A stretch of 35,177 bases of DNA, taken from positions 1-35,177 of IMG/VR virus record IMGVR_UViG_3300008262_005074; one strand, 5' to 3'. The translations under genes were made by a program, and so were the position numbers. The notes under the pieces were generated by a model. The model made no database searches. It was not told the DNA's origin and was given only the letters and a program-made list of their open reading frames with translations. Positions 1 through 35,177 of the stretch are shown piece after piece. Source of the stretch: a virus. Each line of letters opens with the position of its first letter. Position 1 is the first letter of the stretch.

Positions 1-2
1 AT

Positions 3-185
3 TTAAAAGATTACAATGTGATAACATATACTAAACCGGAACACGTTACTCAAATGCAATATTCTGCTGCCAGTATGTTATTAGGTTCAAAAAGTGATAT
101 GTTAGTTTGTAATCGTCTTAGCACATTTGCAGAATGTATGTGGTGGTTTGGTGGTTGTAAAGCAACCACAATACCTGTTTTTTAA
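3..185 (+). CDS. C-terminal end of a possible glycosyltransferase (5' truncated by window edge)
   Basis: An open frame enters from the left edge and stops at TAA 183-185, giving the last 60 residues of a protein. The tail contains a stretch SDMLVCNRLSTFAECMWW, which resembles the SxSTFSWW-type motif near the C-terminus of fucosyltransferase-like GT-B enzymes. Several glycosyltransferases and sugar-modifying genes follow on the same strand, so a sugar-transfer role is reasonable but inferred. The start and most of the catalytic domain lie outside the window. It could also be an unrelated phage protein with a similar short motif. Confidence 0.55.
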   Translation, partial: LKDYNVITYTKPEHVTQMQYSAASMLLGSKSDMLVCNRLSTFAECMWWFGGCKATTIPVF

Positions 186-226
186 AATAAACAAACTATA
201 AAAAATCATACTTAATGTTTATTTTA
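183..226 (+). terminator. Weak AT-rich hairpin after the first gene
   Basis: TAAAATAAAC (183-192) can pair with GTTTATTTTA (217-226) across a 24-nt loop, and a T-rich stretch follows at 231-238. The stem has almost no GC and the loop is large, so it may be a weak terminator or chance. The rest of the gap up to 265 is AT-rich with no other visible signal. Confidence 0.25.
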
Positions 227-264
227 GCCATATTTTTTATTAATTTTAAGTAAAAATAATAAAT

Positions 265-795
265 ATGGATAAATTCGCATACGGGGTTGAAGTTCATACA
301 GACATGATAGTTCAAATAGTTAAATCGATTAATTGTAAAAATTATTTAGAATTAGGTGTGTACGACGGGTCAACTCTTGAAAAGGTTTCAACGGTAGTAC
401 CTAGAGTAATTGGTGTTGACATTAATGATTTTAGAAAAAATAAAAATATAGGTGAATTTCATCAAACAACAACACAAAATTTTTTAAACAATTTTAATGA
501 AATAGTTGATGTGATTTTCATAGACGCTGACCATTCCTTTGAAGCGGTTAAATTAGATTTTAAAGCTTCACTTAAAAATTTAAATGAATTTGGGATAATT
601 ATGCTACACGACACCGACCCAATTTCTGAAAAATATATATCTAGAGAACATTGTGAGGATTCTTATAAAATCATAGATTGGATTAAAACTGAATATCCAG
701 AGATGGATGTTTTTACTTTTCCTATATCTGAAGCTGGTCTAACAATTGTTAAACGTTCTAATGATAGACGTGTTAATAAATTTATTAAAAATTAA
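265..795 (+). CDS. SAM-dependent methyltransferase (class I, Methyltransf_24-like)
   Basis: A 176-residue protein with the class I methyltransferase pattern. The glycine-rich SAM-binding motif is YLELGVYDGSTL (about residues 28-39), followed by an acidic residue closing strand 2 in VIGVDIND, the motif VIFIDADHSFEAV (about 83-95), and a post-strand-4 LHDTD. IDADHSFE followed by LHD is typical of small O- or N-methyltransferases in sugar and surface-glycan clusters. It opens a plus-strand series of glycosyltransferases and sugar-nucleotide enzymes, so the substrate is probably a sugar or glycan, but that is inferred from neighbours. The start ATG at 265 follows an A/T-rich leader with no Shine-Dalgarno, the usual pattern in this window. 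Length fits the family. Confidence 0.8.
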   Translation: MDKFAYGVEVHTDMIVQIVKSINCKNYLELGVYDGSTLEKVSTVVPRVIGVDINDFRKNKNIGEFHQTTTQNFLNNFNEIVDVIFIDADHSFEAVKLDFKASLKNLNEFGIIMLHDTDPISEKYISREHCEDSYKIIDWIKTEYPEMDVFTFPISEAGLTIVKRSNDRRVNKFIKN

Positions 796-808
796 TAATA
801 AATTTATC

Positions 809-1450
809 ATGAACAAAGACTATTCAATAATTATACCAAGTAATAGAGATCATTTAAAAGATGAATTAATTGATTATTTAAAAAATATAGGTGAAGAATC
901 TATATGGAAAAACGGTCACGGATACCCATCCTTTTCAAAGTTAATTAATGATTGTGTTGTTGAATCTCCTACAGAAACAATTATAATATGTAATGATAAA
1001 GCCAGACCCAAAAAAGAACATATACTAAAAGTTCTAAATCTTTTAGAACAAGGTTATGGGTTTGCTGGATTATATGCGTGGGGTTTTTTTGGATTAAAAA
1101 AAGAATTGTTTAGGACTATTGGATTTATGGATGAAAGATTCGTAGGTGGTAATTATGAAGATAGTGATTACATAAGAAGAATGTTAGAGGGGGATATCGC
1201 TATGTATAATACATTTGAAATAGATTATATCCAAATGCCATCCGGATGGGACATATCTAAAACTAAAACTCATTTTGATAATAAATGGGAAAATGGTGAG
1301 AAATACATAAAACGATTATTATCGGAAGAGGTTTATGATTATAACATAGGTGAAAAAACAAATATAAAATTTCTACCATGGTCTGAATCATTTTTTGGTA
1401 TTGACGTGGGTAAACCAGAAAAATTCATGGATTACAAAATAAAAGCATAA
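809..1450 (+). CDS. Glycosyltransferase, GT2-like (GT-A fold)
   Basis: A 213-residue protein starting at ATG 809 with MNKDYSIIIPSNRDHL, a typical GT-A opening strand. A longer reading from 746 would overlap the preceding methyltransferase and adds only AT-rich-looking residues, so 809 is preferred. The acceptor-side motif GFMDERFVGGNYEDSDYIRR matches the G-F-x-D-E-x-F-x(n)-E-D-x-D-x-x-R pattern of family 2 glycosyltransferases, with the ED-D acidic residues expected to act near the active site. The protein is short for GT2 (usually 250-330 residues), as phage versions often are. Donor and acceptor sugars cannot be read from the sequence. Confidence 0.7.
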   Translation: MNKDYSIIIPSNRDHLKDELIDYLKNIGEESIWKNGHGYPSFSKLINDCVVESPTETIIICNDKARPKKEHILKVLNLLEQGYGFAGLYAWGFFGLKKELFRTIGFMDERFVGGNYEDSDYIRRMLEGDIAMYNTFEIDYIQMPSGWDISKTKTHFDNKWENGEKYIKRLLSEEVYDYNIGEKTNIKFLPWSESFFGIDVGKPEKFMDYKIKA

Positions 1451-1471
1451 AATCAAATAAATTTATTAAAA

Positions 1472-2434
1472 ATGACAAATAAAAAAGTTTTATTAGTGGG
1501 AGGTTCCGGATATATTGGGGGTCTAACATGTGACTACCTTATCAGGGATGGTTTTGACGTAACGGTTTATGATAATTTATTGTATGAAAATAGATTCTTA
1601 AAAGAGGTTAATTTTATTAATGGTGATGTTAGAGATACCGAAAAATTGTATAACGCATCAAAAGATTTTGATGTAATCGTATTAATGGCCGCATTAGTTG
1701 GTGATCCCGCATGTAGTGTTGATAATGCTTTGACAGAAGAAATAAACTACAAAGCAATTAAAGATTTTTGTGAAGTAGTATCACCAAATAAACATTTAGT
1801 TTTCATGTCGACATGTTCAGTTTACGGAGCACAAGAGGGATTACTTAATGAAGAAAGCAAAACTAATCCTTTATCATCATATGCGGCAACAAAATTAAAA
1901 TCTGAAGAACATATCTTGGCAAAAGGTGGTACTATCTTTAGACTTGGTACTGTATTTGGGTTAGGGGACACTTATTCTCGATTAAGAATGGATTTAGTTG
2001 TCAATGTTTTAACAATGAAAGCAATTAAAGATGGTGAAATTACAATCAATGGTGGAGAACAATGGAGACCTATTATTGCGGTAAAAGATATTGCAGAATA
2101 TGTTACAGAAGCTTGTAGAATGAAATATTCAGGTATTTTTGTTTTATCAAAAGAAAATGTCATAATAAAAGAATTAGGTGAAAGAATTGTTGATGTGATT
2201 CCAAACACAAAAATAAATTATACTCAAATTTCTTTTCAAGATGCTAGAAATTATAAAGTAGATAATTCTAAATCACTTGAGGTATTTCAATACAAAGCAA
2301 AAGTAACCGTAGAAGAAGAAGTTTTAAGAATGGTTAAAATGTTTAAAGAAGGTCGTGTTATGGACCCTGAAGATAAAGTATACCATAATGGGGCATTTTT
2401 AAAAAATAAAAAAGAAAAAAAAGAATTTGTATGA
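1472..2434 (+). CDS. NAD-dependent sugar epimerase/dehydratase (extended SDR)
   Basis: A 320-residue Rossmann-fold enzyme. The N-terminal LLVGGSGYIGG (about residues 7-17) is the GxxGxxG dinucleotide-binding motif. FMSTCSVYG holds the catalytic Ser/Thr region and SYAATKLKSE (about residues 131-140) supplies the YxxxK catalytic pair. This is the architecture of nucleotide-sugar epimerases, dehydratases and reductases (GalE/RmlB class). Its last codons overlap the RmlC-like gene by 4 nt, and an RmlD-like gene follows, so the three probably make or modify one activated sugar. The exact sugar is not determinable. The C-terminus is Lys-rich (KNKKEKKEFV). Confidence 0.85.
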   Translation: MTNKKVLLVGGSGYIGGLTCDYLIRDGFDVTVYDNLLYENRFLKEVNFINGDVRDTEKLYNASKDFDVIVLMAALVGDPACSVDNALTEEINYKAIKDFCEVVSPNKHLVFMSTCSVYGAQEGLLNEESKTNPLSSYAATKLKSEEHILAKGGTIFRLGTVFGLGDTYSRLRMDLVVNVLTMKAIKDGEITINGGEQWRPIIAVKDIAEYVTEACRMKYSGIFVLSKENVIIKELGERIVDVIPNTKINYTQISFQDARNYKVDNSKSLEVFQYKAKVTVEEEVLRMVKMFKEGRVMDPEDKVYHNGAFLKNKKEKKEFV

Positions 2435-2850
2435 GTTTAACAAAATTATTTAATGGAGGGGTATCGGTAGACGATAGAGGTTCGGTAAGATTTGTAAACG
2501 ACTTTAATTTTGAAGGAGTTAAAAGATTTTACCAAGTTGAAAATCACTCAAGAGGATTTATTAGAGCGTGGCATGGTCACAAAAAAGAAGGTAAATATGT
2601 TTATGTGACTAATGGTTCGGCACTTGTAGGTATTGTTAATATGGAAACAGAAGAGATTAGTAAATTTGTTTTAAGTTCACAAACACCTAAAGTTTTATGG
2701 ATACCACCTGGGAATTTTAATGGTTTTAAATCATTAGAAGAGAATACTAAAATTATCTTCTTTTCCACATCAACATTGGAGGAGAGTTTAGGTGACGATA
2801 TTAGAGAAGACCACGATAAATGGAATATTTGGAATGAAGATTATAGATAA
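2431..2850 (+). CDS. RmlC-like cupin sugar epimerase
   Basis: A 139-residue cupin. The stretch RGFIRAWHGHKKEGKYVYV (about residues 47-65) followed by a short beta-rich segment matches the core of dTDP-4-keto-sugar 3,5-epimerases and related sugar isomerases (RmlC, FdtA, WxcM types). The WHGH histidines correspond to the conserved active-site region, and IPPGNFNGF resembles the second cupin turn. It is about 40 residues shorter than a full RmlC, so a 3,4-ketoisomerase or a minimal epimerase is equally possible. The ATG overlaps the stop of the upstream SDR gene (ATGA-type coupling). Confidence 0.75.
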   Translation: MSLTKLFNGGVSVDDRGSVRFVNDFNFEGVKRFYQVENHSRGFIRAWHGHKKEGKYVYVTNGSALVGIVNMETEEISKFVLSSQTPKVLWIPPGNFNGFKSLEENTKIIFFSTSTLEESLGDDIREDHDKWNIWNEDYR

Positions 2851-2863
2851 AAAAAATTAAATT

Positions 2864-3682
2864 ATGAAAGTTTTTATATTAGGTAGTACTGGAATGTTAG
2901 GTAAATATGTATCAACATACCTTAAAAAATATTATGAAGTGATTGAAGTCAATAGAAACCTAATTGACGGGTCAAACACTTCTGAAAATGAGATAGAAAA
3001 CACATTATCGGATTTATCAATTAAAAAAGATGATGTTGTGATAAACTGCGTAGGCACGATTAAACCAAGAGTCGATGAGTTAGGAGATTTGAATGCGATT
3101 AAAGTCAATTCTGTTTTCCCTAGAATGTTGGCAAATGTATGTGAAAAACTAAATGTTAAAATGATTCACCCAACTACCGATTGTGTTTATACAGGTAAAA
3201 AAGGATCTTATACAGAAAATGACACTTACGATGTAAATGACGTTTATGGTATGACTAAAGCGTTAGGTGAACCCAATAATTGTAATGTTATTCGAACTTC
3301 AATAATTGGTGAAGAAGTAAACCAAACAAGATCATTAATAGAATGGGTAAAATCACAAAAAAATAATTCAGTTTTTGGTTTTACTAATCATTATTGGAAT
3401 GGGGTTACTTGTTTACAGTTTGCAAAAATTTGTAAATCAATTATTGATAAAAATAATTTTTGGGTCGGTACTAGACACGTATTTTCAAATACCGTAACAA
3501 AAAAAGAATTGGTTGAATATATAAGCCAAGTTTATGATTTAAATATTGTGGTTAACCCAAAAGAAACTGAAGTCCCGTGTGATAGAAGTATAAGTAGTAT
3601 TTACGAAAATGAATTTGTAATTCCCGACTTAAAAGAACAGTTAAAAGAACTAAAAGAATTTTCCAAATCACTATACAATTAA
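2864..3682 (+). CDS. RmlD-like sugar-nucleotide reductase (SDR)
   Basis: A 272-residue protein beginning MKVFILGSTGMLGKYV, the GxTGxLG nucleotide-binding motif of the dTDP-4-dehydrorhamnose reductase family. Further family marks are NCVGTIKPRVDELGDLNAIKVN (written here only as a landmark at about residues 62-83), HPTTDCVYTGKKGSY, where T-D-x-V-Y/F-x-G is the RmlD signature, and VYGMTKALGE with the YxxxK catalytic pair. Together with the preceding SDR and cupin genes it would complete a keto-sugar epimerisation and reduction route, for example to a 6-deoxyhexose. The true product is unknown. Length is close to the family norm (about 290). Confidence 0.82.
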   Translation: MKVFILGSTGMLGKYVSTYLKKYYEVIEVNRNLIDGSNTSENEIENTLSDLSIKKDDVVINCVGTIKPRVDELGDLNAIKVNSVFPRMLANVCEKLNVKMIHPTTDCVYTGKKGSYTENDTYDVNDVYGMTKALGEPNNCNVIRTSIIGEEVNQTRSLIEWVKSQKNNSVFGFTNHYWNGVTCLQFAKICKSIIDKNNFWVGTRHVFSNTVTKKELVEYISQVYDLNIVVNPKETEVPCDRSISSIYENEFVIPDLKEQLKELKEFSKSLYN

Positions 3683-3691
3683 TTTTAACTA

Positions 3692-4435
3692 ATGAATAGA
3701 AAAAAACCAACAAATCAAACCCAAGAGGACACATCAACCCCTAAAACAATTTCAAGAAAAGATTTTATTAATTCAATAATTAAAAAGAAACAAAAAAGTA
3801 AATTTTTATCAGACAATCAAAAAGAATATTACGACATTTTAGTAAACAATCAAATTACAATTTGTTCAGGACCTGCTGGAGTCGGTAAAAGTTATATCTC
3901 TATGAAGGCTGCGGTTGATTTGTTAATGGACCCAAATAATTTTTATGAGAAAATTATTATTGTTAGACCGGCAGTTGAAGCCGAAGAAAAATTAGGTTCA
4001 TTACCTGGTAATTTAGAAGAAAAATTAGATCCGTATATTTTTCCATCATATTATCTGTTAAATAAAATAATCGGTAAGGAGGCCAGAGAAAAATTAAAAG
4101 AAGCTGAAGTTATCGAAGTGTTTGCATTAGCATATATGAGAGGTATGAATATAGACAATTCAATATTGATATTTGAAGAAGCCCAAAACGCAACCCCAAA
4201 TCAAATGAAATTACTATTGACAAGGATTGGGTTTAATAGTAAATTCTTTATATCCGGAGATTTAGAACAAACTGACAGATATAAAGATAAAAAACAATCG
4301 GGTCTTTACGATGCGTTACAAAGGTTTAATGGTGTTGACGATATTGGCGTTTATGATTTTAGAAATGCTAAAAATGTTAGGAACCCATTAATTAGTAAAA
4401 TATTAGTAAAATATGATGAAGAAAATAGGGATTGA
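3692..4435 (+). CDS. phoH: PhoH-like ATPase
   Basis: A 247-residue P-loop ATPase of the PhoH family, common in marine T4-like and other large phages. Walker A is SGPAGVGKSY (residues about 59-68). The family motif VRPAVEAEEKLGSLPGNLEE follows at about 91-110, then ALAYMRGMNIDNSILIFEEAQN with Walker B ILIFEEAQ (about 158-165), and SGDLEQTD near residue 190. The first 40 residues are a basic, Lys-rich extension. PhoH proteins are linked to RNA metabolism and phosphate stress in bacteria; the phage role is not established. It sits inside the sugar cassette and overlaps the following gene by 23 nt, so it is co-transcribed. Confidence 0.93.
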   Translation: MNRKKPTNQTQEDTSTPKTISRKDFINSIIKKKQKSKFLSDNQKEYYDILVNNQITICSGPAGVGKSYISMKAAVDLLMDPNNFYEKIIIVRPAVEAEEKLGSLPGNLEEKLDPYIFPSYYLLNKIIGKEAREKLKEAEVIEVFALAYMRGMNIDNSILIFEEAQNATPNQMKLLLTRIGFNSKFFISGDLEQTDRYKDKKQSGLYDALQRFNGVDDIGVYDFRNAKNVRNPLISKILVKYDEENRD

Positions 4436-5072
4436 AATTAATGGTGTATTAAGAGATACTATCGGTAAATTCACTCAATTGTATGAAAAGCATATGATTG
4501 AGGAAAATGAGACTGATGATAATATGAAGACGTTTGACATTGATATGTCAGGTAATACTGAATTAATTTTAGAAGATGAAAAATTTAAATATGAAATTAA
4601 GGGTGAAGTTACTAGTCTAAATTTGATGGACCATTTTACATTTAAATCTGAAGAGGATCTTTACTCTTTTACTTATGAAGATTTTGCTATGCAAATTTTT
4701 GGTCACGCCGGATCCACTGAAACGTTTTCTTTTAATGATTTAAATGAAATTTATTTAAAATACAGAGATAATAATGAATTGTTAATTGTTTCAGACGAAA
4801 TGGGTAAATCTAAACCAGCATCATTATTTTTCCTATCTAAGTTTGGGTGTTTATTAGAAAAAGTAAAATTTTACTCAAATACAACAATTAATTCTATGTG
4901 GGATGAAGTAGATGTTTTACTTACGGCCAATCCTAACATATTATTAGAAAAACCAAAAGATAAAATTGTTGTGAAATACGTAACAAATTATAATAAAAAT
5001 ATCAAAGTTGATTATGAGATTGAAACTTTAAAAGATTTTGATGAAGTACTACAAAAATTAAAAATATGTTAA
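4413..5072 (+). CDS. Conserved phage protein, possibly HAD-like
   Basis: A 219-residue protein that starts at a doubled ATG (4413 or 4416), overlapping the end of phoH. The N-terminal GIEINGVLRDT recalls the DxNGVLRD opening of HAD-superfamily phosphohydrolases, with Glu in place of the usual nucleophilic Asp. Later segments LLIVSDEMGKSK and VDVLLTANPNILLEKP resemble HAD motifs II and III-IV. If this reading is right the enzyme may be altered or inactive. There is no signal peptide or membrane segment. The next gene overlaps its last codons (5066), which suggests translational coupling. Function is unassigned. Confidence 0.6.
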   Translation: MMKKIGIEINGVLRDTIGKFTQLYEKHMIEENETDDNMKTFDIDMSGNTELILEDEKFKYEIKGEVTSLNLMDHFTFKSEEDLYSFTYEDFAMQIFGHAGSTETFSFNDLNEIYLKYRDNNELLIVSDEMGKSKPASLFFLSKFGCLLEKVKFYSNTTINSMWDEVDVLLTANPNILLEKPKDKIVVKYVTNYNKNIKVDYEIETLKDFDEVLQKLKIC

Positions 5073-5350
5073 AATTTTTAGGTGAAAATTACTATATAGA
5101 TGTAGATGAGTTAGAAACTCAAGTCAGTATGTTTAACTCAAAGTTACCTCAAATTTCGGGCGAAACCGAAAATGAACAACAAATTAGTGTAACTCGATAT
5201 GATACTTTTAAGAATCTAATAGAAGTTGTGTTAACGGAAAGAGAAGAATTAGATGAAAATTTAGGTGTACATGCGGCAAAAAATTTAACAATACCGTTTA
5301 AAATTGCATTTAATACACTATTAATTAATAAAATAATAAAAACACTTTAA
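5066..5350 (+). CDS. Small hypothetical phage protein
   Basis: A 94-residue protein of unknown function. It overlaps the stop of the preceding gene by 7 nt and is followed after 1 nt by a glycosyltransferase gene, so it belongs to the same transcript. Composition is mixed and acidic, with a hydrophobic, basic C-terminal helix (FNTLLINKIIKTL). No motif is recognised. Confidence 0.6.
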   Translation: MLKFLGENYYIDVDELETQVSMFNSKLPQISGETENEQQISVTRYDTFKNLIEVVLTEREELDENLGVHAAKNLTIPFKIAFNTLLINKIIKTL

Positions 5351-5351
5351 T

Positions 5352-6422
5352 ATGGAATTAGAAAAAATAAAAAAACTTGAGCAATCAATAGAAAATTTAA
5401 AAAATAAAAATTCTAGAATTTATTTTTTAGTACAGGATACTAAAGGTAACCCAAAAGCAGGTATAAAATATATTTATGACATCGCATTAACTTTAAGAGA
5501 TAAAGGATATAATTCTATAATTATTCACGAAACTAACGAATATAAAGGAGTTTCAGAATGGTTAGACCAAAAATATATGGACCTACCTCATCAAGTAATT
5601 GAGGGTCAAAATTTAGCAATTTCTCCTGAAGACATTATTGTGATTCCTGAAATTTATGGTCACGTAATGGAACAATTAAAAAATTTCCCTTGTGGTAAAA
5701 TAGTTTTATGTCAAGCATATGACCACATGTTAGAGACATTAGCACCTGGTGTTAATTGGACTCAGCACGGATTTTATAAGTGTATCACAACCTCAGAATT
5801 TCAAAAAGAATTAATTTCCTCAGTAATGAAAAATGTTAGTATTGATGTAGTCGAACCATTTATTTCTGAAGAATTTTCTAAAAAACAAAAACCGTCTAAA
5901 CCAATAATTTCTATCCACACTAGAGAACCTAGAGACACTGCAAAAATTATTAAAACATTTTATTTAAAATATCCACAATATAGATGGATTACTTTTAGAG
6001 ATATGAGAGGTATTAAATTAAGTGATTTTTCTAAATTTTTAAAAGATTCATATTTAGCCGTTTGGGTAGATTCTGAATCGGGTTTTGGTACTTTCCCTAT
6101 TGAATGTATGGCAACAGGGACACCTGTAATAGGTAAAGTTCCTAATTTAAAACCTTCTTGGTTAACGGAAGAAAATGGTGTTTGGACATATCAATTTAAC
6201 GAAATTGTGGATATCATTGCAAACTTTACACAAAATTGGTTGGAGGATAATATCTCTGAAGAATTATATATTAACATGGAAAATACAGCCAATAAATTTA
6301 CAGATAAAAGTATTTTTGACAATAGCGTTATTTCTAAATTTGAAGAGTACTTGACTAAAAGAATGGATTCATTTTCAACCCAATTAGAAAAAATAAACGT
6401 AACAGAAGAAGAAAATAATTAA
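5352..6422 (+). CDS. Glycosyltransferase, GT-B type (GT4-like)
   Basis: A 356-residue protein with a GT-B pattern. The N-terminal half has IYFLVQDTKGNPKAGIKYIY, where an acceptor-side glycine-rich loop is expected. The C-terminal half has VWVDSESGFGTFPIECMATG (about residues 238-257), matching the E-x7-E donor-binding motif of GT4-type enzymes (S-E-x-G-F-G-x-x-P-I-E-x-M-A-x-G). This is followed by TPVIGKVPNLKPSW. The first 20 residues are a Lys/Glu-rich helix. It lies with another glycosyltransferase directly downstream (2-nt gap). The target may be a host surface glycan or a virion protein; the sequence does not say which. Confidence 0.78.
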   Translation: MELEKIKKLEQSIENLKNKNSRIYFLVQDTKGNPKAGIKYIYDIALTLRDKGYNSIIIHETNEYKGVSEWLDQKYMDLPHQVIEGQNLAISPEDIIVIPEIYGHVMEQLKNFPCGKIVLCQAYDHMLETLAPGVNWTQHGFYKCITTSEFQKELISSVMKNVSIDVVEPFISEEFSKKQKPSKPIISIHTREPRDTAKIIKTFYLKYPQYRWITFRDMRGIKLSDFSKFLKDSYLAVWVDSESGFGTFPIECMATGTPVIGKVPNLKPSWLTEENGVWTYQFNEIVDIIANFTQNWLEDNISEELYINMENTANKFTDKSIFDNSVISKFEEYLTKRMDSFSTQLEKINVTEEENN

Positions 6423-6424
6423 TT

Positions 6425-7234
6425 ATGGAAACAAATAAATTTGACGTATCGGTAGTATTACCTTTAAGCACATCAAAACATAAAGACTTTGATGTATTTT
6501 TTGAAAGATGTATTAAATCATTGCAAATACAACAAGTAGAAATAAACGAACTAATAATTGTACACACTGATGAATTTTCATTAAAAGAATTTTTAGGAAA
6601 TTTTGATTTTAGTGGTTTAACCGTAAATATGATTGAAAATACTGGAGACTTTGATTTCTCTAGTCAAGTAAATTTGGGGGTTGAAAACGCAAAAAGTAGT
6701 TGGGTTTCTGTTTTAGAATTTGATGACGAGTACTCAAGTATTTGGTTTAAAAATGTTGATAGATTTTCTAAGTCATATCCTGAAGTTGATGCCTTTTTAC
6801 CTTTAGTGGTCGATACTGACGATAAGGGGGTTTTTGTTGGATTTACTAATGAGGCAACTTTCGCAGCAAGTCTTAATTCAGAAATTGGTTACCTTACAAA
6901 TGAGGTATTATTAAATTATCAAAATTTTCAGTCGAGTGGAATGGTGATTAAAAAAGACACGTATATCAATAACGGTGGGTTTAAACCATCTATGAAATTG
7001 ACTTTTGTTTATGAATTTTTGTTAAGGTTAACTTACAATTCTGCAAATATTATGACAATCCCTAGAATTGGGTACAAACATATGAATTTAAGAGAAGGGT
7101 CTATTTTTTGGAATTATAAAAATGGTGAACAAAAAATAACAGACAATGAAGTATCATTTTGGATTGAGTCAGCGAAAAAAGAACATTTCTTCACCACCGA
7201 TAGAAATATAAAGTTTGAACCACAACAAGCTTAA
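6425..7234 (+). CDS. Glycosyltransferase, GT2-like
   Basis: A 269-residue GT-A protein. It begins METNKFDVSVVLPLST, the usual first strand, followed by FFERCIKSLQIQQVEINELIIV, the standard helix-strand of family 2. VLEFDDEYSS (about residues 95-104) occupies the DxD-like metal and donor-binding position. GFKPSMKLTFVYEFLLRLTY matches the later acceptor-site region where an (E/D)D-x-x-L-R pattern is usual. The stop codon overlaps the ATG of the sigma-like gene (TAATG). It probably acts with the other transferases of this cassette. Confidence 0.75.
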   Translation: METNKFDVSVVLPLSTSKHKDFDVFFERCIKSLQIQQVEINELIIVHTDEFSLKEFLGNFDFSGLTVNMIENTGDFDFSSQVNLGVENAKSSWVSVLEFDDEYSSIWFKNVDRFSKSYPEVDAFLPLVVDTDDKGVFVGFTNEATFAASLNSEIGYLTNEVLLNYQNFQSSGMVIKKDTYINNGGFKPSMKLTFVYEFLLRLTYNSANIMTIPRIGYKHMNLREGSIFWNYKNGEQKITDNEVSFWIESAKKEHFFTTDRNIKFEPQQA

Positions 7235-7989
7235 TGTTTTTATCGTCAGACACTGAAAATGAGATTTTTTATGAAGAGCAAAAGACGGTAAAAAAAGTAA
7301 AATCAACTACAAACTATTTTGATGTCCGTGAAGAAGAAGCAGTTAAAGCATATATAATTGCTGAAACAAAATATGAAAAAGAAGTGATATATAATCAGTA
7401 TCTTCGTAACCCACTCGATAAGATGATTGAGTCTATAATACGAAGATACAAGTTATATAGAAAGGATATGAATTACAATGACATTCATAGTGATACACAT
7501 TCTTTTTTAATGACCAAGGTCGATAAGTTTAAACCGGCAAAAAATAAAAAAGCATATTCTTACTTTGGTACAATTTGTAAAAACTATTTAATGGGTCAAA
7601 TATTAAAAGACCAAAAAGAAACAAATAGAAAAATATCTTATGAGGACATCTCAGCAACTTTAGAAAATAGACCTGATATGGTTTATTATTTAGAATTTGA
7701 AAAGATTGATGCCGAAAAAATTATCGACATATTTTTATTGGATTTAAAGAAATATGTAGATAATAATGATTTACACGAAAATGAGGCTAAATTGGGTCAC
7801 GCATTAATTGAATTATTTGGTGACTATGGTAATATATTCATAGGTAACGATAATAATAAATTTAATAAAAATATTGTATTACTTTCTTTAAGGGAGATGA
7901 CTAATTTAAATACTAAAGAAATAAGAGTTTATCTTAAAAAATATAAGGTGTTATATTTAGAAACACTTAGAAAAATACATAATCAATAA
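7234..7989 (+). CDS. Sigma-factor-like protein, candidate late sigma (T4 gp55-like)
   Basis: A 251-residue protein with a plausible sigma-70 family layout. Residues about 55-125 look like region 2: a helical stretch with LDKMIESIIRRYKLY, then FLMTKVDKFKPAKNKKAYSY and FGTICKNYLMGQIL, close to the D-K/R-F-D-P-x-K-G-x-x-F-x-x-Y pattern of sigma region 2. Residues about 216-248 (SLREMTNLNTKEIRVYLKK) resemble a region 4 helix-turn-helix. T4 gp55 is a small sigma of this kind that drives late genes. The gene sits at the border between the sugar cassette and the structural genes, a sensible place for a late regulator. Identification is by pattern only; a distant ECF-type sigma is the main alternative. 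Confidence 0.65.
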   Translation: MFLSSDTENEIFYEEQKTVKKVKSTTNYFDVREEEAVKAYIIAETKYEKEVIYNQYLRNPLDKMIESIIRRYKLYRKDMNYNDIHSDTHSFLMTKVDKFKPAKNKKAYSYFGTICKNYLMGQILKDQKETNRKISYEDISATLENRPDMVYYLEFEKIDAEKIIDIFLLDLKKYVDNNDLHENEAKLGHALIELFGDYGNIFIGNDNNKFNKNIVLLSLREMTNLNTKEIRVYLKKYKVLYLETLRKIHNQ

Positions 7990-7994
7990 ACAAA

Positions 7995-8001
7995 TATTTA
8001 T
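7995..8001 (+). promoter_or_regulatory. TATTTAT motif, 4 nt before ATG 8006
   Basis: One copy of the heptamer TATTTAT in gene-sense orientation, followed by TGTT and then ATG. It belongs to the recurring candidate late promoter or translation element described in the findings. Confidence 0.5.
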
Positions 8002-8005
8002 TGTT

Positions 8006-8374
8006 ATGAATCGATCAAGAAAAAAAGAAATATCATTAAATAAGGATTCCGTTTTAGGTTTGATGCAAGAAATCTATAACGAATTAGTTGAACAAAGGGC
8101 AACCGCAATTAGAATCCAAAACAAAATGTTAGCGTTATTAAAAGACCCTGAAGACATGACTCTAATCGGGCCAGTTATTAAAGAACAACAAAAAATAATT
8201 AATGACACCATAGAAAAAAAGTTAACATTGTCTAAACTACAATCCACAATTTGGGAAAAATCTAATAACACAAAAGAGGAGAATTTTTCATTGTCAGATA
8301 TGGACGAGGATTTATTACAAAATCTAATAAAGAAGGATGTCGATAATAGTCAAGACCAAAAATATAAATTATAA
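8006..8374 (+). CDS. Hypothetical coiled-coil protein
   Basis: A 122-residue, charged, mostly helical protein (LMQEIYNELVEQRATAIRIQ and similar heptad-like stretches between residues 18 and 85). It has no transmembrane or signal segment and no recognised domain. It lies between the sigma-like gene and a large structural gene whose ATG is 2 nt after its stop. It could be a small structural protein or chaperone of the baseplate group. The ATG is preceded at 4 nt by the TATTTAT motif. Confidence 0.65.
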   Translation: MNRSRKKEISLNKDSVLGLMQEIYNELVEQRATAIRIQNKMLALLKDPEDMTLIGPVIKEQQKIINDTIEKKLTLSKLQSTIWEKSNNTKEENFSLSDMDEDLLQNLIKKDVDNSQDQKYKL

Positions 8375-8376
8375 TC

Positions 8377-10365
8377 ATGGGTTTAGATTTAAGTAACGAT
8401 TATGAAAAGGCTAAATCAAAAGTAAGTGCCTATCAATCAGTTGTAGAAAACAAAAAAAACACTGTGCGACAAAAAAAAGAAAAGGCAAAAACATCTACGG
8501 ATAAGAAAAAAAGCGAAGTAGTTAAACAACTTAATGAATTACAATCAGGTAAAAACGAAAAGAAAAACGAAATAAAAAATGAAATAAAAAATCAATTAGA
8601 ACAACTATTAGATTTATTTAAACAATCATTACCTAAGGACGGGAACCAATCATTATCAACAATAAGTAAATTTTTCTTAGAAGCCGCAGAAAAAACAAAA
8701 GAAAATATAAAAGGAATTTTAGTTGATGAAATTATTAGTACTATTGGTTGTTCTGAAGAACAATCTTACGAGGACAAGTTAAACCAACCAATTTATATTA
8801 AAGTAAATCAAATAGATTTATTTAAAAGATTAAAGTTTTCACCTGACGATGAAAACGCAAAATATTATTACGAAAATAATACAACAACACCGGGTTCAAT
8901 ACCTAGTAGTACTAATAGACAACTTTACGAAAGACTACTAAATTTAGGTCAGTCATATCAAACACAATATGGTACAGGTTACGTAGGACTATCGGGTCAG
9001 GATTTATTTGATATTGAATACGTTCAATTTTACCCATCTGTTAACCCCACAAATTTTGGTGACTTTTTTAAAGTAACTTTAAAACCTCAATTAAATAATG
9101 CAACTTCTGTTTCAGATTTTTTAACGGACTACTATGGTAGTATAGACGTATTACAATTTGATGTTCTTTCGACTGAAATTATGAATGCACTTACAGGGGC
9201 ATTTGATTTTGGTCTGAAGATAACTGAAGATGAAATGAGAGAACAAAAAAAGTTTGACGTAATCCTAAAAAAAATAATGGGTATTTGTACCGACCCAACA
9301 AAAAAAATAGATGTGGGTGGTACCGCAAAACTTAGTGACCAAGACTATATTGATGATAATTTTTTTAATGTATCAAATCAAGAATTAAGGACAATAGAAA
9401 ATAGTATCAATAATACAATTAATGGGGTTGTTGAGTTTGAAGGTTGTGATAACATTAAACTACCCATAAATTTATCAGGTACTAAACAAATATTAGATGA
9501 GGTTATAAGTAAAAATGGAGCATCAGGTAAAGTAGATAGGGTTATGGAATCTTTAGATGAATTATCAAAAGACCCTAATTGGAAAAATAAAATCCCTTCT
9601 TTATCACTTGATTTAAATTTAAAAGGGGCGTTAGATACAAGTCTTATCACTCAATTACCAAAAGTTGTTTTTAAAACTATATTATCACCTAAGGTTATGC
9701 TTGGGTTTTTAGTAATGGTAAAAACAATGAACAACCAATTTGCCAATCAATTAGATACGTCGTTTGACGACTTGCAAAATTTTATGAAAGTATTCAAAAA
9801 GTTTACTGTAAATTTTATGCAAAGAGTGACGGCTATTTTTATAAGAGAACTTTTTAGTATTGTTAAAAAAAATATTAAGCAATTAGTTGAGAGAATTTTA
9901 GGTGATATAGTAAAAGAAGCCAAAAACAAACAATTATTAATGTATTCATCTATTGTATATTCTCTATTGGTTTTAGGTAATACATTTGTTGATTTTAGAG
10001 ATTGTAAAAGTGTTATAGATGAGATTTTAAAACTACTTAACTTAAGTCTTTCTAATTTAAATACAGGTTTACCATTGTTTGCATTAGCGGGGTCTAAGTT
10101 ATTAGGAGGTGTTTCAGACACGAGAGCCTTTGCAAATGCCGTTGAGGGGATTCAAGCAGCAGGGTTACCAACTGGTGATGCACCTGACGGTTCACCAAAT
10201 ATGATGAACATGGCCATGATGGCAATGATTAAAGGACAAAATAAAGAACAGGCGGAAAATGGTAAAACAGAAGTTTACATACCACCATTAACAGTAGTTG
10301 TGCCACCATTTGGTGCTGGTCCAGGTATAACTAAACCATCAAAAGGTGTTGGAAAATCTTATTAA
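8377..10365 (+). CDS. Large structural protein, probably baseplate or tail
   Basis: A 662-residue protein without a recognised enzyme motif. The first 75 residues are a Lys/Glu-rich coiled coil (KKNTVRQKKEKAKTSTDKKK and following). The middle is mixed alpha/beta. Residues about 430-560 are amphipathic helices with hydrophobic runs (VMLGFLVMVKT and MYSSIVYSLLVLGNTFV). The C-terminus is low-complexity, with MNMAMMAMIKGQ then a Pro/Val stretch IPPLTVVVPPFGAGPG. It precedes a short gene and the gp5-like spike gene in tight succession, so a baseplate role is inferred from position. Some hydrophobic segments could associate with membrane during baseplate assembly or injection, but this is speculative. 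Confidence 0.6.
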   Translation: MGLDLSNDYEKAKSKVSAYQSVVENKKNTVRQKKEKAKTSTDKKKSEVVKQLNELQSGKNEKKNEIKNEIKNQLEQLLDLFKQSLPKDGNQSLSTISKFFLEAAEKTKENIKGILVDEIISTIGCSEEQSYEDKLNQPIYIKVNQIDLFKRLKFSPDDENAKYYYENNTTTPGSIPSSTNRQLYERLLNLGQSYQTQYGTGYVGLSGQDLFDIEYVQFYPSVNPTNFGDFFKVTLKPQLNNATSVSDFLTDYYGSIDVLQFDVLSTEIMNALTGAFDFGLKITEDEMREQKKFDVILKKIMGICTDPTKKIDVGGTAKLSDQDYIDDNFFNVSNQELRTIENSINNTINGVVEFEGCDNIKLPINLSGTKQILDEVISKNGASGKVDRVMESLDELSKDPNWKNKIPSLSLDLNLKGALDTSLITQLPKVVFKTILSPKVMLGFLVMVKTMNNQFANQLDTSFDDLQNFMKVFKKFTVNFMQRVTAIFIRELFSIVKKNIKQLVERILGDIVKEAKNKQLLMYSSIVYSLLVLGNTFVDFRDCKSVIDEILKLLNLSLSNLNTGLPLFALAGSKLLGGVSDTRAFANAVEGIQAAGLPTGDAPDGSPNMMNMAMMAMIKGQNKEQAENGKTEVYIPPLTVVVPPFGAGPGITKPSKGVGKSY

Positions 10366-10366
10366 A

Positions 10367-10570
10367 ATGACTGACGAAGAAGTATTAAATATATTAAAAG
10401 ATTATAAAAATAAATCTAACAAACACTTAACTGATGTTATGGATTTTTTAACTAATGATTTTGAAAAGACTAAAGACTTAATAGTTAAACTAACATATCA
10501 TTTAGATGAGACTGAAAAATCATATAATAAAGTTTTTGAAGAATACAAAAAAAGATTAAATAATGGATAA
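10367..10570 (+). CDS. Small hypothetical helical protein
   Basis: A 67-residue acidic, helical protein starting MTDEEVLNIL. ATG 10367 comes 1 nt after the upstream stop; an upstream GTG at 10346 would overlap the previous gene and is less likely. The C-terminus overlaps the ATG of the gp5-like gene by 8 nt. No motif is recognised. Its position between two structural genes suggests a baseplate accessory or chaperone. Confidence 0.6.
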   Translation: MTDEEVLNILKDYKNKSNKHLTDVMDFLTNDFEKTKDLIVKLTYHLDETEKSYNKVFEEYKKRLNNG

Positions 10571-12134
10571 CGAATTTCAACAAGGTCAACAAATTTTTTA
10601 CGGTACTTGTATCGCAAATGATGACCCTTTAATGCTTGGTCGTATTAGGGTTGAACCTGTTATTCAGAACATCGCCGCAATTGAAAAATCAAACAATGGT
10701 TTTAATGAATCTTCAAAAGACCCTAACAAAAATGGTCCTTGGTCAGATTTAGACCCTTTTGTGTATTTACCATTATTACCTTACTTTGTAAATCAAGTTC
10801 CCCAAGTAGGTGAAAGTGTGATGTTATTTTACTATAACAAAATTAGTCAAACCGATAGGAATAAATACTACATGATAGGGACTTATTCTTCACCTACGAC
10901 TATAAAATATGAAGACCAATCGTCATCTAAGACAAGATTAAATTCGGGATACGTTAACTCGACTCAAAATATTCCACCAATAAAGAATCAAAACGGAACT
11001 TTTAAACAAGAAGATTCTAAAGGTGTTTTTGTCGAACCAATTGACATCTCTATAAATGGTAGGGATTCCGCAGATTTAATTATTAAAAATGAAGAGTTAC
11101 TTTTAAGAGCAGGAAAACATAAAAAATTCTCAAATGGTGAAATTCCTGTTGCCGATGACACTAGAGCATTTTTACAACTATCTAAATATAGTTCTAAAAT
11201 AAGTTACGGAGAACCTACGGTAAAAACAAGATTGGTTAAAAACGAAATACCTATTAAATATTTAATAGAATATGATATAATTAATCCTGAAAATCAATTT
11301 TCGGCATTTACCGCAAGCATTTATATATATGCACTTAAAACAGATAGTAATACATTTTTAACTCTAACGTCTAACTTTGATGTAAATACAAATATAGATT
11401 TAACAGGAACAACGAATGGAGTAAGATTAATTAGAATGATTAATCTCCCAATTGGGTTAAATTTTGAAAACTTATCAAGAGAAATCAACGAGAGGTTAAA
11501 AAGTATTATAACTAACCCATCTCAAACTTTATTACAACCAAACCTAAAACAAAATGAACAATTTCCGTTTTATTATAGACCTAGCAAGAAAATTTTAGAC
11601 CTTACAACTAAATTTACAGGTACAGGTGATTTAATAGCATCTGCAAATATGTCAAAACTAATGTCAATGATTAAAATTTCTGCGACAGACTTCACACCAG
11701 GGTATGGTTTAGTTTTAGATTCTAAACTTTCTTTAGAATTACCTTTTTCAATTTCAAGAGAAGCCTACGCACCAACAAAATCAGAATTAGTTGATAACAC
11801 GGTTGGTTTGCTTGGTGCCTCTACTATTTATTTACTTTCACACGATTCAGAGATACCAGGTAAGGAAAAAATTGACCTTTCAAACACGGTATACGGTATA
11901 GACCAACCAAAAATTGTGGATAATATAGAACCAAATACATCTTCAATGGTCAGAGGTGAGGAACTCTTGCAACTTATGGAATTAATAGTAAGATTTTGTT
12001 TAACTCACGTTCACCCTTATCCATTGTTACCTCCATCGTCAGTAACATTAGACGGACTTTCAACCGACGATTTACTTGCAAGAATGCAAGAAGCATATCA
12101 AAAAGTTTTAAATAGTAATATTCGAATTAACTAA
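10563..12134 (+). CDS. Baseplate hub/spike protein with gp5-like OB domain
   Basis: A 523-residue protein. Residues about 10-110 match the N-terminal OB fold of T4 gp5 and related spike or baseplate proteins. The key pattern is GTCIANDDPLMLGRIRVEP (D-P-x-x-x-G-R-x-R-V), then PWSDLDPFVYLPLLPYF and PQVGESVMLFYYN (P-x-x-G-E-x-V). The rest lacks a lysozyme domain signature. A later part has LELMELIVRFCLTHVHPYP-like helix content and HVHPYPLLPP near residue 490, with histidines that could bind metal. It would sit at the tip of the tail tube. The gene overlaps its small upstream neighbour and is followed by a TATTTAT motif and another structural gene. Confidence 0.72.
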   Translation: MDNEFQQGQQIFYGTCIANDDPLMLGRIRVEPVIQNIAAIEKSNNGFNESSKDPNKNGPWSDLDPFVYLPLLPYFVNQVPQVGESVMLFYYNKISQTDRNKYYMIGTYSSPTTIKYEDQSSSKTRLNSGYVNSTQNIPPIKNQNGTFKQEDSKGVFVEPIDISINGRDSADLIIKNEELLLRAGKHKKFSNGEIPVADDTRAFLQLSKYSSKISYGEPTVKTRLVKNEIPIKYLIEYDIINPENQFSAFTASIYIYALKTDSNTFLTLTSNFDVNTNIDLTGTTNGVRLIRMINLPIGLNFENLSREINERLKSIITNPSQTLLQPNLKQNEQFPFYYRPSKKILDLTTKFTGTGDLIASANMSKLMSMIKISATDFTPGYGLVLDSKLSLELPFSISREAYAPTKSELVDNTVGLLGASTIYLLSHDSEIPGKEKIDLSNTVYGIDQPKIVDNIEPNTSSMVRGEELLQLMELIVRFCLTHVHPYPLLPPSSVTLDGLSTDDLLARMQEAYQKVLNSNIRIN

Positions 12135-12135
12135 G

Positions 12136-12142
12136 TATTTAT
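12136..12142 (+). promoter_or_regulatory. TATTTAT motif, 14 nt before ATG 12157
   Basis: Gene-sense TATTTAT followed by ATATAAAA, with 14 nt to the start codon. The extended word TATTTATATATAAAA is identical to the one upstream of the bS21 gene at 19922. It is a candidate late promoter. Confidence 0.55.
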
Positions 12143-12156
12143 ATATAAAAGTTAAT

Positions 12157-13635
12157 ATGTCAATTTATAAATCTTACTTTGATAAGTCTGATACGATAAT
12201 TTACAACTCATATACAAATACAGGTAGAAACCCAATTGTAGAGTTATTCTATGGTCGTGCAAATAATTCATCAGCACCAATAGGGTTTAGTCGTTACCTA
12301 TTCAGTTTAGATTTAACAGGACTAACACAAAACATTTCTCAAGGTTATATATCAGGTGGATGTAACAACACACTAACACACACATTAAGAATGACCAATA
12401 CTTCTTTTTTCGATAAAGAATTATTAAACGACACAACATCAGAAGGTCGAAGAAGAGCAACTTCGTTTGATTTAGTTTTGTTAAGAATTCCAAAATATTC
12501 AGGTTCTACGGGGACAGCACAATCTTGGGATAGTGGTGTTGGGTATGACTATTATGATTTTGGAATCACCAATTTAAATGATAGGTCATTTTCAACAAGA
12601 CCATCAAATTGGTTTGAAAGAACGACAATCAATGATTGGTCAACTCCTGGATTATATGACAATACAAACTCAATTACAGGATTAACCGGATTAAGGTATA
12701 GCGCACTCACTGTTGTGGCCACCCAACATTTTGAATTTGGTAATGAAGATATTGAGTTTAATATGTCTACTGAAATTAATAATATCTTAAATGGATCTTT
12801 AACAGGTGTAACAGGATGGATTATTGCGTTCTACCCTCAGGTAGAGAACCTTTCAGGAATGAGTGAAAACTACTCTGTAGGGTTCTTTTCGCCCCACACA
12901 CAGACATTCTATGAACCTTTCTTAGAAACCTCCTACAATGACCTTATTTTAGACGATAGGAACTCATTCTATGCGGGTAATAACAATAATTTATATTTAT
13001 ATGTTTATCAAAACGGTAATGCCGTTAATTTAGATAGTAACCCGGTTGTAGATATTTTAGATGGTAATGGTGACCCAGTTGTTGGGTTTACAGGATTAAC
13101 AACATGTAGAGTAACTAAGGGTGTTTATAAAGTGGCTGTCAATTCTTTTATACCAACAACGATACCTTGTGTTTTCTATGATTTATGGAGAGGACTTTAC
13201 GTGAATGGGGTAGCAATAACGGACGTGGAAAATGAATTTGTTGTTTTAGAAAGAGGTGGTAATTATACTATTGGTACATCTACTCAAACCCCAAAACTTT
13301 ACGGTTTTAGTTTTGATGGTATTAAGCAAAACGAAAAAATATTAAATACAGATATTAGAAAAGTTAATATAACTATTAAAAAGGCATACACTTCTAATCA
13401 TATATTAGACAATATTGAAGCATACTATAGAATATATGTTAGGGAGGGTGCGAATACAGAGGTCCAAGTTCAAGATTGGACTAGAGTAAATAAAACAAAT
13501 GATAGTTATTATTTTATGTTTGACACAACAGATAAAATACCAAATGAATATTTTGTAGATATAAAAGTAATTTCAGATAGAAATACTGATACATATAAAA
13601 GGACACTACAGTTCCAAATTGTTAATAAAAAATAG
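12157..13635 (+). CDS. Structural protein, probably tail or baseplate periphery
   Basis: A 492-residue protein rich in Asn, Thr, Ser, Gly and Tyr, with mostly beta-strand character and few charged helices, as is usual for phage fibre and adhesin-like proteins. The N-terminal 200 residues include NPIVELFYG and SRYLFSLDLTGL. The C-terminal part (about 280-490) has strand-rich segments such as VVDILDGNGDPVVGFTGLTT that look like an immunoglobulin-like or beta-sandwich domain. No catalytic motif is seen. It has its own upstream TATTTAT motif and follows the spike gene. Receptor binding or baseplate attachment is an inference from composition and position. Confidence 0.6.
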   Translation: MSIYKSYFDKSDTIIYNSYTNTGRNPIVELFYGRANNSSAPIGFSRYLFSLDLTGLTQNISQGYISGGCNNTLTHTLRMTNTSFFDKELLNDTTSEGRRRATSFDLVLLRIPKYSGSTGTAQSWDSGVGYDYYDFGITNLNDRSFSTRPSNWFERTTINDWSTPGLYDNTNSITGLTGLRYSALTVVATQHFEFGNEDIEFNMSTEINNILNGSLTGVTGWIIAFYPQVENLSGMSENYSVGFFSPHTQTFYEPFLETSYNDLILDDRNSFYAGNNNNLYLYVYQNGNAVNLDSNPVVDILDGNGDPVVGFTGLTTCRVTKGVYKVAVNSFIPTTIPCVFYDLWRGLYVNGVAITDVENEFVVLERGGNYTIGTSTQTPKLYGFSFDGIKQNEKILNTDIRKVNITIKKAYTSNHILDNIEAYYRIYVREGANTEVQVQDWTRVNKTNDSYYFMFDTTDKIPNEYFVDIKVISDRNTDTYKRTLQFQIVNKK

Positions 13636-13637
13636 TT

Positions 13638-14105
13638 ATGAGAAATTTAGATTTAATTATTAAAAAAGTTTTAAAAGAAGACCACAATATGAGGTCAAAC
13701 AGATATATGTTCTTTTCTAATTTAGAACAAATGAGAAGACAATGTGATTTATTATTAGACTTAGACCGACAAATGGTTGAGGGTATTTTAGATAATGGTC
13801 ACGATTGGGCTCAAGACCACATTTCAGAAGCAAAAAATAACATGGACCAAGTTTTTGATTTTATTATGAATGAATCAAAAAGAGATGGTATGGAACTATC
13901 AATGAATATTGATGATAAAAATATGGTAATGCAAGAAGGTCGTAAAAAAACTGGTACAAAACTTTGTGCTAGGGGTAAATCAGCGGCTAAAGCTAAGTAT
14001 GATGTTTATCCAAGTGCGTACGCCAATGGTTATGCGATTCAAGTTTGTAAAGGAAAAATTAAAGGGTTAGACGGTAAAAAACAATGCTCAGGGACTTACT
14101 GTTAA
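13638..14105 (+). CDS. Virion-associated-type protein with Cys/Lys-rich C-terminal domain (DUF5872-like)
   Basis: A 155-residue protein. The N-terminus MRNLDLIIKKVLKEDHN is an amphipathic helix like the leader helices on several proteins of this phage. The C-terminal 55 residues have the pattern KLCARGKSAAKAKYDVYPSA followed by YANGYAIQVCKGKIKG, with cysteines at three positions. This A-K-x-K-(F/Y)-D-V-Y-P-S-A-Y-A-N pattern recurs in phage and algal-virus proteins of unknown role and resembles DUF5872. It is the last gene of the plus-strand block, and its stop overlaps the stop of the convergent gene by 2 nt. A terminator hairpin lies just beyond, inside that opposite gene. Confidence 0.65.
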   Translation: MRNLDLIIKKVLKEDHNMRSNRYMFFSNLEQMRRQCDLLLDLDRQMVEGILDNGHDWAQDHISEAKNNMDQVFDFIMNESKRDGMELSMNIDDKNMVMQEGRKKTGTKLCARGKSAAKAKYDVYPSAYANGYAIQVCKGKIKGLDGKKQCSGTYC

Positions 14106-15040
14106 AATGAACTTAAAATATTTTTAATAATTTTTTCTAAGGACTCATTTTGGGTCCTTTTCTTTTTTGGTTTGTATGAAGTCATAATTGGTTTTTGACC
14201 TTTACCTGTTTGAGTATCTTTTTTCTCTGCCTTTCTTTTTTGTGCACATGCAGCTCTCTTAGCCGAATCACTCATTTTACCAGCAACACCAACAGCCCTA
14301 CATTTAGGATATGCCCCTTTATTAGTGTCAGGTCTCCCACACGGAGGATGTTTACCATCTACCTTCCTACAAATATTAACCCAAGGTCCTTTTGGTTGTT
14401 TAGACCCCTTAGGTTTTTTCTTTGTTCCGAACCATACAGCTAAATCTTCATTTATTACGTGAGCATCGTGGTTATTTAATTTGTAAGACCCGTCAGAATT
14501 TGGTTCCCAATGACCGACATATCCCTTTTTATTATTTTTAAGTGTTTTTTGTTTTTTATTATGATTAAATTCAGAATCAACAAAATTAGTGAATGGAGCC
14601 AACTCCGAATCTTTCCATTTTTTTAAACCTATCGCGATTGGTCCATTATATAGTCCCGCACTTGTGGATGTGGTCGTTTCGTTTAAATTAATACTATCTA
14701 ACTCAACCCATTCTTTAATCGGTACAATGTTTTTATTTTTTCCTGGAAATTGATTTATTGGGTTACCCTCAACATCACTTAAAGTTGACTGTGGGTGATT
14801 TTTTATATAGTTATAAATTTTTTTTGCAATTTTTTCTTCCTTACCTATCTGTTTTTTATTTCTTTCCATCTTACCATCATATGAATCATATCCTAAATCA
14901 GGACTTTTGTATTTTGAGACTGGTTCAGTAAATGGTCCTAAAACATTTTTTTTAAAATATCTTTCACCCGGTAATAACGGTGCGATATAACTACCTCGTG
15001 ACCCACCAGTGACGGTTGCTTCATTTATTTTCTTACCCAT
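14102..15040 (-). CDS. Phage protein with DUF6321-like C-terminal domain
   Basis: A 312-residue basic protein. The C-terminal third carries AVWFGTKKKPKGSKQPKGPW, then CGRPDTNKGAYPKCRAVGVA and KMSDSAKRAACAQKRKAEKK. This is the W-V-x(n)-P-C-G-R-x(n)-Y-P-K-C-x(n)-M-(T/S) pattern of DUF6321 proteins found in T4-like phages. The cysteines may form a small metal site. The N-terminus MGKKINEA contains INE|A, matching the T4 prohead protease consensus, and the C-terminus NESLEKIIKNILSSF is an amphipathic helix. It lies downstream of the major capsid gene beyond a terminator, with its own TATTTAT motif 4 nt before the ATG. A head-internal or DNA-binding role is possible but unproven. Confidence 0.68.
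   Translation of the reverse strand: MGKKINEATVTGGSRGSYIAPLLPGERYFKKNVLGPFTEPVSKYKSPDLGYDSYDGKMERNKKQIGKEEKIAKKIYNYIKNHPQSTLSDVEGNPINQFPGKNKNIVPIKEWVELDSINLNETTTSTSAGLYNGPIAIGLKKWKDSELAPFTNFVDSEFNHNKKQKTLKNNKKGYVGHWEPNSDGSYKLNNHDAHVINEDLAVWFGTKKKPKGSKQPKGPWVNICRKVDGKHPPCGRPDTNKGAYPKCRAVGVAGKMSDSAKRAACAQKRKAEKKDTQTGKGQKPIMTSYKPKKKRTQNESLEKIIKNILSSF
14139..14168 (+). terminator. Intrinsic terminator for the plus-strand block, inside the opposite gene
   Basis: AAGGACTC (139-146 of this kilobase) pairs with GGGTCCTT (152-159) around the loop ATTTT and is followed by TTCTTTTTT. It lies 34 nt after the plus-strand stop codon, within the last codons of the minus-strand gene. Confidence 0.7.
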
Positions 15041-15044
15041 ACTA

Positions 15045-15051
15045 ATAAATA
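15045..15051 (-). promoter_or_regulatory. TATTTAT motif, 4 nt before ATG 15040
   Basis: Minus-strand sense TATTTAT followed by TAGT and ATG. The 4-nt spacing is identical to that of the genes starting at 8006, 27996 and 28563. Confidence 0.5.
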
Positions 15052-15060
15052 TCTTAAAAT

Positions 15061-15092
15061 AAAAAAAGGTCAGATTTCTCTGACCTTTTTCT
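15061..15092 (-). terminator. Strong intrinsic terminator after the major capsid gene
   Basis: AAAAAGGTCAGA (15063-15074) pairs with TCTGACCTTTTT (15079-15090) around a 4-nt loop. Read on the minus strand it gives a GC-containing stem followed by a T run. It lies 20 nt after the capsid gene stop, separating that high-expression gene from the next. Confidence 0.9.
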
Positions 15093-15110
15093 TATTCGTA
15101 TTTTAATTGA

Positions 15111-16970
15111 TTATCTCAATTCTCTTAAGTCAAATGTTCTAACACCATCAACTGTGATACGACCATAGAAACGGTTGTTAACCATTTTCTTAGCGTATCT
15201 TGTCATTATACCTTTAATCGGTGTAAAGTTGAATGGGTTATACATTGTAGGAGTTAATTGTAGAGGTACGTACGGTGCGTAAACATAACCCGTATCAAGT
15301 AAAGATGTTCCTTTGTGTCCTAACAAAACTGTGTTTGGTGGGAAGTAAGGGTCACGGTATACTTGGTAACGTCCTGCTAATGTACCAACTCTTTCAATAC
15401 CCATGTTGTACTGATCTTGCTCAGGAGCCGCGTTAGATACGTGGAAGTATTCTAAATCATCAAAGATTGCAGAGATTTCAGAAGAAACAACGATCCAGTT
15501 AGCCCCACCTCTCAATGTAGATTTGTGGATTTGTGCCGAAATTTGGTTAACCGCAGTTAACAAAGTTTGGTTCCAATCTTTTTGAGTGTATTGTGTTAAT
15601 GGGTTAGCCGTTGTACCTCTTTTCCATCCGTTGTAATCCCAACGTAAGTTCCAAGCCGCACCTTTACGTAAGTCACGTAAAATTTCACGGTCGATTTCTG
15701 CGGCAACTTGCTCAGATAATAAAGCTGTTAATTCAGCTTCAGCATCGATGTTGTGGAATGCAGAAACGTCTTGTGCCAATTCAGGAGACCATTGTGCTCT
15801 TAGTTTTCTTTCTGTAACAGATACAGTAACTGACTCAAGGTCAAAAGAAACCTCACCAATTTTGTCTTCGAATTCTAATTCTTGGTATACTCTGAAAGTA
15901 CAAGTAAATTGTGAACCTGCAGTTGCAGTACCAGCAATATTTAATGTTAATCCTGAATAACCATCAAGGGATGCTACACCAATAGAGCATGGTTGTTGTA
16001 AGTCAACTTCTAAATAGATTAAACCTGTAGCGTCACATAAATTATCATACGCTCCACCATTTCCAGGGTAAGAACCACTGTAGAATGTAGTATTTTGTTG
16101 TGAACCGTATTGTACGATACCTTTACCATATTTTTGAGTAACAACTCTAAATAACAAGTCACCTGAACCCATTCCTGAGAATGCTCCACCAGCAGTTGTT
16201 ACTGCATTTACTCTTAAATCAGAAAGGAATGATTCGTTGTCCATTTCTTGTCCATCAGGTCCGATTAATTTACCAGCACCTGCAGAAGAGAATCCTGACA
16301 TTACGATTAATGCTTTTCTATAAACTGGACCTCCGTCAGCACCTGTAGCGGCAACTTGACCACCTGTTAAAGTGTAAGCTGTAGGTACCATAACACCATT
16401 AGACCAAGCAACTGTAGTTGCGTTTTTAGTGATAGAAGAAAACGAACCTTTAGAATAGTCGAATAAACCTGCCGGGTCTAATGTCGCCTCATTACCTTCA
16501 TAAAATCTATCGTAAAGGTTTTTGTCATTTGCTCCGTAACCAGCTTGTGCTTCTGCAACTGTTGGTCCGTTTTGTGCTCCAATAGCACCGTAGTGAATAC
16601 CTCCACCAGCAGCGTTTGTACCACCTACTTGGTAAGACTGAATTTTAGGTACAAAGTAGAACAATTTACCGATAGGTAAGTTCATAGCTTGTACAGAAAC
16701 TAAGTCGTTAGCCAATAATTTAGAGAATACACGTCTTACGATAGGGAAAACTACAGTTTCGAAAGAACCTGAACTATCTGTTGATGCCGCCTCGTTAATC
16801 AAATGTGACGCTTGGTTTTCATACAATTGCGCCATATTTTCTTTAATGTGTCCTTTAAGACCATCTAGGAACCCTAATTTGTCCCATTTGTTAATTGTGT
16901 CTTCTTTGATAACTTTAAGGTGTTTCAAACCGATGTTACCAACAAGACCTGATTCTAATAATGCTCCCAT
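15111..16970 (-). CDS. Major capsid protein (T4 gp23-like)
   Basis: A 619-residue HK97-fold capsid protein of the T4 gp23 type. The C-terminal half aligns by eye with gp23: the DAEAELTALLSEQVAAEIDR helix, QISAQIHKSTLRGGANWIVV, GRYQVYRDPYFPPNTVLLGH, and YAPYVPLQLTPTMYNPFNF followed by GIMTRYAKK. The N-terminal 60 residues are an amphipathic propeptide ending HLINE|AAS (E60/A61), which fits the [LI]xE|[AG] cleavage rule of T4 gp21 (gp23 is cut at E65). It is about 100 residues longer than gp23; extra glycine-rich, beta-type sequence at about 130-350 probably forms an enlarged insertion domain. The gene follows the scaffold gene by 34 nt and ends at a strong terminator. Confidence 0.95.
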   Translation of the reverse strand: MGALLESGLVGNIGLKHLKVIKEDTINKWDKLGFLDGLKGHIKENMAQLYENQASHLINEAASTDSSGSFETVVFPIVRRVFSKLLANDLVSVQAMNLPIGKLFYFVPKIQSYQVGGTNAAGGGIHYGAIGAQNGPTVAEAQAGYGANDKNLYDRFYEGNEATLDPAGLFDYSKGSFSSITKNATTVAWSNGVMVPTAYTLTGGQVAATGADGGPVYRKALIVMSGFSSAGAGKLIGPDGQEMDNESFLSDLRVNAVTTAGGAFSGMGSGDLLFRVVTQKYGKGIVQYGSQQNTTFYSGSYPGNGGAYDNLCDATGLIYLEVDLQQPCSIGVASLDGYSGLTLNIAGTATAGSQFTCTFRVYQELEFEDKIGEVSFDLESVTVSVTERKLRAQWSPELAQDVSAFHNIDAEAELTALLSEQVAAEIDREILRDLRKGAAWNLRWDYNGWKRGTTANPLTQYTQKDWNQTLLTAVNQISAQIHKSTLRGGANWIVVSSEISAIFDDLEYFHVSNAAPEQDQYNMGIERVGTLAGRYQVYRDPYFPPNTVLLGHKGTSLLDTGYVYAPYVPLQLTPTMYNPFNFTPIKGIMTRYAKKMVNNRFYGRITVDGVRTFDLRELR

Positions 16971-17004
16971 TTTTTTATTTTTAATTTGAGTTTATTTTAT
17001 TTGT

Positions 17005-18510
17005 TTATTTTATTTTTGACATCAAATCTCTCATTCTCATGAATTGAGGATTCTCATAAGTTTTACTTTCAATCAAGTTTGAAGCAGAACCGTTAGATGG
17101 TGTTTTAATTACTTGTCTCTGAATAGATTCAGTTACAACTTCATTAGAACCTTTACTTCCGTCTAATTCATTTTTGATTGTTTTGTAAAGTGATTTTGAT
17201 TCTTTGATAGATTCTACATTATCAAACCTTCTAAGAATGTTTATTTTTTCTTGTTTTGTTGTTGAATGTTCTGTGAACAATCTTGTTGAGTATGCCAAAT
17301 TTGAGTTAAAAACCGCAACTTCATTTAATTTGTTTCTAAAGAAATCTAAAGCTTTTTTGTATTCTTCATTTTTCTCTCTTAATAAATTAACTTCTTTTGT
17401 TACACTTTCGTTAGTAGGTCTAACTTTCATTTTAGGAAGTCCTTTTCTACCTGAATAATTTCTACTTCCGTTAGCTAAAGTTCTAGCCGCTTCGGTAGTT
17501 TCAGCATCAACTGCGTCAAAATCATAATCCTCCATGTACTCAAGATTTTTTTCATCACCAGCCATGTAGTCACTTTCATTTTTAAAATCATCTAATGCGT
17601 CATAATCTTCATAGAACTCTTCATCCATCCAATTTTCATTGTATTCTTCATCAACATAAGGAGTTTCAAAACCTTCTTCGTCTAAGTAAGATTCAGTAAC
17701 ACCATGTTTGATTTTACCATATGAAAATTTAGGACCTTTACCTTTCTTTTCGGATTTAGTTCCGTCAGACATTTCTTCGTCAAAACCTTTGTTATTAACA
17801 GATGATTTATTCATACCAGATCTAACTTTACCGAATCCCATACCTTTTGGTTTGATGGTTTCATGAACCTCAAGTTCATAAATTTTTTCTTCACCATCTT
17901 CTTCATCAAGATAAGATTCGTCAGTTTCCACTTCTTTTGTGTCATCCTCTTCAAAGACTAATTCATAAACAACGCTTTCATTTGTATTAGTTTGCATCGC
18001 TTCCATGTTTTCTGAATCGCCACCAGCCAAATCAATAAGGTATTCGTTGTGTGTGTTGTTATCGGTTAAGTGGATATTATCACCATCTTTTTTAACAATG
18101 ATACCATCTTCATCACCCATAGCCTTCCAAACTTTCAATACTTCTTCCGCAGAAGCTCCTGTCATATCTAATGGTGGCATTTCGTCTTCGTTATCAGTAT
18201 CTGCGGTTTCTTCATCTGAGTATTCAAACTCATCTGTATCAACTTCAGCATCTACTTCTCCTTCCTCTGTACCGTCTTCTGTTCCTACAACATCATCTTC
18301 ATCTTCAGGTGTTGTTGCGTTTCCTTGTTCTGCTTGTTCGTACAAAGATTTTTTTGTTGAGCCGTTTAATGACTCTCTTACTAATTCACTGATTTCTTCC
18401 TTCATTGTAGAAGCAAGTATTCCTTTTGCGTTTTCACTGATAGCTTCTTCGATTGACTTCATTTGTAATAAAGCCTCTTCAACTATCGAATTGTTTTTGT
18501 TTAAACTCAT
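17005..18510 (-). CDS. Prohead core scaffold protein (T4 gp22-like)
   Basis: A 501-residue, very acidic protein immediately upstream of the capsid gene, the position of gp22 in T4-like phages. Residues about 60-110 and 160-330 are Asp/Glu-rich low-complexity sequence (for example EDDVVGTEDGTEEGEVDAEV), including repeats of ESYLDEE. Residues about 360-440 form a coiled coil (EVNLLREKNEEYKKALDFFR), then FNSNLAYSTRLFTEHSTTKQ and EKINILRRFDNVE, a block recurring in scaffolds of this phage group. Possible prohead protease sites of the [LI]xE|[AG] type occur (SIEE|A near residue 22). The scaffold fills the prohead and is degraded before packaging. Identity rests on position, charge and coiled coil. 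Confidence 0.82.
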   Translation of the reverse strand: MSLNKNNSIVEEALLQMKSIEEAISENAKGILASTMKEEISELVRESLNGSTKKSLYEQAEQGNATTPEDEDDVVGTEDGTEEGEVDAEVDTDEFEYSDEETADTDNEDEMPPLDMTGASAEEVLKVWKAMGDEDGIIVKKDGDNIHLTDNNTHNEYLIDLAGGDSENMEAMQTNTNESVVYELVFEEDDTKEVETDESYLDEEDGEEKIYELEVHETIKPKGMGFGKVRSGMNKSSVNNKGFDEEMSDGTKSEKKGKGPKFSYGKIKHGVTESYLDEEGFETPYVDEEYNENWMDEEFYEDYDALDDFKNESDYMAGDEKNLEYMEDYDFDAVDAETTEAARTLANGSRNYSGRKGLPKMKVRPTNESVTKEVNLLREKNEEYKKALDFFRNKLNEVAVFNSNLAYSTRLFTEHSTTKQEKINILRRFDNVESIKESKSLYKTIKNELDGSKGSNEVVTESIQRQVIKTPSNGSASNLIESKTYENPQFMRMRDLMSKIK

Positions 18511-18544
18511 TTGTAAATTGCAATGCGTTATCGTTTATTTACAA

Positions 18545-18551
18545 ATAAATA
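18545..18551 (-). promoter_or_regulatory. TATTTAT motif upstream of the scaffold gene
   Basis: Minus-sense TATTTAT 34 nt before the scaffold ATG (18510) and downstream of the terminator at 18613-18645. It may start transcription of the scaffold-capsid pair. Confidence 0.45.
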
Positions 18552-18612
18552 TATCAATATGCTAAAAAAATTACTTTTTTGGATTATATAACCAAAAAAA
18601 ATTAATAAGCAT

Positions 18613-18645
18613 AAAAAAAGGGACATTAATTATATACCCCTTTTT
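18613..18645 (-). terminator. Intrinsic terminator upstream of scaffold gene
   Basis: AAAAAGGG (18615-18622) pairs with CCCTTTTT (18638-18645) across a 15-nt loop. On the minus strand the stem is followed by seven T. It ends the transcript of the gene at 18665-18874 and isolates the scaffold-capsid unit. Confidence 0.7.
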
Positions 18646-18664
18646 AATAATATTAAAGATTAAA

Positions 18665-18874
18665 TTATTCAATAACCTCGTCAATTTTACTTTCTACAAT
18701 GGCGGTAATTCTCCAATCCATTGAGTAATTTTCATAAGCTTTGGTCACTTTAGCCTCAACGTCTGTTGGTGAATAACCTTTAACTAATTTTTCTTCTCTG
18801 ATTTTTTTAATTTTACCAGTGTTATCATCAACCATGTCTGTTGTGATTTTTGCTACAAAATATTTTTCGTCCAT
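18665..18874 (-). CDS. Small protein, DUF4494-like
   Basis: A 69-residue protein: MDEKYFVAKITTDMVDDNTG, then KKIREEKLVKGYSPTDVEAK and an acidic tail. The pattern (aromatic-V-x-K ... Lys/Glu-rich strand ... E-E-x-L-V-x-(A/G)-x-S-x-T-(D/E)-(A/V)-E) resembles DUF4494, a small domain found mainly in Bacteroidota and their phages. It sits between the prohead protease and the scaffold genes, where T4 has no counterpart. A terminator follows. The function is unknown. Confidence 0.6.
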   Translation of the reverse strand: MDEKYFVAKITTDMVDDNTGKIKKIREEKLVKGYSPTDVEAKVTKAYENYSMDWRITAIVESKIDEVIE

Positions 18875-18886
18875 TTTAATATAATT

Positions 18887-18940
18887 TTATTTACCTAAAT
18901 AATCGGACAATCTTTTCATCAAGTCAATAGATTTGTCCAT
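18887..18940 (-). pseudogene. Detached C-terminal tail of the prohead protease
   Basis: A short open stretch in the -1 frame relative to the protease gene, encoding 17 residues and ending TAA. The Leu/Lys-rich helix resembles the end of a structural-protein C-terminus and directly precedes the next gene. It is read here as the remnant of the protease C-terminus after an internal deletion. It could instead be an independent small ORF or chance. Confidence 0.4.
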
Positions 18941-19371
18941 ACCGCCGCAACATCACCCTTTGATGTGACAACTCCTCTTTCGTGAAAACCTGGACTTGTT
19001 AGTAATTTAATCTTACCCATTAAAACATTACCTTCCCACCACATATCCGTAATAATATGAGAAACTCGGTCTAAATCTATTAATGAAGATTCGGGATGAT
19101 TTAATTCTGATATAGACATCCCACGTTTAATAATCTCTTGATATTTTTCGGCCTCTCTTTTTAATATTTTTTCAGGGTAAACTCGACCATTTCTGTTTGG
19201 GACTCCCCATTTTTGAAGTGTCGCATAAAATACAAAAGGTTTAGAGTGCTCCAATTGTCCATATGATTCTTTAATTACATCGACATTTCTTGGTTCATTT
19301 GGATTAATAATTCCAGCATCCCACTCAACTAAAATTCCTTTACCTGTATCGTTTGGTCCTAATATTCTCAT
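18919..19371 (-). CDS. Prohead protease (T4 gp21-like), truncated and probably inactive
   Basis: A 150-residue N-terminal part of a gp21-type prohead protease. Typical segments are KWGVPNRNGRVYPEKILKRE, SELNHPESSLIDLDRVSHII with the likely catalytic His92, and the strand EGNVLMGKIKLLTSPGF. The family normally continues through a GVSSRG-type segment holding the catalytic Ser (Ser140 in T4) and an SxPS(T) block, to about 210 residues. Here the frame ends after GDVAAVWTNLLT. The -1 frame then holds a 17-codon tail (18887-18940, MDKSIDLMKRLSDYLGK) that looks like the family's C-terminal helix. The centre therefore appears deleted with a frame change. Position between portal and scaffold is as in T4. 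The ATG is 14 nt after a TATTTAT motif. Confidence 0.75.
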   Translation of the reverse strand: MRILGPNDTGKGILVEWDAGIINPNEPRNVDVIKESYGQLEHSKPFVFYATLQKWGVPNRNGRVYPEKILKREAEKYQEIIKRGMSISELNHPESSLIDLDRVSHIITDMWWEGNVLMGKIKLLTSPGFHERGVVTSKGDVAAVWTNLLT

Positions 19372-19385
19372 AATATATTTTTTAG

Positions 19386-19392
19386 ATAAATA
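19386..19392 (-). promoter_or_regulatory. TATTTAT motif, 14 nt before the prohead protease ATG
   Basis: Minus-sense TATTTAT followed by CTAAAAAATATATT and ATG (19371). It is one of the 13-14-nt spacing class. It overlaps the junction with the upstream gene, whose stop codon is at 19393. Confidence 0.5.
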
Positions 19393-19842
19393 TTAGTCAT
19401 TTATAAATTCTTTTATTTTTGTTTTACTTAATGTAAAATACTTACTGTTTTTTAAGTCGTCCATATATACAGACATAAGAATTCTTTTAATTTTGTCTCT
19501 TAAAATTAATGATTTAAAATCTATTGATTGATTATGTATAAACAAAGTGATTTCAAGATTTAAAAAACTTTTTTTATTTTTTTGTATACCACTTGTTCGT
19601 AAGTCTAAATCTACAATTTGTTTTCTTTCAAAAGTTTGATGGTCTACTACTTCTAATAACGTATGTTGTATTTGTCTTTTTATTTCCCCAATTAGTTTAT
19701 TCCAATTTTGGTCTTCTTTTATGGGTTCAATCCATGTTTGTAATACTACGTAAACTGATTTAAAATTTTTTGAGTCAACGGTTCCGTAGTGACATTTTGC
19801 ATCATCAAAAACATTTAGTTTTGATGTCTTTCCTTTTTTCAT
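19393..19842 (-). CDS. Hypothetical protein in the head module
   Basis: A 149-residue protein with no recognised motif. It begins with a basic stretch (MKKGKTSKLNVF), has alternating polar/hydrophobic strands (VYVVLQTWIEPI, FLNLEITLFIHNQ) and ends in a Lys-rich helix. It lies between the bS21 gene (opposite strand) and the prohead protease. The strand-rich core and position would fit a head completion or neck protein, but this is only a guess. Confidence 0.6.
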   Translation of the reverse strand: MKKGKTSKLNVFDDAKCHYGTVDSKNFKSVYVVLQTWIEPIKEDQNWNKLIGEIKRQIQHTLLEVVDHQTFERKQIVDLDLRTSGIQKNKKSFLNLEITLFIHNQSIDFKSLILRDKIKRILMSVYMDDLKNSKYFTLSKTKIKEFIND

Positions 19843-19921
19843 TCTTCATACCTTATGGGTTTATTGTTTTAATAAATGTAAGTGAAAAAATAAAATTTGT
19901 CAAAATTCAGAAAAGTGTGTA

Positions 19922-19928
19922 TATTTAT
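19922..19928 (+). promoter_or_regulatory. TATTTAT motif upstream of the bS21 gene
   Basis: Plus-sense TATTTATATATAAAA, 21 nt before ATG 19950. It is identical over 15 nt to the element at 12136. The start codon follows an A-rich leader with no Shine-Dalgarno sequence. Confidence 0.55.
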
Positions 19929-19949
19929 ATATAAAAACAAAAAAAATAT

Positions 19950-20141
19950 ATGATTATTATTAAGGTAAAAAATGCCGGATCTATTGAACAAGCCCTTAAA
20001 CAGTATAAGTTTAAAGTGTATAAAACAAAACAATTAGAAAAATTAAGAGAACGTCAAGAATTTACTAAAAAATCAGTCAAAAAAAGAGAACAAAATAAAA
20101 AAGCAAGTTATCTACAAAAAAAGAAAACTTTAGAGTCCTAA
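19950..20141 (+). CDS. rpsU: Ribosomal protein bS21
   Basis: A 63-residue, very basic protein that fits bS21 over its whole length. It opens MIIIKVKNAGSIEQALKQYK (bacterial pattern: strand, then E-x-A-L-(R/K)-(R/K)-(F/Y)-K), continues with KLRERQEFTKKSVKKREQNK (R-x-R-x-x-F/Y-x-K-P/K-S-x-K-(R/K)-R), and ends in a Lys-rich tail. bS21 sits on the 30S platform near the 3' end of 16S rRNA. In Flavobacteriia it helps sequester the anti-Shine-Dalgarno. Some phages are known to carry bS21 genes. The gene is the only plus-strand gene inside the minus-strand head block, has its own upstream motif, and its stop abuts the stop of the holin-like gene. It may replace host bS21 on ribosomes during infection. 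Confidence 0.9.
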   Translation: MIIIKVKNAGSIEQALKQYKFKVYKTKQLEKLRERQEFTKKSVKKREQNKKASYLQKKKTLES

Positions 20142-20378
20142 TTATTTTTTATCTCCTTTTTTTTGTGTAAAAAAATCTAAAGAGGTTAACCCTAAACAAC
20201 CAAAAGTTAATAACCCAATTGTCTCAACTAAAAGTGGTGAAGGTTCGTATTTTCCACAACTAAACATAGAGATAAAAAGTGATATAACCAGCGATATTGA
20301 GCACATTAATCCAACAAATCTTTTTGAGGATATCCCACCATTCGCCCCCTCCATCATAGATTTAAAAAAATTAATCAT
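20142..20378 (-). CDS. Holin-like two-TM membrane protein
   Basis: A 78-residue protein with two predicted membrane segments (about residues 22-42, LMCSISLVISLFISMF, and 50-68, LLVETIGLLTFGCLGLTSL). They are separated by a short loop (SCGKYEPSP) and followed by a charged tail QKKGDKK. This size, topology and the GGISSKRFVG start resemble holins of Bacteroidota phages, which form inner-membrane holes at lysis. No endolysin is adjacent. The ATG overlaps the stop of the upstream gene (20375) by 4 nt. Another small membrane protein function cannot be excluded. Confidence 0.65.
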   Translation of the reverse strand: MINFFKSMMEGANGGISSKRFVGLMCSISLVISLFISMFSCGKYEPSPLLVETIGLLTFGCLGLTSLDFFTQKKGDKK

Positions 20379-21103
20379 AAACCTTTGTTTAATTTTCTTA
20401 ATTTATATAAATTATATTTGTCGTATTTAGACTCGTTAATTTTTTTAATTGTGTTCTCTATAGTTTCTTTTAAATCATTTTCTTTTGATTCATTTAATGA
20501 CACTTTTAAATTAGATATTACACTTTCTTTTAAAGTATCAATTTCTGATTTTATTTCATTTTCAGATAACAAAGATAAATCTAACAATTCTTTTCTTTCT
20601 GATTCACTAATGTTTAATAACTCTTTATTTAATTTATCATTAGCCACTTTTAACATGGTGTTAAGTGGTAAATTAATAGATTCTTTAATTTGTTTTTTAT
20701 CTTCAGAAATAATAGTATTAATAATTCTTTTTTTAGATTCTAATACTGTCTCTAAATTTTTAATAGATTTGTTATATATGGTTATATCTAAATCTTTATA
20801 GTTGTTTTCAGTTCCTTTATTAATTGAAGAAATCCATTTGTCAACTTTCATAAGTTCTCGTTCGTTATTCTCAAGTAGAATTTGAGAATATTCAATTGAT
20901 TCGTTAATATAATCAATTGCGATATCATTACTTAATCCTTTTTTTTGTGAAAGGTCGTCATAAATATAATACAGCTCCGCTAAATCCTTATTTTCTAAAA
21001 CCATAGATTTTAACTGATTCATATATGTTTTAAAAGTTGGTTTGCCGTATTGGTCAACGGACGCATTTTCTATTTTTGTTTTGATTGTTCCGAACGTGTT
21101 CAT
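20375..21103 (-). CDS. Hypothetical helical protein of the head module
   Basis: A 242-residue, almost entirely helical, Lys/Glu/Asn-rich protein (long runs such as ESKKRIINTIISEDKKQIKE and SESERKELLDLSLLSENEIK). It contains several INE/LNE-S motifs (YINES, SLNES, KINES) resembling prohead protease sites except for Ser at P1'. It lies between the portal and the protease, where T4 carries the core genes 67 and 68, so a minor prohead core protein is a fair guess. No homology to those is visible. Confidence 0.6.
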   Translation of the reverse strand: MNTFGTIKTKIENASVDQYGKPTFKTYMNQLKSMVLENKDLAELYYIYDDLSQKKGLSNDIAIDYINESIEYSQILLENNERELMKVDKWISSINKGTENNYKDLDITIYNKSIKNLETVLESKKRIINTIISEDKKQIKESINLPLNTMLKVANDKLNKELLNISESERKELLDLSLLSENEIKSEIDTLKESVISNLKVSLNESKENDLKETIENTIKKINESKYDKYNLYKLRKLNKGL

Positions 21104-21116
21104 AATGTTTTTAATT

Positions 21117-21123
21117 ATAAATA
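21117..21123 (-). promoter_or_regulatory. TATTTAT motif, 13 nt before ATG 21103
   Basis: Minus-sense TATTTAT followed by AATTAAAAACATT and ATG. It lies in the 24-nt gap after the portal C-terminal ORF. Confidence 0.5.
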
Positions 21124-21127
21124 TTTA

Positions 21128-21757
21128 CTAACTTAGTAAATCCTTCAATTTATCGTTGATTTCTAATAATGAATTTCTTCCTTTTGCTAAATCCATATAA
21201 TCTCCTCCCCCAAACAAATTTTCTTCTAATAATATATTCAAATCATTTTTGTTAAAACCTTCGGGAGTTACTGCTGCCCCTGCATCGGCCGGTGCTTCAG
21301 GGGTTTCTGGTGCTCCACCCATTGCTGCACCCATATCTGCACCTGCCTCAGCACCTGCCTCAGCACCTGCTTCACCTGCCGGTTCACCATCTTTTTTACC
21401 ATATAACTTATCAATATTATCAAACAATCCCGTTTTAGTAATAACCTCGGCGGTTTTACCTAATTCAGCAGCAACTGCCCTTTCAATTCTTTGTTGTTGT
21501 ATGTCTAATCTAATCTCATCATCAGAGAATCCTAATATATGTTTTTTAGCCCAAGATGCAGATACAGGAGACACCGTGTTTGGAATCTCAGCAACCGCAT
21601 CTTTATATAATGTGATTTTTTCTTTCCATAATTCAATACCCAATAAATCAGATTGTTTTGATGGGTTATGTAATCCTAATGTAAAGTTTGTTAATTCATC
21701 TTCAAACCCTAATAAGAATAAGTGAATGATTGCAATTTTGTTTAATTCGGCAATCAT
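21128..21757 (-). CDS. Portal protein (T4 gp20-like), C-terminal fragment
   Basis: A 209-residue ORF (ATG 21757) that continues the portal in the -1 frame. The same frame is open back to 21859 and there encodes KAYLGFEEAVGDGKNLSLLD and IRFARTINRIQK, the conserved portal core helix region. The ORF itself begins with MIAELNKIAIIHLFLLGFED, followed by FTLGLHNPS and SWAKKHILGFSDDEI, all typical of the gp20 stem and C-terminal clip/wing. Residues about 135-165 form an Ala/Gly/Glu/Pro low-complexity tail. Together with 21844-22770 it is best read as one portal gene interrupted by a deletion and frame change, not as a separate gene. Confidence 0.8.
   Translation of the reverse strand: MIAELNKIAIIHLFLLGFEDELTNFTLGLHNPSKQSDLLGIELWKEKITLYKDAVAEIPNTVSPVSASWAKKHILGFSDDEIRLDIQQQRIERAVAAELGKTAEVITKTGLFDNIDKLYGKKDGEPAGEAGAEAGAEAGADMGAAMGGAPETPEAPADAGAAVTPEGFNKNDLNILLEENLFGGGDYMDLAKGRNSLLEINDKLKDLLS
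21339..21374 (+). repeat. 12-nt tandem repeat in the portal C-terminal tail
   Basis: Three consecutive units of GCACCTGCCTCA (the last with one change) at 21339, 21351 and 21363. They encode the (A/G)EAG repeats of the portal tail on the minus strand. Such repeats can change copy number by slippage. Confidence 0.7.
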
Positions 21758-21843
21758 ACATTTTTGAATTCTATTAATTGTTCTTGCAAAACGAATATCT
21801 AATAATGATAAGTTTTTACCATCACCAACCGCCTCTTCAAAAC

Positions 21844-22770
21844 CTAAATACGCTTTAGGTTACCTGTATGTGGGTCTGAAATTTGGTCCCTTTTAAATTT
21901 ACTAGCAACTCTTTGTACATATGGGTCAACATCTTTATCATCCATATTCCCAACAAACACTTTAAACACCCTTCTTTCAGGTGCTCTCGATACACGATAA
22001 ACTAACATCGCATCTTCAGATAATAAAAGTTGTTTCCAAATACGACGTGATTTTTCCAACATAGAAGTACCGTAAGGTAGTTTTCTATCGTCACCTAAAA
22101 TTCTAAAATGAGCAATTTCCCATGTATTAAATTCCATGTTCTTTTCTTTCCAAGTAAACTTCAAAGCATCATTCTCCATTTCTTGTGAGTACTTATCAGG
22201 TTGGAACCTCATCCCTTTTTCTAATCTTTCTATTTGAATATTAGGTAATTGTTGGCAACCAACTACACCTTTTTCTGGGTCTAATTTTAAATAAACAAAG
22301 TTATCCCCAAACTTACAAGTATTTCTTGTCCACATAGGTAAGTTTGTACTAATATCTAATTTGTTGTTAAACAAATCGGCCAATACCGATTTAATTCTTT
22401 TTGATTCTGAATAAATTTGTAAAATATGACCATCTTTATCAGGTGTGGTAGACTCCTCCCCATATATGTCTAGTGCGGCAGAAATCTCAGGAGTATACTC
22501 CATTGATTCATAATCATAATATGACGCCATTCTTGTTGGTTCATAATAAACCGCCTGTTGGTATAGATTACCCTCAACTTTTTGCCATTGTTTACCAATG
22601 TACATAGTTTGCTGTGCTTGTAATTTTTCTTTTTCAAACTCAGTCTTATCCGTAGTTTTGAGTAGTTCTTTTTTATCAAACTTAAAAACAGGTGCTTGTT
22701 GGTCTAAGGTGGCACTAGGTCCGAAAACCTTACCTAATCTTTGCCATACTGTCATTTTATCTTGTGCCAT
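21844..22770 (-). CDS. Portal protein (T4 gp20-like), N-terminal part
   Basis: A 308-residue N-terminal part of a gp20-type portal vertex protein. Family-like segments are YYDYESMEYTPEISAALDIY (the M-D-x-x-P-E-I-x-x-A-L-D-x-x pattern), CKFGDNFVYLKLDPEKG, and HFRILGDDRKLPYGTSMLEK with SRRIWKQLLLSEDAMLVYR and ISRAPERR-like RVSRAPERRVFKV. A full portal of this type is about 510-560 residues. This frame stops after DPHTGNLKRI, and about 55-60 residues that normally bridge to KAYLGFEE are absent. The C-terminal half follows in the -1 frame. It lies directly downstream of the large terminase, consistent with the T4-type packaging order. Confidence 0.88.
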   Translation of the reverse strand: MAQDKMTVWQRLGKVFGPSATLDQQAPVFKFDKKELLKTTDKTEFEKEKLQAQQTMYIGKQWQKVEGNLYQQAVYYEPTRMASYYDYESMEYTPEISAALDIYGEESTTPDKDGHILQIYSESKRIKSVLADLFNNKLDISTNLPMWTRNTCKFGDNFVYLKLDPEKGVVGCQQLPNIQIERLEKGMRFQPDKYSQEMENDALKFTWKEKNMEFNTWEIAHFRILGDDRKLPYGTSMLEKSRRIWKQLLLSEDAMLVYRVSRAPERRVFKVFVGNMDDKDVDPYVQRVASKFKRDQISDPHTGNLKRI

Positions 22771-22808
22771 AATTTTTTTAATTAAATAATAGTGTTAGTT
22801 GTTATAAA

Positions 22809-24587
22809 TTAAACTGTTCTACCACCGAATAACCATAAATACTTTTCATAATCACTTTTAGTTACTTGTTGTCTACCATAGTTCATAGTATTATAGATAT
22901 CTACAGGAACACCAGGATTAAAATTTTGAGAACTGTCTTTGAACATATTTGTTTCAGAGGTCCATGATTCTAACATCGCCTTTGTTTGTTCCGTCGCCTT
23001 TTCTAATTGAGCAAAAGAAGTCTCACCAACAAATATAGCCATCGCAAATGCCATGATTAAATCATCATGTTGGCCCTTTTGATGGTCAGGTCTACCGTTA
23101 ACATAAACAAAAGTATTTAATTCGTTAAATAGTCTTTGTGACCTCAAAGCAAAATCAAACCTTAACGATTCTTCAAAGGCTTGGATAATTAAAACACGTT
23201 TTGAATTAAAGTTAATTCCTGGTATTTTATCTTGTGATTTTGGATCCCATTTCCATTTATCGGCAGGATTGACCCCATCGATATATAAATTTTTATAACC
23301 TAATTCTTGTAATTTTCTAGATGTAGAGACACCCATACCTCCGGTAATGTCAATAACAATAAATGCACTATACATTGTCCCCCACTTAAATGCAATTTCC
23401 GCCAAAACATCAGGCGGGACTTTACCAATATATTCTAAAACTTGTTCTCTATTATCAAAATCAATAATAGATAATGTACTAAAATCCTCACTATCCCCTC
23501 TTGATACGTCAACACCCATAATATATCTATGACCACTTACAGGTTCTTTCCATTGCCAAAGAGCACCTCCCATAAATTTATTTTCAGGTTCTCTAATATG
23601 ATTTTCTTTTATTTTTTTCATGGTTTCGGCAGGTATAACACTATCCCCCGAACCTAAAAAGTTACATTCAAGTTCTTGTGATATTTTTCTTTTATCAAAC
23701 TTTAACTTTTTAGCCATCGCCTCAAACCAAGAACTATAAGGTTTGTATCCCTCATGTTCTATTTTTCTTTTTATATCTTCAAAATCTCTATCACTAACTT
23801 TAGTTTCTGAATAATCTAATGTTATTTCACTATCATTATAATCACCCCTATTTAACATGTAGTGAACAATATCGTTACATTTAATAAGTTTTAAATCTTT
23901 GGAGTAACGTGGGTCACGAAACCAGTACATCTCTGTAATCTTAAAGTCGTTCATCCCTTTTACCGCTTGACTATAAATTGAATAATAAATTGGGTCAAAT
24001 CCGTTTGGTGTTGAAATTACAATAACTTTACCTCCTGTTGAAAGGGACGCCATACAAGCAGACCAAAAATCTTCATCAGCGTTAATGTATGCGGCCTCAT
24101 CGAATATTAATATTGTTGGTGTATAACCACGCAAAGCATCTTTTGATGTTGCAACTGCCTTTACCTCACAACCATTGGTTAATTTAAAGTGTCTTTGTGA
24201 ATTCTTTTCGTTTGAAAATGTAACACCTAACCATGAAGGCCATTGGTCAACAAATGCACGGACCTTATTACCCATTTCCATTGCGGTGTCCATTTTGTTT
24301 GCAATAATTAGAATTTTTTCTGGTTTTGATTTTTTGGCAAACACCAATCTTTTTGATGCCCAAGCAGAAGTTACCGTAGATACCCCCGCCTGACGATACT
24401 TCAAAGCAATATTTTCTTCGCAAGTATCGTAGTCTTTAACTAACGTAACTTGGTCGTTAAACAATTCTAATGGAACGTATTTAGATTGGGTATTATCGTA
24501 AGTTTGTAGATAGGTTTTGAGTGCGTACGGAGTATCATTTACACATTTAGCGTACTCTAGTAATATTTGTTCTTTTGATAAAGACAT
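22809..24587 (-). CDS. Terminase large subunit (T4 gp17-like)
   Basis: A 592-residue packaging motor, close in length to T4 gp17 (610). The ATPase domain has a Walker A variant ALKYRQAGVST (about residues 61-71) and Walker B TILIFDEAAYI (about 158-168), with a coupling motif VIVISTPNGFD (about 188-198). The RNase H-like nuclease domain has YIMGVDVSRGDSEDFS (Asp360 region), FIVIDITGGMG (about 409-419) and GQHDDLIMAFAMA (about 524-536), giving the acidic triad that cuts concatemeric DNA. It docks on the portal encoded just downstream. It is complete and uninterrupted, unlike the portal. No small terminase was identified here. Confidence 0.95.
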   Translation of the reverse strand: MSLSKEQILLEYAKCVNDTPYALKTYLQTYDNTQSKYVPLELFNDQVTLVKDYDTCEENIALKYRQAGVSTVTSAWASKRLVFAKKSKPEKILIIANKMDTAMEMGNKVRAFVDQWPSWLGVTFSNEKNSQRHFKLTNGCEVKAVATSKDALRGYTPTILIFDEAAYINADEDFWSACMASLSTGGKVIVISTPNGFDPIYYSIYSQAVKGMNDFKITEMYWFRDPRYSKDLKLIKCNDIVHYMLNRGDYNDSEITLDYSETKVSDRDFEDIKRKIEHEGYKPYSSWFEAMAKKLKFDKRKISQELECNFLGSGDSVIPAETMKKIKENHIREPENKFMGGALWQWKEPVSGHRYIMGVDVSRGDSEDFSTLSIIDFDNREQVLEYIGKVPPDVLAEIAFKWGTMYSAFIVIDITGGMGVSTSRKLQELGYKNLYIDGVNPADKWKWDPKSQDKIPGINFNSKRVLIIQAFEESLRFDFALRSQRLFNELNTFVYVNGRPDHQKGQHDDLIMAFAMAIFVGETSFAQLEKATEQTKAMLESWTSETNMFKDSSQNFNPGVPVDIYNTMNYGRQQVTKSDYEKYLWLFGGRTV

Positions 24588-24593
24588 TCATCA

Positions 24594-25493
24594 TTATTTT
24601 CTTTTATTAAGGGACCTCATCACTTCACCTTTTGTTGTGTGTGGAGGTAAGTGATTTTGAATAATACTTAAAATACTTTCTTCTATTTTTTTAGACTTTT
24701 TTTGTTCATCACTTTTATTTATCCCTATATTTTTAACCGGTTTTTTTGTATCATCCACCCCACAATCCTCCATAAATTTATTAAAATCGGTTTGTATACC
24801 TTCTCTTTTAAATTTGTTTACCATATCCTTTGCGATGGATTTTCTATTGTTAATATCTTTAACTTTTTTAAGAATTTCAATAACCCCATCAATCATATCT
24901 TTTTGGTCATTTCTTTTAACACCTTTTTTAATACTTTCAGTTGCTTCTATTTTTTTTGGTAATCCTTTATGTTTTGTTGAAGCAAAATCCTCGAGGTCTT
25001 TTTTTGACATTTCTTTTGACATTTTTTCAACCGATTTCGAAACTTTTGACTTTGGGGTATCACCTTTCTTAACTGAAAGAGCTAATCCCATAATTTTTTG
25101 TTGTTGTTTTGAAACTGCCTTTTCTTGTAGTCTAGTTTCTGTTGGCATATTATCAGGACCCTGTTTCTGAATTGGATCTTGGTCGTCTTCACCTTTATTG
25201 GCATCCATAGAATCAAATTCTTCCTTTTCTTCTAATTCACCTTCAGTTGGTGTTGTAGTAATAATAGTTTTACCTCCTTGATTAGTTACTGTTGAACCCG
25301 CAATCGCTGTTTTTGCTCCTGTTGGTAATTCAATGACTTTAGAAGTCACTGTTTTTTCAACAGGTTTAGGTTGCTCATTTACAATTTTAGAATGTAACAC
25401 ATTAATTTGCTCTTTAGACAGGTTTTCCAAAGTATTAATTGAAAACCCCTCGTGTAAAAGTCTAACTAATTTAGGATTCATATTTTTCATCAC
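24594..25493 (-). CDS. Structural-type protein with DUF3008-like domain
   Basis: A 299-residue protein upstream of the terminase gene (6-nt gap). Residues about 126-190 match the DUF3008 pattern, with KQQQKIMGLALSVKKGD and KKDLEDFASTKHKGLPKKI (A-Q-Q-x-x-x-G-M/L-A-L-x-x-K-x-G ... L-E-D-F-A-x-T-K-H-K-G-L-P), known from many T4-like phages. The N-terminus MNPKLVRLLHEGFSINTLEN contains LLHE|G, a match to the [LI]xE|[AG] prohead protease rule. The remainder is Lys/Glu/Thr-rich and low-complexity. Three ATGs occur within the first five codons, so the exact start is uncertain. A head-associated role is inferred. Confidence 0.7.
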   Translation of the reverse strand: MMKNMNPKLVRLLHEGFSINTLENLSKEQINVLHSKIVNEQPKPVEKTVTSKVIELPTGAKTAIAGSTVTNQGGKTIITTTPTEGELEEKEEFDSMDANKGEDDQDPIQKQGPDNMPTETRLQEKAVSKQQQKIMGLALSVKKGDTPKSKVSKSVEKMSKEMSKKDLEDFASTKHKGLPKKIEATESIKKGVKRNDQKDMIDGVIEILKKVKDINNRKSIAKDMVNKFKREGIQTDFNKFMEDCGVDDTKKPVKNIGINKSDEQKKSKKIEESILSIIQNHLPPHTTKGEVMRSLNKRK

Positions 25494-25653
25494 TAACTAA
25501 ATTTTTTTCCCATTTTAATACGATATCTTTTTCGTATAATTTATTCTCAACAGTTTCTAATTTGTCTCCAAAATGAAACACTAATCTTTTTCCTTCGTAA
25601 TTATCAGGTTTTTCCCAACCTAAAGCAATTACACCATCAACCGCATCATACAT
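25471..25653 (-). CDS. Small hypothetical protein
   Basis: A 60-residue protein: MYDAVDGVIALGWEKPDNYE followed by a strand-rich, charged C-terminal half ending in SDEKYES. It overlaps the next gene by 23 nt. Its frame is the same as that of the upstream gene, whose TGA stop lies at 25681, with nine sense codons between that TGA and this ATG. A readthrough extension is conceivable but the ATG start is simpler. No family is recognised. Confidence 0.5.
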   Translation of the reverse strand: MYDAVDGVIALGWEKPDNYEGKRLVFHFGDKLETVENKLYEKDIVLKWEKNLVSDEKYES

Positions 25654-25680
25654 CCCAAAAAAATCAGAGTTTTGTATACG

Positions 25681-26976
25681 TCATAAAGTTTTTCCTTCTG
25701 GTGTTACTTTTACTTGTTTACCGTTAATGTTCAAAACTAAATTTCCTTTATTTGTTTTACCAACTAAAGTGGAGTTTCTATAATCCTCTAAAAGACTAAG
25801 ACCTTTTCTTTCTTGTTTTTTACTTACTGAAAATTCAATTAAATCTTTCTTCTGTTGTATTTTATTTAATTTTTCTTGTAAATAATCTACTTTCTTTTTG
25901 TTTTCTAATATTGGTCTTTCATCTTCTTTGATATTAAAGTATTTTGACAATACTTTTTCTACTTTTGATTCAGAAAAAATGGAATCCATTACATTTTGAT
26001 AACCTTCTTTAGGTTCTTCTACCGGAGGTGCAGGAATCTCTTCTCCTTCAGGTGCTGGCGGCATTTCTCCTTCATCACCCATATCACCCATATCAGGCAT
26101 ATTCATTTCGTCTTCATCTGATAAATCAAAATCACCTTCATCTGACATTCCATAATCTTCATCAAAACCTTCTATCTTATCGACAATTTCTTCTCTATCG
26201 TCGTCGTCTAAATTTTTAATATCAATTGCAGAGATTATTGAATTAATAACATATTTAATATCTTGGGAATCCATCCCTTTATCTTTATCGAAAGCTCTAA
26301 TTTTTTGACTTAATTTTCCTGTAAGTTTTTGAATCATCTTTAGACCTGATGGGCCCATTTCATCATCGTCCATTGTCGGCATCTCTTCACCTTCAGGTGC
26401 TGGTGGCATTTCTTCATCAGGTGCCGGTGGCATTTCTTCATCAGGTGCCGGTGGCATTTCTCCTTCAGGTGCCGGTGGCATTTCTCCTTCAGGTGCCGGT
26501 GGTAATGCTCCCGCATCAGGTGCCGGTGGTAAGGCACCCGCATCAGGTGCTGGTAAATTTTCATCACCTGCGGGACCTTCAGGGGTTTTCTTATTTGTTT
26601 TTAGAACGAATTTTTTTTTTCCTTGTTCCCCTAATAGTGGAATTTCAAATTCATTACCTTCGTTTCTATTAATTTCTGAAACAACTAAATTAAGTTTTTT
26701 CATCGCGTCTGAATATGAACGATAATATTTTCTACTCCTCATAGGTTCGGAGTAATCTAAATTAGATTCATTCAAACCTTTTTTGATGATATAACCAGAT
26801 TTTTCTTTTACAATACCATAAAGGTTTCCATCTGCAAGACGGATAGTATAATTTGTAGTTGATAAATCATTATTTTCAAGTTTAGGTACATCATTGTATT
26901 TGGCGATTTCCATAATACGTTTTAATTTATCTAATCCTTCTAATTTTTCACTACCTAAAGGTCTCAAGTCTCCCAT
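25681..26976 (-). CDS. Acidic structural-type protein with Pro/Glu octapeptide repeats
   Basis: A 431-residue acidic protein. The N-terminal 130 residues look folded (YTIRLADGNLYGIVKEKSGY, RSRKYYRSYSDAMKKLNLVV). Residues about 138-195 consist of tandem octapeptides of the type EMPPAPEG/EMPPAPDE. A second acidic Met/Asp-rich stretch runs about 250-310. The C-terminal part has a coiled coil and ends in a small strand domain (NLVLNINGKQVKVTPEGKTL). LNE-S and INR-type sites occur but no clear protease site. It belongs to the late minus-strand operon upstream of the terminase. A prohead or virion component is a guess from company and composition. Confidence 0.65.
   Translation of the reverse strand: MGDLRPLGSEKLEGLDKLKRIMEIAKYNDVPKLENNDLSTTNYTIRLADGNLYGIVKEKSGYIIKKGLNESNLDYSEPMRSRKYYRSYSDAMKKLNLVVSEINRNEGNEFEIPLLGEQGKKKFVLKTNKKTPEGPAGDENLPAPDAGALPPAPDAGALPPAPEGEMPPAPEGEMPPAPDEEMPPAPDEEMPPAPEGEEMPTMDDDEMGPSGLKMIQKLTGKLSQKIRAFDKDKGMDSQDIKYVINSIISAIDIKNLDDDDREEIVDKIEGFDEDYGMSDEGDFDLSDEDEMNMPDMGDMGDEGEMPPAPEGEEIPAPPVEEPKEGYQNVMDSIFSESKVEKVLSKYFNIKEDERPILENKKKVDYLQEKLNKIQQKKDLIEFSVSKKQERKGLSLLEDYRNSTLVGKTNKGNLVLNINGKQVKVTPEGKTL
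26389..26560 (+). repeat. 24-nt tandem repeats coding for Pro-Ala-Pro-Glu octapeptides
   Basis: The word TCAGGTGC recurs at 26393, 26417, 26441, 26465 and 26489 (exact 24-nt period), then at 26516 and 26543 (27-nt period). All units are in frame with the minus-strand gene, giving seven repeats. Near-identity of neighbouring units points to recent expansion. Confidence 0.85.
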
Positions 26977-26988
26977 TTTATTTTTATT

Positions 26989-27177
26989 TTAATTGTTTAA
27001 TCCGTTGAATCCACCAATAGTTATAGCACTACATTGATTTATTGTACCACCGGTAACATTTGACCAAACAGGTGTTGGTGTTGCAAAGGTAACTACATTA
27101 CCTGCGGATGACCCTGAACCAGGTAAAAAACCAGTAACGGTTGTGGTATAATAAGAAGTACACGCTGATGTCGGCAT
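26989..27177 (-). CDS. Small Ser/Thr/Gly-rich protein
   Basis: A 62-residue protein with many Thr, Ser, Gly and Val (MPTSACTSYYTTTVTGFLPG onward) and three cysteines. It is beta-prone and has no charged helices. It has its own TATTTAT motif 14 nt upstream, which supports it being a real gene. The composition would suit a small capsid decoration or fibre-tip protein, but there is no homology evidence. Confidence 0.55.
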   Translation of the reverse strand: MPTSACTSYYTTTVTGFLPGSGSSAGNVVTFATPTPVWSNVTGGTINQCSAITIGGFNGLNN

Positions 27178-27191
27178 AATATTTTTATTAT

Positions 27192-27198
27192 ATAAATA
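27192..27198 (-). promoter_or_regulatory. TATTTAT motif, 14 nt before ATG 27177
   Basis: Minus-sense GTATATTTATATAATAAAAA, with 14 nt between the heptamer and the start codon. Confidence 0.55.
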
Positions 27199-27222
27199 TA
27201 CTAATAGTTTGTATTTTTATTT

Positions 27223-27996
27223 TTATTCAAAATTTTCTTGTTCTAATGATAATTTTTTATCAGCAATCTCATTTTTAAAATTTTCTAATTTAGATATATA
27301 ACCGTTTCTTCTTAAGAATTTAAAGACTAAATTTTCATAAGAAAACTCACCTTCTTTTTTAAGCCCACAAGTTCGATATTTTCTTAATTTATCTTTATAT
27401 TTTTTTACTATTTTAATGGCATCATTTAAATCTTCGTTTTTAGCCATTTCAATAGCCTCATCAATAATATCCATCCATTGTTCCGCCTTGTCTTTAATTT
27501 TTTTAGTATCGATTTTAAAATTTTCTTTTTCAGGGGACTTAACCCATTTGTTATTCATAACAGAATAAACACCAGTACTAACCCTCCCTTTATTTAAATC
27601 CTCAACATAAAGTTCTGTTTCGTAACCTTTTATTCTTATATCATGAGAAGCGTTAAAAACAGTTTTTTTAAGTCTAAACAATTCTTCATATAATTCTTGA
27701 TTTTTACCTGCTTCAGACATATCCATAACGACGTGGATATCAAAATCTGAAAATTCAGACCAGTTATATCCAACGAGTGACCCTATAAATAATACGTCAT
27801 GTATAAAAAAATCAACGTCTAAATAATCAATAAATAATTCGCTAAGTTTTAATAACCTCTCCCTGATTTCAGGTCTAAGTTTATAATTTTGACCTTCACG
27901 GTCACCCATATACTTTTCATTTGGTATATACCAAATGTCTGGGTTTAATTCGTCTTGTAAATAAAAACTACTAATGATTTTACTATCACTTTCCAT
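27223..27996 (-). CDS. Nucleotidyltransferase-fold protein
   Basis: A 257-residue protein with the polymerase-beta-type nucleotidyltransferase signature GSLVGYNWSEFSDFDIHVVM: GS at residues 72-73 and the metal-binding D84 and D86 of D-x-D, with a likely third acidic residue in YETELYVED. The remaining part is helical and charged. Such proteins transfer an NMP to protein, RNA or a small molecule; MNT-type antitoxins and tRNA-modifying enzymes are examples. The substrate is unknown. The ATG is 4 nt after a TATTTAT motif, and the gene sits in the late minus-strand block, an unusual place for an enzyme. Confidence 0.7.
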   Translation of the reverse strand: MESDSKIISSFYLQDELNPDIWYIPNEKYMGDREGQNYKLRPEIRERLLKLSELFIDYLDVDFFIHDVLFIGSLVGYNWSEFSDFDIHVVMDMSEAGKNQELYEELFRLKKTVFNASHDIRIKGYETELYVEDLNKGRVSTGVYSVMNNKWVKSPEKENFKIDTKKIKDKAEQWMDIIDEAIEMAKNEDLNDAIKIVKKYKDKLRKYRTCGLKKEGEFSYENLVFKFLRRNGYISKLENFKNEIADKKLSLEQENFE

Positions 27997-28000
27997 ACCT

Positions 28001-28007
28001 ATAAATA
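28001..28007 (-). promoter_or_regulatory. TATTTAT motif, 4 nt before ATG 27996
   Basis: Minus-sense TATTTAT followed by AGGT and ATG. The spacer reads AGGT, the only case in this class with a partial purine-rich look. Confidence 0.5.
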
Positions 28008-28013
28008 CATTGG

Positions 28014-28268
28014 TTATTCTAATTCTTCCAATTTTTTGTATTTGTATGTTTTTGATATTTCAGTATTAAAATATTTTCCTTGTGATTCTGCCATTCTAAA
28101 TTGTGCATAAATTTTGTGAGGTACCTCTTCGTACTCGTACATCATACCATTTTTGAATGTTGCGATTAGTTTGTTTGTTTCAGAGTCGTATTCCGTTTTT
28201 ATTAAATTTGATGATTCAATCTCACAAATAATTTTTGTACCTACTATATCAGTTCTCGTTATTGCCAT
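28014..28268 (-). CDS. KTSC-domain protein
   Basis: An 84-residue protein that is essentially one KTSC domain. The pattern is ESSNLIKTEYDSETNKLIAT, FKNGMMYEYEEVPHKIYAQF and AESQGKYFNTEISKTYKY, matching S-S-x-(L/I)-x-x-x-x-Y-D ... F-x-x-G-x-x-Y-x-Y-x-x-V-P ... A-x-S-x-G-x-(Y/F)-(F/Y)-N. The domain is named after the C-terminus of lysyl-tRNA synthetase-linked proteins; its biochemical role is unclear. It overlaps the upstream gene by 20 nt, so the two are translationally linked. Confidence 0.82.
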   Translation of the reverse strand: MAITRTDIVGTKIICEIESSNLIKTEYDSETNKLIATFKNGMMYEYEEVPHKIYAQFRMAESQGKYFNTEISKTYKYKKLEELE

Positions 28269-28563
28269 CTGGTTCTCTTAATGGGGTTATGTCATCTATA
28301 TGACTAAGTTTATCCATAATATAATAATGAACTTCGTCTCCGTCAACATCAAAACCGTAATCTTTAATTGTTTGAAAAATTTTACGCATTTTTGGTTGAA
28401 ATTTAGAATGTAATTTCAACAAATCTTGGGGAAAATATCTTGGGCTTAATAAATCTTTATCTGACCATCCCTCTCTTTGGAATATTTTTCTCATGTCAAA
28501 ATAATCCTGTTCTAACTCTTTTGTTAATTCCAAACTATCTACAAATTTTCTCCAAGCTTTCAT
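28249..28563 (-). CDS. Hypothetical protein
   Basis: A 104-residue charged, helical protein (MKAWRKFVDSLELTKELEQD, then REGWSDKDLLSPRYFPQDLL). No motif is recognised. It starts 4 nt after a TATTTAT motif and downstream of a strong terminator, so it begins a new transcript that runs into the KTSC gene. Confidence 0.6.
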   Translation of the reverse strand: MKAWRKFVDSLELTKELEQDYFDMRKIFQREGWSDKDLLSPRYFPQDLLKLHSKFQPKMRKIFQTIKDYGFDVDGDEVHYYIMDKLSHIDDITPLREPDGNNEN

Positions 28564-28567
28564 AACT

Positions 28568-28574
28568 ATAAATA
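28568..28574 (-). promoter_or_regulatory. TATTTAT motif, 4 nt before ATG 28563
   Basis: Minus-sense CGTATATTTATAGTTATG, with a 4-nt spacer AGTT before the ATG. It lies directly after the terminator at 28579-28610. Confidence 0.5.
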
Positions 28575-28578
28575 TACG

Positions 28579-28610
28579 AAAAAAAAATCCACCCTAAGGT
28601 GGACTTTTTT
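28579..28610 (-). terminator. Strong intrinsic terminator after the UVR-motif gene
   Basis: TCCACC (28588-28593) pairs with GGTGGA (28598-28603) around the loop CTAA, flanked by an A run and a T run. On the minus strand it gives a GC-rich stem followed by nine T. It begins right at the stop codon of the gene at 28609-28980. Confidence 0.9.
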
Positions 28611-28980
28611 ATTTTAGAGCATTTATTTTGTCACGGTATTCTATCGCCTTTTCATAATCTTGTTTTTCAACACACTCACTTAGTTTTTTCTCTAACTCTG
28701 AAATCTTTTCTTTGTTCTTTTCTAATGTTTTAATTTTGTCTCGTAACTCAACCGCTTTTTCAAATTCTTGCTCCGCAACTGCTTTTTCTAAATCATTTTT
28801 TAAGATGTTTAACTCATCACTTTTTTGATTAGAATTAAATCCTTTACTCATATATGTAAAGGAATACTTCCCATCTGGCGATTTATATGTCCTTTTAGTC
28901 CAATTATTATCATTAAAGAAATCAGACTTGAAGGAGAACATGTTGTCAAACATTTTATCAAATTCATCCCAATTAATCAT
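28609..28980 (-). CDS. UVR-motif protein (McsA-like, possible Clp adaptor)
   Basis: A 123-residue protein with two UVR motifs in its C-terminal half: LEKAVAEQEFEKAVELRDKI (about residues 67-86) and LSECVEKQDYEKAIEYRDKI (about 101-120). Each has the (E/D)-x-(E/D)-(F/Y)-E-K-A-(I/V)-x-x-R-D-x-I core. UVR motifs occur in UvrB/UvrC, in McsA and in the middle domain of ClpC, where they mediate protein contacts. There are no CxxC zinc motifs of true McsA. It is divergently placed 171 nt from a ClpC-like gene that itself has such a motif, which makes an adaptor or regulator role for that unfoldase attractive but unproven. Confidence 0.72.
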   Translation of the reverse strand: MINWDEFDKMFDNMFSFKSDFFNDNNWTKRTYKSPDGKYSFTYMSKGFNSNQKSDELNILKNDLEKAVAEQEFEKAVELRDKIKTLEKNKEKISELEKKLSECVEKQDYEKAIEYRDKINALK

Positions 28981-29035
28981 TTTATATTTTTTTATAAGTT
29001 TATTTTATTTTTTACAGACCATTTTGGTGCCAAAC

Positions 29036-29042
29036 ATAAATA
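29036..29042 (-). promoter_or_regulatory. TATTTAT motif upstream of the UVR-motif gene
   Basis: Minus-sense TATTTAT 55 nt before ATG 28980, in the divergent region between this gene and the Clp gene. The same region (29044-29095) holds partial direct repeats of ATATGACAAAA on the plus strand. No clear host-type promoter for the Clp gene could be picked out. Confidence 0.35.
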
Positions 29043-29151
29043 TATGACAAAATGTCAGTAAGTCAAATAACTAATATGACAAAAAGACAAAACACGTAAA
29101 AGATTGATTATTTAATTAGTTATGTTTAATATTTTCTAAAAACAATATTAT

Positions 29152-30783
29152 ATGATAGACTCAGCAGACGGAACGGAAAAACCAAAAAACAAAACTCAAG
29201 AAGGACCAACAAAAACACCTGTTTTAGATAACTTTTCAAGGGATTTAATTAAGTTGGCTGAAGAAGGTAAACTTGACCCTGTAATTGGTAGAGATGATGA
29301 AATTAATAGAATTGCACAAATTCTTTCAAGACGTAAGAAAAATAATCCGATTATATTAGGCGAACCAGGTTGTGGTAAAACCGCAATTGTTGAAGGTTTG
29401 GCAAAAAAAATATTTGAGGGGGACTGCCCACAAAATTTGGCAAGTAAAAGAATTGTATCGTTAGATATGACATCTATAGTTGCAGGAACAAAATATCGTG
29501 GTCAGTTTGAAGAAAGGATGAAAGTTATTATTGAAGAACTATATGCCAATCCTGATATTATTATTTTTATCGATGAAATACATACAATGATTGGTGCAGG
29601 TAACGCCTCAGGATCTATGGACGCATCTAACATATTTAAACCAGCTCTTTCTCGTGGTGAGTTACAATGTATAGGAGCAACAACATTAGAAGAATACAGA
29701 AAAAATATTGAGAAGGATGGGGCATTAGAAAGAAGATTTCAAAAAGTGATCGTCGATCCGGCAACAAAAGAAGAGACATTACAAATTTTACAACAATCAA
29801 AAGATAGATATGAAAATCACCACAAAGTGTCGTATAGTGATGATATTTTAAAACTATGTGTTGAGTTAGCTGACAGATATATAACCGATCGTGAATTTCC
29901 AGATAAGGCTTTTGATATTATTGATGAGGTAGGTGCTCGTTCTCAAGTTGAAATAAAATTACCTGAAATTATTGAGGAACTTAAAAAACAAGCCCAATTA
30001 ATTAAAGAAGAAAAATTAGAAGTAATTAATAAACAAAAATATGAGGAGGCGGCAAATCTTAGAGATAAAGAAAGAAAAATATTATCAGATTTAGCAAAAG
30101 AAAAAGAAAACTTTGAGAAAAATCGTGACCAAAACAAAAGAGTTGTTACGGAAGATATCGTTTATGACGTTGTATCACTAATGACTAAAATTCCAATTAA
30201 TAAAATTACAACAGATGAAACCCAACAATTAATTACACTTAAAAATACTTTATCCACAAAAGTTATCGGTCAAGACGATGCTGTTGCAAAAATATCAAGA
30301 GCAATCCAAAGAAATAAAGTAGGTCTTAGTGACCCAAAAAAACCAATATTTAGTGGGTTATTAATTGGTAATTCAGGTGTAGGTAAAACTGAATTGGCTA
30401 AACAATTAGCCAAACATATGTTTAATAGTGAAGACTCACTTATTCGTTTAGATATGAGTGAATTCTCAGATAAAATCGCAACATCAAAACTTACGGGTAC
30501 CGCTCCAGGTTATGTTGGTTATGAAGATGGTTCACCATTCTTAAACAAGATTAAAAACAAACCTTATTCAGTTATCCTTTTGGATGAGATTGAGAAGGCA
30601 CATCCTGAAATATTTAATGTATTTTTACAGATGTTGGATGAAGGGTTTTTAACTGACGGTCACGGTAGAAAAATTAACTTTAAAAATTGTATTATCTTAA
30701 TGACCTCAAATGTTGGTACTCGAAAAAGTTTGCACCTGAATTTATTAATCGTTTTGATGATATTGTATATTTTAAAGATTTGA
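29152..30783 (+). CDS. ClpC/ClpA-like AAA+ unfoldase, main part (broken at C-terminal side)
   Basis: A 543-residue Hsp100 unfoldase that lacks the N-terminal Clp-N domain and starts close to the first AAA+ module. D1: GEPGCGKTAIVEGLA (Walker A, about residues 70-84), YRGQFEERMK pore region, IIIFIDEIHTMIGAG (Walker B, about 136-150) and ALERRFQ arginine finger. A middle segment holds the UVR-like KYEEAANLRDKERKI (about 297-311), as in ClpC. D2: IGNSGVGKTELAKQLA Walker A, GYVGYEDG pore loop and VILLDEIEKAHP Walker B. After MTSNVGTR the frame runs out into an unrelated tail. The family's next segment, which carries the ClpP-binding loop, is missing, and the remainder follows in the -1 frame. Confidence 0.85.
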   Translation: MIDSADGTEKPKNKTQEGPTKTPVLDNFSRDLIKLAEEGKLDPVIGRDDEINRIAQILSRRKKNNPIILGEPGCGKTAIVEGLAKKIFEGDCPQNLASKRIVSLDMTSIVAGTKYRGQFEERMKVIIEELYANPDIIIFIDEIHTMIGAGNASGSMDASNIFKPALSRGELQCIGATTLEEYRKNIEKDGALERRFQKVIVDPATKEETLQILQQSKDRYENHHKVSYSDDILKLCVELADRYITDREFPDKAFDIIDEVGARSQVEIKLPEIIEELKKQAQLIKEEKLEVINKQKYEEAANLRDKERKILSDLAKEKENFEKNRDQNKRVVTEDIVYDVVSLMTKIPINKITTDETQQLITLKNTLSTKVIGQDDAVAKISRAIQRNKVGLSDPKKPIFSGLLIGNSGVGKTELAKQLAKHMFNSEDSLIRLDMSEFSDKIATSKLTGTAPGYVGYEDGSPFLNKIKNKPYSVILLDEIEKAHPEIFNVFLQMLDEGFLTDGHGRKINFKNCIILMTSNVGTRKSLHLNLLIVLMILYILKI

Positions 30784-31088
30784 ATCAAGATGATTTGTTA
30801 AAGATTGTTGATTTAGAGCTTAATAAATTTTATGAAAGAATCAGTAAATTAGAATTCCAAGTTGAAGTTGATGATACTTTGAAAAAACATCTAATTGAAG
30901 TTGGTACAGATACTCGTTTTGGGGCTCGTATTCTAAAACGAACTGTCCAAAAATGGGTTGATGATGCTATTACAGAAAAGATTTTAACAGATAATCCCGA
31001 TAAAGGGTCGACGTTTATTTTAACGTATAATGAAAAAGATAAAAAAACTGACGTTAAAATAAAAAAACCCACAAAAAGAAAGAAATAA
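30687..31088 (+). CDS. ClpC/ClpA-like unfoldase, C-terminal part of D2
   Basis: A 133-residue ORF. Homology begins at KKFAPEFINRFDDIVYFKDL (from about 30723), the sensor-1/arginine-finger side of the Clp D2 module (F-x-P-E-F-x-N-R-x-D). It continues through the C-terminal small domain with TDTRFGARILKRTVQKWVDD (G-A-R-x-(L/M)-x-R-x(n)-(I/V)-x-x sensor-2 motif). The first residues upstream of KKFAPEF come from out-of-frame reading of the preceding gene, so this is a fragment and not an independent gene. A single -1 slip on the five-A run at about 30722-30726 would fuse both parts, but the fused protein would still lack about 30-35 family residues. Confidence 0.75.
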   Translation: MYYLNDLKCWYSKKFAPEFINRFDDIVYFKDLNQDDLLKIVDLELNKFYERISKLEFQVEVDDTLKKHLIEVGTDTRFGARILKRTVQKWVDDAITEKILTDNPDKGSTFILTYNEKDKKTDVKIKKPTKRKK

Positions 31089-31090
31089 AT

Positions 31091-31121
31091 TTTGCAAATG
31101 TTAAAAACTTTTGTACATTTG
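31091..31121 (+). promoter_or_regulatory. Host-type (Bacteroidota) promoter for the peptidase gene
   Basis: TTTG at 31091-31094 and TACATTTG at 31114-31121 are separated by 19 nt, an excellent match to the Bacteroidota housekeeping promoter (-33 TTTG, -7 TAnnTTTG). The ATG at 31136 lies 15 nt downstream, giving a short leader. It suggests early expression by unmodified host polymerase. Confidence 0.8.
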
Positions 31122-31135
31122 TAAAAAAACTAAAA

Positions 31136-32197
31136 ATGAATTTAGAAAAATTTAAAGAACTCCTTTCAGTCCCAACCAAAACATATCAAGAAGAAGATAT
31201 GGTGGAGTTTATTTGTAACGAGTTGGATGAGATGGAAGGAGTTACTTTCTATCGTGATGAAATGATGAATATATACGCAACAAAAGGCGTATTGGAAGAA
31301 GGAGAATATTACCCTATGTTTATCGCACATACAGATACGGTTCATAGTAAAATTGATAAGATTATCGTTAAAGAAGAAAAATTATCAAGACCGAATACTT
31401 TTGGTAAAACTTTTGACGACACTTTAGTTGATGTTTTAAAGGCGTACGATGAAAACGGTAACCCAACAGGTATTGGTGGTGATGACAAATGTGGTATTTT
31501 TATTTGTTTAGAATTACTTAAACAATTAGACAAAGTAAAAATTGGTTTATTTGTTTCAGAAGAAACAGGCTGTCATGGGTCATCAAAATGTGATGAATCA
31601 TTTTTAACTGATGTGGGTTATATTACACAATATGATGCGCCAGGTAATCACTTAATTACCGAGATTTGTTCGGGCGTTCGTTTATTTGAAAGAGATAGTG
31701 AATTTTTTGAAAAAACATCAAAGGTAATAACTGAGGCTTTTGGGAATGAAATGTTAGTTCAATCTCACCCTTATACTGATATCTCACAACTTAAAAAGAA
31801 AATTGATGTTTCTTGTATTAACATGTCTTGTGGATATTACAACATGCACTCAAATCAAGAATTTATTTCTATCGAAGATGTAAAAAATGCAATCGAGGCT
31901 GGAAAAAATATGGTTTTTGTATTAGGACTTAAAAAATATCAATACGAATACAAACCAATCGTATACACACCTAAAACAATCATGAATTCATTTGTAGAAG
32001 ATTTAGATGATGATGATGTGGATGTATTTGACTATCGAGATGATTCATTTCACCGATTGGATACAATTGATGTGTATGAAGAAAAAGATGGTATTACATT
32101 AAGTGATTCTTATGATGATGGTTTTTTATTTATTCCTGATGAAGACTTAATAAGTCTTTATGAAATTATTCAAGAAAGATTAATGAGTAAAAACTAA
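31136..32197 (+). CDS. M20-family peptidase (PepT-like)
   Basis: A 353-residue metallopeptidase. Zinc-site motifs in order: MFIAHTDTVHS (His65, Asp67), TGIGGDDKCGIFICLELL (Asp116/117, the G-(A/G)-D-D/N-(K/R)-x-G motif), and FVSEETGCHGS (Glu142 catalytic base and Glu143 ligand). A late NMHSNQEFISIEDV supplies the final His. This order is that of M20 peptidases such as peptidase T, which trim short peptides. About 70 extra C-terminal residues are acidic (DLDDDDVDVFDYRDD) and outside the catalytic core. The gene has its own host-type promoter and follows the Clp gene by 47 nt, so it may degrade peptides released by regulated proteolysis. Confidence 0.85.
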   Translation: MNLEKFKELLSVPTKTYQEEDMVEFICNELDEMEGVTFYRDEMMNIYATKGVLEEGEYYPMFIAHTDTVHSKIDKIIVKEEKLSRPNTFGKTFDDTLVDVLKAYDENGNPTGIGGDDKCGIFICLELLKQLDKVKIGLFVSEETGCHGSSKCDESFLTDVGYITQYDAPGNHLITEICSGVRLFERDSEFFEKTSKVITEAFGNEMLVQSHPYTDISQLKKKIDVSCINMSCGYYNMHSNQEFISIEDVKNAIEAGKNMVFVLGLKKYQYEYKPIVYTPKTIMNSFVEDLDDDDVDVFDYRDDSFHRLDTIDVYEEKDGITLSDSYDDGFLFIPDEDLISLYEIIQERLMSKN

Positions 32198-33354
32198 TTT
32201 CTATACGATAAAGGGTCAAATAACTGTGGACTATTCATAATATCAAATATTGATTCTATTGTGGTTACGCCATTTTTAACATACCAGTCTTTAGCGTTTT
32301 TAATTCTATAATTAACTTTCAAGGTTTCTTTATCGACATTTTGAATGTAAATTTCATAATTTGGCGTTGCAATTTTTTTCCATTTTCTAAATCCTATTTT
32401 ATCTGATATAATAGAAACAATTTTTAAATATTTAGAAAACTTACCTTTTGACTCACTTTCCATTTCATTTAATGAATCAAGTAATCTTTCAAGTGAGCTC
32501 AAAGATTCTCGGTCAAATACACGTTTAAATTCATCGTTATTCCAAGCATTATATTGAATCTCGTAATATTCAGGTGTGTGATTTTTAAATTCTTTTCTGA
32601 TTGCTTCAATCATCAAATCAAGTAAATTATCATCAGGTGAACCATGTCTTACAAATAACATAATAGCAGGTCCCCAAGATAATTCATATTTCCAAAAACA
32701 ATGTTTGGTAGAATAATTTTCGATACCTATTTCTTTTAACCCGTTACAGTAATGGTCTTCTATATATTGTGGGGCCTCAGATGAAACAGCAGCATAACTA
32801 CCATTAACAAATGCTGCTTGTAGGTCGTCTGCAATATTTGAGTCCATTACTTCTAAAACATCTGATATTTCAGAAAAATCTGCAGTTCTTTTAAGTTCTA
32901 CTGAACCATCTTCCCAAACATCAAAGTTTTTTAACAATTTAGGTTCGAATTTTTTAAGTATTTCATATAAAACTTTTGCAGACTCACCTTTCAATGCTTC
33001 AACAATATACCCTTCGGACCAATCATCACTTGCTCTATCCCAAAAATCCCATTCCCAAGTTCCACGATACATAGAATCTAAATAATCGGCCTCATAATAC
33101 CCGTCAGTTCCTTCATCACCATATTCTTCAGGAAAGAAAAATCTTAAAAACTCATCAAGACCATCAAATGTAAAATGAAGACCATCTTGTCTTACTTCAA
33201 TAATATTACCAAAATCTTCACCTTCAGAATTATAAAAATCAACCTCATAAGGATTGAGTTTTTTCTTATTAAGTGCAAGAATTTTTTGGTAGTCGGTTAA
33301 TTCTACATCATCATCATCTTCGTCTTGTTCAAAAATATCTAATATTTTTTGCAT
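32194..33354 (-). CDS. Acidic hypothetical protein
   Basis: A 386-residue acidic protein without a recognised domain. ATG 33354 (MQKILDIFEQDEDDDD) is preferred to an upstream ATG at 33426, because the longer reading would run through the tmRNA promoter region and TATTTAT lies 6 nt before 33354. The N-terminal half is rich in Asp, Glu, Tyr and Trp (YRGTWEWDFWDRASDDWSEG). The middle has a folded-looking segment (FWKYELSWGPAIMLFVRHGS) and the end YEIYIQNVDKETLKVNYRI. It is convergent with the peptidase gene, with overlapping stop codons. High acidity could mean a DNA-mimic or nucleic-acid-binding competitor, but that is speculation. Confidence 0.6.
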   Translation of the reverse strand: MQKILDIFEQDEDDDDVELTDYQKILALNKKKLNPYEVDFYNSEGEDFGNIIEVRQDGLHFTFDGLDEFLRFFFPEEYGDEGTDGYYEADYLDSMYRGTWEWDFWDRASDDWSEGYIVEALKGESAKVLYEILKKFEPKLLKNFDVWEDGSVELKRTADFSEISDVLEVMDSNIADDLQAAFVNGSYAAVSSEAPQYIEDHYCNGLKEIGIENYSTKHCFWKYELSWGPAIMLFVRHGSPDDNLLDLMIEAIRKEFKNHTPEYYEIQYNAWNNDEFKRVFDRESLSSLERLLDSLNEMESESKGKFSKYLKIVSIISDKIGFRKWKKIATPNYEIYIQNVDKETLKVNYRIKNAKDWYVKNGVTTIESIFDIMNSPQLFDPLSYRN

Positions 33355-33360
33355 ATATTT

Positions 33361-33367
33361 ATAAATA
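33361..33367 (-). promoter_or_regulatory. TATTTAT motif, 6 nt before ATG 33354
   Basis: Minus-sense TATTTATAAATAT directly followed by ATG. Only a few bases separate it from the -33 box of the plus-strand tmRNA promoter, so the two transcripts start back to back. Confidence 0.45.
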
Positions 33368-33368
33368 T

Positions 33369-33400
33369 ATTGAAAGGGTAAAAGAAAATACTTATCTTTG
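33369..33400 (+). promoter_or_regulatory. Host-type promoter for the tmRNA gene
   Basis: ATTG at 33369-33372 and TATCTTTG at 33393-33400, with 20 nt between them, match the Bacteroidota -33/-7 pattern. The mature tmRNA 5' end is 38 nt downstream, leaving a short leader to be removed. The word TTATCTTTGTTATATA here is repeated exactly at 35109-35124. Confidence 0.7.
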
Positions 33401-33437
33401 TTATATAGTTCTTTGAAAATAGTCATTTAAGATATAT

Positions 33438-33827
33438 GGGCCTATATCGGAATTGACGGGCGTTGGTTGAACAAATAGGAGCACGTAGGGACTGAATTAA
33501 TCTCTTTAAAAACTGATTCACATTATATACGGCAACGTACTTGATAACCTTTCAGTGGTTGGTTTAATTGCAACTGAGCAAGTTACTGTAGCTTAAGTAA
33601 AGCACGGAAACGGGGGGTCGGCAGACATATAACCTAGCAACAGAAGTCGTAGTATGTGGTGGATTACTATTGAACCCAAAATCGAATAGTAACCATTGGT
33701 TGTTGATTTACGATGGTGAAGAACAAATCAACTATTTTGGAACATTAGAAAATGTTAACCTAAACGTGTAGTTGTCTTTTGGACAAAACGAGCCGGACGT
33801 GGGAGTCGGAGCCCACTAGGTCCACCA
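33438..33827 (+). ncRNA. ssrA: tmRNA (trans-translation RNA)
   Basis: A 390-nt RNA gene with all main tmRNA marks. GGGCCTA (33438-33444) pairs with TAGGTCC (33817-33823) as a 7-bp acceptor stem, followed by A and an encoded CCA (33825-33827). The conserved 5' box GGAATTGACGGG (33449-33460) matches the tmRNA D-domain. CGTGTAG near 33765 matches the 3' P2 strand, and GTGGG/CCCAC forms the T stem. The tag frame ends at TAA 33594-33596. With GCA 33570 as resume codon the tag is ATEQVTVA; from GGC 33531 it would be 21 residues. The tag ends TVA instead of the LAA of most bacteria. It rescues stalled ribosomes and marks the product for proteolysis. Circular permutation is not seen. Confidence 0.88.
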
Positions 33828-33828
33828 A

Positions 33829-34233
33829 TTAGAGGGAGAAGAATTCATTAATGAACTTCTCCCTTATTTTTATCATATCTTCAGTATATTTACCATTTCT
33901 TGGTGTTACTTTTTTATAATCGTTAAGAACAAGATTTATTTTTTTACTTTTTTTGTAATGTTTGGAATTGATGTTTTCAACAACCAATAACCCTAAATTA
34001 TATCTATAAATTAAATTATAACAAGTTGAGTGGTGTTCTTCCTTTGATGTTCGTTTGGTTATAGTCCCTTTACCTGAAATTTGATTGTCTATAAATTCTT
34101 TTATATCCTCAAGTAATTTCAAATCTATGTTTGTAAACCCGACACAAATAGTTTTATTTTTACCTTTATTCATTGCAGATAATGTAATATGTCCATCCGC
34201 ATCAAAAAATCCTGATATATATTCCCAATTCAT
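33829..34233 (-). CDS. LAGLIDADG homing endonuclease
   Basis: A 134-residue protein beginning MNWEYISGFFDADGHITLS. The motif ISGFFDADG (about residues 6-14) is one LAGLIDADG helix with its catalytic Asp. It is followed by a basic strand region (IDNQISGKGTITKRTSKEEH) and a Lys/Tyr-rich C-terminal part, typical of single-motif enzymes that act as homodimers. The gene is free-standing, not within an intron or intein. Its stop codon lies 1 nt from the CCA end of the convergent tmRNA. TATTTAT occurs 14 nt upstream of its ATG. It probably cuts a related site in co-infecting phage or host DNA and spreads by repair. Confidence 0.88.
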   Translation of the reverse strand: MNWEYISGFFDADGHITLSAMNKGKNKTICVGFTNIDLKLLEDIKEFIDNQISGKGTITKRTSKEEHHSTCYNLIYRYNLGLLVVENINSKHYKKSKKINLVLNDYKKVTPRNGKYTEDMIKIREKFINEFFSL

Positions 34234-34247
34234 AATAGTGTTTTTAT

Positions 34248-34254
34248 ATAAATA
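34248..34254 (-). promoter_or_regulatory. TATTTAT motif, 14 nt before the homing endonuclease ATG
   Basis: Minus-sense GATATTTATATAAAAACA, with the heptamer 14 nt upstream of ATG 34233, like the late-class elements of structural genes. Confidence 0.5.
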
Positions 34255-34317
34255 TCTTGGAGATGGGGTAAATAACTAACATTTCCAAAAAATATTTTCA
34301 AAAAAAAAATAAAAGTC

Positions 34318-34542
34318 ATGAAAAAGTTCTTATCTATCACAAATGCGGTTGTTATCAATGTAGTTCTTTTAAGCGTTTTTAAAGCAACGTTCAACCCATT
34401 CAATCTTCCACTTTTAGAACTTAAATATTTTAATGGGTTCAATTTATTGAATCTATTTTCACCTGACCCAGTTATTAATATTTTGTTAGCTTTCAGTTTA
34501 ATTGGTATGGTAACATTTAATCTTAAATTGATTAAAAAATAA
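34318..34542 (+). CDS. Small membrane protein
   Basis: A 74-residue protein with two hydrophobic segments (about residues 8-22, TNAVVINVVLLSVFK, and 50-70, DPVINILLAFSLIGMVTF) and basic ends (MKKF... LKLIKK). It is probably inserted in the inner membrane. There is no signal-peptidase site and no recognised family. The ATG follows an A-rich leader. A hairpin terminator lies 16 nt after the stop. Roles such as superinfection exclusion, holin or antiholin are possible but cannot be told apart. Confidence 0.6.
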   Translation: MKKFLSITNAVVINVVLLSVFKATFNPFNLPLLELKYFNGFNLLNLFSPDPVINILLAFSLIGMVTFNLKLIKK

Positions 34543-34557
34543 ATTTTTAAAAAATAA

Positions 34558-34588
34558 AAATGGGGTAAGTTATTAATTTACCCCATTT
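34558..34588. terminator. Bidirectional terminator hairpin
   Basis: AAATGGGGTAA (34558-34568) pairs with TTACCCCATTT (34578-34588) around a 9-nt loop. It lies between two convergent genes (34542 end and 34611 end), with T-rich sequence on the minus-strand exit side. Confidence 0.8.
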
Positions 34589-34610
34589 ATATCATATAGA
34601 TTAAAAAAAT

Positions 34611-35081
34611 TTATTTTCCACGTAATGTTCGGTCAACTACATCGCGAATACCACCAGTTTTTATACCTTCAGCAAAATTACCCGATACGTTTTGTAAATG
34701 TTGTTGAATTTTAGATACAATTTGATTAGTAGCTTTATCTAAAGAACCTAAATCTTCACTACTATATGATGCCATATCAGTCGATATCCAATCACCAATA
34801 GTATTAAAATGACGTCCCCATTCAGCTTTAATTTTTGGAGAGGTTTTACAAATATTTAAAACGGAGTCATAAATTGCCTTATTTTTAATCATTAGTACAG
34901 CATTTAAAACTGCTTGGTCGTCAGTACCCATTCCAGACATAGCTTTCCAAATGGCTCCTACAATTTTTTGAGCTAAACCTAAATTAGGGTCACTATTTGC
35001 AGACGTAGCTTCCGCTTCGTTTATAACTCTTCTAACTATTCGAGCCAAATCAGACTCAGTTAATCTTACAATTCTTTTCAT
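34611..35081 (-). CDS. Candidate internal head protein with cleavable leader, annexin-like core
   Basis: A 156-residue protein. The first 22 residues (MKRIVRLTESDLARIVRRVI then NE) form a strongly amphipathic basic helix ending in INE|A, a match to the T4 prohead protease rule and the same tetrapeptide as in the major capsid protein. Phage T4 internal proteins carry similar cleavable capsid-targeting leaders. The rest includes IVGAIWKAMSGMGTDDQAVL (about residues 41-60), which resembles the A-(L/M)-x-G-x-G-T-D repeat start of annexins. The candidate role is a protein packed in the capsid and injected with DNA; this is inferred from the leader. TATTTAT lies 40 nt upstream. Confidence 0.68.
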   Translation of the reverse strand: MKRIVRLTESDLARIVRRVINEAEATSANSDPNLGLAQKIVGAIWKAMSGMGTDDQAVLNAVLMIKNKAIYDSVLNICKTSPKIKAEWGRHFNTIGDWISTDMASYSSEDLGSLDKATNQIVSKIQQHLQNVSGNFAEGIKTGGIRDVVDRTLRGK

Positions 35082-35108
35082 AATTTTTTAATTATTTTAA
35101 TTTTTTTA

Positions 35109-35128
35109 TTATCTTTGTTATATAAATA
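35109..35128. promoter_or_regulatory. Overlapping candidate promoters at the right edge
   Basis: Plus strand: TTATCTTTGTTATATA (35109-35124), the same 16 nt as in the tmRNA promoter, including a TATCTTTG -7 box, but without a clear -33 TTTG. Minus strand: TATTTAT at 35122-35128, 40 nt before ATG 35081. The rest of the edge (35129-35177) shows no gene start. Confidence 0.4.
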
Positions 35129-35177
35129 CGTTTAGAATTATAAAAATTCTTTGGTTTGGGTAAAAAACAGAAAAATA

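Follow-up and report, generated by a model that had tools for sequence, protein, structure and literature searches.

The window (the whole stretch of viral DNA analysed, 35,177 nt) carries a gene for ribosomal protein bS21 inside a block of head genes. The genes and predicted elements were located as follows:

7234-7989, plus strand: probable phage sigma factor, 251 aa (TIGR02937 below cut-off; fold model)
15111-16970, minus strand: major capsid protein, gp23-like (PF07068, E=1.6e-71)
17005-18510, minus strand: probable scaffold-region gene, named from its position only, with a late-type motif upstream
18919-19371, minus strand: head maturation protease (phrog_207, E=2e-24)
19393-19842, minus strand: divergent neighbour of bS21, 149 aa, conserved even at loci without bS21
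19873-19880, minus strand: predicted divergent -7 element TACATTTA, part of a mirror-image promoter
19896-19899, plus strand: predicted bS21 -33 element TTTG, core TTGTC(AAAA) near-invariant in relatives
19901-19905, minus strand: predicted divergent -33 element TTTTG of the mirror-image promoter, overlapping the bS21 -33 element
19920-19929, plus strand: predicted bS21 -7 element TATATTTATA, a phage late-type motif conserved in relatives
19950-20141, plus strand: bS21 gene, 63 aa (PF01165 and TIGR00030 above cut-off; match to 7jil)
20142-20378, minus strand: convergent neighbour, 78 aa with two hydrophobic stretches, its stop abutting the bS21 stop
21128-21757, minus strand: C-terminal part of the portal protein, which relatives encode in frame with the N-terminal part
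21844-22770, minus strand: N-terminal part of the portal protein (phrog_213, E=1.1e-29), the gene being broken in the window contig
22809-24587, minus strand: terminase large subunit, TerL (phrog_2, E=2e-37; PF03237, E=8.1e-13)

Between positions 14102 and 28980, bS21 was the sole plus-strand gene called, and all other gene-sized ORFs lay on the minus strand. The first-pass annotation had described it as the only plus-strand gene within a 15-kb minus-strand block, which is accurate (~14.9 kb). The convergent 78-aa neighbour had no match in Pfam or NCBIfam, and the PHROGs search with the 17005-18510 gene gave no match. A fold search with the divergent neighbour yielded no clear relative (all Z scores under 8, mixed folds); phage neck and tail-terminator proteins were among its weak Foldseek rows, which is too little to name it.

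In the portal gap (21758-21843, minus strand), the window has a spacing of 89 nt and a frame change, compared to one in-frame spacing of 255 nt in 168 related loci. About 166 bp are therefore missing or misassembled in the window contig. The Clp-type ATPase gene (29152-31088, plus strand) was called as two frames that overlap (29152-30783 and 30687-31088), pointing to a frameshift or an error of assembly.

Elsewhere in the window, a complete tmRNA gene was detected at 33438-33827 on the plus strand (RF00023, 62.6 bits), which was missed by ARAGORN. tmRNA genes were also present in two relatives (L170:9430-9849 and L177:13804-14221). The predicted tag starts with GNVL in all three and ends with VTVA instead of the usual LAA, so that tagged proteins may escape the usual proteases. 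The tmRNA gene is adjoined by a small minus-strand ORF (33829-34233) that may encode a homing endonuclease, to judge by its LAGLIDADG-like motif (GFFDADGHI); the NCBIfam search with this ORF gave no match.

The 63-codon ORF spans exactly 19950-20141 on the plus strand. Its basic product (20 Lys/Arg, 6 acidic residues) had been read in the first-pass annotation as bS21 from end to end, and profile searches bore this out. The HMM search against PF01165 proposed there found the domain at residues 4-54 (profile positions 2-52 of 55; E=7.7e-10; 38.8 bits, Pfam cut-off 27). TIGR00030 matched residues 3-58 (profile positions 2-57 of 58; 30.4 bits, NCBIfam cut-off 28.95). Residues 1-62 were aligned with Flavobacterium johnsoniae bS21 in the PDB search (7jil, E=2.5e-10), and the PHROGs bS21 family matched weakly (E=4.3e-4). 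The ORF is a genuine bS21. The median dN/dS across 333 pairs of bS21 sequences was 0.13, with some values of ~1.3 from a clade with an unaligned one-codon gap included, and the ratio points to strong purifying selection on phage bS21. With this median, and with the gene carried by 170 related viral loci in IMG/VR scans (a count that includes overlapping fetches of one contig), the ORF is not a chance one.

In Bacteroidota, the aromatic residue 54 of bS21 stacks on the anti-Shine-Dalgarno (anti-SD) tail. Judged by its sequence, the window protein is Bacteroidota-like and has kept Tyr54; across 62 distinct phage records, residue 54 was Tyr in 52, His in 6 and Phe in 4. Fixed or nearly fixed in the phage proteins were Q14, F21, V/I23, Y24, K27, Q28 and E37, where cell bS21 has R14, R21, F23, D/E24, G27 and T/V at 28. 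Residues K7, L16, K17, K20, K22, T26, K40, S42, R46 and an aromatic at 54 were common, or nearly so, to phage and cell proteins. In a tree from 64 columns, in which little else was resolved, phage bS21 was split from cell bS21 by a single branch (support 100/100); the phylogeny with host and phage sequences suggested in the first-pass annotation thus returned a phage-specific clade.

TerL of the fetched IMG/VR relatives was 85-100% identical. bS21 lay on the strand opposite to TerL in 143/143 loci having both genes, at about 2.8-4.3 kb past the TerL end. The bS21 slot itself is not fixed, and the gene was missing from two related contigs. In L234 (TerL 93% identical), it has been deleted: the region is 511 bp shorter than its L233 counterpart and lacks the -7 element, the coding sequence and most of the gene downstream, but keeps the shared -33 element and the divergent gene. 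In L261 (281-kb contig), a different small ORF follows the same TATATTTATA, and no bS21 was found elsewhere in the contig. This ORF encodes 71 aa with a lipoprotein-like start (LSSC) and a basic tail. The notion that the 19393 neighbour always travels with bS21 was rejected, since the neighbour stays in both bS21-less loci.

Host assignment from bS21 was also discarded. The nearest cell proteins (up to 59% identical) span Flavobacteriales and Bacteroidales/Marinilabiliales, and because they spread over several orders, bS21 cannot name the host. By analogy with the published phages, a host among the Flavobacteriia is likely. The plasmid search returned only ordinary Bacteroides-type rpsU (43% identical).

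Upstream of bS21, the promoter-like element consists of TTTG, 20 nt and TATATTTATA. Across 59 distinct intergenic sequences TTGTC(AAAA) hardly varied, and a TAnnTTT-type element started 20-21 nt later. Read on the opposite strand, the core gives TTTTGACAA, followed after 20 nt by TAnnTTT, in the direction of 19393-19842. This arrangement suggests a pair of divergent promoters whose -33 elements overlap; alternatively, the invariant -33 could serve the neighbour gene alone. Overlapping divergent promoters fit the L234 deletion, which spares the shared core. They could also explain why bS21 and an opposite-strand neighbour were found co-expressed, at similar transcript levels (Chen et al., PMC9723584), if 19393-19842 is that neighbour.

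In the related 291,867-bp contig G001, ATATTTAT was the top upstream 8-mer (58/332 genes, 3.35 expected), and together with TATTTATA (49/332 genes, about 3.3 expected) it formed the most enriched pair. The bS21 -7 element fits this TATTTAT[AT] motif of the phage's own, and genes preceded by the motif in G001 include tail fibre, tail sheath and a tape-measure-like protein. The motif-type promoter ascribed to bS21 in the first-pass annotation is hence upheld as a prediction, with a conserved element of a type seen upstream of tail genes. A host-type class, TTTG-N17-21-TAnnTTTG, was found for 14 genes in G001, against 1.1 expected when computed with a slightly narrower spacer than that of the 14-gene list, and included endonuclease VII-like and SSB-like genes. 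For TATTTAT[AT] promoters in general, no clear -33 element was found (TTG in 19/82, compared to 7-13 in control windows).

TATTTATA is the exact reverse complement of T4 TATAAATA. A reading of the motif as a reversed T4 late promoter was rejected: full TATATTTATA occurs sense-upstream of 13 G001 genes and antisense at 1, and the sense orientation is therefore likely the functional one. In 26/82 G001 genes (L162-L176), TATTTAT[AT] ends 3-4 nt before the start codon, and it also lies close to the start codon at window positions 27200 and 28576 (minus strand) and 7993 (plus strand). A spacing of 3-4 nt is too short for a -7 element plus leader, so that either the start of the transcript or the start codon as called is doubtful; near-leaderless late transcripts are one reading.

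The 7234-7989 protein is highly conserved in related phages. It matched TIGR02937 (sigma-70 superfamily; E=2.6e-4, below the curated NCBIfam cut-off) and, weakly, Sigma70_r2 (E=0.027, below the Pfam cut-off); PHROGs and PDB sequence searches gave nothing useful. The best match of its AlphaFold model (mean pLDDT only 67.7) was sigma-E region 2 (rmsd 2.7 over 91 residues) at Z 8.8, a value that helical folds may reach by chance. Most other listed fold-search rows were sigma factors. T4 gp55 provides the analogue of a phage factor reading late promoters, and on this model the 7234-7989 protein is a reasonable candidate reader of TATTTAT[AT].

Pairing with the 16S tail was expressed as duplex energy against one assumed tail, GGAUCACCUCCUUUCU, for comparison only, and rpsU leaders below -13 kcal/mol were classed as strong SDs. 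None of the 43 called window genes had a strong SD, and in the window, as in G001 and G004 (a 166-kb contig), pairing upstream of genes was weaker than at randomly chosen positions. Genes of this phage group avoid SDs, and in this point the first-pass annotation, which described the phage messages as SD-less, was correct. The bS21 leader of the window shows no pairing (+0.8 kcal/mol), against < -13 for the exceptionally strong SD of autoregulated Bacteroidota rpsU. The rpsU leader was below -13 kcal/mol in 29/35 Flavobacteriales-labelled cell genomes, most with GGAGG, but in only 5/45 other cell genomes sampled (median of the 34 strong-SD genomes, -21.5).

A GGAGG leader (-12.2) was present in only 4 of 62 distinct phage bS21 records, all from one TerL clade. 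In G004, which belongs to this clade, bS21 is the only GGAGG-led gene among 162 called. Some other phage clades have weak AAAAGGAAAA leaders (-6.2). SD-dependent control of bS21 thus varies in the phage group, being absent in most members including the window and possible in one clade. Because the GGAGG clade is nested among SD-less clades, a gain of the SD is the simpler reading; loss elsewhere is less simple. Among the open-access papers searched, no later work dealing with SDs in phage bS21 leaders was found. The divergent promoter and the leader details of bS21 were not found reported before and are new here.

Phages carry bS21 more often than any other ribosomal protein. Its regulatory role in Bacteroidota is defined: it buries the anti-SD and controls its own synthesis. 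F. johnsoniae ribosomes lacking bS21 are better at translating SD-bearing rpsU and poorer with messages that have no SD; in this species, host rpsU itself stands out as the SD-dependent target, and it has an extended SD and is autoregulated (PMC9976891). McNutt et al. 2023 discuss phage bS21 in light of this autoregulation (PMC9976891). In lake metatranscriptomes, bS21 is transcribed with late genes in relatives of the window phage (PMC9723584). Separate, possibly late control had been suggested in the first-pass annotation: the separate control gains from the predicted promoter of tail-gene type, and synthesis in the window phage is probably late, but late transcription was already published in that study.

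On balance, the window gene probably encodes a functional bS21 of a phage lineage that would be produced alongside the structural proteins, under a promoter of its own, and would enter the host 30S subunit. Once infection brings host gene expression down, bS21, being loosely bound, would become limiting. Phage bS21 would then keep the 30S subunits replete and the anti-SD buried, as late SD-less messages would need. Ribosomes free of bS21 would translate SD-bearing rpsU, and the phage bS21 message would stand outside that damping circuit, because it has no SD itself. Filled ribosomes would lower host rpsU translation, and phage bS21 might progressively replace the host protein. It is conceivable, though we would not expect it, that the replacement goes as far as to shut off rpsU translation specifically, with the message beyond host SD feedback and the GGAGG clade carrying a feedback-controlled version. 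Not all of these phages would escape the feedback, as one sister clade has the GGAGG SD, and the argument would fail for a host like the sampled genomes outside Flavobacteriales, of which only 5/45 have a strong rpsU SD. Phage leaders with and without SD offer a direct test of whether the host bS21 circuit is taken over or evaded.

The first-pass annotation had further proposed that a phage bS21 could shift ribosomes toward messages of the phage, arguing from their lack of SDs. This is not supported, as most Bacteroidota messages equally lack them (PMC9976891); anti-SD burial cannot tell phage from host mRNA if both are mostly SD-less. If there is any selectivity, its source would have to be the changes at residues 14-30 that are specific to the phages, and the altered N-terminal half (Q14, F21, V23, Y24, K27, Q28) may change mRNA preference. 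Specialised ribosomes, in which phage bS21 replaces the host protein and its changed N-terminal half favours phage late messages (the first-pass annotation and Chen et al.), would agree with the long conservation, the separate phage clade and the seven near-fixed positions in residues 14-37 that differ from cells, on the part facing the mRNA (PMC9723584). Given that SD status separates no phage from host mRNA, we regard this as unlikely.

Less probable still is that phage bS21 enters ribosomes to poison host translation and not as a replacement. Pelagiphage HTVC008M bS21, which evolves under purifying selection, enters E. coli 70S ribosomes, whose protein output in vitro was then about 5% of that of the control (Mizuno et al. 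2019, PMC6375957). Since this unrelated protein, the only phage bS21 tested, nearly abolished translation, poisoning is possible, and several basic residues of the N-terminal half are lost in the phage proteins (e.g. R14Q, R21F, R30E). However, that host was distant and non-native, purifying selection acts over the whole window-type protein including Tyr54, and a late-type promoter with transcription alongside structural genes (PMC9723584) would place synthesis at the time when the phage most needs translation. An extraribosomal role, e.g. as packaged RNA-binding protein or head-gene regulator that is not incorporated into ribosomes, is the least probable reading: the fixed head-block position, the promoter in common with a head-region gene and the other small basic ORF that can occupy the slot would suit it, but Tyr54 and most ribosomal-bS21 residues, unneeded outside the ribosome, are kept.

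The probable replacement of host bS21 by a late-made phage protein can be set against four known systems. Chen et al. 2022 described five clades (a-e) of Bacteroidetes phages, 293-331 kb in size and with a GC content of 31.0-33.7%, where bS21 occupies the opposite strand of the same block (PMC9723584); the window, a 35-kb fragment, has 30.6% GC and its 291,867-bp relative 31.8%. A TerL at least about 70% similar to those of the clades would mark a member. Chen et al. reported Tyr54 or another aromatic as kept and proposed replacement of host bS21 (PMC9723584). As in the window, bS21 lies opposite to TerL, portal, protease and capsid genes and is flanked by two hypothetical genes, Tyr54 is kept, and PhoH and a Clp-type ATPase are present. 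This likeness is to the published description of the clades. The arrangement is thus already published for Bacteroidetes jumbo phages and the window is a further member. The paper reports neither a promoter motif nor a comparison of bS21 leaders for SDs (PMC9723584); both are given here.

HTVC008M is likewise an aquatic myovirus with phage-encoded bS21, for which incorporation has been shown, but it has an alphaproteobacterial host and acquired the gene separately from that host. Metagenomic megaphages of 634-735 kb (LR756502 and others) encode bS21 proteins 46-57% identical to the window protein. The LR756502 leader is also without GGAGG; unlike the window, its protein keeps the cell-type R-K-F-D at 21-24 and its gene directly follows a same-strand ORF, without the TATATTTATA element. 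F. johnsoniae bS21 (7jil) shares family, length class and the Tyr54 position with the window protein, but is only 44% identical, with at least six fixed substitutions in residues 14-30, and its rpsU mRNA has an extended, autoregulated SD where the window copy has none.

What the first reader, a model, noticed from the sequence alone, without database searches (positions are those of the whole stretch)
33438..33827. Phage-encoded tmRNA with a non-standard proteolysis tag
The acceptor stem, encoded CCA, the GGAATTGACGGG box and T stem are all visible, so a functional tmRNA is likely. The tag frame ends QVTVA, not (A)LAA. In bacteria the last residues of the tag are what ClpX and the SspB/ClpA systems recognise. 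A tag ending TVA might avoid host ClpXP, might suit another protease, or might simply be tolerated. A phage tmRNA could keep ribosomes free when phage nucleases or fast mRNA turnover create broken messages.
Basis: partly seen in the sequence, partly recalled or inferred. Interest (0 to 1): 0.85.

Follow-up and report, generated by a model that had tools for sequence, protein, structure and literature searches.

The report
Jumbo-phage tmRNA with conserved private tag
A large, uncultivated freshwater phage lineage carries its own ribosome-rescue RNA that labels unfinished proteins with a conserved 21-residue tag unlike its likely hosts' tag, next to a phage gene for a protein-unfolding machine, which suggests, but does not prove, that the phage runs its own rescue-and-disposal route.

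Summary
The tmRNA at 33438-33827 is real: Rfam RF00023, 62.6 bits, E 2e-22. ARAGORN misses it.

It is no isolated oddity. Scans of IMG/VR found relatives in more than 100 phage contigs, up to about 300 kb. Every complete tag but one truncated deletion variant follows G[ND]VL..[NK][LM]...GL..., ending V-x-V-[AS] (mostly VTVA). The tag family was not found in GTDB bacteria or GenBank phages. Bacteroidota tmRNAs encode mostly 9-10-residue ALAA tags. Seventy-three distinct genes keep every acceptor and T-stem pair and G3.U70.

Most likely it is a working phage tmRNA whose tag is selected, plausibly as a degron for the phage ClpC working with host ClpP. That link is inference. "Avoids host ClpXP" is untested and not implied by a VA ending. 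New variant of a known kind.

The parts
33438..33827 (+). tmRNA gene (one-piece)
   Evidence: Rfam RF00023 62.6 bits, E 2.4e-22; family alignment
33438..33444 (+). acceptor stem 5' strand GGGCCTA, pairs with 33817-33823, G3.U70
   Evidence: 100% paired in 73 distinct genes
33487..33520 (+). pseudoknot 1: AGGGA/TCTCT and TGAAT/ATTCA
   Evidence: 94.4% cells paired, covariation above all shuffles
33531..33596 (+). tag frame GNVLDNLSVVGLIATEQVTVA + TAA
   Evidence: A at -4, conserved frame
33799..33816 (+). T arm GTGGG-AGTCGGAG-CCCAC with non-canonical 8-nt loop
   Evidence: same loop in 21 of 73 distinct genes and 36 contigs by 3'-end pattern
33817..33827 (+). acceptor 3' strand, A73 and encoded CCA
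33393..33400 (+). TATCTTTG, fits Bacteroidetes -7 TAnnTTTG
   Evidence: sequence; similar motif upstream of relatives; consensus from own knowledge
33408..33416 (+). boxA-like GTTCTTTGA
   Evidence: conserved upstream of relatives; boxA reading is inference
33829..34233 (-). LAGLIDADG endonuclease-like ORF abutting the tmRNA 3' end
   Evidence: Pfam PF14528 E 4e-8
29152..31088 (+). ClpC-like AAA+ unfoldase, no N domain; broken in this contig by a ~105-nt deletion near 30710
   Evidence: Pfam, alignment, linkage
31136..32197 (+). M42/M20-like peptidase, conserved neighbour
   Evidence: Pfam PF05343 E 1e-6; PHROG peptidase
32194..33426 (-). conserved 410-aa protein of unknown function
28609..28980 (-). 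UVR-motif protein, upstream of clpC on the other strand
   Evidence: Pfam PF02151 E 9e-20

Best explanation
A working one-piece tmRNA of a large T4-like, probably Bacteroidota-infecting phage lineage. It is charged with alanine, uses (usually host) SmpB, rescues ribosomes stalled on cut messages during infection, and adds Ala plus a 21-residue phage-specific tag. The tag is under selection at both ends (G-N/D-V-L start, central G-L, V-T-V-A end). Most likely it is a degron delivered to the phage's own N-domain-less ClpC-like unfoldase, which keeps the ClpP-docking loop and would work with host ClpP. Shown: the gene, its structure, the frame, the conservation, the linkage to clpC. Inferred: expression, SmpB use, degradation, the ClpC-tag pairing. 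My odds: functional tmRNA 0.93; tag selected as a peptide 0.75; tag read by phage ClpC 0.4.
For: Covariance-model hit. Acceptor and T stems perfect and covarying in 73 distinct genes, G3.U70 invariant. PK1 covaries. Frame determinants in place. The tag family is in every contig found by two unrelated DNA patterns where the tag is complete, apart from one deletion variant, with pN/pS 0.11 and 0.13 at its ends. The distant relative L075 keeps GNVL, GLI and the ending VVA although the rest of its RNA is rewritten. clpC upstream on the same strand in 110/110 loci, and present in all 24 records found by tmRNA pattern alone. Phage ClpC keeps both Walker A/B sets, KYRG and GYVG pore loops and the GVGF ClpP loop. 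One 296-kb member also encodes SmpB and ClpP. Three other large-phage tmRNAs examined also have non-LAA tags.
Against: No expression or protein data. SmpB and ClpP were found in only 1 of 22 large records (which may be fragments), so the system would depend on host parts. Clp linkage may be simple gene-order conservation. Codons 19-20 of the tag show almost no synonymous change (ACT 33/33, GTA 35/36), so peptide-level and RNA-level constraint on the end are not cleanly separable. The window's own clpC is broken by a deletion. The unusual T-loop could weaken charging or SmpB/EF-Tu contacts.
Confidence: 0.5

Rival explanations
1. Ribosome rescue only: the phage needs stalled ribosomes freed; any tag will do and the host degrades tagged proteins as usual.
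For: Rescue is the conserved core of tmRNA function; the middle of the tag is free to change (pN/pS 0.68); variant -VA/-AV ends still work as degradation tags in E. coli (PMC9382460).
Against: Both ends of the tag are conserved over the whole family and are unlike the host tag.
Confidence: 0.25
2. Escape tag: the VTVA end hides tagged chains from host ClpXP so that truncated phage proteins stay usable or do not load the host protease.
For: The tag departs from ALAA; three other large-phage tmRNAs examined also depart from LAA.
Against: A VA end is not a known stabiliser (PMC9382460); no test here.
Confidence: 0.15
3. Decoy: the RNA titrates host SmpB, as suggested for the tRNA-like-domain-only tmRNA of mycobacteriophage DS6A.
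For: Precedent DS6A (PMC4131195); altered T-loop.
Against: Full tag frame, PK1 and resume signals are conserved, which a decoy does not need.
Confidence: 0.05
4. Dead remnant: a tmRNA fragment acquired by recombination at the ssrA insertion site.
For: tmRNA genes are common insertion sites; one contig (G012) has a duplicated 3' end.
Against: Complete covarying gene in more than 100 contigs.
Confidence: 0.02

Closest known systems
Bacteroidota tmRNA (one-piece, RF00023)
   Same: Same fold, GGC resume codon, A at -4 of the resume codon, G3.U70, one-piece form
   Different: Host tags mostly 9-10 residues ending ALAA (GENNYALAA, GNNEYALAA); phage tag 21 residues ending VxVA; window T-loop AGUCGGAG; lower model score (62.6 against 119-181 bits)
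tmRNA of mycobacteriophage Bxz1 group (ErnieJ) and of Bacillus phage G
   Same: Phage-encoded complete tmRNA with a tag not ending LAA: ATDTDATVTDAEIEAFFAEEAAALV and AKLNITNNELQVA
   Different: Unrelated tags, canonical enough for ARAGORN, set in tRNA clusters; no clpC link tested there
tmRNA of Pelagibacter/OM43 myophages (Melnitz)
   Same: T4-like aquatic phage tmRNA; authors suggest maintenance of translation or tagging of host proteins (PMC9004378)
   Different: Two-piece permuted form under a glutamine riboswitch
tmRNA, SmpB and translation genes in huge phages (Al-Shayeb 2020)
   Same: Huge phages known to carry tmRNA and SmpB (PMC7162821); the nearest GenBank phages by ClpC include such metagenomic huge-phage genomes
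   Different: That survey called tmRNA with ARAGORN, which recovers 16 of 82 genes of this family and the right tag in 2; LR756508 has a different, probably 36-residue tag
Group I introns in the tmRNA T-loop
   Same: Same site class (T-loop position 3, so far Bacteroidia) in related phages here (PMC11915505)
   Different: Phage genes with an HNH-like ORF outside the intron; window gene has no intron but an altered T-loop at that site
Bacterial ClpC
   Same: D1, UVR-type middle domain, D2, pore loops, GVGF ClpP loop
   Different: N domain absent; about 57% identity to closest Bacteroidota ClpC

Membership tests
tmRNA (RF00023) | Covariance-model score above the curated cut-off over the full model | tested here: met
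   62.6 bits against 47, positions 1-374
tmRNA (RF00023) | Alanine-type acceptor stem with G3.U70 and CCA | tested here: met
   Sequence; invariant G.U in 73 genes
tmRNA (RF00023) | T arm with canonical 7-nt UUCRANN loop | tested here: not met
   Stem conserved, but the loop is AGUCRGAG (8 nt) in the window and 20 other distinct genes; other members of the same phage family keep UUCGANN. A usual feature rather than the defining one: the model score passes without it
tmRNA (RF00023) | Resume codon with A at -4 and an open tag frame ending in a stop | tested here: met
   UAUAC-GGC; 21-codon frame; conserved in more than 100 contigs
tmRNA (RF00023) | Pseudoknot 1 upstream of the resume codon | tested here: met
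   94.4% of cells paired, compensatory changes
tmRNA (RF00023) | Charging with alanine, SmpB binding and tagging | not testable with these tools
   Needs biochemistry
LAA-type ssrA degron | Tag ends in (A)LAA | tested here: not met
   All complete phage tags end VxV[AS] or, in L075, VVA
Intron-form tmRNA gene | Group I intron in the T-loop | tested here: not met
   None in the window; present in L071, L122, L134, L169, L176 and L188
ClpC (for the linked gene) | Two AAA+ modules and a ClpP-docking loop | tested here: met
   Met in relatives; in the window copy the loop lies in a deletion
ClpC (for the linked gene) | N-terminal adaptor/substrate domain | tested here: not met
   Absent in the phage proteins aligned

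The most novel reading that the evidence does not exclude
This phage lineage has a private trans-translation and proteolysis route: its tmRNA writes a phage-specific 21-residue degron (GNVL...GL...VTVA) that is read by the phage's own N-domain-less ClpC with ClpP, separating phage protein waste from host ClpXP/ClpCP. In at least one member SmpB and ClpP are phage-encoded too.
Probability: 0.33. Interest if true: 0.82.

Novelty: new variant of a known kind. Interest (0 to 1): 0.63.

Why it matters
Phage tmRNAs are known, but why phages carry them is open. Here is a large family, mostly missed by the standard finder (16 of 82 genes recovered), in which the tag is a conserved, host-unlike peptide and the gene sits near a phage Clp unfoldase. 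The question 'does a phage redirect tagged proteins to its own protease?' becomes a simple reporter experiment. The altered T-loop at a site where sister phages carry group I introns also offers a test of whether homing elements can reshape a conserved tRNA-like loop.

Tried and rejected
Nucleotide search of GenBank phages with the window tmRNA or a canonical-T-loop relative, and tblastn with the tag: no match. Conserved RNA segment in GTDB genomes: no match. Relatives of the 410-aa neighbour by single-protein scan: none, although tblastn in the loci later found many. Sequencing error as the cause of the odd T-loop: rejected, the same loop is in 36 contigs by an independent 3'-end pattern with a covarying stem. 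An alternative tag frame (GCA start, ATYLITFQWLV): rejected because A is not at -4 and the GGC frame is the conserved one. Phage tRNAs sharing the AGUC T-loop: none in the loci held. Fold of the 410-aa neighbour: confident model but no PDB match, so no functional clue. Comparator accessions for Bxz1 and Wildcat themselves were not held; Bxz1-group phages were used instead.

Full report
OBSERVATION. Rfam RF00023 matches 33438-33827 (+) over the whole model at 62.6 bits, E 2.4e-22, the only RNA family in the window. ARAGORN finds nothing. The acceptor stem GGGCCUA/UAGGUCC pairs fully with G3.U70, the T stem is GUGGG/CCCAC, and CCA is encoded. The resume codon is GGC at 33531, with A at -4 and U at -5, the determinants shown in E. 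coli (A86, U85; PMC2481249). The 21-codon frame reads GNVLDNLSVVGLIATEQVTVA and stops at 33594.

The T-loop is AGUCGGAG, eight bases, in place of UUCRANN. This is not an error: the same AGUCRGAG loop occurs in 21 of 73 distinct tmRNA genes tabulated, on several acceptor and T-stem versions that remain fully paired, and a separate scan with a 3'-end pattern found 36 contigs. Sister phages with the same tags keep UUCGANN, so tag and T-loop are exchanged independently.

THE FAMILY. The ClpC-like gene at 29152-31088 gave 80 close IMG/VR loci; 34 of 50 of these records carry a tmRNA above the Rfam cut-off. A scan with the PK1 segment gave more than 115 loci and none in one genome each of 84,980 bacterial and archaeal species. 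Every complete tag but one truncated deletion variant (L116/L098) has 21 residues and fits G[ND]VL.[NK][LM]...GL[ILV]...[EQD]V[TAS]V[AS]; of 84 distinct genes, 74 end TVA, 5 SVA, 4 TVS, 1 AVA. A scan that did not use the PK1 pattern gave the same tags. The more distant L075 encodes GNVLDKMAAIGLIREDAAVVA. Fifteen Bacteroidota-related cellular tmRNAs whose tag I could parse encode mostly GENNYALAA-like tags, 14 ending ALAA and one AMAA. Contigs are not independent samples; counts show spread, not events.

IS IT FUNCTIONAL. In 73 distinct genes all seven acceptor pairs and all five T-stem pairs form, with several pair types at acceptor positions 4-7 and most T-stem positions, and G3.U70 invariant. 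PK1 pairs in 94.4% of cells with a covariation score above all shuffles and slides; the independent set adds GGGT/ACTC and TAAGT/ACTTA versions. A TAnnTTTG motif (the Bacteroidetes -7 element, own knowledge) and a boxA-like GTTCTTTGA precede the gene, here at 33393-33400 and 33408-33416 and in similar form in relatives. CCA is encoded in 51 of 73. These are the marks of a working stable RNA; expression itself was not testable.

IS THE TAG SELECTED AS A PEPTIDE. Over 36 distinct tag sequences, pN/pS is 0.11 for codons 1-4, 0.68 for 5-17 and 0.13 for 18-21. The start and the end are held while the middle drifts. Codons 19-20 show few synonymous changes, so an RNA-level share cannot be excluded for the last residues; the retention of the VVA end in the very different L075 RNA argues for the peptide.

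NEIGHBOURS AND MECHANISM. In 110 of 110 loci where both are seen, clpC lies 2.5-6 kb upstream of the tmRNA on the same strand; a UVR-motif protein (52 rows), a M42/M20-like peptidase (166 rows) and a 410-aa protein (135 rows) share the neighbourhood (rows include overlapping loci of one contig). All 24 records found by the tmRNA pattern alone also have clpC. The phage ClpC lacks the N domain but keeps Walker motifs, KYRG and GYVG pore loops and the GVGF ClpP loop, and its nearest cellular relatives are Bacteroidota. In the window the loop lies in a ~105-nt out-of-frame deletion, real or an assembly fault. SmpB and ClpP occur in one of 22 large records, a 296-kb contig with the same tmRNA. The best model is therefore: phage tmRNA, usually host SmpB, phage tag, and phage ClpC on host ClpP for disposal. 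Only gene content, structure and conservation are shown; the tag-to-ClpC step is inferred from linkage. The idea that TVA escapes host ClpXP is not supported: engineered LVA and AAV ends are used as degradation tags in E. coli (PMC9382460).

T-LOOP AND HOMING ELEMENTS. Six related genes carry a group I intron between the second and third T-loop bases (UU^CGA), confirmed by Rfam RF00028 in the four loci scanned at 86-95 bits. The five of them classified for neighbours all have an HNH-like ORF directly downstream; this ORF was recognised by eye, as Pfam gave no significant match. Introns at this T-loop position are known from Bacteroidia (PMC11915505; that position 3 is this site is my reading of their numbering). 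Among intron-free genes, a homing-endonuclease ORF follows 6 of 20 AGUC-type but 2 of 45 UUC-type genes (Fisher p 0.008, ignoring relatedness), and in the window a LAGLIDADG ORF ends within 2 nt of the tmRNA 3' end. A reasonable reading is that the AGUC loop is an intron- and cleavage-resistant allele; the numbers are small and this is a suggestion.

KNOWN OR NEW. Phage tmRNAs are known (2.3% of genomes in one survey, PMC9004378; huge phages, PMC7162821), and other phage tags also lack LAA. New here, as far as the searches show, are the size and coherence of this family, the conserved 21-residue tag, the T-loop, and the ClpC linkage. ARAGORN recovers 16 of 82 distinct genes and the right tag in two, so surveys based on it would have missed most of them.

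Noticed in passing
L071 14191-14900, L122, L134, L169, L176, L188: Group I introns in the T-loop of related phage tmRNA genes, with an HNH-like ORF just downstream.
   Followed up: partly
records G042, G045, G046, G051, G096: ClpC interrupted at Walker A (GEPGC|GKT) by an intein-like sequence starting CVLGDTW; in G042, G045 and G046 the halves lie in separate ORFs with a 24-28-residue N part, resembling an atypical split intein.
   Followed up: partly
23 of 35 records, e.g. L346 7667-8075, L134 2509-2918: GOLLD giant RNA (RF02032) in the same phages; in the second ClpC clade it lies about 0.2-8 kb downstream of the tmRNA and on the opposite strand.
   Followed up: partly
L346 2233-2643 and G051:C1:68265-68786: A 296-kb phage contig with the same tmRNA family also encodes a full-length SmpB and a ClpP.
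   Followed up: partly
L348 (G012:C1:1529-1831): Second copy of the tmRNA 3' end about 0.6 kb behind the intact gene, flanking one small ORF, like an insertion-site duplication.
   Followed up: no
L116/L098: A 213-nt tmRNA variant with a ~200-nt deletion and a tag cut to GNVLDNLSVVGLN; deletion or assembly fault.
   Followed up: no
window 30690-30760: About 105 nt deleted out of frame in this contig's clpC, removing the GVGF ClpP-docking loop.
   Followed up: partly
LR756508.1 92434-92880 (L344): 484-kb huge phage tmRNA with a probable 36-residue tag GVNNADYESAGFTAEDFAQMDGESLYHGSERKPAAV, read differently by ARAGORN.
   Followed up: partly
window 32194-33426: Conserved 410-aa neighbour with a confident AlphaFold2 model (pLDDT 88) and no similar fold in the PDB.
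   Followed up: partly
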